From IMG/VR virus record IMGVR_UViG_3300046791_000071, positions 1 to 33,375 of that record: DNA of 33,375 nucleotides. One strand, written 5' to 3'. Shown here one piece after another: positions 1-33,375 of this stretch. This DNA comes from a virus. How positions within the stretch are numbered: position 1 is the first letter of the stretch; each line of letters begins with the position of its first letter. The notes under the pieces were generated by a model. That model saw only the letters and a program-made list of their open reading frames with translations, was not told where the DNA came from and did not search any database. The translations under genes were made by a program, and so were the position numbers.

Positions 1-153
1 TTGATTTCTCGCATGGCCGAGGAAGAACAAAAAATGATGGCCCAGCAAATTATGATGTCTCAGATGGGGGCGAAACCGGGAGGGGGAAAAGGATCACCCC
101 CTGCGGCTCCCGATTTGATGGGCAACATCGCTGGCGGACAATTCGGACAGTAA
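1..153 (+). CDS. C-terminus of upstream gene, probably the portal protein (partial)
   Basis: The reading frame is open from base 1 and stops with TAA at 151-153, giving the last 50 residues of a protein whose start lies outside the window. The tail is rich in Met, Gln, Gly and Pro and ends in a flexible GGQFGQ sequence. Low-complexity tails of this kind are common on podovirus portal proteins, and the portal is usually encoded just before the scaffold and capsid genes, which follow here. The portal call rests on gene order only; no portal domain is visible in this fragment. It could equally be another small head protein. Confidence 0.5.
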   Translation: MISRMAEEEQKMMAQQIMMSQMGAKPGGGKGSPPAAPDLMGNIAGGQFGQ

Positions 154-192
154 ACAACTAACTCACTACTAACAACTACTAACTTAGTAATA

Positions 193-1110
193 ATGGACAA
201 TCAAGTTGACCTCGAACAACTCCGGGAAGCTGAGAACGCCGGGATGGAGAACCTTCCAACTGCCACCGCAGAGAAGGCCACCCCCGCGGTCAAGGCTGAA
301 CCTGCGAGCGAAGTCAGCGTTGAATCCGAGGATACGGGCGCAACTGTTGTAGCCGACAGTCAAGCGAATCCCTCAGACGACGCTGGCAAACCTACGGGCA
401 CTCCTGATCTCTCGTGGCTCAAGGAGACCCCGTATCAATCGCCGGACGAACTCGTCAAAGGCTACAAGAACCTGCAAGCGGAACACACGAAAACCTCTCA
501 GCGGTACAAGCAGTATGAAACTATCGTTGATAGGTTGGAGAGTGATTTCGCGTTCCAAACCTTTCTCACACAGGCAATGCAGGGGTATGATAACCCGGCT
601 CTCCTTGAAGCATATCAGGGGGACACCGGCAAGCCGAACCCGGCCAACTACGATCTCGTAGACCCGGCACAGGCGGCGAAGTTCGTTCAAGACATTACCT
701 CCTACAACGAGCGTATCGTTGACCAACGCCTCAACACGAGGATGATGGACTTACAGCGGAACGCCAAGTTGGAGGCTGACAAGAACGCATTTCGCGCTCA
801 GTATCCCGGCATCGACCCGGACGAAGTTATCAAGTATGCCCGTAGCAAACGCGAGTGGTCCATCGCCGATGTCTACAAGTTGCAGAACTATGATAACGTG
901 AAGTCCGAGGCGTTGGCCGAAGCGAGGAAGGAACTCACTAAACAACTTGAGGTCGCACAAAAAACCAAGACACCGCAAGGCTCCGCCACCGCGAAAACCG
1001 ATGTGAGGCCACAGGACATCCTGGCCGACATCAGTAAGCACGGCTCAAAGTATGCCATCAACAAATATACTGAGGCGAAGGTGATGCGGGCGTTGCAGAC
1101 GACTGTGTGA
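193..1110 (+). CDS. Capsid scaffold-like protein
   Basis: This 305-residue protein lies directly before the major capsid gene, the usual place of the scaffold that guides procapsid assembly inside the shell and is then removed. Residues 1-70 are Glu/Ala-rich and look disordered. A conserved-looking block follows at about 74-100 (PDLSWLKETPY, then SPDELVKGYKNLQ), which is typical of phage scaffold proteins. The second half is highly charged and predicted helical, with a Lys/Gln-rich end. No protease motif is visible. The upstream leader (154-192) is a run of ACTAAC-like repeats with no Shine-Dalgarno sequence, unusual for the start of an abundant late gene. Confidence 0.7.
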   Translation: MDNQVDLEQLREAENAGMENLPTATAEKATPAVKAEPASEVSVESEDTGATVVADSQANPSDDAGKPTGTPDLSWLKETPYQSPDELVKGYKNLQAEHTKTSQRYKQYETIVDRLESDFAFQTFLTQAMQGYDNPALLEAYQGDTGKPNPANYDLVDPAQAAKFVQDITSYNERIVDQRLNTRMMDLQRNAKLEADKNAFRAQYPGIDPDEVIKYARSKREWSIADVYKLQNYDNVKSEALAEARKELTKQLEVAQKTKTPQGSATAKTDVRPQDILADISKHGSKYAINKYTEAKVMRALQTTV

Positions 1111-1145
1111 CCATCTCTCAACTCTAACACAAGGAAATTACTACT

Positions 1146-2339
1146 ATGGCTTTCGATTATGATACTGGTGTAGGCTACGCCCAGACGACCACGAATCAGG
1201 GAACTCGTAAGGCTTGGGATACCCTACTCCACGAGCAGGTCCAGAACCTCCTGTTCTTCAAAGGTCTCATCGGGACGGACAAGGGCGGCGAGGGTGCGCT
1301 TGATTCGCGTACCATCAACTCCCCCATCGTCGAAAAGACTCAGCTTGAGAAAGAGTCCGGCGACCAGATCACGCTTCAGCTGGTCAAGGGCATCGACTCC
1401 GGCGCAACGTGGTACAACGACGGCAAGACGGGCAACACCCAGCTTGTCGATAACGAGTCCACGCTGACGTTCCACAACGCGAAGGTCAAACTCTCGCACT
1501 TCCGTTGCGCGGTCGCCATCGACGGGATGATGACCGAACAGAGGTCGCCGTTTGACCTGAAGATGTCCGCGAAGGACGCGGTTGCGCAGAAGCTTGCGAT
1601 GCAGTTGGATAAGGGTACGTTCTGGGCTTACTACGCCAAGTATCCGAACAACGTCATGCGCGATCTTGGCACGACTGCGGCGGCCCCCGTTCTTCATCCC
1701 AACATCATCTACGGCAAGCACACCTCGCTTGCCACGATGGATCCGACCGATACCCTTTCGACCGACCTCCTGGAACTCGTCCGGGTGTTCGTGTCCGAGG
1801 GCAACGTTAACGGGATTATGAACGAAGGCAACACGCACCACATCCTCGTTGTGCATCCGAGAAACGGAAAGACGCTCCGCGCCGATTCGTTCTGGGTTGA
1901 TGCGAACTCGCAGGCGATGGAACGTGGTGTCGCCAATCCCCTGTTCCAGAACTCGACGGGTCAGTGGGGTGGCATCGTCGTGAAGGAATCCAACAACGTC
2001 GCCACGCTGGTTGACTTTGCTGGCATCACGGCCTCTGCGGACGTTCTGACGGTTCCCGACCTCACGCCCCCCACGGGTGTTGCGGCCGACTTCCGGCAGT
2101 GCATCCTGATTGGTGCGAACTCTGTTGCTCGCGCCTACGGGAAGCGTTCGTATATGGCGCAGAGGAAAGAGGATGACTACGGCAACATCAGCGGGTTCGC
2201 TGGTGGGTTCATCCAGGGTGACGTTCGTGCTGATTGGGCCGCCAACGCGGACAACGGCACCGATGGCTCCGTGAAGAACCAGTCGTCGGCGTTGCTCTAC
2301 ACCTACGCTCCGGCCACTGTGGTTCCGACCATCTGGTAA
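1146..2339 (+). CDS. Major capsid protein, N4-gp56 type
   Basis: The 397-residue product forms the icosahedral shell. It resembles the N4-gp56 family of HK97-fold capsid proteins: an N-terminal segment with AWDTLLHEQVQNLLFF, then LDSRTINSPIVEK, a strand region ending in VKLSHFRCAVAIDG, and a long helix at about residues 137-165 containing SAKDAVAQKLAMQLDKG. The length suits the family. An AAGGAAA ribosome site lies 11 bases before the ATG. It follows the scaffold gene by 35 bases. A 392-residue open frame on the opposite strand is a by-product of biased codons and is not a gene. Confidence 0.9.
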   Translation: MAFDYDTGVGYAQTTTNQGTRKAWDTLLHEQVQNLLFFKGLIGTDKGGEGALDSRTINSPIVEKTQLEKESGDQITLQLVKGIDSGATWYNDGKTGNTQLVDNESTLTFHNAKVKLSHFRCAVAIDGMMTEQRSPFDLKMSAKDAVAQKLAMQLDKGTFWAYYAKYPNNVMRDLGTTAAAPVLHPNIIYGKHTSLATMDPTDTLSTDLLELVRVFVSEGNVNGIMNEGNTHHILVVHPRNGKTLRADSFWVDANSQAMERGVANPLFQNSTGQWGGIVVKESNNVATLVDFAGITASADVLTVPDLTPPTGVAADFRQCILIGANSVARAYGKRSYMAQRKEDDYGNISGFAGGFIQGDVRADWAANADNGTDGSVKNQSSALLYTYAPATVVPTIW

Positions 2340-2360
2340 ACGAGGAAAACTGAGGACTGA

Positions 2361-2735
2361 ATGAACACTGTGACCCTGAGGTATCTGAAAGGCGACGCAC
2401 ACACGCTTGCGATCAAGCGCAATCCGTGGTCAATCAAGCACATGAGGCTTCAGTTCACGCCTTTGTGCGAGGTGGACACGCATATCGCCGGGAAGATTCT
2501 CAGGAACCCACGATTCACGGGAATGTTTGCGGAGGAGTTCATCCCTCCGCCGACATTCATTTGTGAGACTTGTGGATTCAGTGCAAGGCATAAACTCGCC
2601 TTGCTCGGCCATCAGCGTTCTCATTCAACCAAGATTCCTCACGAATCCAGATCGACGCTACCACAGTACCGTAGAAAACCTCTAACCTCAACAATGAAGT
2701 CAACCAAGAAAGTGAAGGAACTGACCAATGAATAA
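2361..2735 (+). CDS. Small head-region protein with a single C2H2 zinc finger
   Basis: This 124-residue protein comes right after the capsid gene. Its N-terminal half resembles small phage proteins that sit after capsid genes and contain an 'AxKILRNPRF' motif (here residues 44-51). Residues 68-88 form a classical zinc finger: C68-x2-C71-x12-H84-x3-H88, with the aromatic and leucine core positions in place. The C-terminus is Lys/Arg/Thr-rich and probably disordered. The stop overlaps the next start by eight bases (ATGAATAA), so the two genes are translationally coupled. Sampled rows are less GC-rich than neighbours (27 of 60 in 2641-2700). A decoration, completion or DNA-contact role is possible; none is shown. 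Confidence 0.7.
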   Translation: MNTVTLRYLKGDAHTLAIKRNPWSIKHMRLQFTPLCEVDTHIAGKILRNPRFTGMFAEEFIPPPTFICETCGFSARHKLALLGHQRSHSTKIPHESRSTLPQYRRKPLTSTMKSTKKVKELTNE

Positions 2736-3201
2736 ATTCATCCTCGTTGCCTTGATGGGACTTGGGATTGTCGGTGTCGCTCACGGCCAGACTGCCGCGA
2801 TTGACCAGACGTTCCAAATCTACTCGAAGGCGACGTATCTGGACGCCACGGCGACCGACACGACCGCGTATTTCTCCCTCTACGACCGTAGGGCGGGAAT
2901 TGCGAAGGGGCTCTCGCTTCAGGGAGTGTCGAACGATACGGCCTCTGTCATCGTCAGGTATCAACTGAAGAACTCGACGACCGGGCTCACCGGCTCGTTC
3001 ACCCTTCTTGATACGCTCGACAACGCGAACTCGGGGACTACCTACACGGCGGTCTCTGTGGGAACTCTGACAAACACGGATTTGATTAAGTACGATCTTA
3101 TCCGCTTTGAGCAGAACTACATCGCGGCTGTCGCGGCTTCACCGGGCAATGGCACCACGGCTGGGCGGGTGTTGAAGATTTTCATGCAACTCGTCCACTA
3201 G
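2728..3201 (+). CDS. Exported protein of the head/tail operon, Sec signal peptide
   Basis: The 157-residue product begins with a textbook Sec signal peptide: MNK, a hydrophobic core (FILVALMGLGIVGV) and AHG before Gln21. The mature part is Thr/Ser/Asp-rich and strand-like, with alternating hydrophobics, like a small jelly-roll or Ig-type fold. Its position between capsid and connector genes suggests a virion protein (decoration or head fibre) or a protein placed in the envelope during late infection. An export signal on a protein from this operon is unexpected, because virion proteins normally assemble in the cytoplasm. It overlaps the zinc-finger gene by eight bases. No family is recognised. 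Confidence 0.7.
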   Translation: MNKFILVALMGLGIVGVAHGQTAAIDQTFQIYSKATYLDATATDTTAYFSLYDRRAGIAKGLSLQGVSNDTASVIVRYQLKNSTTGLTGSFTLLDTLDNANSGTTYTAVSVGTLTNTDLIKYDLIRFEQNYIAAVAASPGNGTTAGRVLKIFMQLVH

Positions 3202-3212
3202 AATCACACTTC

Positions 3213-3337
3213 GTGGGTGGGGAGACTCACCCACGGGGTCGATGCCGCCCATCTCTGATGGGTGTAGCAGGTTCCCCACTCGGCTTCGTCGGGAGTGGGG
3301 ACATTTGAGATGCCAGCCTAATTGTGGTTAGGCTGGC
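3213..3337 (+). other. Array of four hairpins in the only sizeable gap of the late operon
   Basis: The 155-base gap 3202-3356 holds four consecutive inverted repeats: 3213-3234 (7-bp stem GTGGGTG/CACCCAC), 3248-3262 (6-bp stem CCCATC/GATGGG), 3274-3300 (8-bp stem CCCCACTC/GAGTGGGG) and 3312-3337 (perfect 10-bp stem GCCAGCCTAA/TTAGGCTGGC, 6-base loop). No U tract follows the last stem, so a standard intrinsic terminator is not supported. Likely roles are an mRNA processing or stability element, or partial attenuation between head and tail genes. The downstream gene starts 20 bases after the last stem, with an AAGGGA ribosome site. Confidence 0.6.
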
Positions 3338-3356
3338 AAACTTTAAGGGAACTTAA

Positions 3357-4316
3357 ATGGCAAACCGTAGCGCAAAGATAGCCGGTAGGATCAGGGCCAC
3401 ATTCGGCGGGGTGAGCGCACAGAAACTCCCCCAAGACCTGATCTTTCAGGCGATGGACGATGTGCAGAGGCGCATCTGTGAGGACACCTTGTGCAACGAG
3501 GCGTCGATGGTACTCTCTGTCTCAGCGGGCACCGGTGCCTACGACCTCACCGAGTTGGGTGGGTTGGCGGTGACGCCGAACGCCTTCGGTGTGTCCGGTG
3601 GACTCGCGGAGGCCATCGTTGGCACCTCACCCACGACAATCACCTGGGATACTCCGTTCACCGAGACCTACACGGACTCGTTCTCCAATGTGGTGCCCCT
3701 GTATCGGTTCATCGTGCAGGAGGCGAGGGTGGGTGGGACGGGGATGACCAACGAGACCATCATCATCGACTCACAGGATTTGGATAGCATCACCATCCAC
3801 TCGTCGGAGGACAACACCCTCGTCAAGTTTATGTGTGTCCAGTATAGCGCGGGTGGGCTGACCCCATCGCAGACGCTTGACCCTTCCGGCTTCTTCCGGT
3901 TGCACTACATTGAGTTGCCCCAGAGTTTCCAGTTCCAGTTGCAGGAACTCTCCCCCATCACGCGGGACGCGACCAATAGGGCACTCCTGTTTCCCTTCAC
4001 TAGCCAGAATCCTTCGGCGTTCTCCATTCTGGCCGATGTCATCACGTTCTACCCAAGCGTCGGTTCGAGCGAGGATTATACTCTCCATTACTACAAAGTG
4101 CCCACAACCAATCTTTCGGCAAGCGTAGACCCGGAGATAACATCCTCGTTCGACACAGCACTCTACTATGGGGCTGTGGCGGAACTTGCGCCCTCGGTTG
4201 ATCGGGACTTGTTTGTGCCGTTCAACACGAAGTACGAGATGGAGATTGACCGGGCGAAGGAATTGCAGGGGACGCGCAAGTCGTATGAGGGTTCCGTGGT
4301 GTATCACGATTTCTAA
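3357..4316 (+). CDS. Head-to-tail connector/adaptor-like protein
   Basis: This 319-residue protein starts with a helical segment (about residues 1-45) containing IAGRIRATFGG and LIFQAMDDVQRRICEDTL. That pattern, followed by a TGxxxYDL strand, is typical of the N-terminal helices of podovirus adaptor proteins that dock under the portal. The remainder (about 50-260) is strand-rich and may be an inserted beta domain; the C-terminus returns to helix (YEMEIDRAKELQGTRKSYEG). The next gene has a similar layout, so the two may form stacked connector rings. The role is inferred from layout and position between capsid and tail genes, not from a firm family match. Confidence 0.55.
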   Translation: MANRSAKIAGRIRATFGGVSAQKLPQDLIFQAMDDVQRRICEDTLCNEASMVLSVSAGTGAYDLTELGGLAVTPNAFGVSGGLAEAIVGTSPTTITWDTPFTETYTDSFSNVVPLYRFIVQEARVGGTGMTNETIIIDSQDLDSITIHSSEDNTLVKFMCVQYSAGGLTPSQTLDPSGFFRLHYIELPQSFQFQLQELSPITRDATNRALLFPFTSQNPSAFSILADVITFYPSVGSSEDYTLHYYKVPTTNLSASVDPEITSSFDTALYYGAVAELAPSVDRDLFVPFNTKYEMEIDRAKELQGTRKSYEGSVVYHDF

Positions 4317-4327
4317 TGGAATGATAA

Positions 4328-4978
4328 ATGCCCAACACCCCTAACATTGACAACCTCCACGTTCGGTTCTCCCGCGCCGTTGAGGACCCCGTTGAAACTG
4401 CCTCCGCCGATGGCAAGCAGTTCTCCATTGAGGATCGGGAGGACTACATCAACCGGGCGGTGAATGACTTGGTGCTGGACACCTACGCGATGGCCGGGTC
4501 GGACAGGGTGAGGGATGTATTCCAGGGGCTCATTAGCACTCAGGCGATTTCGTTCTCAAGCGCGGGGGTGGCATTGGAGGACGATGACAACGAGATCATT
4601 GAATTGCTCGTACCGGTTAGTCTTACTAAATCGGGCTCGTCCTCCGTTTTTGTCCACCACGGGCGCAAGGAGGAGCTTGATTCCAACATCGTCCCCCATA
4701 TCACGGCGGCGGCGTACACCATTTACGCGAATCTCCTGTACGCCTATGAGTCGGGGACAATCCTCAACGCTGGAACGGGGACATTCTTCTACATCAAGAA
4801 GTCGTTTGGCGAACAGGGGGTCACCGACATTCAGGTCTCCCCCGGCCTCTTTGACGCCATCGTGGACTACGCCGCGACTCTCGCGTTTGAGGACACCGGC
4901 GAACTTCAGAGTGCTGATGCGAGGGCTGGCAGGGTGAAGGTCATCAAGCTCGTCCTTGGTGGACGCGAGGTGAAATGA
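4328..4978 (+). CDS. Second connector-like virion protein
   Basis: The 216-residue product has an N-terminal helical segment with EDREDYINRAVNDLVLDTYA (about residues 36-55), the pattern seen in adaptor/tubular-A type proteins. A strand-rich middle (ISFSSAGVALE, IIELLVPVSL) follows, then a second helical part (ITAAAYTIYANLLY). It begins 11 bases after the preceding connector-like gene, and its stop overlaps the next start as ATGA (4975-4978), so it is coupled to the large tail protein. The most likely role is a ring between portal and tail nozzle. The sequence alone does not decide between adaptor and completion protein. Confidence 0.5.
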   Translation: MPNTPNIDNLHVRFSRAVEDPVETASADGKQFSIEDREDYINRAVNDLVLDTYAMAGSDRVRDVFQGLISTQAISFSSAGVALEDDDNEIIELLVPVSLTKSGSSSVFVHHGRKEELDSNIVPHITAAAYTIYANLLYAYESGTILNAGTGTFFYIKKSFGEQGVTDIQVSPGLFDAIVDYAATLAFEDTGELQSADARAGRVKVIKLVLGGREVK

Positions 4979-7900
4979 AGGTTCGCACCCCACCCATAGC
5001 GAAGATCACGAAGGCGTGGCTGGCAGACGCCGCCCGCGTGGTGAGGACTCGACTCCCCGGCGCGTTTAACGCCCTGAGGAACCTTACGTCCGCACTTGCT
5101 GACGGCATTGGCCGTGTACGTCCCGGCTACCAGACGTACAGCGCGGCCAACGGTGGTCTTGACGCGCCAACTGGGATGGAAGTCCTCAAAGTGTCGCCCA
5201 TCCAGTCCCCCGCCCCGGACGATGTGCATATCTGGTACGTCAACGATGGCTCCAAGTCCATCCAGATGTACCCGCACTATGTCGGGGCTACGCGGGTGGC
5301 GGGGACAGTTGACATCGGGGAGACCTTTACCTTTGACGCGCTTGCGTTTTCGACGCCAGACATCCCCGGCGACACCATTGTATTCACGTCGGCAGACGCC
5401 GACAACGTGTCTACCGTTGATGACTACTACAATGGATGGACGCTGAATTACGCGCCGAGTAATACCCCCTACGATGCCACAAGCCAGAACTTCCTCATTA
5501 CCGATTACGACTACGATACGGCCGCCGGGGGAACCGCTACATTCACAGTCGCGGGGGACCCCGCCGGCCAAGAATCTGTGGGCGGAAAATACACCCTCGC
5601 CCGCCACTTCCACGACAATCCCACATTCGCGCCGTCCTACAACAATGACCTGACGGCCCCAATTGTGCAGAACGTGGAAAACTCTGTGATCCGGTTGTCC
5701 GGTGGGCAGAGTTCCACGGACGGGAACCATGGTATCATCATCTTCCCCAAGCTCACCCGCGAGTTCTTCCCGGATAGCGGTGACGCGGTGACGTTCGAGG
5801 GGACGTATGCCTCCGAGCGGGAGTGCCGTCCGGCGACAGACATCCTCACCTCTGGCTCCCCGGTGACAACGAAAAGCGGTGGCGGGAATACGGAAGTCCT
5901 GGTACCGGAGGGTGCGCTTGGCGACTTGGGGGACTTTACACCGACAGGGGCGGCGTTCATCGCGGCCATTGACGATGGGTCTACCCCCAACGACTCCGAC
6001 TTCATTGAGACGGTGATCGTTGCCTCCAACTCCAAGTTTCTTCAGGTCTACTGCACGCCGCTAACGGAGACCATCGACCCGTCCGGCAACATCTCCATTA
6101 CCATCCGGTACAAGGCGAACCTCACAGGCACCGGGACTGCGGCGATTGAGGCGGGGATATGGGATGCGACTGGGGAGAAGTCTAGTGCCACATTGTCGAT
6201 CCCGGTGGATGTGGCCTCATTCACCGACTTCACCTTTGATACCCCCGTGGGCGACATTGATACGGACTCAATGTTTATCGCCATCCAATTCTCCCATAGC
6301 GGAGGCGGCGGGCTTGATAATGTGACGCTTGATGTGTCGAATATCTTCTTTGAAGCCGACACAATGACCACCATCGACTACCTCACCGCCGACCGCACCT
6401 ACTGGCTCGGCGTGGCCCCGGTGTACGATGGATTCCAGTTGGGCCAACTCTACAAGCTGGAAAGCGGTTCGGACTATGCCGCGGTATCGGGAAGTTGGAC
6501 GGACAACTACCTCGCCACCAATCCCGGCATAATGAACCTGAACTTCAACGTCTCACTGGGAACGCTGAATAAGCGCATCACCGGGTTCGCCATCTACGGC
6601 GCGGTGGATGAGGGGGCGACCACGGTGAGGGCTAATCCTTACTACTTCCTCAAACATCTTCCCATCGCCGCCACCGGTTCGAGTTCTGGCGATTGGGCGT
6701 TGGTCTCCAACAACTACTTTCTCACCGTCCTCATCAGTCAGGGGGACTTCACCAACAAGGGCAACACCTACCTGACGGACGCGGGGTATCTCGAAACTCC
6801 CGCCGATATTATGTACGCCTATTCCATCGAGGAGATTATATCCGGGCGTAGGTACCTTGCCAACGCCTATATCGAGAGTGCGTCATCGGTGGATTCCACA
6901 AGCATATTTTCCAATCCCACCGGTGGAAACGGCTTCTTCAATGCCGGGGTGGTACAGCCGGACATCTTCTCCAATGAGGAGGGGGTACTGAAGATCAAGT
7001 CTGATCCCTCAGTTGGTACGCAGATTAACGGGTTAGTCCCTATCGGGGTTGACGAGTTCCTTGTCCTGAAGAACCGTGGGATAATCCGTTCACGGGTGGT
7101 GGTAATTGACCAGGTTCCCAACTTCATCCAGAAGGTCGAATCCAAGGATGCGGGACTCTCCACGGTGAACGCTTGGGCCAAAGACGATGCTGGCGTGGTG
7201 GTGTTCCCCGCCTTCGATGACATCTACGCCTACAAGGATGGACAGTTATCCCGCCTTGTGGAGCGCGAGGACAAGAACGATTGGCTCTCCACCTACCGGG
7301 GGATCAGTGTCACCGACAAGATGAACGCGGTGGTGGTCTACCTGCCGGAACTCAAGAGCCACGTATTCCTCTTTGGTTCTCAGCGTGACCCCAACTCGAA
7401 CATTTACAACGACCTGCAATTCATCCTCGGGTCGAACGGGTGGGGCTCCATCTTCTACGAGACCAACGACATCGGGAACGCAACGCGGAGCTTCAAGTAT
7501 TTCACCCAGTTGTCCAACGGGCACATCATCGGGTGCGACACGGCCACCTCCGGCACGGCGACCCCCTTCAGGATGACGTGGAAAACGCTTGACGCTGGCT
7601 CCACGTACACCTTCGGGTTCACCGATAACGATGAGGCCATCATCCCCTACTTCCATACCGGGGACGTCTACTTCTCGGATGGTTCGTACCTGATGAATGA
7701 AATCATCATCAACCGGACGATGACCGGCTCGGTGGCGCAGGGGCAACTCGACATCACGGTGTCCTCCGGTGACGAGATCAGGGACGATGTGGTGGGGTAT
7801 GACGATGTTTCCCGGTTGGTGGACGACAACGAAACCGTCACCCGCCGCCTGCGGATGAACGCCCCGCCCAACATTATCCACAAGGGGAATCGTTGGAGCA

Positions 7901-8016
7901 TTGAGTATAACATCGGCAACGCCCCCAATCATCTCACGGTTGGTGAGGTCTACCAGATTGACTCCATTGAAATCCACGGGACGTCCAAGTCCCGCAGGAA
8001 GGAAATCGCTGAATGA
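4975..8016 (+). CDS. Large tail nozzle / tubular-B-like protein
   Basis: At 1013 residues this is the largest protein in the window. The N-terminal stretch (LRNLTSALADGIGRVRPGYQTYSAANGG) and the C-terminal third, with repeated blade-like strands (DEFLVLKNRGIIR; GLSTVNAWAKDDAGVVVFPAFDDIYAYKDG in part), match the organisation of podovirus nozzle proteins, in which beta-propeller and Ig-like domains form the tail tube below the connector. An extra beta-sandwich-like region (about residues 280-480) may be an insertion. It overlaps both neighbours by ATGA, at 4975-4978 and 8013-8016. Such proteins are usually 450-850 residues, so this one is long. The call rests on pattern and position. Confidence 0.6.
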   Translation: MKVRTPPIAKITKAWLADAARVVRTRLPGAFNALRNLTSALADGIGRVRPGYQTYSAANGGLDAPTGMEVLKVSPIQSPAPDDVHIWYVNDGSKSIQMYPHYVGATRVAGTVDIGETFTFDALAFSTPDIPGDTIVFTSADADNVSTVDDYYNGWTLNYAPSNTPYDATSQNFLITDYDYDTAAGGTATFTVAGDPAGQESVGGKYTLARHFHDNPTFAPSYNNDLTAPIVQNVENSVIRLSGGQSSTDGNHGIIIFPKLTREFFPDSGDAVTFEGTYASERECRPATDILTSGSPVTTKSGGGNTEVLVPEGALGDLGDFTPTGAAFIAAIDDGSTPNDSDFIETVIVASNSKFLQVYCTPLTETIDPSGNISITIRYKANLTGTGTAAIEAGIWDATGEKSSATLSIPVDVASFTDFTFDTPVGDIDTDSMFIAIQFSHSGGGGLDNVTLDVSNIFFEADTMTTIDYLTADRTYWLGVAPVYDGFQLGQLYKLESGSDYAAVSGSWTDNYLATNPGIMNLNFNVSLGTLNKRITGFAIYGAVDEGATTVRANPYYFLKHLPIAATGSSSGDWALVSNNYFLTVLISQGDFTNKGNTYLTDAGYLETPADIMYAYSIEEIISGRRYLANAYIESASSVDSTSIFSNPTGGNGFFNAGVVQPDIFSNEEGVLKIKSDPSVGTQINGLVPIGVDEFLVLKNRGIIRSRVVVIDQVPNFIQKVESKDAGLSTVNAWAKDDAGVVVFPAFDDIYAYKDGQLSRLVEREDKNDWLSTYRGISVTDKMNAVVVYLPELKSHVFLFGSQRDPNSNIYNDLQFILGSNGWGSIFYETNDIGNATRSFKYFTQLSNGHIIGCDTATSGTATPFRMTWKTLDAGSTYTFGFTDNDEAIIPYFHTGDVYFSDGSYLMNEIIINRTMTGSVAQGQLDITVSSGDEIRDDVVGYDDVSRLVDDNETVTRRLRMNAPPNIIHKGNRWSIEYNIGNAPNHLTVGEVYQIDSIEIHGTSKSRRKEIAE

Positions 8017-9503
8017 AGAAACTGTTCCTCACCCTTACCGTCTTACTGTGTAGTACGCTGTCTTACGCCCAGACGGCGACCAATGCCGACACGGTGAAGG
8101 TTAAGAAGGCCATCATCGAGAAGAATACGGCGCAAGCCACCTGGCCCGCCACCTCCCCGGCTGGACAGACGATGTTTGTCTCCGCTGGCGATACGGGCAT
8201 CTACGCCATCACGCCGAATGGATGGGTGAGGCTCGATAGTGCGGGTACGTCTACTGAGGTCTCTAGCGACACCACCATCAATGTGACCCTCGCAGGTATC
8301 ACCTACACCGTGAAGGTGGACACCACGGTAATCGAGACCATCAATAACTCGATCCTCCGGAGTGACACCACCATCAACGTAGTCTATTCCCCCGTTGGGC
8401 CGGATAGTGTCAAGGTGGACACGGTGGTCATCGCCACCAAGGCAGACCTCGATGCGGTGAGTGGATGGTACGGGTCTGGCGCGGACGGGGCAATCACCCC
8501 AGCCGCCGACACCACGCTCACCAGGGATATGCACGCGACGGATTTGACGCTCAACGCGGGCATTGACCTCTACCCCGCCGGGTATAGGATATTCGTCACC
8601 GGGACACTCACCATTGCGTCTACGGCTACCATCAACGACACCGGGGCTACTGGCGCGGCGGGCGCATCGGCCCCGGCCAACACCACCAATTCTACGGTCG
8701 GAGCGAGTGGGGCAAGCGGTGGGTCTACCACAGGGAAGGCTGATGGCTACCTTGTCCGAGCATCCACCGGGACTGTCGGCGGTGATGGGGGTGATGGAAG
8801 TGATGGTGGTGTGAGGGCTGGCACCAATGGCTCCAATGGTTCCACGTTCACCAACTGCATCGGGAGTGCGGGTGCCGCAGGTGGGGATGGTGGTGGGAAC
8901 GGCAATGAGGCAGGTGGTACTGGTGGACTCGCCGGTGCGTGTACCGCCCCGACAGCCGCAAGCGGCCTCCGCAAGGATGTGTTCACGCAGTACATCAACC
9001 GAGCCTTCGCGCCCGACTTCTCAGTGTTCGCCAACGCCTACCTTCCCATCCGTAGTGGCGGGGGCTCTGGCGGAGGAGCGGGTGGGGCGAGAGGCGTGTC
9101 CGGCACGTCCGGTGGTGGCTACTGTATCGGCGGTCACGGTGTGGGTGGATCGGCTGGGCAGAACGGCGGGATGATCTGGGTTGCGGCCAGGGTCATCTCC
9201 GGCACGGGGACGCTCACGGTACGTGGCGGTGTCGGTGGTGCGGGCGGGAACGGTGGCGCGGCATCAGGCGGGACAACGGCGAACGAGGCAGGTAATGGCG
9301 GCGGAGGAGGCGGTGGGGCAAACGGTGGGATGATTGTCATATTCTACCACCGAATCTCAGCGATCACAACGAACATCGCGGGTGGGACTGGTGGGGCTCC
9401 GGGCATCTCCGGTCTTGCCACGGGAACCGGCCCGGTACAGGCACAGCCGGGGATACAAGGTGGCACGGGGAACTCTGGGGTATTACTTCTCTTTAAATTC
9501 TAA
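8013..9503 (+). CDS. Exported glycine-rich adhesin-like tail protein
   Basis: The 496-residue product starts with a Sec signal peptide (MKK, hydrophobic core, SYA before Gln20). Residues 20-150 are Thr/Asp/Val-rich and contain repeated DTTINV units (SDTTINVTLAG and SDTTINVVYSP). From about residue 205 to the end it is glycine-rich with GGxGGxGG runs broken by short strands (GMIWVAARVISGTGTLTVRGG, GMIVIFYHRISAI). That resembles the polyglycine-helix sandwich of phage adhesin tips such as T-even gp38, which bind host receptors. The start is fixed by an ATGA overlap with the nozzle gene, so the signal peptide is genuinely at the N-terminus. Confidence 0.65.
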   Translation: MKKLFLTLTVLLCSTLSYAQTATNADTVKVKKAIIEKNTAQATWPATSPAGQTMFVSAGDTGIYAITPNGWVRLDSAGTSTEVSSDTTINVTLAGITYTVKVDTTVIETINNSILRSDTTINVVYSPVGPDSVKVDTVVIATKADLDAVSGWYGSGADGAITPAADTTLTRDMHATDLTLNAGIDLYPAGYRIFVTGTLTIASTATINDTGATGAAGASAPANTTNSTVGASGASGGSTTGKADGYLVRASTGTVGGDGGDGSDGGVRAGTNGSNGSTFTNCIGSAGAAGGDGGGNGNEAGGTGGLAGACTAPTAASGLRKDVFTQYINRAFAPDFSVFANAYLPIRSGGGSGGGAGGARGVSGTSGGGYCIGGHGVGGSAGQNGGMIWVAARVISGTGTLTVRGGVGGAGGNGGAASGGTTANEAGNGGGGGGGANGGMIVIFYHRISAITTNIAGGTGGAPGISGLATGTGPVQAQPGIQGGTGNSGVLLLFKF

Positions 9504-9844
9504 TGACCTATCGCCTGTACCAGCCCAACGATGAACCTGAAATCTGGCAACTCTGTAGAGATCGTGGTATCGCCACGCCATCAATCGGTATCTGCTTTGT
9601 GTCGGTGGGTGATGATGGAAAGATTAAGGGTTTTATCAACGGCGGACAAATTGGATTCGTTGAATCCATCGTTGCGGAAACTGCTATCAGCGCAGACCAC
9701 CTTCAGGGAATGTTAGAGGCCGTGTTGCTGGTGAACACGCAGACCTCGATACTTGTGGGAGTCACCAACCCGGCTGTCGGGAAAATCCTTGAACGCCAAG
9801 GATACGAACGGGTTGAACAAGAATTTTACATTAAAAAGAGGTAA
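9503..9844 (+). CDS. Short GNAT-like acetyltransferase domain protein
   Basis: This 113-residue protein has the outline of a compact GNAT fold: MTYRLYQPNDEPEIWQLCRDRG (strand and first helix), a central strand pair (GKIKGFINGG; GFVESIVAE), a helix (ADHLQGMLEAVLLVN) and the C-terminal 'VGKILERQGYERVEQEFYIKK' type ending, split here by a turn. The acetyl-CoA loop (Q/RxxGxG/A) is not clear, so catalytic activity is doubtful. Small GNAT-like genes often sit in podovirus tail operons, with unknown role. Its ATG overlaps the preceding stop by one base (TAATG). Row 9601-9660 has 27 G+C of 60, lower than nearby structural genes, which suggests separate acquisition. Confidence 0.6.
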   Translation: MTYRLYQPNDEPEIWQLCRDRGIATPSIGICFVSVGDDGKIKGFINGGQIGFVESIVAETAISADHLQGMLEAVLLVNTQTSILVGVTNPAVGKILERQGYERVEQEFYIKKR

Positions 9845-9846
9845 TT

Positions 9847-10434
9847 ATGGGCGGCAATCCTCGGGACAGTGGACTCGGCCAACTTCAAGGCTATATCCAG
9901 AACCTTCTCGACACCGGGCAGGGACAAATGAACCTGCGTGATGTCCCTACAACTCAGGGACTCAACGCGCTCACCAACCAATACTACAACGCGGGGAACG
10001 CCAACCTTGGCCGGGAGATTGACAAGGCTGGCCAACTCGGTGCGGCTAGGGGGTACTCGCAGGGGTTGTCCAACCCATTCGCCTACGCCCAGCGCGCGGA
10101 GAATGATGCCCGTAGTGGTCTCGGGAACCTTGAGGCGCAGAGGGCAGGACAGCTGATGCAGAACCCGCTTACCGCATACGGTCTCAAGTCTCAGGCGACC
10201 CAATACAACGCCAACCTCATCAATCAGTTGCTCGGGATGAAGGCTGGTGTCACCGGTCAACGCGAGGGGAATGTGGCGCAGGATGTCATCGGCAGCGTTA
10301 TCGGCGGGGCTGGGGAACTTCTCGGGCTTGGGTTCGGGGCTGGCGCAAAAACACCCGCTGGGGCACAGGCCGACCTTTACTCGATGACCCCGGAACAACG
10401 AGACGCCTACCGCAGAATGCACGGCGCGTACTAA
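9847..10434 (+). CDS. Internal virion / DNA-ejection-like protein (small)
   Basis: The 195-residue product is helical, Gln/Asn/Ala/Gly-rich and without signal peptide. It has a glycine-rich segment at about 140-165 (DVIGSVIGGAGELLGLGFGAG) that could insert in a membrane. This is the usual look of the small ejection proteins stored in podovirus heads (T7 gp14, P22 gp7). It starts two bases after the GNAT-like stop and precedes two further proteins of the same style, giving the small-middle-large order common for ejection proteins. Function is inferred from composition and order; there is no firm family match. Confidence 0.5.
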   Translation: MGGNPRDSGLGQLQGYIQNLLDTGQGQMNLRDVPTTQGLNALTNQYYNAGNANLGREIDKAGQLGAARGYSQGLSNPFAYAQRAENDARSGLGNLEAQRAGQLMQNPLTAYGLKSQATQYNANLINQLLGMKAGVTGQREGNVAQDVIGSVIGGAGELLGLGFGAGAKTPAGAQADLYSMTPEQRDAYRRMHGAY

Positions 10435-10443
10435 GGAGAAATA

Positions 10444-11304
10444 ATGCCTACTGGATTAGCGGGTGGAATTGAGCGCGGACTTGGCGGTATTGCCGCAGGT
10501 ATCCAATCTCGGAGAAAGTCACAGTCTGAGGAAGATGCTCGCAGGTTAGCGGCGCAATTCCTTCAGTCTTACGCCAAGAGTGGCAGAGACTTATCCCAAG
10601 CTGACCCTGCGAGTCTCGGTGCGTTCTTTGGAATACCGGGTGCGCTCTCGTTCCTCAATGAGCCCACACAGCCCCAGACAAAGACGACTGACCGTGGTTC
10701 GATGTATCAGAACGCTCAGGGGCAGTGGTTGCCGGTTGATCCGAACTACGAGAAATCTCAAGCATCTAGTCCACTGGCAAAACTCCTCCAAGAGAGGGAT
10801 GCGCTTCCAGCGGGGAGTCCACATCTCGCCACCTACGACGATGCCATCAAGCGTGCGGCGCAGGGGACTCCTAGCTACGGGACACTCGTTGGCCCCGACT
10901 ATCAATACTACGGCCTTGACCGCCACACTGGGCTTCCCACTGGTCCACTCGGGGTGAGTCGTCCACCCCCGGTTGGCGGGACTAGCCCAGAGGATAAGGC
11001 GAAGAAGGACTTGGAGGCTTTGAGGGAGAAGAAAACTGCCGAGGCATACCAGACCGGGCAGGCACTCTCTACCTTTGACTTCCAAATCCTCGCCAATCCC
11101 GGACTCGTTAACCAAGACACTAAACAGTGGATCAACCCTCAGACTGAGCAACAGTTTGTCACTCGGCGTCAATCGTACATCGACAAACTCAACGCACTCC
11201 AACAGGAGTTGCAGGACATTGAGACCAAACTGGGTGGGTCATTCAAGGCGAATCCAATCCAGAACTACAAATCCGCAGACTTCCAAATCACCCCCATCCA
11301 ATAG
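10444..11304 (+). CDS. Internal virion-like protein (middle)
   Basis: This 286-residue protein opens with MPTGLAGGIERGLGGIAAGIQSRRKSQSEEDARRLAAQFLQSYAKSG in spirit: a short Gly/Ala amphipathic stretch followed by a charged helix. A Gln/Pro-rich linker follows (about 75-200), then a coiled-coil C-terminus (about 235-270, with YIDKLNALQQELQDIETKLGG). The ribosome site AAGGAGA lies close before the ATG. Placement between two other internal-virion-like genes supports a role in the ejected core complex. No catalytic motif is visible. An alternative is a tail-associated chaperone. Confidence 0.5.
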   Translation: MPTGLAGGIERGLGGIAAGIQSRRKSQSEEDARRLAAQFLQSYAKSGRDLSQADPASLGAFFGIPGALSFLNEPTQPQTKTTDRGSMYQNAQGQWLPVDPNYEKSQASSPLAKLLQERDALPAGSPHLATYDDAIKRAAQGTPSYGTLVGPDYQYYGLDRHTGLPTGPLGVSRPPPVGGTSPEDKAKKDLEALREKKTAEAYQTGQALSTFDFQILANPGLVNQDTKQWINPQTEQQFVTRRQSYIDKLNALQQELQDIETKLGGSFKANPIQNYKSADFQITPIQ

Positions 11305-11311
11305 GGCGTAA

Positions 11312-13462
11312 TTGGGACAGCAATATAAAATAGTAAACCCCGCAACGGGGAAAGAGATCATCGTCGATTGGCCCTATGACCATCCTCCCACGCAAGAGGA
11401 CGCGGCCAACTTCTTTGGGGCCAAGAAGAAGCGGACATTCTCTGATGTTGTATCCGAACCTGGGGCCAAACTCAACGAAGGCGTCAGCCAGCTTGGGTCT
11501 AACCCCGTTGCTGGGCTCGCCAACATCGCGCAGGGAGTCGGTAGTACCGCCGCCCTTCCGCTGACCGCCGCAGATTACGGCCTGCGTCAACTCGGCCCCG
11601 TCGGTGAGGCTACCGCCAACGCTGTTGCGCTCCCGTTCAACGCCATTGCCTCTCTTGTTAGGGGTGGCGAAGGTGCGATACAGAAGGGGGTTGATGCGGC
11701 TGGGGTTCCAGAGAGTGTCCAGAATCTCGGGATGTCTCCCGAGAAGGCGAAAGAGGCGGCTGGTGCAATGTCTGGCGTGAACCAGATGGCCGCACAGTTT
11801 CTCGCCGGGAAAGCCGCCGAACCGATTGTCCCTACCACTCCCAAAACTCTCACCGGAGAAGCCGTACAATCCACACCCAAGCCAGCCGTTGACCCGGTTG
11901 TGAGCAAAGTCACCGAGGCGATCAAGGTCGCACAGCCACTTCGCGGACAGCAGGAAGCCCTCTACACCAGGGAGCGGGGGAAGCGCATAGGAATGGCTGA
12001 GACTGAATTCGGGAAAAAGGGTGGCGAGGCTGGGGCGCGTGTCGCAATGTCCAAGCTCGGTGGCGAACTCCCCAAGGTTCAGTTTGATCCACTGCGCGAC
12101 AAGATCACACAGGCGGAACTCGATCACCTTTTCAACATCGTCCAATCGAGCGACAAGATTGGACTCTGGGACAGACCTCCGGCGATTGACGCCCTCAACA
12201 AACTCTTTACACAAGATGGGACGATGGTCCCCAACCAGTCCCAACTGGCTATCCTTGAAAAGGTGTTTGGCTCGGAGTTCGTCAACGAGATTGCCAATAA
12301 GCGTTCTACTTGGGAGAAGGTCAAAGCCAACGCAATGGATGTGGCGAATACCCCGCGAACGATTATGTCCTCGTTCGATATGAGTATGCCCCTGCGTCAG
12401 ACGGTAGTGCAGACGTTCGCCCACCCCATCAAGACTCTCGGCGCGTGGAAAGAGATGCACCGCTCATTTGTCTCGGACGCGGCGTTCAAACAGGTGTCCG
12501 AGGAAATCCACAATCGCCCGACCGCCCCACTCTACGACCGGTTCAAACTCGACATCATCGACCCGAAGGAACTCCACGGCCCACTCCTCAAGCGCGAGGA
12601 GGCGTTTATGTCGCATCTTGCATACAATATACCGGGGATAGGGCACATCATCCGCGCTTCCTCTCGGGCGGCGCACACGATGGTCAACAAGGTTCGCGCC
12701 GATCTATTCGATGCTGGCGTGGCCGAGTTCCAGAGGGCCGGGCTCACCCCGGAGAACGCCCCGGCAGAGTATAGGTCTCTCGCTAACTGGCTCAACATCA
12801 CCACGGGTCGCGGTAGCCTTGGTCAGTTCCAGAGGTTCGCACCCGCGCTCAACGCTACCCTGTTCTCCCCGCGCCTGTTGGCGTCGAGGTTCCAATTCCT
12901 GAATCCAGCCACCTATGCTCAGATGGCTCCCGCGGCGAGGAAGATGGCAATTACTGACGCCATCAAGTTCTCGACAACCGCCGCCGCCATCCTCTCCACC
13001 GCCAACTATGCCGGGCTTGCCAAGGTAAAGACAGACCCACTCAGTTCCGACTTCCTCAAGATGAGGGTGGGGCAGACGAGGGTTGACCCACTCGGCGGGT
13101 TCTCGCAGATAATGAGGTTCTTTTCTCAGGCCGCGATGGGTGAGCGCACCAACCTTAGTGGGCAGACCAGTAAAGTCCCCCGCTCGGAGGTTGTCGGACG
13201 GTTCGCTGAAAGCAAGTTGAACCCCCAGGTTGGCCTACTCTGGGACTGGATGAAGGGTAGGGACTTCCAGGGTGAACCATTCAACGTCACCAACGAGGCG
13301 GTGCAGAATCTCACACCACTCTATCTCCAAGATGTCTATGATGCCGTTCACAACTCCAACGATCCGGTGATTCAGGGGCTCCTCACCGTCCCCGGATTCT
13401 ATGGTGCTGGCGTCCAGACGTATAAGCAGAAAGCGAAAGCCCCCTCGGGGAGTCCTCGCTAG
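11312..13462 (+). CDS. Large internal virion / ejection-like protein, TTG start
   Basis: The 716-residue product has an N-terminal 'YKIVNPATGKEIIVDWP-HPPTQEDAANFF' block (residues 5-36 with a gap), a short motif that opens many phage internal-virion and transglycosylase proteins. The rest is Ala-rich helical and contains KTxGAWKEMHRSF (about 371-383) and MAPAARKMAITDAIKFSTTAAAI near residue 540. No lysozyme Glu motif is obvious. TTG at 11312 is chosen because the next in-frame ATG would delete the conserved N-terminal block; AGGG lies a few bases before it. It starts eight bases after the preceding stop and its own stop overlaps the fibre start (TAGTG). Confidence 0.6.
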   Translation: MGQQYKIVNPATGKEIIVDWPYDHPPTQEDAANFFGAKKKRTFSDVVSEPGAKLNEGVSQLGSNPVAGLANIAQGVGSTAALPLTAADYGLRQLGPVGEATANAVALPFNAIASLVRGGEGAIQKGVDAAGVPESVQNLGMSPEKAKEAAGAMSGVNQMAAQFLAGKAAEPIVPTTPKTLTGEAVQSTPKPAVDPVVSKVTEAIKVAQPLRGQQEALYTRERGKRIGMAETEFGKKGGEAGARVAMSKLGGELPKVQFDPLRDKITQAELDHLFNIVQSSDKIGLWDRPPAIDALNKLFTQDGTMVPNQSQLAILEKVFGSEFVNEIANKRSTWEKVKANAMDVANTPRTIMSSFDMSMPLRQTVVQTFAHPIKTLGAWKEMHRSFVSDAAFKQVSEEIHNRPTAPLYDRFKLDIIDPKELHGPLLKREEAFMSHLAYNIPGIGHIIRASSRAAHTMVNKVRADLFDAGVAEFQRAGLTPENAPAEYRSLANWLNITTGRGSLGQFQRFAPALNATLFSPRLLASRFQFLNPATYAQMAPAARKMAITDAIKFSTTAAAILSTANYAGLAKVKTDPLSSDFLKMRVGQTRVDPLGGFSQIMRFFSQAAMGERTNLSGQTSKVPRSEVVGRFAESKLNPQVGLLWDWMKGRDFQGEPFNVTNEAVQNLTPLYLQDVYDAVHNSNDPVIQGLLTVPGFYGAGVQTYKQKAKAPSGSPR

Positions 13463-16215
13463 TGCCCAACCTCTACCACCCCTCCCCTCTCCCACGCAAG
13501 GGACTTGTTGAGCTTGCCAACCAACTCGAAATGGAGTTGGCTGTCATCTCCAAGTTGCTCAACGTCCCTCCGGTTGCATCGACCTCCACCACTACGATAG
13601 TCTCTAGCGGTAGTGGCGGCTCATCGGTGACGGTGAGTGACGAGCAGATTATGGATGTGGTGGCCGCGCTCATCGCAGATGGGGACAACCTCGCCTGGAC
13701 GTATGATGATGCCGCGGACACCCTCACCGGCAATGTCACAGGTGACGCCCTCACCAAGAGTGATGACACAAACGTCACCCTGACACTCACGGGGACTCCG
13801 GCCACAGCGTTGCTTGAGGCGGTAAACCTTGGACTCGGGTGGACTGGTACGTTGGCTGATGCTCGGCTGTCCACTACCGCCGTCACACCGGGAACCTACG
13901 GCTCGGCCACAGAGGTAGGACAATTCACCGTTGGTGCAACTGGCCGCATCACCTTTGCCCAGAATGTCACCATCTCCGGCGTTGCGCCATCAGCCCACAA
14001 CCTCCTCTCGGCCTCACACGGTGACACGGTTGCCAACACGGTCTCAAGGGGTAGCCTCATTTATGGCAACTCCACCCCCGCGTGGGATGAGTTGGTGATT
14101 GGCGCGGCCAATAGACTCCTGCGCTCAGATGGCACAGATGCTTCGTGGGCGCAGGTTGCCCTCGCCACAGATGTGTCCGGCGTCCTCCCGATGGCGAATG
14201 GGGGGAGCAACAAGGCCCTCACCGCTAGTGCGGGTGGGATGGTGTGGACTGATAGCGATTCGATGGAGGTACTTGCGGGTACAGCCACCGCAGGGTTGGC
14301 GTTGGTGTCTGGTGCATCAGCCACGCCTTCGTGGTTCACGCCTACGGCGGGGAGCGTGTTGTTTGCTGGTACGGGTGGCATACTCGCGCAGGATAACGCC
14401 ACATTCTACTTTGATGACACTAACGACATTCTCCACGTTGGGAACATAGACTCTACCGCCACACAGGGGCGCGTGAGAATCTACGGGACGAACACTGTCA
14501 CTGGCGTCCTCCGCGTTCGGACGATGGCGACAAATGCGGCGATTGGTGGTGGGGTGATACTCTATCACAACAATGCCGCAGAAGCACTCGCCGCGGCTAA
14601 TGATCGGCTGGGGTATATTATCTTCGGCAGTATCGACGCCGGAACGGTACGCAATGGTGGGTCGTTTGAGATGCTGGCGGACGGCGCATATAGTTCAACC
14701 TCCGCACCGACTAGGGCTAGAATCCTCACGGCCACCACGGGGTCACTTACCCGCGTAGAGCGGATGCTGTGGGATTCCGTTGGCAATGTTGGCCTCGGTC
14801 AATCCACATTCGGCACAAGTGCGGTCAAGGTATTTGCGATTGGCGAGGGTACCGCCCCGTCCACTTCCCCCACCAATGCAATTCAGATGTGGTCGGCGGA
14901 TTACAGTGGCGGGGCAGTCAATGGGCTGAACCTCCGCTCCGAGGATGGCACACTACACCACATTGGCACCTTCGTCAGCCACGGCCACCTCAACCCCACG
15001 CATATGTTGGAGGCGACCGGGGCCATCCTCAACACCACCTACTCCCGCGTTGGATCGCTCACCTCACCCACCAATGTGACAGCGGGTGACGCCACGGTGT
15101 CCCGGTTGTCCATCGGCAACAAGGCATTTGGTACAAGCGCCACGTTGGGGTTGGTGTGGGAGAGTGGAGTGGCCCCAAGTGCTGCACATCCCACTGATGC
15201 GGTGCAAATGTGGGTGGCTGATAGGACTGCGGGTGCGGCGGGGTTGTTCCTGCGTAGTGAGAACGGTGTCTCGTATGTACTTGCGGATAGGTCTGGGTTT
15301 GGTACCACCACTCCGACATATCTCAATACGTTCTACAGAAATGATTCCGCGGTAGACCCCCAACTTTCCATTGAGCAGGATGGTTCGGGTGACGCGGTGA
15401 TCCACTGGTCGTTGACCGGGGTATCGGATTATATGATGGGCCTCGACCAGTCGGACGGAAACAAACTCAAAATTGTGGCGAGTTCGACCGATGTTGGCGC
15501 AGGGACAGCCTTACTCACGATAGTTGGGAACCCGCTATTCGGCATATTCACGGATACACCCTCATCCCTCCTCCACGTTGGCACATCGGGAACGGTGGGC
15601 CATCTGCGGATGGATGGTATCGCGGGTGATCCTGGCACAGTCACCGCTGGCGACTTATGGTACAACACCACACAGAAGTCGATGAGGTACGGCACCACCG
15701 TGGGGACACACGGTGCGGTGGGGGTGGTGTATTCCAACACGGCGGACTCAAACGTAGTGGACACGGCTGGCGAGGAGGACTTCAACACCCAGTTCACCTT
15801 CCCCGCCAATTCACTCACGGTGGGGAAGAAGATCAGGGTGTCGGCGTGGGGTAGGTTTAGTTGCAATAATGCGTCACCGACGGTGGCGATTAAAATATAT
15901 CTTGGCACAAATGAATTAACTCAGCTAGCCAACGTTTCAGTATCTCCCGGTGTGGCGCAAACACACGCCGCGTTTAGAGTTGACGCCCTAATCACCGTAG
16001 TGTCCGTGGGAGCATCCGGCACGGTGATTGGAAGCACGGATGTGAATTATGTTAACCAAGGGAGGCTAACTAACAGGAACTCCACATCTGGGGGGACTAC
16101 AGTGGTAGATACAACTGCTACCGCCCTCCTCAAACTCAGTGGTACGTGGTCATCTACTGGAGGTGGGGTAAATGTTATGGTTATTCAACAAATGTATATT
16201 GAAGTTCTCGACTAA
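13462..16215 (+). CDS. Tail fibre protein, GTG start
   Basis: This 917-residue protein has a helical N-terminus (ELANQLEMELAVISKLL, about 15-32) followed by fibre-type repeats. A YGSATEVGQFTVGATGRIT block near 147-165 is widespread in phage fibres. Two copies of a 'FGTSA...AP...PT(N/D)A(I/V)QMW.AD' module begin near residues 450 and 556 and carry LRSEDG/LRSENG. The last ~150 residues form a separate strand-rich domain, probably the receptor-binding tip. GTG at 13462 overlaps the preceding stop by one base. G+C falls in the tip (29, 27 and 23 of 60 in rows 15901, 16021 and 16141, against 33 in row 14761), which suggests module exchange. Confidence 0.8.
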   Translation: MPNLYHPSPLPRKGLVELANQLEMELAVISKLLNVPPVASTSTTTIVSSGSGGSSVTVSDEQIMDVVAALIADGDNLAWTYDDAADTLTGNVTGDALTKSDDTNVTLTLTGTPATALLEAVNLGLGWTGTLADARLSTTAVTPGTYGSATEVGQFTVGATGRITFAQNVTISGVAPSAHNLLSASHGDTVANTVSRGSLIYGNSTPAWDELVIGAANRLLRSDGTDASWAQVALATDVSGVLPMANGGSNKALTASAGGMVWTDSDSMEVLAGTATAGLALVSGASATPSWFTPTAGSVLFAGTGGILAQDNATFYFDDTNDILHVGNIDSTATQGRVRIYGTNTVTGVLRVRTMATNAAIGGGVILYHNNAAEALAAANDRLGYIIFGSIDAGTVRNGGSFEMLADGAYSSTSAPTRARILTATTGSLTRVERMLWDSVGNVGLGQSTFGTSAVKVFAIGEGTAPSTSPTNAIQMWSADYSGGAVNGLNLRSEDGTLHHIGTFVSHGHLNPTHMLEATGAILNTTYSRVGSLTSPTNVTAGDATVSRLSIGNKAFGTSATLGLVWESGVAPSAAHPTDAVQMWVADRTAGAAGLFLRSENGVSYVLADRSGFGTTTPTYLNTFYRNDSAVDPQLSIEQDGSGDAVIHWSLTGVSDYMMGLDQSDGNKLKIVASSTDVGAGTALLTIVGNPLFGIFTDTPSSLLHVGTSGTVGHLRMDGIAGDPGTVTAGDLWYNTTQKSMRYGTTVGTHGAVGVVYSNTADSNVVDTAGEEDFNTQFTFPANSLTVGKKIRVSAWGRFSCNNASPTVAIKIYLGTNELTQLANVSVSPGVAQTHAAFRVDALITVVSVGASGTVIGSTDVNYVNQGRLTNRNSTSGGTTVVDTTATALLKLSGTWSSTGGGVNVMVIQQMYIEVLD

Positions 16216-16237
16216 CTAACCTCTAATAGGAGAGTCA

Positions 16238-16645
16238 ATGAAATACCTTTTTGCAATTCTCGTCATTCTTTCTATCTTTGGGTGTCAGGAATCAACAATC
16301 CCGGTGGGTGCTGATTTCTCATATAAGCCCGCCCCCACAGGCCCCCCGGTCAACTTCAACTTCTACTGGGATTCTGAGAGTGGGTCGGGATGGGGTGGTT
16401 ATGTTGCCATCGGAGCTACCTGCCTCGCCAATGAAATCACGGTAGTGACTGGCGGGGTGGTGTACCAATTCGCGGTTGAGAGTGGGAACATCTTCAACGC
16501 GGGGGACATCCTCGAAGGTACCACCTCCGGTCAGGTGTTCACCGTGACGAAGAATGGCGCACCGACCAACCTCACCATCGACATTGGCACCACACCGGGT
16601 GAGTCTGCCGTCATTGGAGTTCACATCGTTTATATGACACCGTAA
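16238..16645 (+). CDS. Lipoprotein encoded after the tail fibre
   Basis: The 135-residue product has a type II signal peptide: MKY, hydrophobic core (LFAILVILSI) and lipobox I-F-G-C with Cys16. The mature part is Pro/Gly/Thr-rich, with strand-like segments (CLANEITVVTGGVVYQFAVESGN; VFTVTKNGAP). A lipid-anchored protein made late in infection could sit in the outer membrane and mask the receptor against released phage or superinfection, like the T5 Llp lipoprotein, which is also encoded next to the receptor-binding gene. That role is inferred from signal and position only. The ribosome site AGGAG is well placed before the ATG. Confidence 0.65.
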   Translation: MKYLFAILVILSIFGCQESTIPVGADFSYKPAPTGPPVNFNFYWDSESGSGWGGYVAIGATCLANEITVVTGGVVYQFAVESGNIFNAGDILEGTTSGQVFTVTKNGAPTNLTIDIGTTPGESAVIGVHIVYMTP

Positions 16646-16684
16646 GCTACGCGGTTAATCACTAATCACACAAAGGAGAGATAT

Positions 16685-17086
16685 ATGCCTAAATTCACCG
16701 TTGCAGAGTTCCTTGAAAAGGTTCCCGCGTTGTCCAAGTTGGGCAACCCACCGCCCAACACGGTAGACATCTACACTGGATTTAAGCTGGGGGACTTCAT
16801 GGAGGCGGCACAGAAGAAGTCCGCTGACATCGAGAAAGCACGTAGGGCCATTGTGGACAAGTACCTCGACAAGGAGACCAAGGGTATCCCCGAGGGGAAG
16901 ATGGAAGCCTACAAGGTGGAGAGTGAGGAGTTCTTAGCCGGTGAGGTGGTGTTGCCTAATGTGGAGCCACCCATCCCGCTGGCGAAGTTGGACAAAGTAG
17001 GGTTTTCGCCCCTCGAACTCCTTGCGATCAGGTTCCTGCTGAAGGATGTGCCGGAACCGGAAGTGAAGGAAAAGGGGGGTGCCTAA
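16685..17086 (+). CDS. Conserved-type phage protein, unknown role
   Basis: This 133-residue acidic/basic protein contains a central helix (DFMEAAQKKSADIEKARRAIVDKYLDKE, in part, about 36-63) followed by ESEEFLAGEVVLPNVEPPIPLAKL. The pattern 'ARxxIVxKY ... EFxxExVxLPxVxxPIPLxxL' resembles small phage proteins such as the DUF1617 group, but this is only a likeness. No signal peptide or membrane span is present. It has a strong AAAGGAGAG ribosome site. It sits between the fibre/lipoprotein genes and the small membrane proteins of the presumed lysis region. Function unknown. Confidence 0.6.
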   Translation: MPKFTVAEFLEKVPALSKLGNPPPNTVDIYTGFKLGDFMEAAQKKSADIEKARRAIVDKYLDKETKGIPEGKMEAYKVESEEFLAGEVVLPNVEPPIPLAKLDKVGFSPLELLAIRFLLKDVPEPEVKEKGGA

Positions 17087-17090
17087 TCTT

Positions 17091-17351
17091 ATGGTACAGG
17101 GGAATGGAAATGGTGGGGTAGTGGTGAACAAGTGGCTCTGGGTCGGCGTACTATCCCTGATTGGTATTCTCCTGTCCATCATCGGAGTCTACGGGAAGTC
17201 CTCATTGGACGACATCGAGCGGCTGAAGGTCTCATTGCAGGCGAATGAAATTGTAGACGCCCGCCAGGATGAGAAATTCGAGTCCATCAAGGAAACATTA
17301 GTGAGGATGGAGGCGACGCTGAACACGCTCAATGGGAGGTCGTGGAAATGA
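17091..17351 (+). CDS. Single-span membrane protein with coiled coil
   Basis: The 86-residue product has one membrane span at about residues 15-34 (WLWVGVLSLIGILLSIIGVYG) followed by a charged coiled-coil tail (LDDIERLKVSLQANEI..DARQDEKFESIKETLVRMEATLN). This one-span-plus-coil layout occurs in phage holin accessory proteins and inner-membrane spanins. ATG 17091 is preferred over GTG 17079, because the purine-rich run 17069-17079 (AAGGAAAAGGGGGG) overlaps the GTG but lies about 11 bases before the ATG. It is followed by another small membrane protein, with an ATGA overlap. Confidence 0.6.
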   Translation: MVQGNGNGGVVVNKWLWVGVLSLIGILLSIIGVYGKSSLDDIERLKVSLQANEIVDARQDEKFESIKETLVRMEATLNTLNGRSWK

Positions 17352-17560
17352 GGAAACCTGGGGAGGTGATGTCTCAGCAGTACCTTGCGGCGGCGGTTGT
17401 ATTTTCTGAAGTGTGGCCCATCCTCGTCGCCCACAAGAAGAAGGTGTTTGTCGTTCTTGTATTCGAGTTATGGGTACATAGTTTACTCTGGCAACACCTC
17501 AGTGAACTCAAGAAAATCAGTGACGCATTCCCAATTCTTAAATCATTCATCGGAAACTAA
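17348..17560 (+). CDS. Small membrane protein of the late operon
   Basis: This is a protein of about 70 residues with a hydrophobic stretch at about 32-50 (VFVVLVFELWVHSLLW) preceded by KKK and followed by a charged helix. ATG 17348 is chosen because it overlaps the previous stop as ATGA. An internal ATG at 17369 lies only two bases after a GGAGG run and is less likely; GTG at 17342 is also possible. Together with the proteins on either side it forms a run of three small membrane genes after the fibre, a common setting for holin and holin partners. No family is recognised. Confidence 0.5.
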   Translation: MRKPGEVMSQQYLAAAVVFSEVWPILVAHKKKVFVVLVFELWVHSLLWQHLSELKKISDAFPILKSFIGN

Positions 17561-17574
17561 CAAAGGAGCAACAA

Positions 17575-17757
17575 GTGGACACGAAGCCTTTTTATCTCAG
17601 TAAGGTTTTCTGGTTTAACCTCGCATCGGGGCTGTGGTTTCTCATCGGCCCGAAGGTGGGCATCCCTACGCTCGGCGCGGATACGTTCGCTGAGTTTGTG
17701 TTGGTGGCGAACATCATCCTGCGGGCGATCACCAAGGGAGCCATCTCCCTCACGTAG
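17575..17757 (+). CDS. Holin-like small membrane protein, GTG start
   Basis: The 60-residue product reads MDTKPFYLSKVFWFN, then two hydrophobic stretches (LASGLWFLIGPKVGIP; FAEFVLVANIILRAITKGAI). A '(K)P(F/W)YxSKxxWFN ... NIxLRxxTKxxI' pattern is common in small phage membrane proteins of lysis regions. An AAAGGAG ribosome site lies about eight bases before the GTG at 17575. It is the last gene of the + strand block and is followed by a terminator-like hairpin. Holin is the best guess, but no endolysin is adjacent: the M15 and GH18 enzymes are on the other strand. Confidence 0.55.
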   Translation: MDTKPFYLSKVFWFNLASGLWFLIGPKVGIPTLGADTFAEFVLVANIILRAITKGAISLT

Positions 17758-17762
17758 TCTTG

Positions 17763-17826
17763 TGGGGCCGGGGTGAGTCATCACACTTCATCTCTCCGGT
17801 GTGGTGGTTCTAACTGGCCCCATTTT
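17763..17826 (+). terminator. Likely terminator of the late (+ strand) operon
   Basis: Six bases after the last + strand stop there is a 7-bp outer stem TGGGGCC (17763-17769) / GGCCCCA (17816-17822) followed by TTTT. Inside it is a second stem, ATCACAC/GTGTGGT. The loop is longer than in a standard intrinsic terminator, so the call is moderate. Its place between convergent gene blocks fits. Confidence 0.45.
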
Positions 17827-18028
17827 ACTCTGTCCTGCGTCTGGGTACCTTCCCATCCACAAATACCTGCAAGTTGCCTACCTCCGTATAGGGTGAATCT
17901 GGGGTATCTGTACCCACTGGCGGAGAAAGTGTCTTAAACGCCGTCCTACGTCGATTGTGCCCCATTCTAGGATGTGGCCAGAGTGGGCCATCCTCCTCCA
18001 AATACCTACGATTTAGGCGTTTCCCCAT
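17825..18028 (-). CDS. Doubtful small ORF at the end of the - strand block
   Basis: This 67-residue frame overlaps the end of the preceding gene by 23 bases and ends in the convergence zone. The product is Arg/Pro-rich, has no recognisable motif, and its ATG has no good ribosome site. It could be the last gene of the operon, a decayed remnant, or chance. The 248-base interval 17758-18005 otherwise holds only the terminator-like hairpin. Confidence 0.2.
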   Translation of the reverse strand: MGKRLNRRYLEEDGPLWPHPRMGHNRRRTAFKTLSPPVGTDTPDSPYTEVGNLQVFVDGKVPRRRTE

Positions 18029-18650
18029 TGGGGCTCAACTTCTGGAATGTCGTCGGGCTCACCCACGCCCTATCCTGCCACTTCCCATCCTCCAACCTTC
18101 CCCCACTAATCCTCTCCAATCGTCCCTCGGCGATCGCAGTAGTGATCCACGCCCTCCTTGAGTTCTCCGGGAGGAAGGAGTCCATTGCAAGGAGTTCCTT
18201 GAGCGTGAACACTTCCGGCAACAAGGACATCAGGCGATCATACTCCATCCTCGACGTTTTCCACCAATCCTCGGAGTAGGACGCCTCATAGTATCCCTTG
18301 TTGGGGATGCGGGGCTCACCCACCCACTTTTTCCCTTGGACGTATTGCCAGAAGGATTGACACGCTAACTTCTGGGTTGAGCAGAGTTTGTAGTTCACAC
18401 AGAACTGGTGCTTGGACGCATCGTTGGTATCGCACGGTGAGGGTTGGTTGAGTTCGGCGAGTCTCGGTGGGGCGTTCATCCTGCGGTCGCGCTTGTCGTG
18501 GGACTTCTTCCGAGAGAGTGTATTGCGCTTGATCCGGCAAGGGTCACACCTCTTGGTCTGGGCGTAGACTACCCCAAGGTCTACCCCACAGTCCACACAG
18601 GACCTCTGGGCCTTGTAGGGTGGGCCGGAGGAGGGGGACGGAGTGGTCAA
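18006..18650 (-). CDS. Zinc-binding protein with C-terminal HTH-like domain, TTG start
   Basis: The 214-residue protein has an N-terminal treble-clef-type cluster (C18-x2-C21, C35-x2-C38), a basic linker, and a second Cys block (C84, C90, C97) in the pattern C-x5-C-x6-C followed by FWQYVQGKKWVGEPR and a YY pair. It ends with a helix-turn-helix-like part (FTLKELLAMD..PENSRRAWITTAIAEGRLERI). The second Cys block plus HTH layout is shared with the protein at 27588-28019. A regulatory or DNA-binding role is likely. TTG at 18650 overlaps the previous stop (TTGA), and a GAGG site lies eight bases upstream. Confidence 0.6.
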   Translation of the reverse strand: MTTPSPSSGPPYKAQRSCVDCGVDLGVVYAQTKRCDPCRIKRNTLSRKKSHDKRDRRMNAPPRLAELNQPSPCDTNDASKHQFCVNYKLCSTQKLACQSFWQYVQGKKWVGEPRIPNKGYYEASYSEDWWKTSRMEYDRLMSLLPEVFTLKELLAMDSFLPENSRRAWITTAIAEGRLERISGGRLEDGKWQDRAWVSPTTFQKLSPNGETPKS

Positions 18651-19090
18651 TTATTCCTCATCCTCTCGGTGAGATCAGCAATCATCCCCATCGCCCTCTC
18701 GGGATCACTCTTGGGTGCCATCGTACACTCATTGTCCTCGTGGTGTTCCTTGGTGCGCTCGGTGATGTAGAGGGCGCAATACTTACATTGTATCTGTTCC
18801 CTCCTGCGTCTTTCAAACTCAGCCACTTGGAACATTTCCCTGTTTTGCTCGTTGAGGGGGAACAGGCCACGCCATTGAGCGCGGCTGGATTGATTGAGTA
18901 TGGCCGCCGCTAACCTTTCATTGCCAAGCGAGAGGGTATATAGGTGTTTGAGGTTCATCTTGATGGCGGTCTCGGTCAGCCGGAACTTGATCTCAATGCG
19001 ACTCTGCACGAAGTCATCCCACGCCTCCCGGAGTTCGGGAGACATTGTGGCAATGTCAAGAGTATTTTTGGATGATCGCTTCAAGTTCAC
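18647..19090 (-). CDS. Phage replication-type domain fused to a C2HC zinc finger
   Basis: This 147-residue protein contains 'W..FVQSRIEIKFRLTETAIKMNLKHL' (spread over residues 24-50) and 'AAAILNQSSRAQWRGLFPLNEQ' (61-82, in part). The 'ILNQS...W(R/Q)GLFPL' signature marks a small domain found at the C-terminus of phage replication initiators and as a free-standing phage protein. A zinc knuckle follows: C102, C105, H116/H117, C122. The GTG at 19090 touches the AGGAG site; TTG at 19084 has that site five bases upstream and may be the real start. It overlaps the NinG-like gene by about 30 bases. Confidence 0.65.
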   Translation of the reverse strand: MNLKRSSKNTLDIATMSPELREAWDDFVQSRIEIKFRLTETAIKMNLKHLYTLSLGNERLAAAILNQSSRAQWRGLFPLNEQNREMFQVAEFERRRREQIQCKYCALYITERTKEHHEDNECTMAPKSDPERAMGMIADLTERMRNN

Positions 19091-19412
19091 TCCTGGTGAA
19101 TTTGTGTGGCTCTTTTGACTGATCTACAAGTCTCAGATATGTTATTGGCCCCACCCTGTCAACAAACCAAGCCGTGTATAGTTCAGGGCGGTATTGGTGG
19201 ATATAGTTTTCCTTGGCACACTGCCCGAAAACATTTTGCTCGTCAAATCGCGTCGATAGCCTCCTCGCGGAGATGAGGTGCCCCGCCGTCAGCCGCTTCT
19301 TCGTCCCGCACTGGACACACTTACCATCCCTGCGCCTGACCCACGCATTGAATACGCGGACCGCATCCTTCATCAATCGAGGGATTGGAGTCTTGCGGGG
19401 CCTGCGTTTCAC
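19056..19412 (-). CDS. NinG/Rap-like recombination nuclease domain protein, GTG start
   Basis: The 118-residue protein has a zinc-type pair C32-x2-C35, then AGHLISARR (43-51), TRFDEQNVFGQC (54-65) and a downstream YxxWFVDRVG segment. That order (CxxC, AGH, RFxxxNVxxQC, G-rich end) is the HNH-like core of lambda NinG (Rap), which acts on branched DNA during recombination. It is shorter than NinG (about 200 residues), with the N-terminal extension reduced. An AAGGAGG site lies five bases before the GTG, which overlaps the upstream stop as GTGA; both facts fix the start. Confidence 0.75.
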   Translation of the reverse strand: MKRRPRKTPIPRLMKDAVRVFNAWVRRRDGKCVQCGTKKRLTAGHLISARRLSTRFDEQNVFGQCAKENYIHQYRPELYTAWFVDRVGPITYLRLVDQSKEPHKFTRSELEAIIQKYS

Positions 19413-19621
19413 CCGACCTCCTTGCCGTGCAGAGTGATTTCCTTGCCCAGTAATGCGTCCACCATTTCACGGGCATCGCTTACACCCTTAACGGCATCCT
19501 TCATCCCGGCAAGATACGCACCGTAATACTTGTACCAGTCCGGCAGAGGGTACTTGGAGTATTTGTCCGCATACTCAATAGCCATAGCCTCGCCCCGGTT
19601 CGCCGGGTTCATATAGCCCAT
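19409..19621 (-). CDS. Small protein, unknown
   Basis: The 70-residue product (MGYMNPANRGEAMAIEYADKY at its start) is charged and helical, with no membrane span or Cys. A second ATG three codons in is an alternative start. It is linked to the NinG-like gene by a GTGA overlap and follows the GH18 gene by two bases, so it is co-translated. The 'YGAYLAGMKDAV' segment is a pattern seen in short phage proteins near recombination genes. Function unknown. Confidence 0.55.
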   Translation of the reverse strand: MGYMNPANRGEAMAIEYADKYSKYPLPDWYKYYGAYLAGMKDAVKGVSDAREMVDALLGKEITLHGKEVG

Positions 19622-19623
19622 AC

Positions 19624-20916
19624 CTACCTCACCCTCACGGTGTCATAGGTGATCTCGTGGAGCGCGTCATCAATCTTCATCGGCACCTTAAAGTCTAGCG
19701 TTCTGGGCACCAACTTGAAGATCATCCATACGGTGTCGCACTTGGTGACAACGGGTGGGATGGGCGGAGGTGTGGACTGCCCACCAAAGTACCTCCCAAT
19801 CTGGGAGAAGAACCACCCCCGACCACCAGGAGGCACGGTGGGGGTACTCCATATCTCACTCCCCAAGTTCCAGAACATCACCCCACCGATGTCCATTGAG
19901 TCAACAAGCGTCCTTGCGCCAGCGACCGCCTTGTCATAGCCGGGGAACGTGGTGAATGTCCACAACTTCCCATCAACGTAGGCACTGTAAGCGTAGGAGG
20001 TATCGTCCCACCTGATCGTACCGGGCAACACCCCGGAGAGGTAGGAATACTGGGTGGCGAAGTCTGGGTTGGAGCTACCATCGGTCATTGTGGAGATGTT
20101 GAGTTGGCGGATGCGGGTAATCCCACCGCCATACCACGTGGGGTTAGCGTCGAATCCGACCACCACCTTGGACTTGGGCCACCCTGCGGCGACGGCTTCA
20201 ATGGCCGCCTTCTGCATCGAAGGTGCCTCACTGTTGGCACCTTGACCCGCAAGGTAGTCAGTGTACCCGCCAGTACCATTCCAATATTTCCTCGACTTCA
20301 CCGAGTTGTCGTGGACGGCGCGTCCCCACCAATCCCCCACATTGTCGTAGGACATAATGTTCATGTGGTGGACGAGGGGGTTCAAGCTCACCCAACTCTT
20401 TGAGCGTCCCTGCCCCACGGTGAGGACGAGGTAGGCCCCTTTGGGGGTGAGGGAGTCTTTGACTACCTGCATGAACCCCTTGACGTTGGTGAGGGTGGGG
20501 CTACTCTCAATGTCCAACTCGATGAAGTCAATTCCCTTGGCCTCAACGAGGAACACTTGGTAGGATGCCCAACTAGCCCACTTGGTAGGATCATTGATGA
20601 CTGAGACCAATGCGGCATCACTCGACCCACCGTAGCAGAGTCCCGCCTTGACCCCCTTGGAGTGGGCGTAGGCACTCATTGGGGTGAGTTGGTTGAAGTA
20701 GGATTGATTGATCGGTGTGGAGCCACCAGTAGCAAAGAGGACAACGTGGGTCAACGATCCCCAGGGGAGGCTATCCACCGGGACTACACCCGCGGAAGTG
20801 GATGACCACTTGGTGTCGTCAAACGTGAGATACCCGTAGACAATCTTCTTCTCCTGTGCGGAGGTGGTCGCAAAAAGCGACATCCCCAATAACGTGACAG
20901 CGATGAACTTATTCAT
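19624..20916 (-). CDS. Exported GH18 glycosidase (chitinase/endoglycosidase-like)
   Basis: The 430-residue enzyme has a Sec signal peptide (cleavage TSA|QEKK after residue 20) and a GH18 barrel. Visible motifs are CYGGSS at 94-99 (SxGG-like strand), D130-x2-E133-x-D135-x-E137 matching DxxDxDxE with E137 as proton donor and one Asp changed to Glu, MSYD at 188-191, and GGVMFWNLGSE at 344-354. A Pro-rich link and a ~45-residue tail follow. GH18 enzymes cut beta-1,4 links between GlcNAc units. Here it could attack cell wall, capsule or host glycan, or serve as lysin. An AGGAGG site lies 11 bases upstream. Confidence 0.85.
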   Translation of the reverse strand: MNKFIAVTLLGMSLFATTSAQEKKIVYGYLTFDDTKWSSTSAGVVPVDSLPWGSLTHVVLFATGGSTPINQSYFNQLTPMSAYAHSKGVKAGLCYGGSSDAALVSVINDPTKWASWASYQVFLVEAKGIDFIELDIESSPTLTNVKGFMQVVKDSLTPKGAYLVLTVGQGRSKSWVSLNPLVHHMNIMSYDNVGDWWGRAVHDNSVKSRKYWNGTGGYTDYLAGQGANSEAPSMQKAAIEAVAAGWPKSKVVVGFDANPTWYGGGITRIRQLNISTMTDGSSNPDFATQYSYLSGVLPGTIRWDDTSYAYSAYVDGKLWTFTTFPGYDKAVAGARTLVDSMDIGGVMFWNLGSEIWSTPTVPPGGRGWFFSQIGRYFGGQSTPPPIPPVVTKCDTVWMIFKLVPRTLDFKVPMKIDDALHEITYDTVRVR

Positions 20917-20931
20917 GTAGACAGTTTCCTC

Positions 20932-21132
20932 CTAGTATTTCATTGAAATGTTCGGCCTGACGAGTATGCCGCAGAGAAGATCGAGGCATAATGCTTGCCA
21001 GAATCCGATGAGTGGAAGGTGGAACAGATCGGGCATCAGGAAATTCCAAATCCACATTACTGGCAGGGCCATCAATACCCCCACCAGCGCGATGGTCCCA
21101 ACTCCAAACGCGATGACGCCAAGTATAGCCAT
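20932..21132 (-). CDS. Two-span small membrane protein
   Basis: The 66-residue protein has two hydrophobic segments (IAFGVGTIALVGVLMALPVMWIW, in part; and FWQALCLDLLCGILV). The 'NFLMPxLFxLPxIxFWQALxLxLLCGIL' pattern is widespread in short phage and bacterial membrane proteins. A CAGGAGA ribosome site is well placed. It lies directly before the exported GH18 gene, so a holin-like or export-linked role is conceivable, but the pattern has no established function. Confidence 0.65.
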   Translation of the reverse strand: MAILGVIAFGVGTIALVGVLMALPVMWIWNFLMPDLFHLPLIGFWQALCLDLLCGILVRPNISMKY

Positions 21133-21150
21133 TGTTTCTCTCCTGTTTAG

Positions 21151-21531
21151 TTATCGGTTGTCGAGTTCGGGGTGTTCCCGAAGCGTCTGTGAGATAAGCA
21201 TTGCGTTAGCCAAGACGTGCCCGATGGTGGGTTGATGACTTTCCGGGTCAACGTCCTCCTTGCGTTGTAGTGCGGCGATGTGGCGCATGAGGCAATCGAG
21301 TAAGTCTGTGACCGCCCTCCCCTTCATCCAGTTATTGCGGTCGTACTTCTTGGCCCCAAACTCCATCACCCTCGCCATCGGCTCAAGTGAACGTAGATCG
21401 ATGAGGGAGAGTTGGGGCTTGCCGGAGTTGTACCGTTTGGCGACTACCTCGTTGTGGTGGGCCTCATCCATCGTCTTGTCGTGCATTGTGTCCTGCATAT
21501 CTTCTAGGATTGAGGCCACACCGCTACCCAT
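21151..21531 (-). CDS. dATP/dGTP diphosphohydrolase-domain protein (DUF5664 type)
   Basis: The 126-residue protein shows the family signature: RYNSGKPQLSLID (33-45), EFGAKKYDRNNWMKG (57-71), LLDCLMRHIAAL (77-88) and a late GHVLANAMLI (104-113). Related MazG-like phage enzymes remove pyrophosphate from dATP/dGTP, shifting nucleotide pools, in some phages to support 2-aminoadenine DNA. The metal-binding EExxE pattern of true MazG is not obvious here, so substrate and activity are open. PurZ- and DpoZ-type genes are not in this window. Its ATG overlaps the previous stop (TGATG). Confidence 0.7.
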   Translation of the reverse strand: MGSGVASILEDMQDTMHDKTMDEAHHNEVVAKRYNSGKPQLSLIDLRSLEPMARVMEFGAKKYDRNNWMKGRAVTDLLDCLMRHIAALQRKEDVDPESHQPTIGHVLANAMLISQTLREHPELDNR

Positions 21532-22019
21532 CAGCTCACCCCGCCGTCATCAGTCCCGCACCATTGTTTGATTCTGGCGGCGCTAACAAGCTTCTCGTCC
21601 TCAAAGTAGCCGATGACGTATGCCGCATTCCAACAGTACGACCCCTCCTCGTATGGAGGATGCACCACCCACCCACAGCCGAACATCGCCGCGTACACGC
21701 GAGTCCAGTAGAGGGCCTGTACGAGTTCAACGTAGTATCTCCGCTCATTGGCGCACAACGCACCATTCTTGGTGGCATCCGGCGTGATCTCATCCGGTGG
21801 GATTGAGGCGGCGAGTTCCCTGAACGAGAGGTCGATGTTGGCGAGGACACCATCCTGGTGAGCCTGCATCCTCGCGTTCTCAGGTCTGGGGATGTGCCCG
21901 TGTGGGGCACTGATCCCCGCCTCCGGCCTGGGGACACCACCGTGGAGGACGCCGACACCGGCGAAGAGGTCAACGCGGAATTTCTCGATTTGTTCCTTGG
22001 TGAGTTTGTGTGGGGTCAT
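21531..22019 (-). CDS. Hypothetical protein, Trp/Tyr-rich
   Basis: The 162-residue product starts MTPHKLTKEQIEKFRVDL and has a Pro/His-rich stretch (about 25-50), a helical part with RYYVELVQALYWTRVYAAMFGCGW, and an aromatic C-terminus. Neither a membrane span nor a clear zinc pattern is present. A GAGGG site lies seven bases before the ATG. It sits between the SSB-like pair and the nucleotide-hydrolase gene, so a role in DNA metabolism is possible by context only. Not recognised. Confidence 0.55.
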   Translation of the reverse strand: MTPHKLTKEQIEKFRVDLFAGVGVLHGGVPRPEAGISAPHGHIPRPENARMQAHQDGVLANIDLSFRELAASIPPDEITPDATKNGALCANERRYYVELVQALYWTRVYAAMFGCGWVVHPPYEEGSYCWNAAYVIGYFEDEKLVSAARIKQWCGTDDGGVS

Positions 22020-22028
22020 AGTGTTCCC

Positions 22029-22319
22029 TCAAAATGGAGTGGTGAGATTTTCTTCCCCAGGTTTGTCCTGTGGCATACCTTCCGGTGCCTTGGCGGGTGG
22101 CACCCACGACGACTTTTCCTCCACGGCAACAAAGTGAGTGGCCTTGGAGCGTGAGTCGGGTTCCTTCATCAGCCCCACGTAGAGCCTGACCCCACCATAA
22201 GCGTTGGCCTCCAACTTGGCGATCTCGTCCTTCTTGATCTCGATGGCGATACCATACTTGTTGGTCCAGCCTTTTCCCACATAGACCTTCTTCGGGGTGT
22301 CGCTAGCGTTGATTGGCAT
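22029..22319 (-). CDS. Small companion of the SSB-like protein
   Basis: This 96-residue protein has a strand-rich core (KVYVGKGWTNKYGIAIEI, then VRLYVGLMKEPDSRSKATHFVAVEE) resembling small phage proteins encoded beside recombination or SSB genes. The last residues are acidic and end in TTPF, echoing the DDIPF tip of the SSB-like protein just upstream. No ribosome site is visible; the ATG comes only three bases after the upstream stop, so translation probably depends on re-initiation. Role unproven; an accessory DNA-binding protein is a fair guess. Confidence 0.6.
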   Translation of the reverse strand: MPINASDTPKKVYVGKGWTNKYGIAIEIKKDEIAKLEANAYGGVRLYVGLMKEPDSRSKATHFVAVEEKSSWVPPAKAPEGMPQDKPGEENLTTPF

Positions 22320-22322
22320 AGG

Positions 22323-22883
22323 TCAGAAAGGAATGTCGTCCGTGGTGTCGGGGGCCGCATCGGGTGGGTCAGTCACCACCGCTTCGTGGACAATTTGTTT
22401 CGCCCTCTCCTTGTTGATCCACTCCATATACCTCTCGGAAGGGGTGGTGAAGGTGGGGGTGAGCGCGGGCATCCCAGTGGGGACAGCCATCACGCCAGTC
22501 ACCTTGCGCTTGTCGGTCTCGGTGGCCACGATGGACAGGAGGCAGTTGGCACCAATGATTGTCTCGATGTCGAACCCCTTCAACTCCTCGGCGGTGAACT
22601 TCTTGCCACGCCAGTTCTCCAAGTCCTTGCGGAGGTTGGCCTTCTCTGACAGGGATAGGGTGTAGAATCGGGTAATCATAAACGGCTTCCCCGCGTGTTC
22701 CCCCTGCGTCATCCTCTGGGAAAGTTCCCACGCGACGATCACCTTGCGGGCCTCACTAGGCGGTTTTCCGGGGTATTCGACCTTCTGAATCCCAATATCG
22801 TGCACGCTTACGCAGACTCCCTGCACGGTGCCAGGGGTCGGCTTCTCGAAGTTGTCCCCGTCCTGTTTTGCGATAATCGGCAT
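22323..22883 (-). CDS. Phage single-stranded DNA-binding-like protein
   Basis: The 186-residue protein shows a pattern common in phage replication modules: MPIIAKQDGDNFE, VQGVCVSVHDIGIQKVEYPG, RFYTLSLSEKANLRKDLENW (in part) and FDIETIIGANCLLSIVATE, consistent with an OB fold. The C-terminus is acidic and ends in D-D-I-P-F, identical to the tip through which bacterial SSB recruits partner proteins. A strong AAGGAGAGAGAT site precedes the ATG. It lies with an exonuclease, a NinG-like protein and replication-domain genes, so a role in replication or recombination is well supported by context. Confidence 0.75.
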   Translation of the reverse strand: MPIIAKQDGDNFEKPTPGTVQGVCVSVHDIGIQKVEYPGKPPSEARKVIVAWELSQRMTQGEHAGKPFMITRFYTLSLSEKANLRKDLENWRGKKFTAEELKGFDIETIIGANCLLSIVATETDKRKVTGVMAVPTGMPALTPTFTTPSERYMEWINKERAKQIVHEAVVTDPPDAAPDTTDDIPF

Positions 22884-22900
22884 ATCTCTCTCCTTGGTTG

Positions 22901-23194
22901 TTAAGTTGTTGGTTTCATCGGAATCAATCTCAACTTGCGCTTACCGAACACATCCTCGTCCGGCTTCTCCATCCTACGCATCTTGTATTGGACGGGACTA
23001 TCACTGAAGTAGGTTTGAACTTTGCCGTCTGGCGTCACGGTGATCTTGTCCCCCACCAGTGCGGCCACCGAGTCCTCAAATTCTAGGTATGAGGCCCAAG
23101 TCATCCCGTGTGACTTCAACACCACATCACTCGCGGCCCTACTCGCGGCCTTGCGCTCGGCCTCTATCTTGGCCCAACGGTCAACGTCACTCAC
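22901..23194 (-). CDS. Small charged protein, unknown (GTG start)
   Basis: GTG 23194 is preferred over the longer frame beginning at 23272, because it forms a GTGA overlap with the upstream stop, while the extra 26 residues would lie inside the zinc-finger gene. The 97-residue product starts (V)SDVDRWAKIEAERKAA and ends with a basic KRKLRLIPMK segment; the middle is strand-like (KITVTPDGKVQTYFSD). Not recognised. Position next to the SSB-like gene suggests the DNA-metabolism group. Confidence 0.55.
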   Translation of the reverse strand: MSDVDRWAKIEAERKAASRAASDVVLKSHGMTWASYLEFEDSVAALVGDKITVTPDGKVQTYFSDSPVQYKMRRMEKPDEDVFGKRKLRLIPMKPTT

Positions 23195-23397
23195 CCCATC
23201 ATCTCCCGGTCTAATCTGTGACCGACTGTGTGGGCGATATAGGCATCCATATTTGATATGCGCTCCCCACACTCCCCACAGATTTCGTCGTGGTCGTCGG
23301 ATTCACAGAACTCACGGAGAAGTCCATCCTCGTCAAACCCACTCCCGACAATACTCTCAAAAAATGCCACCGAGTTCGCCACATAGTCCCAACTCAC
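23191..23397 (-). CDS. Small C2H2 zinc-finger protein
   Basis: The 68-residue protein carries an acidic helical N-terminus and one finger, C40-x2-C43-x12-H56-x3-H60, the exact classical C2H2 spacing. That is a strong pattern for so short a protein. It overlaps neighbours by GTGA downstream and ATGA upstream. Single-finger phage proteins can bind nucleic acid or proteins; target unknown. It uses the same spacing as the head-region protein at 2361-2735, though the flanks differ. Confidence 0.65.
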   Translation of the reverse strand: MSWDYVANSVAFFESIVGSGFDEDGLLREFCESDDHDEICGECGERISNMDAYIAHTVGHRLDREMMG

Positions 23398-23585
23398 TCG
23401 TCATTCCTCACACCGGGGAGGACGATGGTATCCTCCCTCATTTGGTCGAGTGCCCGGAAGATGTGCGACCTCTCTGAGTCCCCGTGGAGTCGCATCAACT
23501 CAAGGATGTCCCACTTGGCGGACTTCTCGATGGACTTATTCTCAATCATTCCATCGAGGATCAGTGCGGCGCGAGAGTAATTCAT
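23394..23585 (-). CDS. Small helical protein, unknown
   Basis: This is a 63-residue protein (MNYSRAALILDGMIENKSIEK at its start) with alternating charged and hydrophobic residues, probably a helical bundle. It is joined to both neighbours by ATGA overlaps, which fix its limits. No motif is recognised. Confidence 0.5.
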   Translation of the reverse strand: MNYSRAALILDGMIENKSIEKSAKWDILELMRLHGDSERSHIFRALDQMREDTIVLPGVRNDE

Positions 23586-23773
23586 ACGGCGTACCTATTG
23601 TCCAGATAGACGGTGACGTAGCACTCCCCACCCTCACGGCGGATAATACTGGACACCTTGAGCTTGGTAGCCTTTTCCAGAGCTTGTACGGCCTCGGTGA
23701 TTAGGCGCTCAGTTTCTTCGACCGCGGCGAGTGTTGCATCCCTCATTGGTGCCTCCATAATGATCTTATCCAT
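23582..23773 (-). CDS. Small protein, unknown
   Basis: The 63-residue product begins MDKIIMEAPMRDATLAAVEE. The frame is open up to 23866, but that extension would overlap the small membrane gene at 23781-23909, so ATG 23773, seven bases after that gene's stop, is chosen. A helix (about 8-38, Glu/Ala-rich) is followed by strands (KVSSIIRREGGECYVTVYLDN). The helix-strand layout recalls small DNA-bending or regulatory proteins, without a family match. Confidence 0.5.
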   Translation of the reverse strand: MDKIIMEAPMRDATLAAVEETERLITEAVQALEKATKLKVSSIIRREGGECYVTVYLDNRYAV

Positions 23774-23780
23774 TGGATAC

Positions 23781-23909
23781 CTAGCTGTTGACCAAGTAGC
23801 AAATATACATTCCAGCCACCACCCCACCAACGAACGCCAGCACCACCAGCCACGCAATAGTCTCATTGTCGAGGACTGGGGGATTGGGTCTATTGTATCG
23901 GTAGTTCAT
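23781..23909 (-). CDS. 42-residue single-span membrane protein, first gene after promoter A
   Basis: The start ATG 23909 is placed directly after a promoter whose -10 box (23915-23920) lies five bases upstream, so the mRNA is probably leaderless. The product is MNYRYNRPNPPVLDNETIAW followed by one span (about 20-39, Gly/Val/Ala-rich) and a short end. An open frame extends upstream to 24068 but runs through the promoter, the palindrome and the preceding gene. Codons 2-5 contain the half-site CTACCGAT. Function unknown. Confidence 0.6.
   Translation of the reverse strand: MNYRYNRPNPPVLDNETIAWLVVLAFVGGVVAGMYICYLVNS
23897..23904. promoter_or_regulatory. Operator half-site A2 (ATCGGTAG)
   Basis: This half-site matches one arm of the palindrome at 23952-23970 and lies inside the first codons of the small membrane gene. 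The same half-site accompanies the second palindrome (31784-31791). The minus-strand match GAACTACCGATA is 12 bases long and identical at both loci. Confidence 0.45.
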
Positions 23910-23914
23910 AATGA

Positions 23915-23943
23915 AATATACCTCACTGGAATTTAAGACGCAA
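23915..23943 (-). promoter_or_regulatory. Promoter A, leaderless type
   Basis: On the minus strand: TTGCGT (23943-23938), 17 bases, TATATT (23920-23915), then TCATT and ATG. The extended box TATATTTC fits the Bacteroidota -7 consensus TAnnTTTG in seven of eight positions. The start codon lies where transcription would begin. Confidence 0.5.
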
Positions 23944-23951
23944 GGGAAATT

Positions 23952-23970
23952 ATCGGTAATCTTTACCGCT
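23952..23970. promoter_or_regulatory. Operator palindrome A
   Basis: ATCGGTAA-TCT-TTACCGCT: arms of eight bases with one mismatch and a 3-base centre. It lies eight bases upstream of the -35 box of promoter A and covers the TAA stop of the winged-helix gene 23963-24160. The same palindrome recurs at 31823-31841. Confidence 0.55.
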
Positions 23971-24160
23971 TCACCCGGTACGCTGGCACCACCTTGTCGC
24001 CCTGACGCTTCCCCACCCTTTCCCACTTCCCGGACTTTACCATATCTGAGGCGAAGGTGGAAATCCACGACCGACTGTGGGGGGTTTCCTTCATCATATC
24101 GGTGATGGACTCAGCGTTCTGGTCAATGATGACTTTTGGTATTTGGGCAGAGGCTTTCAT
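23963..24160 (-). CDS. Small winged-helix/HTH-like protein
   Basis: The 65-residue protein (MKASAQIPKVIIDQNAESIT at its start) ends in HSRSWISTFASDMVKSGKWERV plus GDKVVPAYRVKR, the recognition helix and wing pattern of small winged-helix proteins. A regulatory role is likely. The palindromic site next to its own stop codon suggests it could be the protein that binds there, although this is speculation. The ATG overlaps the exonuclease stop (TAATG). Confidence 0.6.
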   Translation of the reverse strand: MKASAQIPKVIIDQNAESITDMMKETPHSRSWISTFASDMVKSGKWERVGKRQGDKVVPAYRVKR

Positions 24161-24723
24161 TAGTACGCGCTGGCCCCCTTGTCCACCTTGTCGATCAGTG
24201 AGCGCACCCGGTCATAGACGGCCTCAAGCACCACCACATCAATCACACAATGCTCACAGATGTAGTCCATCGACTTCTTGTTTCCGTCGAGGGACGCCTT
24301 GAGCCAGTGGTCAAAGGCAACGGGAGTCTTGGAGACAGGTATCCCCAGGAAGGCTTGGAGGGCGCCAAGGGAGTTCCGGTGGAGGCGGAGGTGCCGCCAA
24401 GAGAGTGAGCAGGGGTCAACGAACTTCACCCATCGCAGGGCGGGCTTGAGCCCATACTTGAGACAGAGGGCGTTGAGGAACGGGCGGTCGAAGCGTGAGC
24501 CGTTGTGGGCTATAAGGATGTCGTACTTCTCAAGCGCGGCCATAGCCGCCACCACCATATCCTTATTATTACTTTTGTTCGTTTTCCACGAAGGGAACTG
24601 ATCCGCCCGGATGAGCTTAACGTCCTTCTTCTTCCCCTCGTATGGCATATGGGCGATACACAGAATGATGGCTGAGTCAGCGTTCAGCCCCGTCATCTCA
24701 AGATCGAAGACCCCGATTTTCAT
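24160..24723 (-). CDS. DnaQ/RNase H-like 3'-5' exonuclease
   Basis: The 187-residue enzyme has the DEDD motifs in order: D7-L-E9 (DLEMTGL), N74-x3-F78-D79 (HNGSRFDRPF) and a C-terminal Y154...H158...D162 (YICEHCVIDV). This is the layout of RNase H-like exonucleases of the YprB/DnaQ type, which remove 3' nucleotides with two metal ions. In phages such enzymes serve recombination, repair or host DNA breakdown. The start overlaps the stop of the 41-residue membrane gene (ATGA) and the stop overlaps the winged-helix start. Confidence 0.8.
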   Translation of the reverse strand: MKIGVFDLEMTGLNADSAIILCIAHMPYEGKKKDVKLIRADQFPSWKTNKSNNKDMVVAAMAALEKYDILIAHNGSRFDRPFLNALCLKYGLKPALRWVKFVDPCSLSWRHLRLHRNSLGALQAFLGIPVSKTPVAFDHWLKASLDGNKKSMDYICEHCVIDVVVLEAVYDRVRSLIDKVDKGASAY

Positions 24724-24845
24724 TTAGTCCTATTTGATTGTTTGAAATATCCCACCAACTCCCACAGTGCCCACGCCCCGCACACAATGAACCCAACTGC
24801 GAGGATGGTGAGGCAGAGGAGGAGGATGAAGTCGATTAAGTCCAC
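24720..24845 (-). CDS. 41-residue single-span membrane protein, GTG start
   Basis: Translation of the gap between the exonuclease and the Pro-rich membrane gene gives MDLIDFILLLCLTILAVGFI, then VCGAWALWELVGYFKQSNRTK: one span and a basic tail. GTG 24845 overlaps the upstream stop by one base (TAGTG), and the TGA stop overlaps the exonuclease ATG (ATGA). Exact coupling at both ends is strong evidence for a gene despite the length. It may belong to the lysis group with 24845-25138 and 25138-25527. Confidence 0.65.
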   Translation of the reverse strand: MDLIDFILLLCLTILAVGFIVCGAWALWELVGYFKQSNRTK

Positions 24846-25138
24846 TACGCACACATCTTCCAGTATGCCGCCGCCATCAACATCAGTGCCGCCGCTATAC
24901 CGGCCTTCATTGGGAACTTGAGCCTAAACGGAATCTTCCCCTCGTGTACCTCCTTGTTCTCAATCACCCCCGCCATTCGCTCGGTATCCTTGTTGACCGC
25001 ATCAATCCACTCATCCTCAGTCTTGAACGGCCAGTAGTAGGGACGAGGGGGTGGGGTCTCGGGAACCTTGTCGAGTTCAACGAGGGGTGGCTTTGACTTC
25101 TTGGAGAGTGGGGTGGTGCCGAAGGTGGGGACTTCCAT
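24845..25138 (-). CDS. Tail-anchored membrane protein, possible lysis partner
   Basis: The 97-residue protein has a Pro/Lys-rich N-terminus (KSKPPLVELDKVPETPPPRP in part), a charged helix (EDEWIDAVNKDTERMAGVIEN) and one C-terminal span (about 77-95, MKAGIAAALMLMAAAYW). The reverse layout of a usual holin suggests a pinholin/antiholin-like or spanin-like role. The gene follows the M15 endolysin with a one-base TAATG overlap, typical of lysis cassettes. The function is inferred from that neighbour. Confidence 0.6.
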   Translation of the reverse strand: MEVPTFGTTPLSKKSKPPLVELDKVPETPPPRPYYWPFKTEDEWIDAVNKDTERMAGVIENKEVHEGKIPFRLKFPMKAGIAAALMLMAAAYWKMCA

Positions 25139-25527
25139 TATTTATCCTCATTGACTAGCTGGATGTGGATGTGGCAATTCGGCTTTAAGCAGGCTTCCAG
25201 AAAAATCTTGAATTCCCCTGGGTGGTACGTCCTCAAAGTTCTGGCAATCATACCCGCCAATTCCGTAGCCACCGTAGCCGGTAAATCATTCCCGCGGAAA
25301 TCCAACGCCTCACCCATCCCAGACTTACAATTCTGGGGATAGTGCCTAGACCCTAGTCCGTGTGGCCCCGTCTTGGGATCACCCTCACACCCGGAGGTGA
25401 CTACGAGGTTCTTCCCCGTGATCCCATAGTCCTTCATTGTGTCGTCGTAGACTTGGGCGATCAATGGGAGGACTTCCAGGAGTTCTGGGTGGACGTTCTT
25501 GATGTCGGCGCCTGATTTCACTATCAC
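25138..25527 (-). CDS. M15-type peptidase endolysin (GTG start)
   Basis: The 129-residue enzyme resembles small M15 DD-/L,D-type peptidases that cut cross-bridges of peptidoglycan. Visible zinc ligands are H62 in SRHY, D76 in ALDFR and H119/H121 in CHIHIQ, in the expected order and spacing. No signal peptide is present, so a holin or another route is needed to reach the wall. GTG 25527 is fixed by an AAGGAG site six bases upstream and by a GTGA overlap with the methyltransferase stop. The two small membrane genes downstream make a plausible lysis cassette. Confidence 0.8.
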   Translation of the reverse strand: MIVKSGADIKNVHPELLEVLPLIAQVYDDTMKDYGITGKNLVVTSGCEGDPKTGPHGLGSRHYPQNCKSGMGEALDFRGNDLPATVATELAGMIARTLRTYHPGEFKIFLEACLKPNCHIHIQLVNEDK

Positions 25528-26168
25528 TTGTTTCTCCTTGCGAGAATATATATGGACAACCCCAAAAGGTCTGTTAGTGAGGTATGATAACTCTGCCCCC
25601 TCAATAGACTTAGGGGAAGTGTAATTGGTGATCTCAATATATTCACCCAGTCCCTTCGGATGCCAGCCTCCAATATCTCACACGATGGGAGCAGAGTGTT
25701 GACGAGGTGGTGGAGCGGGAGGGATGCGCGATGCTCTATGCCATCATAGAATGAGGGCGGCCACTTCCTGAATATCCGGTGGCTAGGTACCTCAATGTAG
25801 ATCACCCCACCACGCACCAACCTCCTGGCGGAGAGAGCGAGTATCTCTAGCGCATCGTAGTATTGGAAGTGTTCGAGGGTGTTGGACAGGATCACCGCGT
25901 GGAATAACGGTGGCAGTCCCCCTAACACCGCCTTACCATCAAAAGTTCCCAAGTCCACAAGAATATGTTCGTCGATACACTTGAGGTCATTGAGGGAGTT
26001 GGGCTCCCTCCCATCCACCTCGTACCCCGGCTTCTCTACCCCCACATACACACAGTCGGGGATATACTTCTTGGTGATGGACGGGGATTTGAAGCCACAC
26101 CCCACATCGAGAATCATTGGGGCCGCAGGGAGGTGGGGGATGATCTTGCGGATGCGGAGGGGGATCAT
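25524..26168 (-). CDS. Class I SAM-dependent methyltransferase
   Basis: The 214-residue enzyme has motif I DVGCG at 21-25, an acidic residue ending the second strand (VGVE45), a later ILVDLGTF strand and AVILSNTLEHF (91-101), the post-I pattern of Methyltransf_11/23 enzymes. ATG 26168 is chosen over GTG 26195 because it overlaps the stop of the 32-residue membrane gene (ATGA). No DNA-methylase NPPY/DPPY motif is present, so a small molecule or glycan is the likelier target. The gene directly follows a membrane glycosyltransferase, which supports envelope-glycan modification by inference. Confidence 0.75.
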   Translation of the reverse strand: MIPLRIRKIIPHLPAAPMILDVGCGFKSPSITKKYIPDCVYVGVEKPGYEVDGREPNSLNDLKCIDEHILVDLGTFDGKAVLGGLPPLFHAVILSNTLEHFQYYDALEILALSARRLVRGGVIYIEVPSHRIFRKWPPSFYDGIEHRASLPLHHLVNTLLPSCEILEAGIRRDWVNILRSPITLPLSLLRGQSYHTSLTDLLGLSIYILARRNK

Positions 26169-26263
26169 TCGTCCTCGTCGTTTGTTATATGCCACAGTAA
26201 AACATACCCAGCGATAACCAGCGCGAGAATGAGGATCACAATGATGAGGATGGCGACAATCAT
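26165..26263 (-). CDS. 32-residue membrane microprotein between glycosyltransferase and methyltransferase
   Basis: The product is MIVAILIIVILILALVIAGY, then VLLWHITNDEDE: one long span and an acidic tail. The ATG overlaps the glycosyltransferase stop and the TGA overlaps the methyltransferase start, both as ATGA. The tight coupling on both sides makes it a credible gene that would be missed by length filters. A subunit or small flippase-like helper of the neighbouring envelope enzymes is possible. Confidence 0.6.
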   Translation of the reverse strand: MIVAILIIVILILALVIAGYVLLWHITNDEDE

Positions 26264-27591
26264 CTCACCACCTCCCACAATCTTACATTCCCAAACTCGC
26301 GAGTTTGACCAAACGTAAATACCGGCCTGAGTGGAAGCCCATCAGAGTACCCACCACGCCACTTGTAGATCGCGGAGAGAATGGTGCTGTCGTTGTCTAT
26401 GATGTGGGTGATTTGGCGGTAGTCGAGGTATCTGGCGAGACTGTCCCCGGTGATGTACGGATGAACTTCATCGTTGACCAGACCGTCGAGGTTGAATACC
26501 ATCCCACGCGAATAATACCCCACCACCCCGGCGTTGAATGAGCCGTACATCCCAAGTGGGAGTGATCTTGCCGCCCGAAGGTTGAGGGCGTTGATGGGGT
26601 AGGGTGGGGATGAGAACAACGTGGTGACGTTGAGGGCAACAACCGCCACAACTACCCCGCCGATCACCGGGAGCCATCTACCGCGCACATCGAACATTTG
26701 CGAGAGTCCAAACAGGAACAGCGGGGCGATGGCAATAACGTGCCAAGTCTGCACCCACTCCAACATCCCTAGGGCTACTACCAGTGCTAGCATCACTGCC
26801 CCTGCAACCCACCGGCGAGACCCTACCACGCCGACGAGGGCGGCTACCACGTATAGTCCACCCGCACTCACACCCATTACGAGTGATGCTAGTTGACCCA
26901 TCCCCCGCCGAAAGAGTCCAACGGGATCGTAGAAGTGTGACCAGTGAGCCTTCATCGCGGCACTTGAGGATGCAACACCGCCGGATACCAAAAGGTTCCA
27001 CCCCACGAGAGAGAATAGCCCGATGGCACCACCGACAAGGAGTGATCTATGGCGGGTGTAGTACCACGCCACCACCACCAGTAGGGCCGCCTCCGGCCTA
27101 GCAAGTACGCACAGTGCGGCAAGCACTCCCACCGCCCTCGTCCTCCCGCTACGCAAGGCCACCCACCCGACCGCCAAGAGGAACATCAATAGTCCCGATT
27201 CCATCCCACTCACCGTACTCAGCATCACCCCGGTTGACCCAACAATGAGGGTAAGGGCTAGGTGTTGTGCGGGGGACTCTAGTGTAGTCCACACCAACAC
27301 CAAGGCCAAGACGCTCATCACGAAACAAAGGGTGATGGCTCCCGCTAGACCACCCGGCACCAGTGCGAGAATGAATCCCCAAAGTGGTTGATACCCAGTG
27401 GTGGATGTTATACCGTCAAACGAGGACGCCCACGGTAAATGTTGCGCGATGGAGAGGTAGTAGAATGTGTCATCTGGGGCGTATGGTATCCGTTGCGACT
27501 CAGGCAATGATAGCACGTAGGTGGAGAACACGAATAGCACACCGATGGCTAACGCGGAGATGGTGCTGTATATGGACTTTGGGTAGGTCAT
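26260..27591 (-). CDS. Polytopic GT-C-like membrane glycosyltransferase
   Basis: The 443-residue protein has roughly ten hydrophobic spans. After the first span comes PDDTFYYLSIAQHLP (39-53), the loop Asp-Asp pair typical of GT-C enzymes that use lipid-phosphate sugars, then GITSTTGYQPLWG (60-72), a pattern of bacterial membrane glycosyltransferases of this type. A ~110-residue extracytoplasmic C-terminal domain follows. Phage-encoded GT-C enzymes such as the Gtr serotype-converting proteins decorate surface polysaccharide and block re-infection. That role is inferred here. It is flanked by ATGA overlaps with 27588-28019 and the 32-residue gene. Confidence 0.75.
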   Translation of the reverse strand: MTYPKSIYSTISALAIGVLFVFSTYVLSLPESQRIPYAPDDTFYYLSIAQHLPWASSFDGITSTTGYQPLWGFILALVPGGLAGAITLCFVMSVLALVLVWTTLESPAQHLALTLIVGSTGVMLSTVSGMESGLLMFLLAVGWVALRSGRTRAVGVLAALCVLARPEAALLVVVAWYYTRHRSLLVGGAIGLFSLVGWNLLVSGGVASSSAAMKAHWSHFYDPVGLFRRGMGQLASLVMGVSAGGLYVVAALVGVVGSRRWVAGAVMLALVVALGMLEWVQTWHVIAIAPLFLFGLSQMFDVRGRWLPVIGGVVVAVVALNVTTLFSSPPYPINALNLRAARSLPLGMYGSFNAGVVGYYSRGMVFNLDGLVNDEVHPYITGDSLARYLDYRQITHIIDNDSTILSAIYKWRGGYSDGLPLRPVFTFGQTREFGNVRLWEVVR

Positions 27592-28019
27592 TCAGATATG
27601 ATAAACTTGTGTCCCGGCAGTCTCTTGATGTGTCCTAGCCTCGCTAGATCACGTAGGGCGCATTGGACCTGGTACCTCGTCATCGCCATCCCCATCTTCT
27701 TGCTCACCCTCTCACACTCCAACGAGGTCATCCCCTCAATATCGGAACATTTGGAGAGAATCACAAGTATCCTCTTACGCATACTTTTGGGGAATCCACC
27801 AGCAACAGTGTCCCGTGGGAACAGGAGGCGGTAGTATTTGCGTGTAGGGTTAGCCTTGCTCCCGGCGTATTTCTCATCCCACCTAGCCCCCGCCTTGGCC
27901 CACCCATAGAAGTATTCACACGCTAACCCTTTAGTGGCACATCTAGCATTGTTGGGACATCCCGCACAGGGGAACAGGTCTGAGCCTGGGAGGGCTGATT
28001 GTGGGGTGGGATCAGCCAT
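27588..28019 (-). CDS. Zinc-binding winged-helix-like regulator
   Basis: The 143-residue protein has a Cys cluster C18-x2-C21-x5-C27-x6-C34 leading into ACEYFYGWAKAGARWDEKYAG and a KYY pair, then a winged-helix-like part (ILVILSKCSDIEGMTSLECERVS...YQVQCALRDLARLGHIKRL). The Cys-aromatic module and the order Cys block then HTH are shared with 18006-18650, so the two are probably paralogues. A DNA-binding regulator is likely. The ATG overlaps the upstream stop by eight bases. Confidence 0.65.
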   Translation of the reverse strand: MADPTPQSALPGSDLFPCAGCPNNARCATKGLACEYFYGWAKAGARWDEKYAGSKANPTRKYYRLLFPRDTVAGGFPKSMRKRILVILSKCSDIEGMTSLECERVSKKMGMAMTRYQVQCALRDLARLGHIKRLPGHKFIISE

Positions 28020-28662
28020 CCTTCTTCTTCAGCGATTCGCGGTAGTCGGCGTAGGTGGGGTACTTGTCTACAATGTCAGGCACCATAGACATCGTTTGAC
28101 CGGGCGGTATAGTCTTGAGTTTCGCCATCGCAAACCCCCGCTCCTCCGCCTTCTCCTCCCGTCCAGCCATTTCAGCAAGCGCGGCCTCCGCTCGTTTCAC
28201 CACACCATCCATAGACGCGGCGTAGATAGCATTGGCCCGACAGGATGAACAGCCAACCCCCTCCCGCATCTTGTCGCGGACGGCTACTAAACATTCAAGG
28301 GCACAATAGTAAATACCCGGTGAATCTGGGAATAGTTTAGCAAGATTGACCGCTTGCATCCTCAATTGCTCATCAGACACCCCCTCGATTGGGGGAGTCT
28401 GCGCGGTGGTGGGGGTGGTGTTGATGAGGTTATACCCTGTACCGCCACACCGCTCACATTGCTCCTGCTTGGGGTTCATCTCCGTTCCTCTCGGGGAGTA
28501 GTACCAACCATTCCCCGCACAATCAGGACACTCCCCCCTCTGCGCGGTGTTTTCCATCTGGAGGATTTCGGAGATAAAGTTCTCCGCTGAAAGTCGCGTC
28601 TTGAAAAGACCGCCCTTAAAGCCATTGAAGATTTTTTGTTTTGCTTTCTCACTTAACGGCAT
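28012..28662 (-). CDS. DnaJ-type zinc-finger protein
   Basis: The 216-residue protein carries two CxxCxGxG motifs, CPDCAGNG (45-52) and CERCGGTG (69-76), the paired repeats of the DnaJ central domain, which bind one zinc. No J domain (HPD) is present. A further CSSC near residue 138 sits in a helical region. The C-terminus is charged (ESLKKKDG). Phages often encode such free-standing zinc modules, with unknown targets. An AAAGGAG site lies about seven bases before the ATG. Confidence 0.65.
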   Translation of the reverse strand: MPLSEKAKQKIFNGFKGGLFKTRLSAENFISEILQMENTAQRGECPDCAGNGWYYSPRGTEMNPKQEQCERCGGTGYNLINTTPTTAQTPPIEGVSDEQLRMQAVNLAKLFPDSPGIYYCALECLVAVRDKMREGVGCSSCRANAIYAASMDGVVKRAEAALAEMAGREEKAEERGFAMAKLKTIPPGQTMSMVPDIVDKYPTYADYRESLKKKDG

Positions 28663-28766
28663 CGCGTTCTCCTTTCTCTTCGAGAATATTCTACACCTGC
28701 GGCAAGTCCAATGATGAATCCGAGACAGAACAAGATTGCGGCCCCCACCATATCATCTGCGCTCAT
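28653..28766 (-). CDS. 37-residue single-span membrane protein
   Basis: The product is MSADDMVGAAILFCLGFIIG, then LAAGVEYSRRERRTRCR: one Gly-containing span and an Arg-rich tail, orientation tail-in by the positive-inside rule. ATG 28766 forms an ATGA overlap with the preceding gene; an open extension to 28856 is only a shadow of that gene. The stop lies inside the start region of the DnaJ-type gene (10-base overlap). Function unknown. Confidence 0.6.
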   Translation of the reverse strand: MSADDMVGAAILFCLGFIIGLAAGVEYSRRERRTRCR

Positions 28767-29614
28767 TCTGCATCCCCCTCTCGGTTCGGTGGGGTGGGGG
28801 TGTAGGGGTATCGGGTCACAGGCCCGCACTCTACAGGGACGGGACAGTTCCGACACTGTCCGTCACAGTCTGGCGAGTGGCCCGGTACTGCGTGGGAAAA
28901 GGTTTCCACGTAGAACTGTTCTCCGCACGCATCACATTGCCAAATTTCAGCACCACACCATTCCTTGTGTTCAAAGCCATCAGCAACTCCGCAGGAACAT
29001 CCATTACTCATATCTTCTCCCCCCTCTCGGTTCGGTGGGGTGGCATCAGCACCCTCCGGTTTGGATTCGTAGAATTGGCGGGCGGCGATTAGGCCATCCC
29101 TGAATTCCGATACAAGCTCATCGGCATCCAATTTATCAAGACTAAACTCGCGCATTAGGACATCTCGCTTTTCGTTGCACATCCGATCAATGTCCTCATC
29201 CGTCAACATCTTCCTCGCGGTACTCACCGGGGAAGGGACAACGTCAACCTTGCAGATTGTGTTTATCCCCATCGCGTCAGCCATCTCCTGAAAACAGGCG
29301 GGACAGATAATACCATTCGGCGAGCCGTTGACTTTGTTAAATATTTCGTTTGGCGTGAACCACGTTGGATTCTTGCCGCCGCATCGCCCACATCGGCCCT
29401 CCAGGTGATTCCCAATCTCACTCCCCCCCGTGTTGGATGAGGGTGCGGAACCGGCGCGGGTGTTCCACGCTTTTAACGCCTTCGGCCAAATCAGATGCCT
29501 TCGACCCTCCACGCCGCATTTACCACATCGGACAAAAGCCTGACCCGTACTCATATCGCATTGCCGCGTGCAATCTTCACACCCACAGAACGGACACGGC
29601 TTCACTTCATCCAT
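28763..29614 (-). CDS. Multi-zinc-ribbon protein with Lar-like N-terminus
   Basis: The 283-residue product opens with VKPCPFCGCEDC..., CGKCGVEGRR and a KALKAWNTR end, the signature of Lar-like (restriction-alleviation-type) zinc ribbons. A second ribbon follows (GRCGRCGGKNPTWF ... GIICPACFQEMADAMG), then a Cys-rich C-terminus with several CxC/CxxC pairs. The linker TPPNREG occurs twice, once before the last module and once at the end. ATG 29614 is chosen from an eight-base overlap with the upstream stop. True Lar shields against type I restriction; whether this mosaic does so is unknown. Confidence 0.65.
   Translation of the reverse strand: MDEVKPCPFCGCEDCTRQCDMSTGQAFVRCGKCGVEGRRHLIWPKALKAWNTRAGSAPSSNTGGSEIGNHLEGRCGRCGGKNPTWFTPNEIFNKVNGSPNGIICPACFQEMADAMGINTICKVDVVPSPVSTARKMLTDEDIDRMCNEKRDVLMREFSLDKLDADELVSEFRDGLIAARQFYESKPEGADATPPNREGGEDMSNGCSCGVADGFEHKEWCGAEIWQCDACGEQFYVETFSHAVPGHSPDCDGQCRNCPVPVECGPVTRYPYTPTPPNREGDAE
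28774..28797 (-). repeat. Linker repeat, copy 2 (24 bp)
   Basis: Perfect 24-bp repeat of 29020-29043. On the minus strand it encodes the TPPNREG linker at the end of the multi-zinc gene. Confidence 0.7.
29020..29043 (-). repeat. Linker repeat, copy 1 (24 bp)
   Basis: Perfect 24-bp match to 28774-28797, encoding TPPNREG between zinc modules. A diverged version (PTANEKG) ends the upstream gene near 29630. Confidence 0.7.
29428..29456 (-). repeat. Linker repeat B, copy 2
   Basis: This 29-bp stretch matches 30137-30165 at 27 positions. On the minus strand it encodes the Ser/Gly-rich linker AGSAPSSNTGG of the multi-zinc protein. Confidence 0.65.
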
Positions 29615-30350
29615 TGTCTTTCCCTTTCTCGTTGGCGGTGGGGTCGTAGGGGGCGGGGAGCGGCATCCACGCGGCAACGAGTTGATCGTCGCGGGTGAGG
29701 TGGCGCAACGACCAATGCGGGTCATCGTCGGTCTGATACCACGCCACATCGCAACCAGTTTCCGTTCGGGGTGGGTATTCATAGACCAAGTAATGCCCAT
29801 CATACTCCGGCTTTTCCTCTGGCCACTTTCTCCACCCTACGGCGGGTTCGGAGGTTTGGCGAAAGGCGAGTGGAATGTTATCAATCGTTCGAATTGGAGG
29901 GTGTAGGCGTGCATACGCAAGGTGCGATGCTTTGCTTGAAATCAGAGCGCGCCTCAACTCCTCTACCGCCCAACTTCTGCACGAACATCCGATTTCGTGT
30001 CTTCCTTCACGATGGATGCAGAAAAATGTCGGCTTATCTACCGCTTCGTTATATAACTTCTGGAAATCGGGCCGCCGCTCTACATTGCCAATCTCTATGT
30101 GTGCATCAGCCTCCGCATACGTGCCCCCCGCCCCCTCCGTGGTGGATGAGGATGCGGAACCGGCGGTGAAAGCGTCATATACGTCCGTATAGTGGACAGA
30201 ATGTCGGTCAACACCTATCCCTTCCACGCGGAACACATTGTCCGCATATTCCCTCGCCTTCATCTCCGCGTCCATTTCGTTCCTCGTCATTTTCTCCCTC
30301 AGTCCTAATTGTTCTACATCGGTGTCGATGGGGACGATGGGGTCATTCAT
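29607..30350 (-). CDS. DUF551-containing modular protein
   Basis: The 247-residue protein ends in a DUF551 domain (about 172-235: GWRKWPEEKPEYDGHYLVYEY in part, then VAWY and VAAWMPLP). This domain is common in Ea22-type accessory proteins of lambdoid and other phages, with unknown function. The N-terminal part is charged, followed by a Ser/Thr/Gly linker (AGSASSSTTEGAGG) and a small Cys/His region (CIHREGRHEIGCSC). It overlaps neighbours by eight bases at each end. The linker DNA recurs in the next gene, suggesting module shuffling. Confidence 0.65.
   Translation of the reverse strand: MNDPIVPIDTDVEQLGLREKMTRNEMDAEMKAREYADNVFRVEGIGVDRHSVHYTDVYDAFTAGSASSSTTEGAGGTYAEADAHIEIGNVERRPDFQKLYNEAVDKPTFFCIHREGRHEIGCSCRSWAVEELRRALISSKASHLAYARLHPPIRTIDNIPLAFRQTSEPAVGWRKWPEEKPEYDGHYLVYEYPPRTETGCDVAWYQTDDDPHWSLRHLTRDDQLVAAWMPLPAPYDPTANEKGKDNG
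30137..30165 (-). repeat. Linker repeat B, copy 1
   Basis: 27 of 29 bases match 29428-29456. It encodes AGSASSSTTEG in the DUF551 protein, so adjacent genes share a linker at DNA level. Confidence 0.65.
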
Positions 30351-30525
30351 CGTTGTCCCCCGGTATATGTTCTTCGCAGTAATAACCGTGGCCTATTTGT
30401 GTGAGTTCGCCAAGATAGAACAGGCTCTTACACTTCACACACATTCCGGCCAGTCCATCGACCCACGCCTGGATGATGGCCTCCTCACGCTTGCCATCCT
30501 CGTACAGGGACTCATCGGTACTCAT
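30343..30525 (-). CDS. Small zinc-ribbon-like protein
   Basis: This is a 60-residue protein with a C29-x2-C32 pair and a later HGYYCEEH segment, enough for one zinc site. The ends are acidic. It starts six bases after the Cys-rich exported gene and overlaps the DUF551 gene by eight bases. No ribosome site is clear. Function unknown. Confidence 0.55.
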   Translation of the reverse strand: MSTDESLYEDGKREEAIIQAWVDGLAGMCVKCKSLFYLGELTQIGHGYYCEEHIPGDNDE

Positions 30526-30531
30526 GTCAAG

Positions 30532-30765
30532 TCACTGTGAGCAGTATGTGGCGCAATTCGTTCCGCGCCCATTGTCGAGGACACAGCTCTTGTTCCCCTC
30601 GGCGTTATTGCTCCCATCTGGGTTAATGGCCGACCTGGAACAATCACACACCGCCGCACACCTACTACCCCTGAGTGCCGTGGGGACAGGTTCCACGAGC
30701 TTGTAGACGCTCCCCAATATACTTACGATGGAGGTGAACGATACCGCGATGAGTAAGGTTTTCAT
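30532..30765 (-). CDS. Exported or membrane-anchored Cys-rich small protein
   Basis: The 77-residue product has an N-terminal hydrophobic segment (TLLIAVSFTSIVSILGSVY) acting as signal or anchor, then a mature part with six cysteines (C36, C40, C42, C61, C71, C75), likely disulfide-bonded outside the cytoplasm. ATG 30765 overlaps the stop of the thioredoxin-like gene (ATGA), which rules out the longer open frame. Being coupled to an exported thioredoxin-like protein suggests that protein handles its disulfides. No family recognised. Confidence 0.6.
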   Translation of the reverse strand: MKTLLIAVSFTSIVSILGSVYKLVEPVPTALRGSRCAAVCDCSRSAINPDGSNNAEGNKSCVLDNGRGTNCATYCSQ

Positions 30766-31145
30766 TTTGCACCTGTTGGTTGGAAGGTTGAATCGAGTTC
30801 CCCCTGCCACATCCACACAATCTTGCCGCCCTTGATCTGGATTGTCAGCGGGACGTTGTTTAGTTGATTGGCTAACATAAACTCTTGGGCCTCGCTCGGA
30901 TCACCCCCACAGTCAAGGCAGATGGTGGTGACGTTGTGCCCGGTCTCGATGAGTGTATTGATTGACGTGAATGAGGCGATACAGTGAGGGCACGTTGAGG
31001 TAAAGATGAAGATGTACCCATTGCCCATTGAGTCGGCGTAGGGTTTGAGTGCGCCGATGTCGGGGAGGGTGTTGGTGGGGACGACCAAGCCGACGATTAC
31101 CGCGGCGGCCACGAGGACTGAAGTGAGTATTACTAAAAACTTCAT
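30762..31145 (-). CDS. Membrane-anchored thioredoxin-like protein (CPHC)
   Basis: The 127-residue protein has an N-terminal anchor (about 3-22) and a thioredoxin fold: strand YIFIFTSTCPHC with active-site C52-P-H-C55, a second CLDC pair (77-80), cis-proline V98-P99 and a final strand pair (TIQIKGGKIVWMWQG). The CPHC motif matches the DsbA active site, favouring an oxidising role; the TlpA/ResA-like brevity and anchor suggest work in the periplasm. It is coupled by ATGA to the lipoprotein before it and the Cys-rich protein after it. Confidence 0.8.
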   Translation of the reverse strand: MKFLVILTSVLVAAAVIVGLVVPTNTLPDIGALKPYADSMGNGYIFIFTSTCPHCIASFTSINTLIETGHNVTTICLDCGGDPSEAQEFMLANQLNNVPLTIQIKGGKIVWMWQGELDSTFQPTGAK

Positions 31146-31774
31146 CGAAGTTCTCCCAATTCAAAGTGTAGATTCTCTGGGTTGGCAACATCAGACACCC
31201 GGTAGATCAAAATAAGGTGTTCCTCTGTCGTGAGGGTGTTGTGCTGTCTCCCCCAAATCGTTGAGGGTAGAAGTGTATCCCCACCACCCACAAGCCTCGC
31301 CATTTGTCCGATGTTGGAAATGTCCGGCTGTGGGCAGGGTTGGTCCGCCATCCCCATCAGTGGGCGACCGTTGAACATTGCGGACTGGCAGGGATAGGAG
31401 GGATTGTAGAGGTTGAGCACCAAAAGCAGGGAATCCGGGTGATCCCCGCCCATTCGGTTCCACGGCTTCCCACCACGATCCACGTAGAGGCCCCTAGCTT
31501 GCACCGTAAGGCCGTACGTCCTCTCGTAGGCCGTGGAGTCCCCAAACCCATCACGAAGTTGTTGTAGCCTCGTTATGGCCCGTATAACTTCCGGCGTGTA
31601 GGCCGTTGCCATATAATACACGGTGGCAGACTTGTCGCGGAGGTTGTGTTGCATTGCCCCGCCTATAACGATCAGGCAATCGGTAGCATCCCAGGTGTTC
31701 GAGGGGTTGCGGACTACCTCACTTGGTGAGGCGTAGCACCCGCAGAGGAGGAGGAGTAGTGGGAAAAGTCTCAT
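31142..31774 (-). CDS. Lipoprotein, first gene after promoter B
   Basis: The 210-residue product starts MRLFPLLLLLCGC, a lipoprotein signal with probable lipidated Cys13 (or Cys11). The mature part is soluble and mixed helix/strand (PEVIRAITRLQQLRDGFGDS; SLLLVLNLYNPSYP), with Cys residues near QPCPQ and YPCQS. ATG 31774 follows a promoter by six bases and has no ribosome site; an upstream extension to 31867 runs through the promoter and operator. No family recognised. With the two genes after it, it forms an envelope cassette. Confidence 0.65.
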   Translation of the reverse strand: MRLFPLLLLLCGCYASPSEVVRNPSNTWDATDCLIVIGGAMQHNLRDKSATVYYMATAYTPEVIRAITRLQQLRDGFGDSTAYERTYGLTVQARGLYVDRGGKPWNRMGGDHPDSLLLVLNLYNPSYPCQSAMFNGRPLMGMADQPCPQPDISNIGQMARLVGGGDTLLPSTIWGRQHNTLTTEEHLILIYRVSDVANPENLHFELGELR

Positions 31775-31780
31775 TGTTTG

Positions 31781-31809
31781 AATATCGGTAGTTCTCGTTA
31801 AAATGTCAA
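31781..31809 (-). promoter_or_regulatory. Promoter B, leaderless type
   Basis: On the minus strand: perfect TTGACA (31809-31804), 17 bases, GATATT (31786-31781), then CAAACA and ATG. No ribosome site lies between. The half-site ACTACCGATA overlaps the -10 box (plus-strand ATCGGTAG at 31784-31791), a position where a repressor would block RNA polymerase. Confidence 0.65.
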
Positions 31810-31822
31810 GCAATTTCTTCAT

Positions 31823-31841
31823 ATCGGTAAAGATTACCGAT
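31823..31841. promoter_or_regulatory. Operator palindrome B
   Basis: ATCGGTAA-AGA-TTACCGAT: perfect 8-base arms with a 3-base centre, 13 bases upstream of the -35 box of promoter B. It covers the stop codon of the gene 31834-32193, just as palindrome A covers a stop codon. Confidence 0.65.
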
Positions 31842-32193
31842 TTGCGGTGCCTGAGATCGGTGCCCATATTTCACGGAGTTTGTCCCAGTGTTTGCGGGCT
31901 AAAACAAGGAATCTCGCCGCTTCTTCCTCGTTGATGTTTTCGATGTGATGGGGGGCGAATATCCCCTTGCGTTGGTGCATTATAAACACCTCGGCGTATT
32001 TCCTTTCGGGGTGGTCCTCGTCCACCGGCTTGATGTCCCAACGGAAAATCAGGTTCATATCAATATCCGCATCTTCATACTCTGCGAGGAAATCGGTCAT
32101 TGTCGGATGCTTCATATTCGGGTCATTTGAAAAATAGTTCATCTCGGAGCAGTAATACGGATGTGGGACCGCGAGTGAGTCTAATACGTTCAT
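31834..32193 (-). CDS. Conserved-type phage protein, unknown
   Basis: The 119-residue protein starts MNVLDSLAVPHPYYCSEMNY and contains DADIDMNLIFRWDI and MHQRKGIFAPHHIENI, then a helical end (EEEAARFLVLARKHWDKL). This block order is seen in small proteins of many phages, with no known role. ATG 32193 is chosen for its GGAGA site seven bases upstream; the open frame to 32298 overlaps the opposite-strand microgene. Row 32101-32160 has only 25 G+C of 60, lower than most of the window. Confidence 0.65.
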   Translation of the reverse strand: MNVLDSLAVPHPYYCSEMNYFSNDPNMKHPTMTDFLAEYEDADIDMNLIFRWDIKPVDEDHPERKYAEVFIMHQRKGIFAPHHIENINEEEAARFLVLARKHWDKLREIWAPISGTANR

Positions 32194-32207
32194 CTTATCT
32201 CTCCAAT

Positions 32208-32236
32208 TTGACTTTATTGAAAAAGTTCCCGATATT
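32208..32236 (+). promoter_or_regulatory. Promoter C, leaderless type, + strand
   Basis: TTGACT (32208-32213), 17 bases, GATATT (32231-32236), then TCCCC and ATG at 32242. It has the same layout as promoters A and B but points rightwards. It also lies upstream of the - strand gene ending at 32193. Confidence 0.6.
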
Positions 32237-32241
32237 TCCCC

Positions 32242-32394
32242 ATGCCCACCCAATCCAATGAATCCTACTCCGTGATCCTCGCCGGGAACCTGAGACACCC
32301 CGAGAACGTGGAGAAGGTACTACGGTTCGACTCGGTGGAATCCTACCTTATCTGGCAACACGACCTCGATAAGTGGCGGAGAGTGTGCCGCTAG
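32242..32394 (+). CDS. 50-residue + strand microprotein inside the - strand block
   Basis: The product MPTQSNESYSVILAGNLRHP, then ENVEKVLRFDSVESYLIWQH and a basic end (DLDKWRRVCR), looks protein-like, with balanced charge and aromatic residues. It is the only credible + strand gene to the right of 17757. It has its own promoter with the ATG five bases after the -10 box and no ribosome site. Its stop lies one base from the stop of the opposing gene. An early regulator or host-takeover peptide is a possibility, unproven. Confidence 0.55.
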   Translation: MPTQSNESYSVILAGNLRHPENVEKVLRFDSVESYLIWQHDLDKWRRVCR

Positions 32395-32395
32395 C

Positions 32396-32878
32396 CTAGC
32401 CAGCCCACACATACCCCTGCTCGGGGACACTCCCGCGTCGTTCGTCCGGCTTAATCTCGCCTTCACGGATAACAAAAACTTCCCCGCTTCTGAGGTATTG
32501 TTTGAGTGTCAGATATTTCTTCCCGTATTTGTTGTGCCCCACCTCGACATATTTTCCGATGGCGGGACGCCCAGCCACACACCAATCATTTTTCTTGTGG
32601 TCGTAGATCGCAGACACCGGCCCTAAATCCTTCCCCGATTTCTTGTCGAAATAATGAAAAGCACACCCCCGGTCATAAGCGGTAGCATCCTCTAGGGTTG
32701 GAGACTCGGACACTGAGTAGTCTCCCCCGCAACAGGTGCAGGTCACTCGTCTGGGGCTATGCCCAAACCTATTATAAAAGATGACTGTTGCCTCATTCTC
32801 TGGGGCCTCGATGATGATAAACTGCCACTTCTCTTTCAATCCACCGCCAGAGTGCATGTCCATGAACCGCGTCCACAT
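32396..32878 (-). CDS. Conserved-type phage protein with Cys cluster
   Basis: The 160-residue protein contains RFMDMHSGGGLKEKWQFIII (5-24), EAPENEATVIFYNRFGHSPR and VTCTCCGGDYSVSES (45-59), then DATAYDRGCAF and a C-terminal EVFVIREGEI segment. This block order recurs in many large phages as a hypothetical protein; the CxCCG part probably binds zinc. A GAGGTG site lies about five bases before the ATG. It meets the + strand microgene tail to tail with one base between stops. Function unknown. Confidence 0.7.
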   Translation of the reverse strand: MWTRFMDMHSGGGLKEKWQFIIIEAPENEATVIFYNRFGHSPRRVTCTCCGGDYSVSESPTLEDATAYDRGCAFHYFDKKSGKDLGPVSAIYDHKKNDWCVAGRPAIGKYVEVGHNKYGKKYLTLKQYLRSGEVFVIREGEIKPDERRGSVPEQGYVWAG

Positions 32879-32924
32879 ATTACACCTCGTTTAAATTGTT
32901 TGTAATGAAATTGCCTTTAGCCCG

Positions 32925-33023
32925 TCACACACCTAGTACCCACCGCCACGCCAGCACCAACAGGAACAGGTGTACCCACAAGAGGAATCCGGCAAGGATA
33001 AGGGTTGAGGGGCGGAGGGTCAT
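32925..33023 (-). CDS. 32-residue single-span membrane protein
   Basis: The product is MTLRPSTLILAGFLLWVHLF, then LLVLAWRWVLGV: one span rich in Leu and Trp. The ATG overlaps the stop of the repeat protein (ATGA), which supports it as a real gene. It is the same size as the microprotein at 26165-26263 but unrelated in sequence. Function unknown. Confidence 0.55.
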   Translation of the reverse strand: MTLRPSTLILAGFLLWVHLFLLVLAWRWVLGV

Positions 33024-33375
33024 TTGCCAACCTTTTTGAATAGTTTCATGTATTCCCCGTATTCCGCGATTTCAGCCTCGGAGTATCCTTCCTTGCGGCC
33101 TACCGCCTCGTAATGTTCCAGCCACCAGTCGAATGTATTACAATGGCATCCAATCTGAATGTGTCCGTGTTGGCAGTTGGTGAGTGAGTGGCGCGAGCCG
33201 ATGATGAATAGGGGGGATTTATCCCACGCCGAGCCGTAGACCCGCGCCGAGCCGTAGACCTCCGCCGAGCCGTAGACCTGCGCCGAGCCGTAGACCTCCG
33301 CCGAGCCGGAGACCTGCGCCGAGCCGTAGACCCGCGCCGAGCCGTAGACCTCCGCCGAGCCGTAGACCTGCGCCG
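33020..33375 (-). CDS. VYGSA-repeat beta-helix-like protein (5' end outside window)
   Basis: The visible 117 residues begin with eight hexapeptides of the form (Q/E/R)-V-Y-G-S-A (one has VSGSA), followed by WDKSPLFIIGSRHSLTNCQH and IQIGCHCNTFDWWLEHY, ending in a charged helix (EGYSEAEIAEYGEYMKLFKK). Such repeats fold as a left-handed beta-helix in related proteins. The C-terminal 'SPL.I.GSRH...NC...I.IGCxCxTFxWW' domain resembles the phage DUF7666 group, usually joined to V-x-G-x-A repeats. The function of these proteins is unknown. The start lies beyond the right edge. Confidence 0.7.
   Translation of the reverse strand, partial: AQVYGSAEVYGSARVYGSAQVSGSAEVYGSAQVYGSAEVYGSARVYGSAWDKSPLFIIGSRHSLTNCQHGHIQIGCHCNTFDWWLEHYEAVGRKEGYSEAEIAEYGEYMKLFKKVGK
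33227..33375 (-). repeat. 18-bp tandem repeat coding for VYGSA hexapeptides
   Basis: Eight full 18-bp units start at 33227 and every 18 bases to 33353; a ninth is cut by the window edge. The first codon varies (Gln, Glu or Arg) while the rest is nearly identical, so the array expands by whole codon sets and can change length by slippage without a frameshift. Confidence 0.85.

Follow-up and report, generated by a model that had tools for sequence, protein, structure and literature searches.

Promoters that end at the start codon are an uncommon but known arrangement in bacteria and their phages. In lambda, the -10 box of the cI promoter PRM (TAGATT, read from the lambda record) is followed by 6 nt and the ATG; the gene has no ribosome site (SD) and the operators lie next to the promoter. 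The cI and cro mRNAs of the telomere phage PY54 are leaderless as determined by 5'-RACE (PMC4488713), and PaaR2 of prophage CP-933P is leaderless as well (PMC8630535); in each case the ATG comes straight after the promoter and an operator is adjacent. The antibiotic kasugamycin spares leaderless mRNA (PMC5230787). In Actinobacteria and Deinococcus-Thermus, leaderless genes carry a TANNNT element about 12 bp ahead of the start (PMC3160421, PMC12340547), and in genome surveys the -10 box of leaderless bacterial genes begins about 12 bp before the start codon (PMC3160421). The modal start of bacterial RNA polymerase is 7 bp after the -10 box, and a CCT discriminator moves the start to 9 (PMC5730371).

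A similar arrangement is predicted here in a phage fragment, IMG/VR record IMGVR_UViG_3300046791_000071, positions 1 to 33,375; this whole stretch of 33,375 nt is the window referred to throughout. An earlier note had described three promoters, A, B and C, with the start codon 5, 6 and 5 bases after the -10 box, and had taken all three genes to be leaderless. The positions, the hexamers, the 17-base spacers and the distances to the ATG are all as it claimed (Table 1). All three sites fall within the ranges taken for the lambda cI type, 5-7 nt between the -10 box and the start codon and 16-18 nt between the -35 and -10 boxes, and the start codon is ATG in every case. Counted from where the -10 box begins, the ATG is 11 (A), 12 (B) and 11 bp (C) away, comparable to the Actinobacteria and Deinococcus-Thermus type. 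However, in this window most genes have an SD and the sites also have a -35 box.

Table 1. Features of the A, B and C regions (window coordinates; strand given as +, - or. for none)
Feature	Position	Strand	Remarks
Promoter A, TTGCGT-17-TATATT, weaker -35	23915..23943	-	8 bp downstream of palindrome; TTGCGT 23943-23938, 17 nt, TATATT 23920-23915, 5 nt, ATG 23909
SD-like GAGGT	23920..23924	-	10 nt before gene A ATG; overlaps first base of -10; -7.3 kcal/mol
Gene A, 42-aa product with a single apparent membrane helix (MNYRYNRPNPPVLDNETIAWLVVLAFVGGVVAGMYICYLVNS)	23781..23909	-	helix judged by eye
12-mer GAACTACCGATA	23896..23907	-	just inside gene A
Second 19-bp palindrome copy, 1 mismatch, centre reversed	23952..23970	.	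overlaps stop codon of gene 23963-24160
Promoter B, TTGACA-17-GATATT	31781..31809	-	13 bp downstream of palindrome; TTGACA 31809-31804, 17 nt, GATATT 31786-31781, 6 nt, ATG 31774
Gene B, 210 aa, candidate leaderless gene	31142..31774	-	first of leftward operon
12-mer GAACTACCGATA, half-site-like	31783..31794	-	overlaps -10 box of B; identical copy at A
Perfect 19-bp palindrome ATCGGTAAAGATTACCGAT, putative operator of B	31823..31841	.	overlaps stop codon of gene 31834-32193
Promoter C, TTGACT-17-GATATT, without palindrome	32208..32236	+	CCGATATT common with B; TTGACT 32208-32213, 17 nt, GATATT 32231-32236, 5 nt, ATG 32242
ORF C, 50 aa, lone rightward ORF in this part	32242..32394	+	ends 1 bp before end of convergent gene 32396-32878

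The reading we prefer, which in our judgement has an even chance of being right, is that these are operator-controlled sigma70-type operon promoters, with B probably leaderless and A and C possibly so. A and B would serve operons of the leftward (replication/accessory) gene cluster, which has few AT-rich gaps; both promoters sit in such a gap, behind the same palindromic putative operator, to which a phage or host regulator would bind. In favour of this reading, the GC content of the gaps is 0.34 (A), 0.32 (B) and 0.35 (C), in a genome of 56% GC. The promoter would fill the 50-60-bp gap up to the first gene, so that the ATG would fall at the transcription start. At B, transcription from the A of the ATG would give a leaderless mRNA, which would be translated as lambda cI is, with the 70S ribosome binding the 5'-terminal AUG. 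At A and C, the transcription start would coincide with the ATG or lie 1-3 nt from it, and the RNA would be partly leaderless and partly without an intact AUG. Gene A could also be expressed from upstream read-through mRNA via GAGGT.

The ribosome sites of the window give the background for this reading. SDs of -5 kcal/mol or better precede about 70% of the window genes versus 35% of other ATGs used as controls; the earlier note had assigned a ribosome site to most other genes. The host therefore probably uses SDs, and a missing SD is notable. A Bacteroidetes-type promoter (TAnnTTTG), prompted by signal peptides ending in AQ, was rejected as the main reading because of this strong SD use.

B is the strongest of the three leaderless cases. 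The A of its ATG is position 7 after the -10 box, the modal start position, as in lambda cI, and gene B should thus be leaderless if the promoter works. There is no SD before it (-2.7 kcal/mol). The N-terminus of the product, MRLFPLLLLLCGCYA, is a lipoprotein-type signal with an LCGC lipobox (recognised by eye), and this signal peptide begins exactly at ATG 31774, supporting this codon as the start. Starts further upstream (31822 and 31867) are in frame, but they have no good SD and would extend the protein by 16 or 31 residues ahead of the signal peptide, and they were rejected. The gene after B overlaps it by ATGA. No convincing homologue of gene B was found in the searches made, viral contigs included. 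Judged from its sequence, gene B is probably leaderless, with a somewhat better than even chance.

The ATGs of A and C are one base closer to the -10 box. In both, the A of the ATG is position 6, one base short of the modal start at A as at C, and position 7 is the T. The "same geometry" of the earlier note conceals a one-base difference between -10 and ATG (6 at B, 5 at A and C), and this difference is decisive: because the ATG is at position 6 and not 7, many transcripts of A and C could start within the ATG, and mixed 5' ends are expected, some of them without a complete AUG. The discriminator of C, TCCCC, is pyrimidine-rich and may shift the start downstream, to position 8 or 9. ORF C, which has no SD (-0.4 kcal/mol), exactly fills the space separating two minus-strand genes. 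By codon score it falls between coding and non-coding, its GC by codon position (.55/.35/.78) is coding-like, and the searches made gave no convincing homologue. At A, the -35 box matches the consensus in 3/6 positions and the SD-like site is as good as those of most window genes. The claim that no ribosome site precedes the three genes is thus correct for B and C and fails for A. With GAGGT 10 nt before its ATG, gene A could be translated from read-through mRNA. The searches made gave no convincing homologue of gene A either. The three sites are unequal in quality as leaderless candidates: the leaderless reading is well founded for B and weaker for A, with its SD-like site and poor -35 box, and for C. 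From the sequence, it is possible but doubtful that gene A is leaderless, and we hold the same tentative view of ORF C; that A, B and C are all three leaderless seems improbable.

It is conceivable, though on balance unlikely, that the promoters are real and A and C are not leaderless. Transcription would then start within the ATG itself, 7-9 bp after the -10 box, or else read-through mRNA would be the main source of expression for A and B, by ordinary or SD-weak initiation, and the palindrome would be the sole relevant regulatory feature. The position of the A of the ATG in A and C agrees with this, as does the GAGGT at A. A and B also lie inside a one-directional gene cluster, where read-through is likely, and 13 of the 47 gene starts in the window are weaker than -4 kcal/mol in SD strength. 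However, B has exactly the spacing of lambda cI and no SD. In A and C a pyrimidine precedes the A of the ATG; RNA polymerase prefers to start on an A that follows a pyrimidine, which favors a start on that A.

A rather improbable alternative is chance: AT-rich gaps yield promoter-like hexamers by composition, and three that lie near an ATG would have been picked out. The search proposed in the earlier note, TTG-N20-(T/G)ATATT-N5/6-ATG, gives four matches in the window and not three, against 0.01 expected from dinucleotide shuffles, an unfair expectation since the pattern was written from the sites themselves. The fourth match (27766-27738, minus strand, ATG 27731) is at an internal in-frame ATG of gene 27588-28019, which shows that the pattern also occurs away from gene starts. 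Promoter-like sites are not in excess in a general sigma70 hexamer scan (12 observed, 11.5 expected), and A is under its threshold; equally high hexamer scores are seen elsewhere in coding DNA. Two fairer tests speak against chance. When all positions of both strands are ranked with a -35/-10 weight matrix built on approximate textbook E. coli frequencies, B is 4th, C 7th and A 10th. Shuffling each gap separately, which keeps its AT-richness, gives p = 0.008 (A), 0.003 (B) and 0.0075 (C) for an equally strong site 4-8 nt away from the ATG, the sites having been chosen after the fact. Extrapolated from these p-values, roughly 0.3 cases of this kind are expected among 47 gene starts, so that three sites are moderately more than chance.

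The better evidence, read from the sequence, that A and B are real and co-regulated promoters is a 19-bp palindrome shared by the two, which is absent from the earlier note and also argues against chance. The copy at B has 8-bp arms and a 3-bp centre. With up to one mismatch allowed, the palindrome occurs in the window only at A and B, upstream of the -35 box in both, so that two predicted promoters of the phage have it in common. The opposite orientation of the centre in the two copies indicates that the conserved thing is the DNA duplex, as for an operator. The two copies have 17 bp exactly in common; any repeated 17-mer was found in 12 of 100 shuffled windows. Both copies are at the edges of gaps, which together account for about 3% of the window. 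Of the 19 window copies of CCGATA, 5 lie in or at gaps, and B and C have CCGATATT in common as their -10 region. No cognate DNA-binding regulator was recognised among the scanned genes of the window, which is a fragment. The exact 19-mer has two hits in viral contigs, which were taken as chance: the first lies within a tape-measure-type gene, the second belongs to an unrelated phage.

One useful relative, G001 (IMGVR_UViG_3300027819_000002, 44 kb), was found via a tail/virion protein. Its major capsid protein is 45% identical and the virion gene order is the same; it shares structural genes with the window and not the A/B/C region. Searches of viral contigs with the capsid, B and exonuclease proteins, and of genomes with the capsid, gave no close relatives, and no second relative was found for promoter conservation. 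Relatives of the 22323-22883 protein (18 loci) showed no synteny and were used as background only. The best sigma70-type site of G001, TTGACA-17-TATATT (33344-33316, minus strand), is followed by a leader of about 160 nt and then the leftward virion genes, and ATCGGTAA occurs twice just upstream of its -35 box (33379 and 33359). The second-best site, TTGACA-17-TATTAT-6-ATG, starts a 58-aa zinc-ribbon-like ORF, with an RNA ligase next. Both the half-site and the -10-to-ATG geometry thus recur in G001, at non-homologous genes. A weak match of gene B in G001 (50% over 30 aa) was dropped, as it is the RNA ligase. Strong sites with an ATG-ORF 5-6 nt downstream number four in 28 loci (342 kb, mostly unrelated viral DNA), of which the window has three and G001 one, and 264 kb of other viral DNA has none at this distance from an ATG. 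The like site in G001 and this absence again argue against chance, but without the window's own three sites a single case remains, which is weak evidence alone.

The palindrome could instead act in the RNA, as a hairpin that terminates or processes the upstream transcript at its 3' end, which would be compatible with either promoter reading; it overlaps the upstream stop codon at both copies and can fold (-5.5 and -7.2 kcal/mol). We consider this very unlikely: no U-run follows, the 3-nt centre reads AGA in the first of the two transcripts and TCT in the second or the reverse, so that the duplex and not the RNA loop is conserved, and the half-sites near the G001 promoter are direct repeats that form no hairpin. 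An N4-type hairpin promoter (triloop stem) was rejected: the capsid is of another kind and the hairpin-to-ATG distance of about 50 nt misfits.

With operator-controlled promoters as the preferred reading, B is the most similar to lambda cI, sharing the 6 nt between -10 and ATG, the missing SD and the operator next to the promoter, which at B is putative. Lambda cI is a repressor, while B is a predicted lipoprotein and A a small membrane protein. In lambda the operators serve the divergent cI-cro switch, whereas here the putative operator is upstream of the -35 box in a one-directional gene cluster. The PY54 cI and cro genes and CP-933P PaaR2 are likewise phage genes with a promoter immediately before the ATG and an adjacent operator. 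Those genes encode regulators of a divergent switch, and their 5' ends have been mapped, whereas the genes here are predicted to be the first of same-direction operons. If real, they would differ from known leaderless phage mRNAs in the type of gene (membrane, lipoprotein) and in operator position. A phage lineage in which a single operator governs a set of leaderless operons, with membrane or lipoprotein genes rather than repressors each set at the transcription start and made by the 70S route apart from their SD-led neighbours, is a far more speculative extension and is quite unlikely. If B (and A and C) is leaderless, leaderless translation in phages would extend from the repressor to accessory membrane-protein genes. 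The palindrome could serve as a DNA bait for finding the regulator of this uncharacterised phage group, and if the genes are not leaderless, the operator-promoter modules would still be a useful annotation of the leftward operons.

The predicted promoter ahead of the leftward virion genes of the relative G001 (IMGVR_UViG_3300027819_000002; locus L028) carries ATCGGTAA twice as direct repeats, with a spacing of 20 bp and immediately 5' of the -35 box. The window holds an additional ACCGATA, which is located at the stop codon of one gene and directly precedes the Shine-Dalgarno sequence of the following gene.

The gene preceding candidate leaderless promoter B encodes a 119-aa phrog_7880 protein. 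Similar proteins, whose function is unknown, occur in 61 phage records, mainly from Vibrio phages, with identities of up to 55%. A long ORF matches Lar-like restriction alleviation, and its reading frame overlaps that of the next gene. Within the phage leftward cluster sits a gene for a secreted-type GH18 glycosyl hydrolase of the chitinase family (Pfam match, 7e-16). The right end of the window is an array of 18-nt repeats (unit CGCCGAGCCGTAGACCTG), whose minus strand codes for VYGSAQ/E-type repeats.

Coordinates of the features described
Feature	Record	Positions	Strand
GH18 gene	window	19624-20916	-
Gene with ACCGATA at its stop codon	window	21151-21531	
Additional ACCGATA	window	21152-21161	-
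Lar-like ORF	window	28763-29803	-
phrog_7880 gene	window	31834-32193	-
18-nt repeat array	window	33191-33375	
Promoter with direct repeats	G001	33316-33379

Follow-up and report, generated by a model that had tools for sequence, protein, structure and literature searches.

Some phage lipoproteins are known to act on receptors from the periplasmic side, T5 Llp and Rtp45 being examples in the accessible part of PMC12685063. Rtp45 is a superinfection-exclusion lipoprotein of ~6 kDa that contains a disulfide (Cys30-Cys38) and binds LptD from its periplasmic side; in the same part of that source no dedicated oxidoreductase is described for either protein (PMC12685063). Exclusion lipoproteins of the Rtp45 type that contain disulfides presumably depend on the host for them. 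The TrbB/TraF-like proteins of F-type conjugation carry an exported thioredoxin-type domain and are encoded by mobile elements beside exported partners, and TrbB is reported in the accessible part of PMC3420020 to be a thioredoxin-like isomerase and to interact with DsbD. No report of a phage-encoded exported thioredoxin was found in the open-access collection searched, which is weak evidence of absence. A DsbA-like protein placed among Liberibacter orthologs (PMC11251058, partial text) is read here as chromosomal and not as prophage-borne.

The window, i.e. the whole stretch of DNA that was analysed, is the IMG/VR virus record IMGVR_UViG_3300046791_000071 of 33,375 bases, which has a plus-strand structural block and is podovirus-like. 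Its capsid protein was assigned to phrog_334 (PHROG), and Paracoccus phage KLEP18-1 is nearest by capsid-protein E-value among the annotated phages listed. Compared with this phage, neither a terminase nor a portal was recognised in the window, hence the genome is probably incomplete. The source is a tailed bacterial virus, represented by a podovirus-like fragment. A cassette of three genes, termed A, B and C, sits in its minus-strand block together with the following elements.

31834-32193, minus strand: upstream gene, the stop codon of which overlaps the operator palindrome
31823-31841, no strand assigned: operator palindrome ATCGGTAAAGATTACCGAT, perfect, with 8-nt arms and 19 nt in total
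31809-31781, minus strand: promoter-like TTGACA-17-GATATT, the end of which is 6 nt upstream of the start codon of gene A
31783-31790, minus strand: half-site TACCGATA within the 12-mer GAACTACCGATA, overlapping the -10
31142-31774, minus strand: gene A (210 aa, ATG...TGA), predicted lipoprotein (MRLFPLLLLLCGC...), Cys 11, 13, 33, 129 and 147
30762-31145, minus strand: gene B (127 aa, ATG...TGA), predicted membrane-anchored and thioredoxin-like, CPHC 52-55, CLDC 76-79, cis-Pro candidate P99
30532-30765, minus strand: gene C (77 aa, ATG...TGA), predicted exported or signal-anchored, Cys 36, 40, 42, 61, 71 and 75
30343-30525, minus strand: ORF (60 aa, Cys-containing) that begins 6 nt past gene C

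A, B and C are real genes. Both junctions, A/B and B/C, are ATGA overlaps, and for each gene the annotated frame is preferred by codon usage over the other five, which bears out the three ATGA-coupled genes of the initial annotation at the very positions given there. Shine-Dalgarno-like sequences precede B (GGGAG) and C (AGGTG), and none was found before the ATG of gene A. The 60-aa ORF at 30343-30525 overlaps a further ORF, and the operon probably continues beyond C into it. A promoter dedicated to three genes, as had been claimed, is therefore unlikely because a fourth gene begins 6 nt after C; the operator that was part of the same claim stands (see below).

In all three products a basic n-region is followed by a hydrophobic segment near the N-terminus. 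This rule-based evidence supports the annotated export or lipid anchoring of A, B and C. Such segments occur in 11 of the 49 picked genes of the window and a run of three has a permutation P of 0.32, so that three adjacent genes of this kind are unsurprising in this genome. This touches on a somewhat unlikely alternative in which A is the real effector, a superinfection-exclusion or receptor-masking lipoprotein, while B and C are unrelated exported passengers of an early operon. The unremarkable run, the seeming extension of the operon past C and the precedent of T5 Llp and Rtp45 at the periplasmic face of receptors (PMC12685063, accessible part) are in line with it. However, the ATGA coupling at both junctions argues for matched synthesis, a six-Cys C beside an exported thioredoxin-like B fits a common purpose, and A with its 210 aa is far larger than Rtp45 at ~6 kDa (same partial source). 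A gave no detectable match in INPHARED; what it has in common with T5 Llp and Rtp45 is that it is a predicted phage-encoded lipoprotein, and Rtp45, according to the accessible text, holds a disulfide. If B were indeed an unrelated passenger, the case would shrink to an ordinary orphan accessory operon.

A lipobox-like LLCGC is present in A, with its Cys as residue 13, implying a very short signal peptide. The PROSITE lipobox rule places this Cys in the range 15-35, and Cys13 falls outside. A resembles a lipoprotein in which the signal peptide is very short and the putative lipid-bearing Cys is at position 13. The predicted mature protein would keep three Cys besides the lipid Cys13 (33, 129 and 147), an odd number. 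C combines its N-terminal hydrophobic segment with six Cys in 77 aa, exactly the number given in the initial annotation. Its Cys content is 7.8% and that of B 3.1%, as compared to 1.3% across the 49 picked genes. Neither A nor C matched anything in Pfam, PHROGs, NCBIfam or PADLOC, and PADLOC returned nothing for B as well. A PDB search gave one match for A at E 0.58 and none for C.

Protein B was compared with known families using Pfam and NCBIfam. The matches to NCBIfam were TraF-like (E 0.0027), TrbB (E 0.0069) and the MJ0307 thioredoxin (E 0.19), with TIGR02738 and TIGR02740 as the best weak profiles over the CPxC region. All of them are subthreshold: TraF-like reaches 17 of the 232.25 bits required by the curated cutoff, TrbB 16.1 of 132 bits, and Redoxin in Pfam (E 0.08) 13.1 of 26.6 bits. 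No family model of Pfam or NCBIfam was reached at its curated cutoff, and we therefore write that B resembles the named families and not that it is a member of them. The PDB list for B is headed by a glutaredoxin (E 0.19) and a thioredoxin (E 0.4). An off-theme family, carbamate kinase, also gave weak matches in NCBIfam (E 0.067-0.17), and the ranking thus does not consist of thioredoxin-type proteins only. As controls, none of eight shuffles of B matched any Pfam family and none of five matched anything in NCBIfam.

The residues around these matches were examined by alignment. In a MAFFT alignment of B, TrxA, TrbB and CcmG the positions C52, C55, V72, P99 and G106 are invariant besides M1, and C52, C55 and P99 of B share their columns with the catalytic Cys and the cis-Pro of the other three. 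The CxxC lies behind a hydrophobic strand, where a helix would begin (YIFIFTSTCPHCIASFTSINTL), and is aligned with the sites of TrxA, TrbB and CcmG, a correspondence at the level of sequence. B has the arrangement expected of a thioredoxin fold, with a cis-Pro candidate ~40-60 residues past the first Cys and, behind it, a hydrophobic strand and a turn of the GGK type. The spacing from the first Cys to the cis-Pro is 47 (C52 to P99) in B, 44 in E. coli TrxA and 121 in DsbA. In shuffles of B's own residues a CxxC with [VIT]P 40-55 residues further on arises in 1.5% and two CxxC in 0.09%. Pairwise BLASTP of B against TrbB and TrxA gave no match, and against DsbA solely a 9-residue match around CPHC. 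AlphaFold models from single sequences were too poor to use (pLDDT 49 and 35; B, without homologues, 49.4), and a fold search from the poor model was uninformative (best E 0.4).

The two CxxC knuckles of B lie about 20 residues apart, which is a zinc-ribbon-like spacing. B could be a membrane-anchored zinc ribbon whose CPHC and CLDC jointly bind one metal ion and have no redox role. A scan of IMG/VR for CPHC-x20-CxDC points in this direction, as it retrieved 11 loci of which by reading none is thioredoxin-like and most are zinc ribbon-like. B itself behaves differently from such sequences: it matches thioredoxin-type and no zinc-ribbon families in NCBIfam, while three of four same-motif controls (CPHC-x20-CxDC) matched zinc-binding families and none of the four a thioredoxin-type one. 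In addition, CPHC in B is preceded by a hydrophobic strand and not followed by Gly, and the tail (VP...GGKIVWMWQG) is in register with thioredoxin. We consider the zinc ribbon very unlikely. Given that the subthreshold matches converge and that the cis-Pro candidate follows 47 residues on, B is best described as minimal, membrane-anchored and thioredoxin-like, most likely a minimal thioredoxin-fold oxidoreductase as judged from its sequence.

Comparison with the described oxidoreductases sharpens this picture. B had been termed DsbA-like, and it does have the CPHC active-site motif of E. coli DsbA plus an extra CxxC (CLDC). Membership in the DsbA family is not supported, as the spacing of 47 versus 121 leaves no room for the helical insertion, and B differs further by its membrane anchor and the extra CLDC; the term thus fits the CPHC motif only. 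The CcmG/TlpA-type proteins are similar in having an N-terminal anchor, a CPxC and a thioredoxin domain outside the cytoplasm (predicted for B), and the catalytic columns align. In contrast to them B has CPHC instead of CPTC, is without the long insertion, and no cytochrome c maturation genes were recognised near the cassette. TrbB and the TraF-like proteins share with B a (predicted) exported thioredoxin-type domain that a mobile element encodes next to exported partners. TrbB, on the other hand, is longer (181 aa compared to 127 aa), whereas B is membrane-anchored and has a second CxxC, and no conjugation genes were recognised in the window.

The likeness to TrbB suggests another role for B, namely a host-fed isomerase or reductase helper, like DsbD-dependent TrbB, for other exported phage proteins (GH18, tail, lysis), with C as a small redox or metal-binding protein. 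TraF-like and TrbB are the best NCBIfam matches of B, TrbB was reported as a DsbD-interacting isomerase (PMC3420020, accessible part), and a possible client exists in the GH18 protein at 19624-20916, which has a signal peptide and 2 Cys. Yet the exported proteins with long ectodomains elsewhere in the window are Cys-poor (0.5% in the GH18 protein, 0.8% in that of 8013-9503). Moreover the CPHC motif is that of DsbA, an oxidase, whereas the active site of TrbB is CPYC. Such a helper function is quite improbable in our view.

The region upstream of gene A was searched for recurrent elements, and a second control region was found in the window.

23952-23970, no strand assigned: second operator palindrome, with one mismatch to the symmetric consensus
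23896-23903, minus strand: half-site TACCGATA of the second control region
23781-23909, minus strand: 42-aa single-TM protein (MNYRYNRPNPPVLDNETIAWLVVLAFVGGVVAGMYICYLVNS) behind the second operator; TATATT ends 5 nt before its ATG

The palindrome with up to three mismatches occurs twice in the window (0.06 expected), and the combined operator pattern likewise twice (0 expected). All four copies of TACCGATA in the window fall in the two control regions, a count of four that none of 100 shuffles has. After both palindromes comes the identical 12-mer GAACTACCGATA on the same strand, which carries the half-site. The two control regions (201 and 271 nt compared) have nine 9-mers in common, which is reached by none of 1964 random pairs, and at both sites the stop codon of the preceding gene overlaps with the palindrome (CGG TAA at the second site; region 23781-24160). 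Promoter-like sites as a class are at chance level (12 found, 11.2 expected from shuffles), and support for the control region therefore comes from the recurrent operator. This operator is real and recurrent, in agreement with the second part of the earlier promoter claim. The -35 of the second site (TTGCGT) is weak and the site is absent from the list of the promoter scan.

GATATT, the putative -10 hexamer of gene A, ends 6 nt before its ATG, and TATATT, that of the 42-aa protein, 5 nt before its ATG. Transcription usually begins about 7 nt after the -10, hence both messages would be leaderless, and the missing Shine-Dalgarno of A fits the predicted leaderless transcript. Together this suggests leaderless, co-controlled transcripts at both operators. 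The two operons, each headed by an envelope or membrane protein, appear to share one putative regulator, and early timing of the cassette may be proposed from the neighbouring replication-type genes. ACAATGAGACT was considered as conserved start codons at both promoters and rejected, as a better ORF at the second site starts at 23909 and contains the 11-mer internally. A search of IMG/VR for the operator pattern returned three loci, of which two apparently lie within the coding sequence of near-identical contigs and the third has a different iterated palindrome. None of the window proteins was matched at these three loci, and by this pattern search no other phage showed the operator layout. 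An unrelated viral contig (L120:4629-4700) contains a palindrome array of TTACCGATTCGGTAA, resembling the half-site of the cassette operator.

Based on these data we tentatively favour an envelope accessory operon that is switched by the operator and in which B handles the disulfides of C and perhaps A, plausibly against superinfecting phage. A repressor-like operator would switch the cassette and would be shared with the second operon that starts with the small membrane protein. A would be lipidated, C would be exported as a cysteine-rich protein, and B would be held in the inner membrane with its minimal thioredoxin domain outside the cytoplasm. The CPHC of B would then make, shuffle or maintain the redox state of disulfides in C and perhaps A, while the CLDC, predicted to lie where strand beta-2 ends, may act as a relay dithiol. 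The disulfide-stabilised A and C products would act at the envelope, most plausibly against a superinfecting phage; superinfection exclusion is a reasonable purpose by analogy with Rtp45 (PMC12685063, accessible part). Lipidation, redox direction, substrates and purpose are inferred. A self-contained cassette, in which an anchored thioredoxin with two in-line CxxC pairs hands disulfides on to a six-Cys client, co-translated with it, and to a lipoprotein and so yields a disulfide-locked envelope factor independent of the host Dsb system, is unlikely. The initial annotation as a whole is partly supported. If the favoured operon is real, phages would manage oxidative folding in the envelope, and the cassette would be a small testable module of an exported thioredoxin with its likely clients.

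A phage-encoded pair of oxidase and substrate outside the cytoplasm had been called unusual, and as regards the oxidoreductases the survey of phage genomes agrees. In tblastn searches of INPHARED (50,697 records) with E. coli K-12 queries, DsbA matched 9, CcmG 11 and TrbB 0 records. Several of the matched records, judged by their names, sizes and annotations, are bacterially annotated Salmonella contigs filed as phage, other rows are unannotated short records, and annotated matches lie in the records of Streptococcus phage Javan274 and Acinetobacter phage MD-2021a. By this measure phages rarely carry extracytoplasmic oxidoreductases, though B itself would escape these queries.

Relatives of the cassette were searched in several collections. 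Single-protein searches of IMG/VR retrieved no relatives of A, B or C, and GTDB genomes none of A or B. In INPHARED A and C had no match and B one (E 0.7), and among plasmids B had no match and A one (E 0.5). Capsid kin were gathered from a two-sequence capsid alignment (109 relatives, 80 loci kept), and the records of 16 of the 80 were searched. A and B were found in none of the 16 and C matched in one (E 0.029, 21 residues), which we take as chance. Local tblastn across 111 loci gave no match for A, B or C, and a preliminary survey of the kin genomes for exported Cys proteins showed no counterpart. A motif scan for exported proteins with CxxC plus Pro covered 95 loci with partial overlap (1.30 Mb); of its 13 hits 6 are distinct, and none is thioredoxin-like by reading. 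The upstream gene at 31834-32193 has a 44% relative in an AT-rich contig (L112), where no other window protein was found, A, B and C included. As far as the collections searched show, from which very near relatives are possibly excluded, the cassette is an orphan insert of this lineage; with moderate confidence we regard it as an interesting orphan.

Capsid kin with a 35-48% identical capsid protein were found (loci L019-L025). Five of six compared kin also have the capsid-proximal genes in common with the window, three of these five looking near-identical to each other, and the accessory regions of the kin are unlike that of the window. The protein encoded just past the capsid gene region at 2728-3201 has a clear signal peptide (MNKFILVALMGLGIVGVAHGQT), which is odd within a head-module gene; it is conserved at about 30-35% in five kin contigs (G001, G002 and G003 look alike; G004 and G006 differ). 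A Gly-rich protein of the structural block (8013-9503) and the GH18 enzyme at 19624-20916 (Pfam E 7e-16) both start with a signal peptide that ends in AQ, which is unusual for phage proteins. A tandem repeat protein (VYGSA...) lies at the window edge (33020-33373) and is interrupted by the end of the record. A Cys-rich ORF at 28763-29620 (MDEVKPCPFCG...) was subjected to one family scan only, PADLOC; by eye its start resembles what we take to be a Lar-type restriction-alleviation zinc protein.
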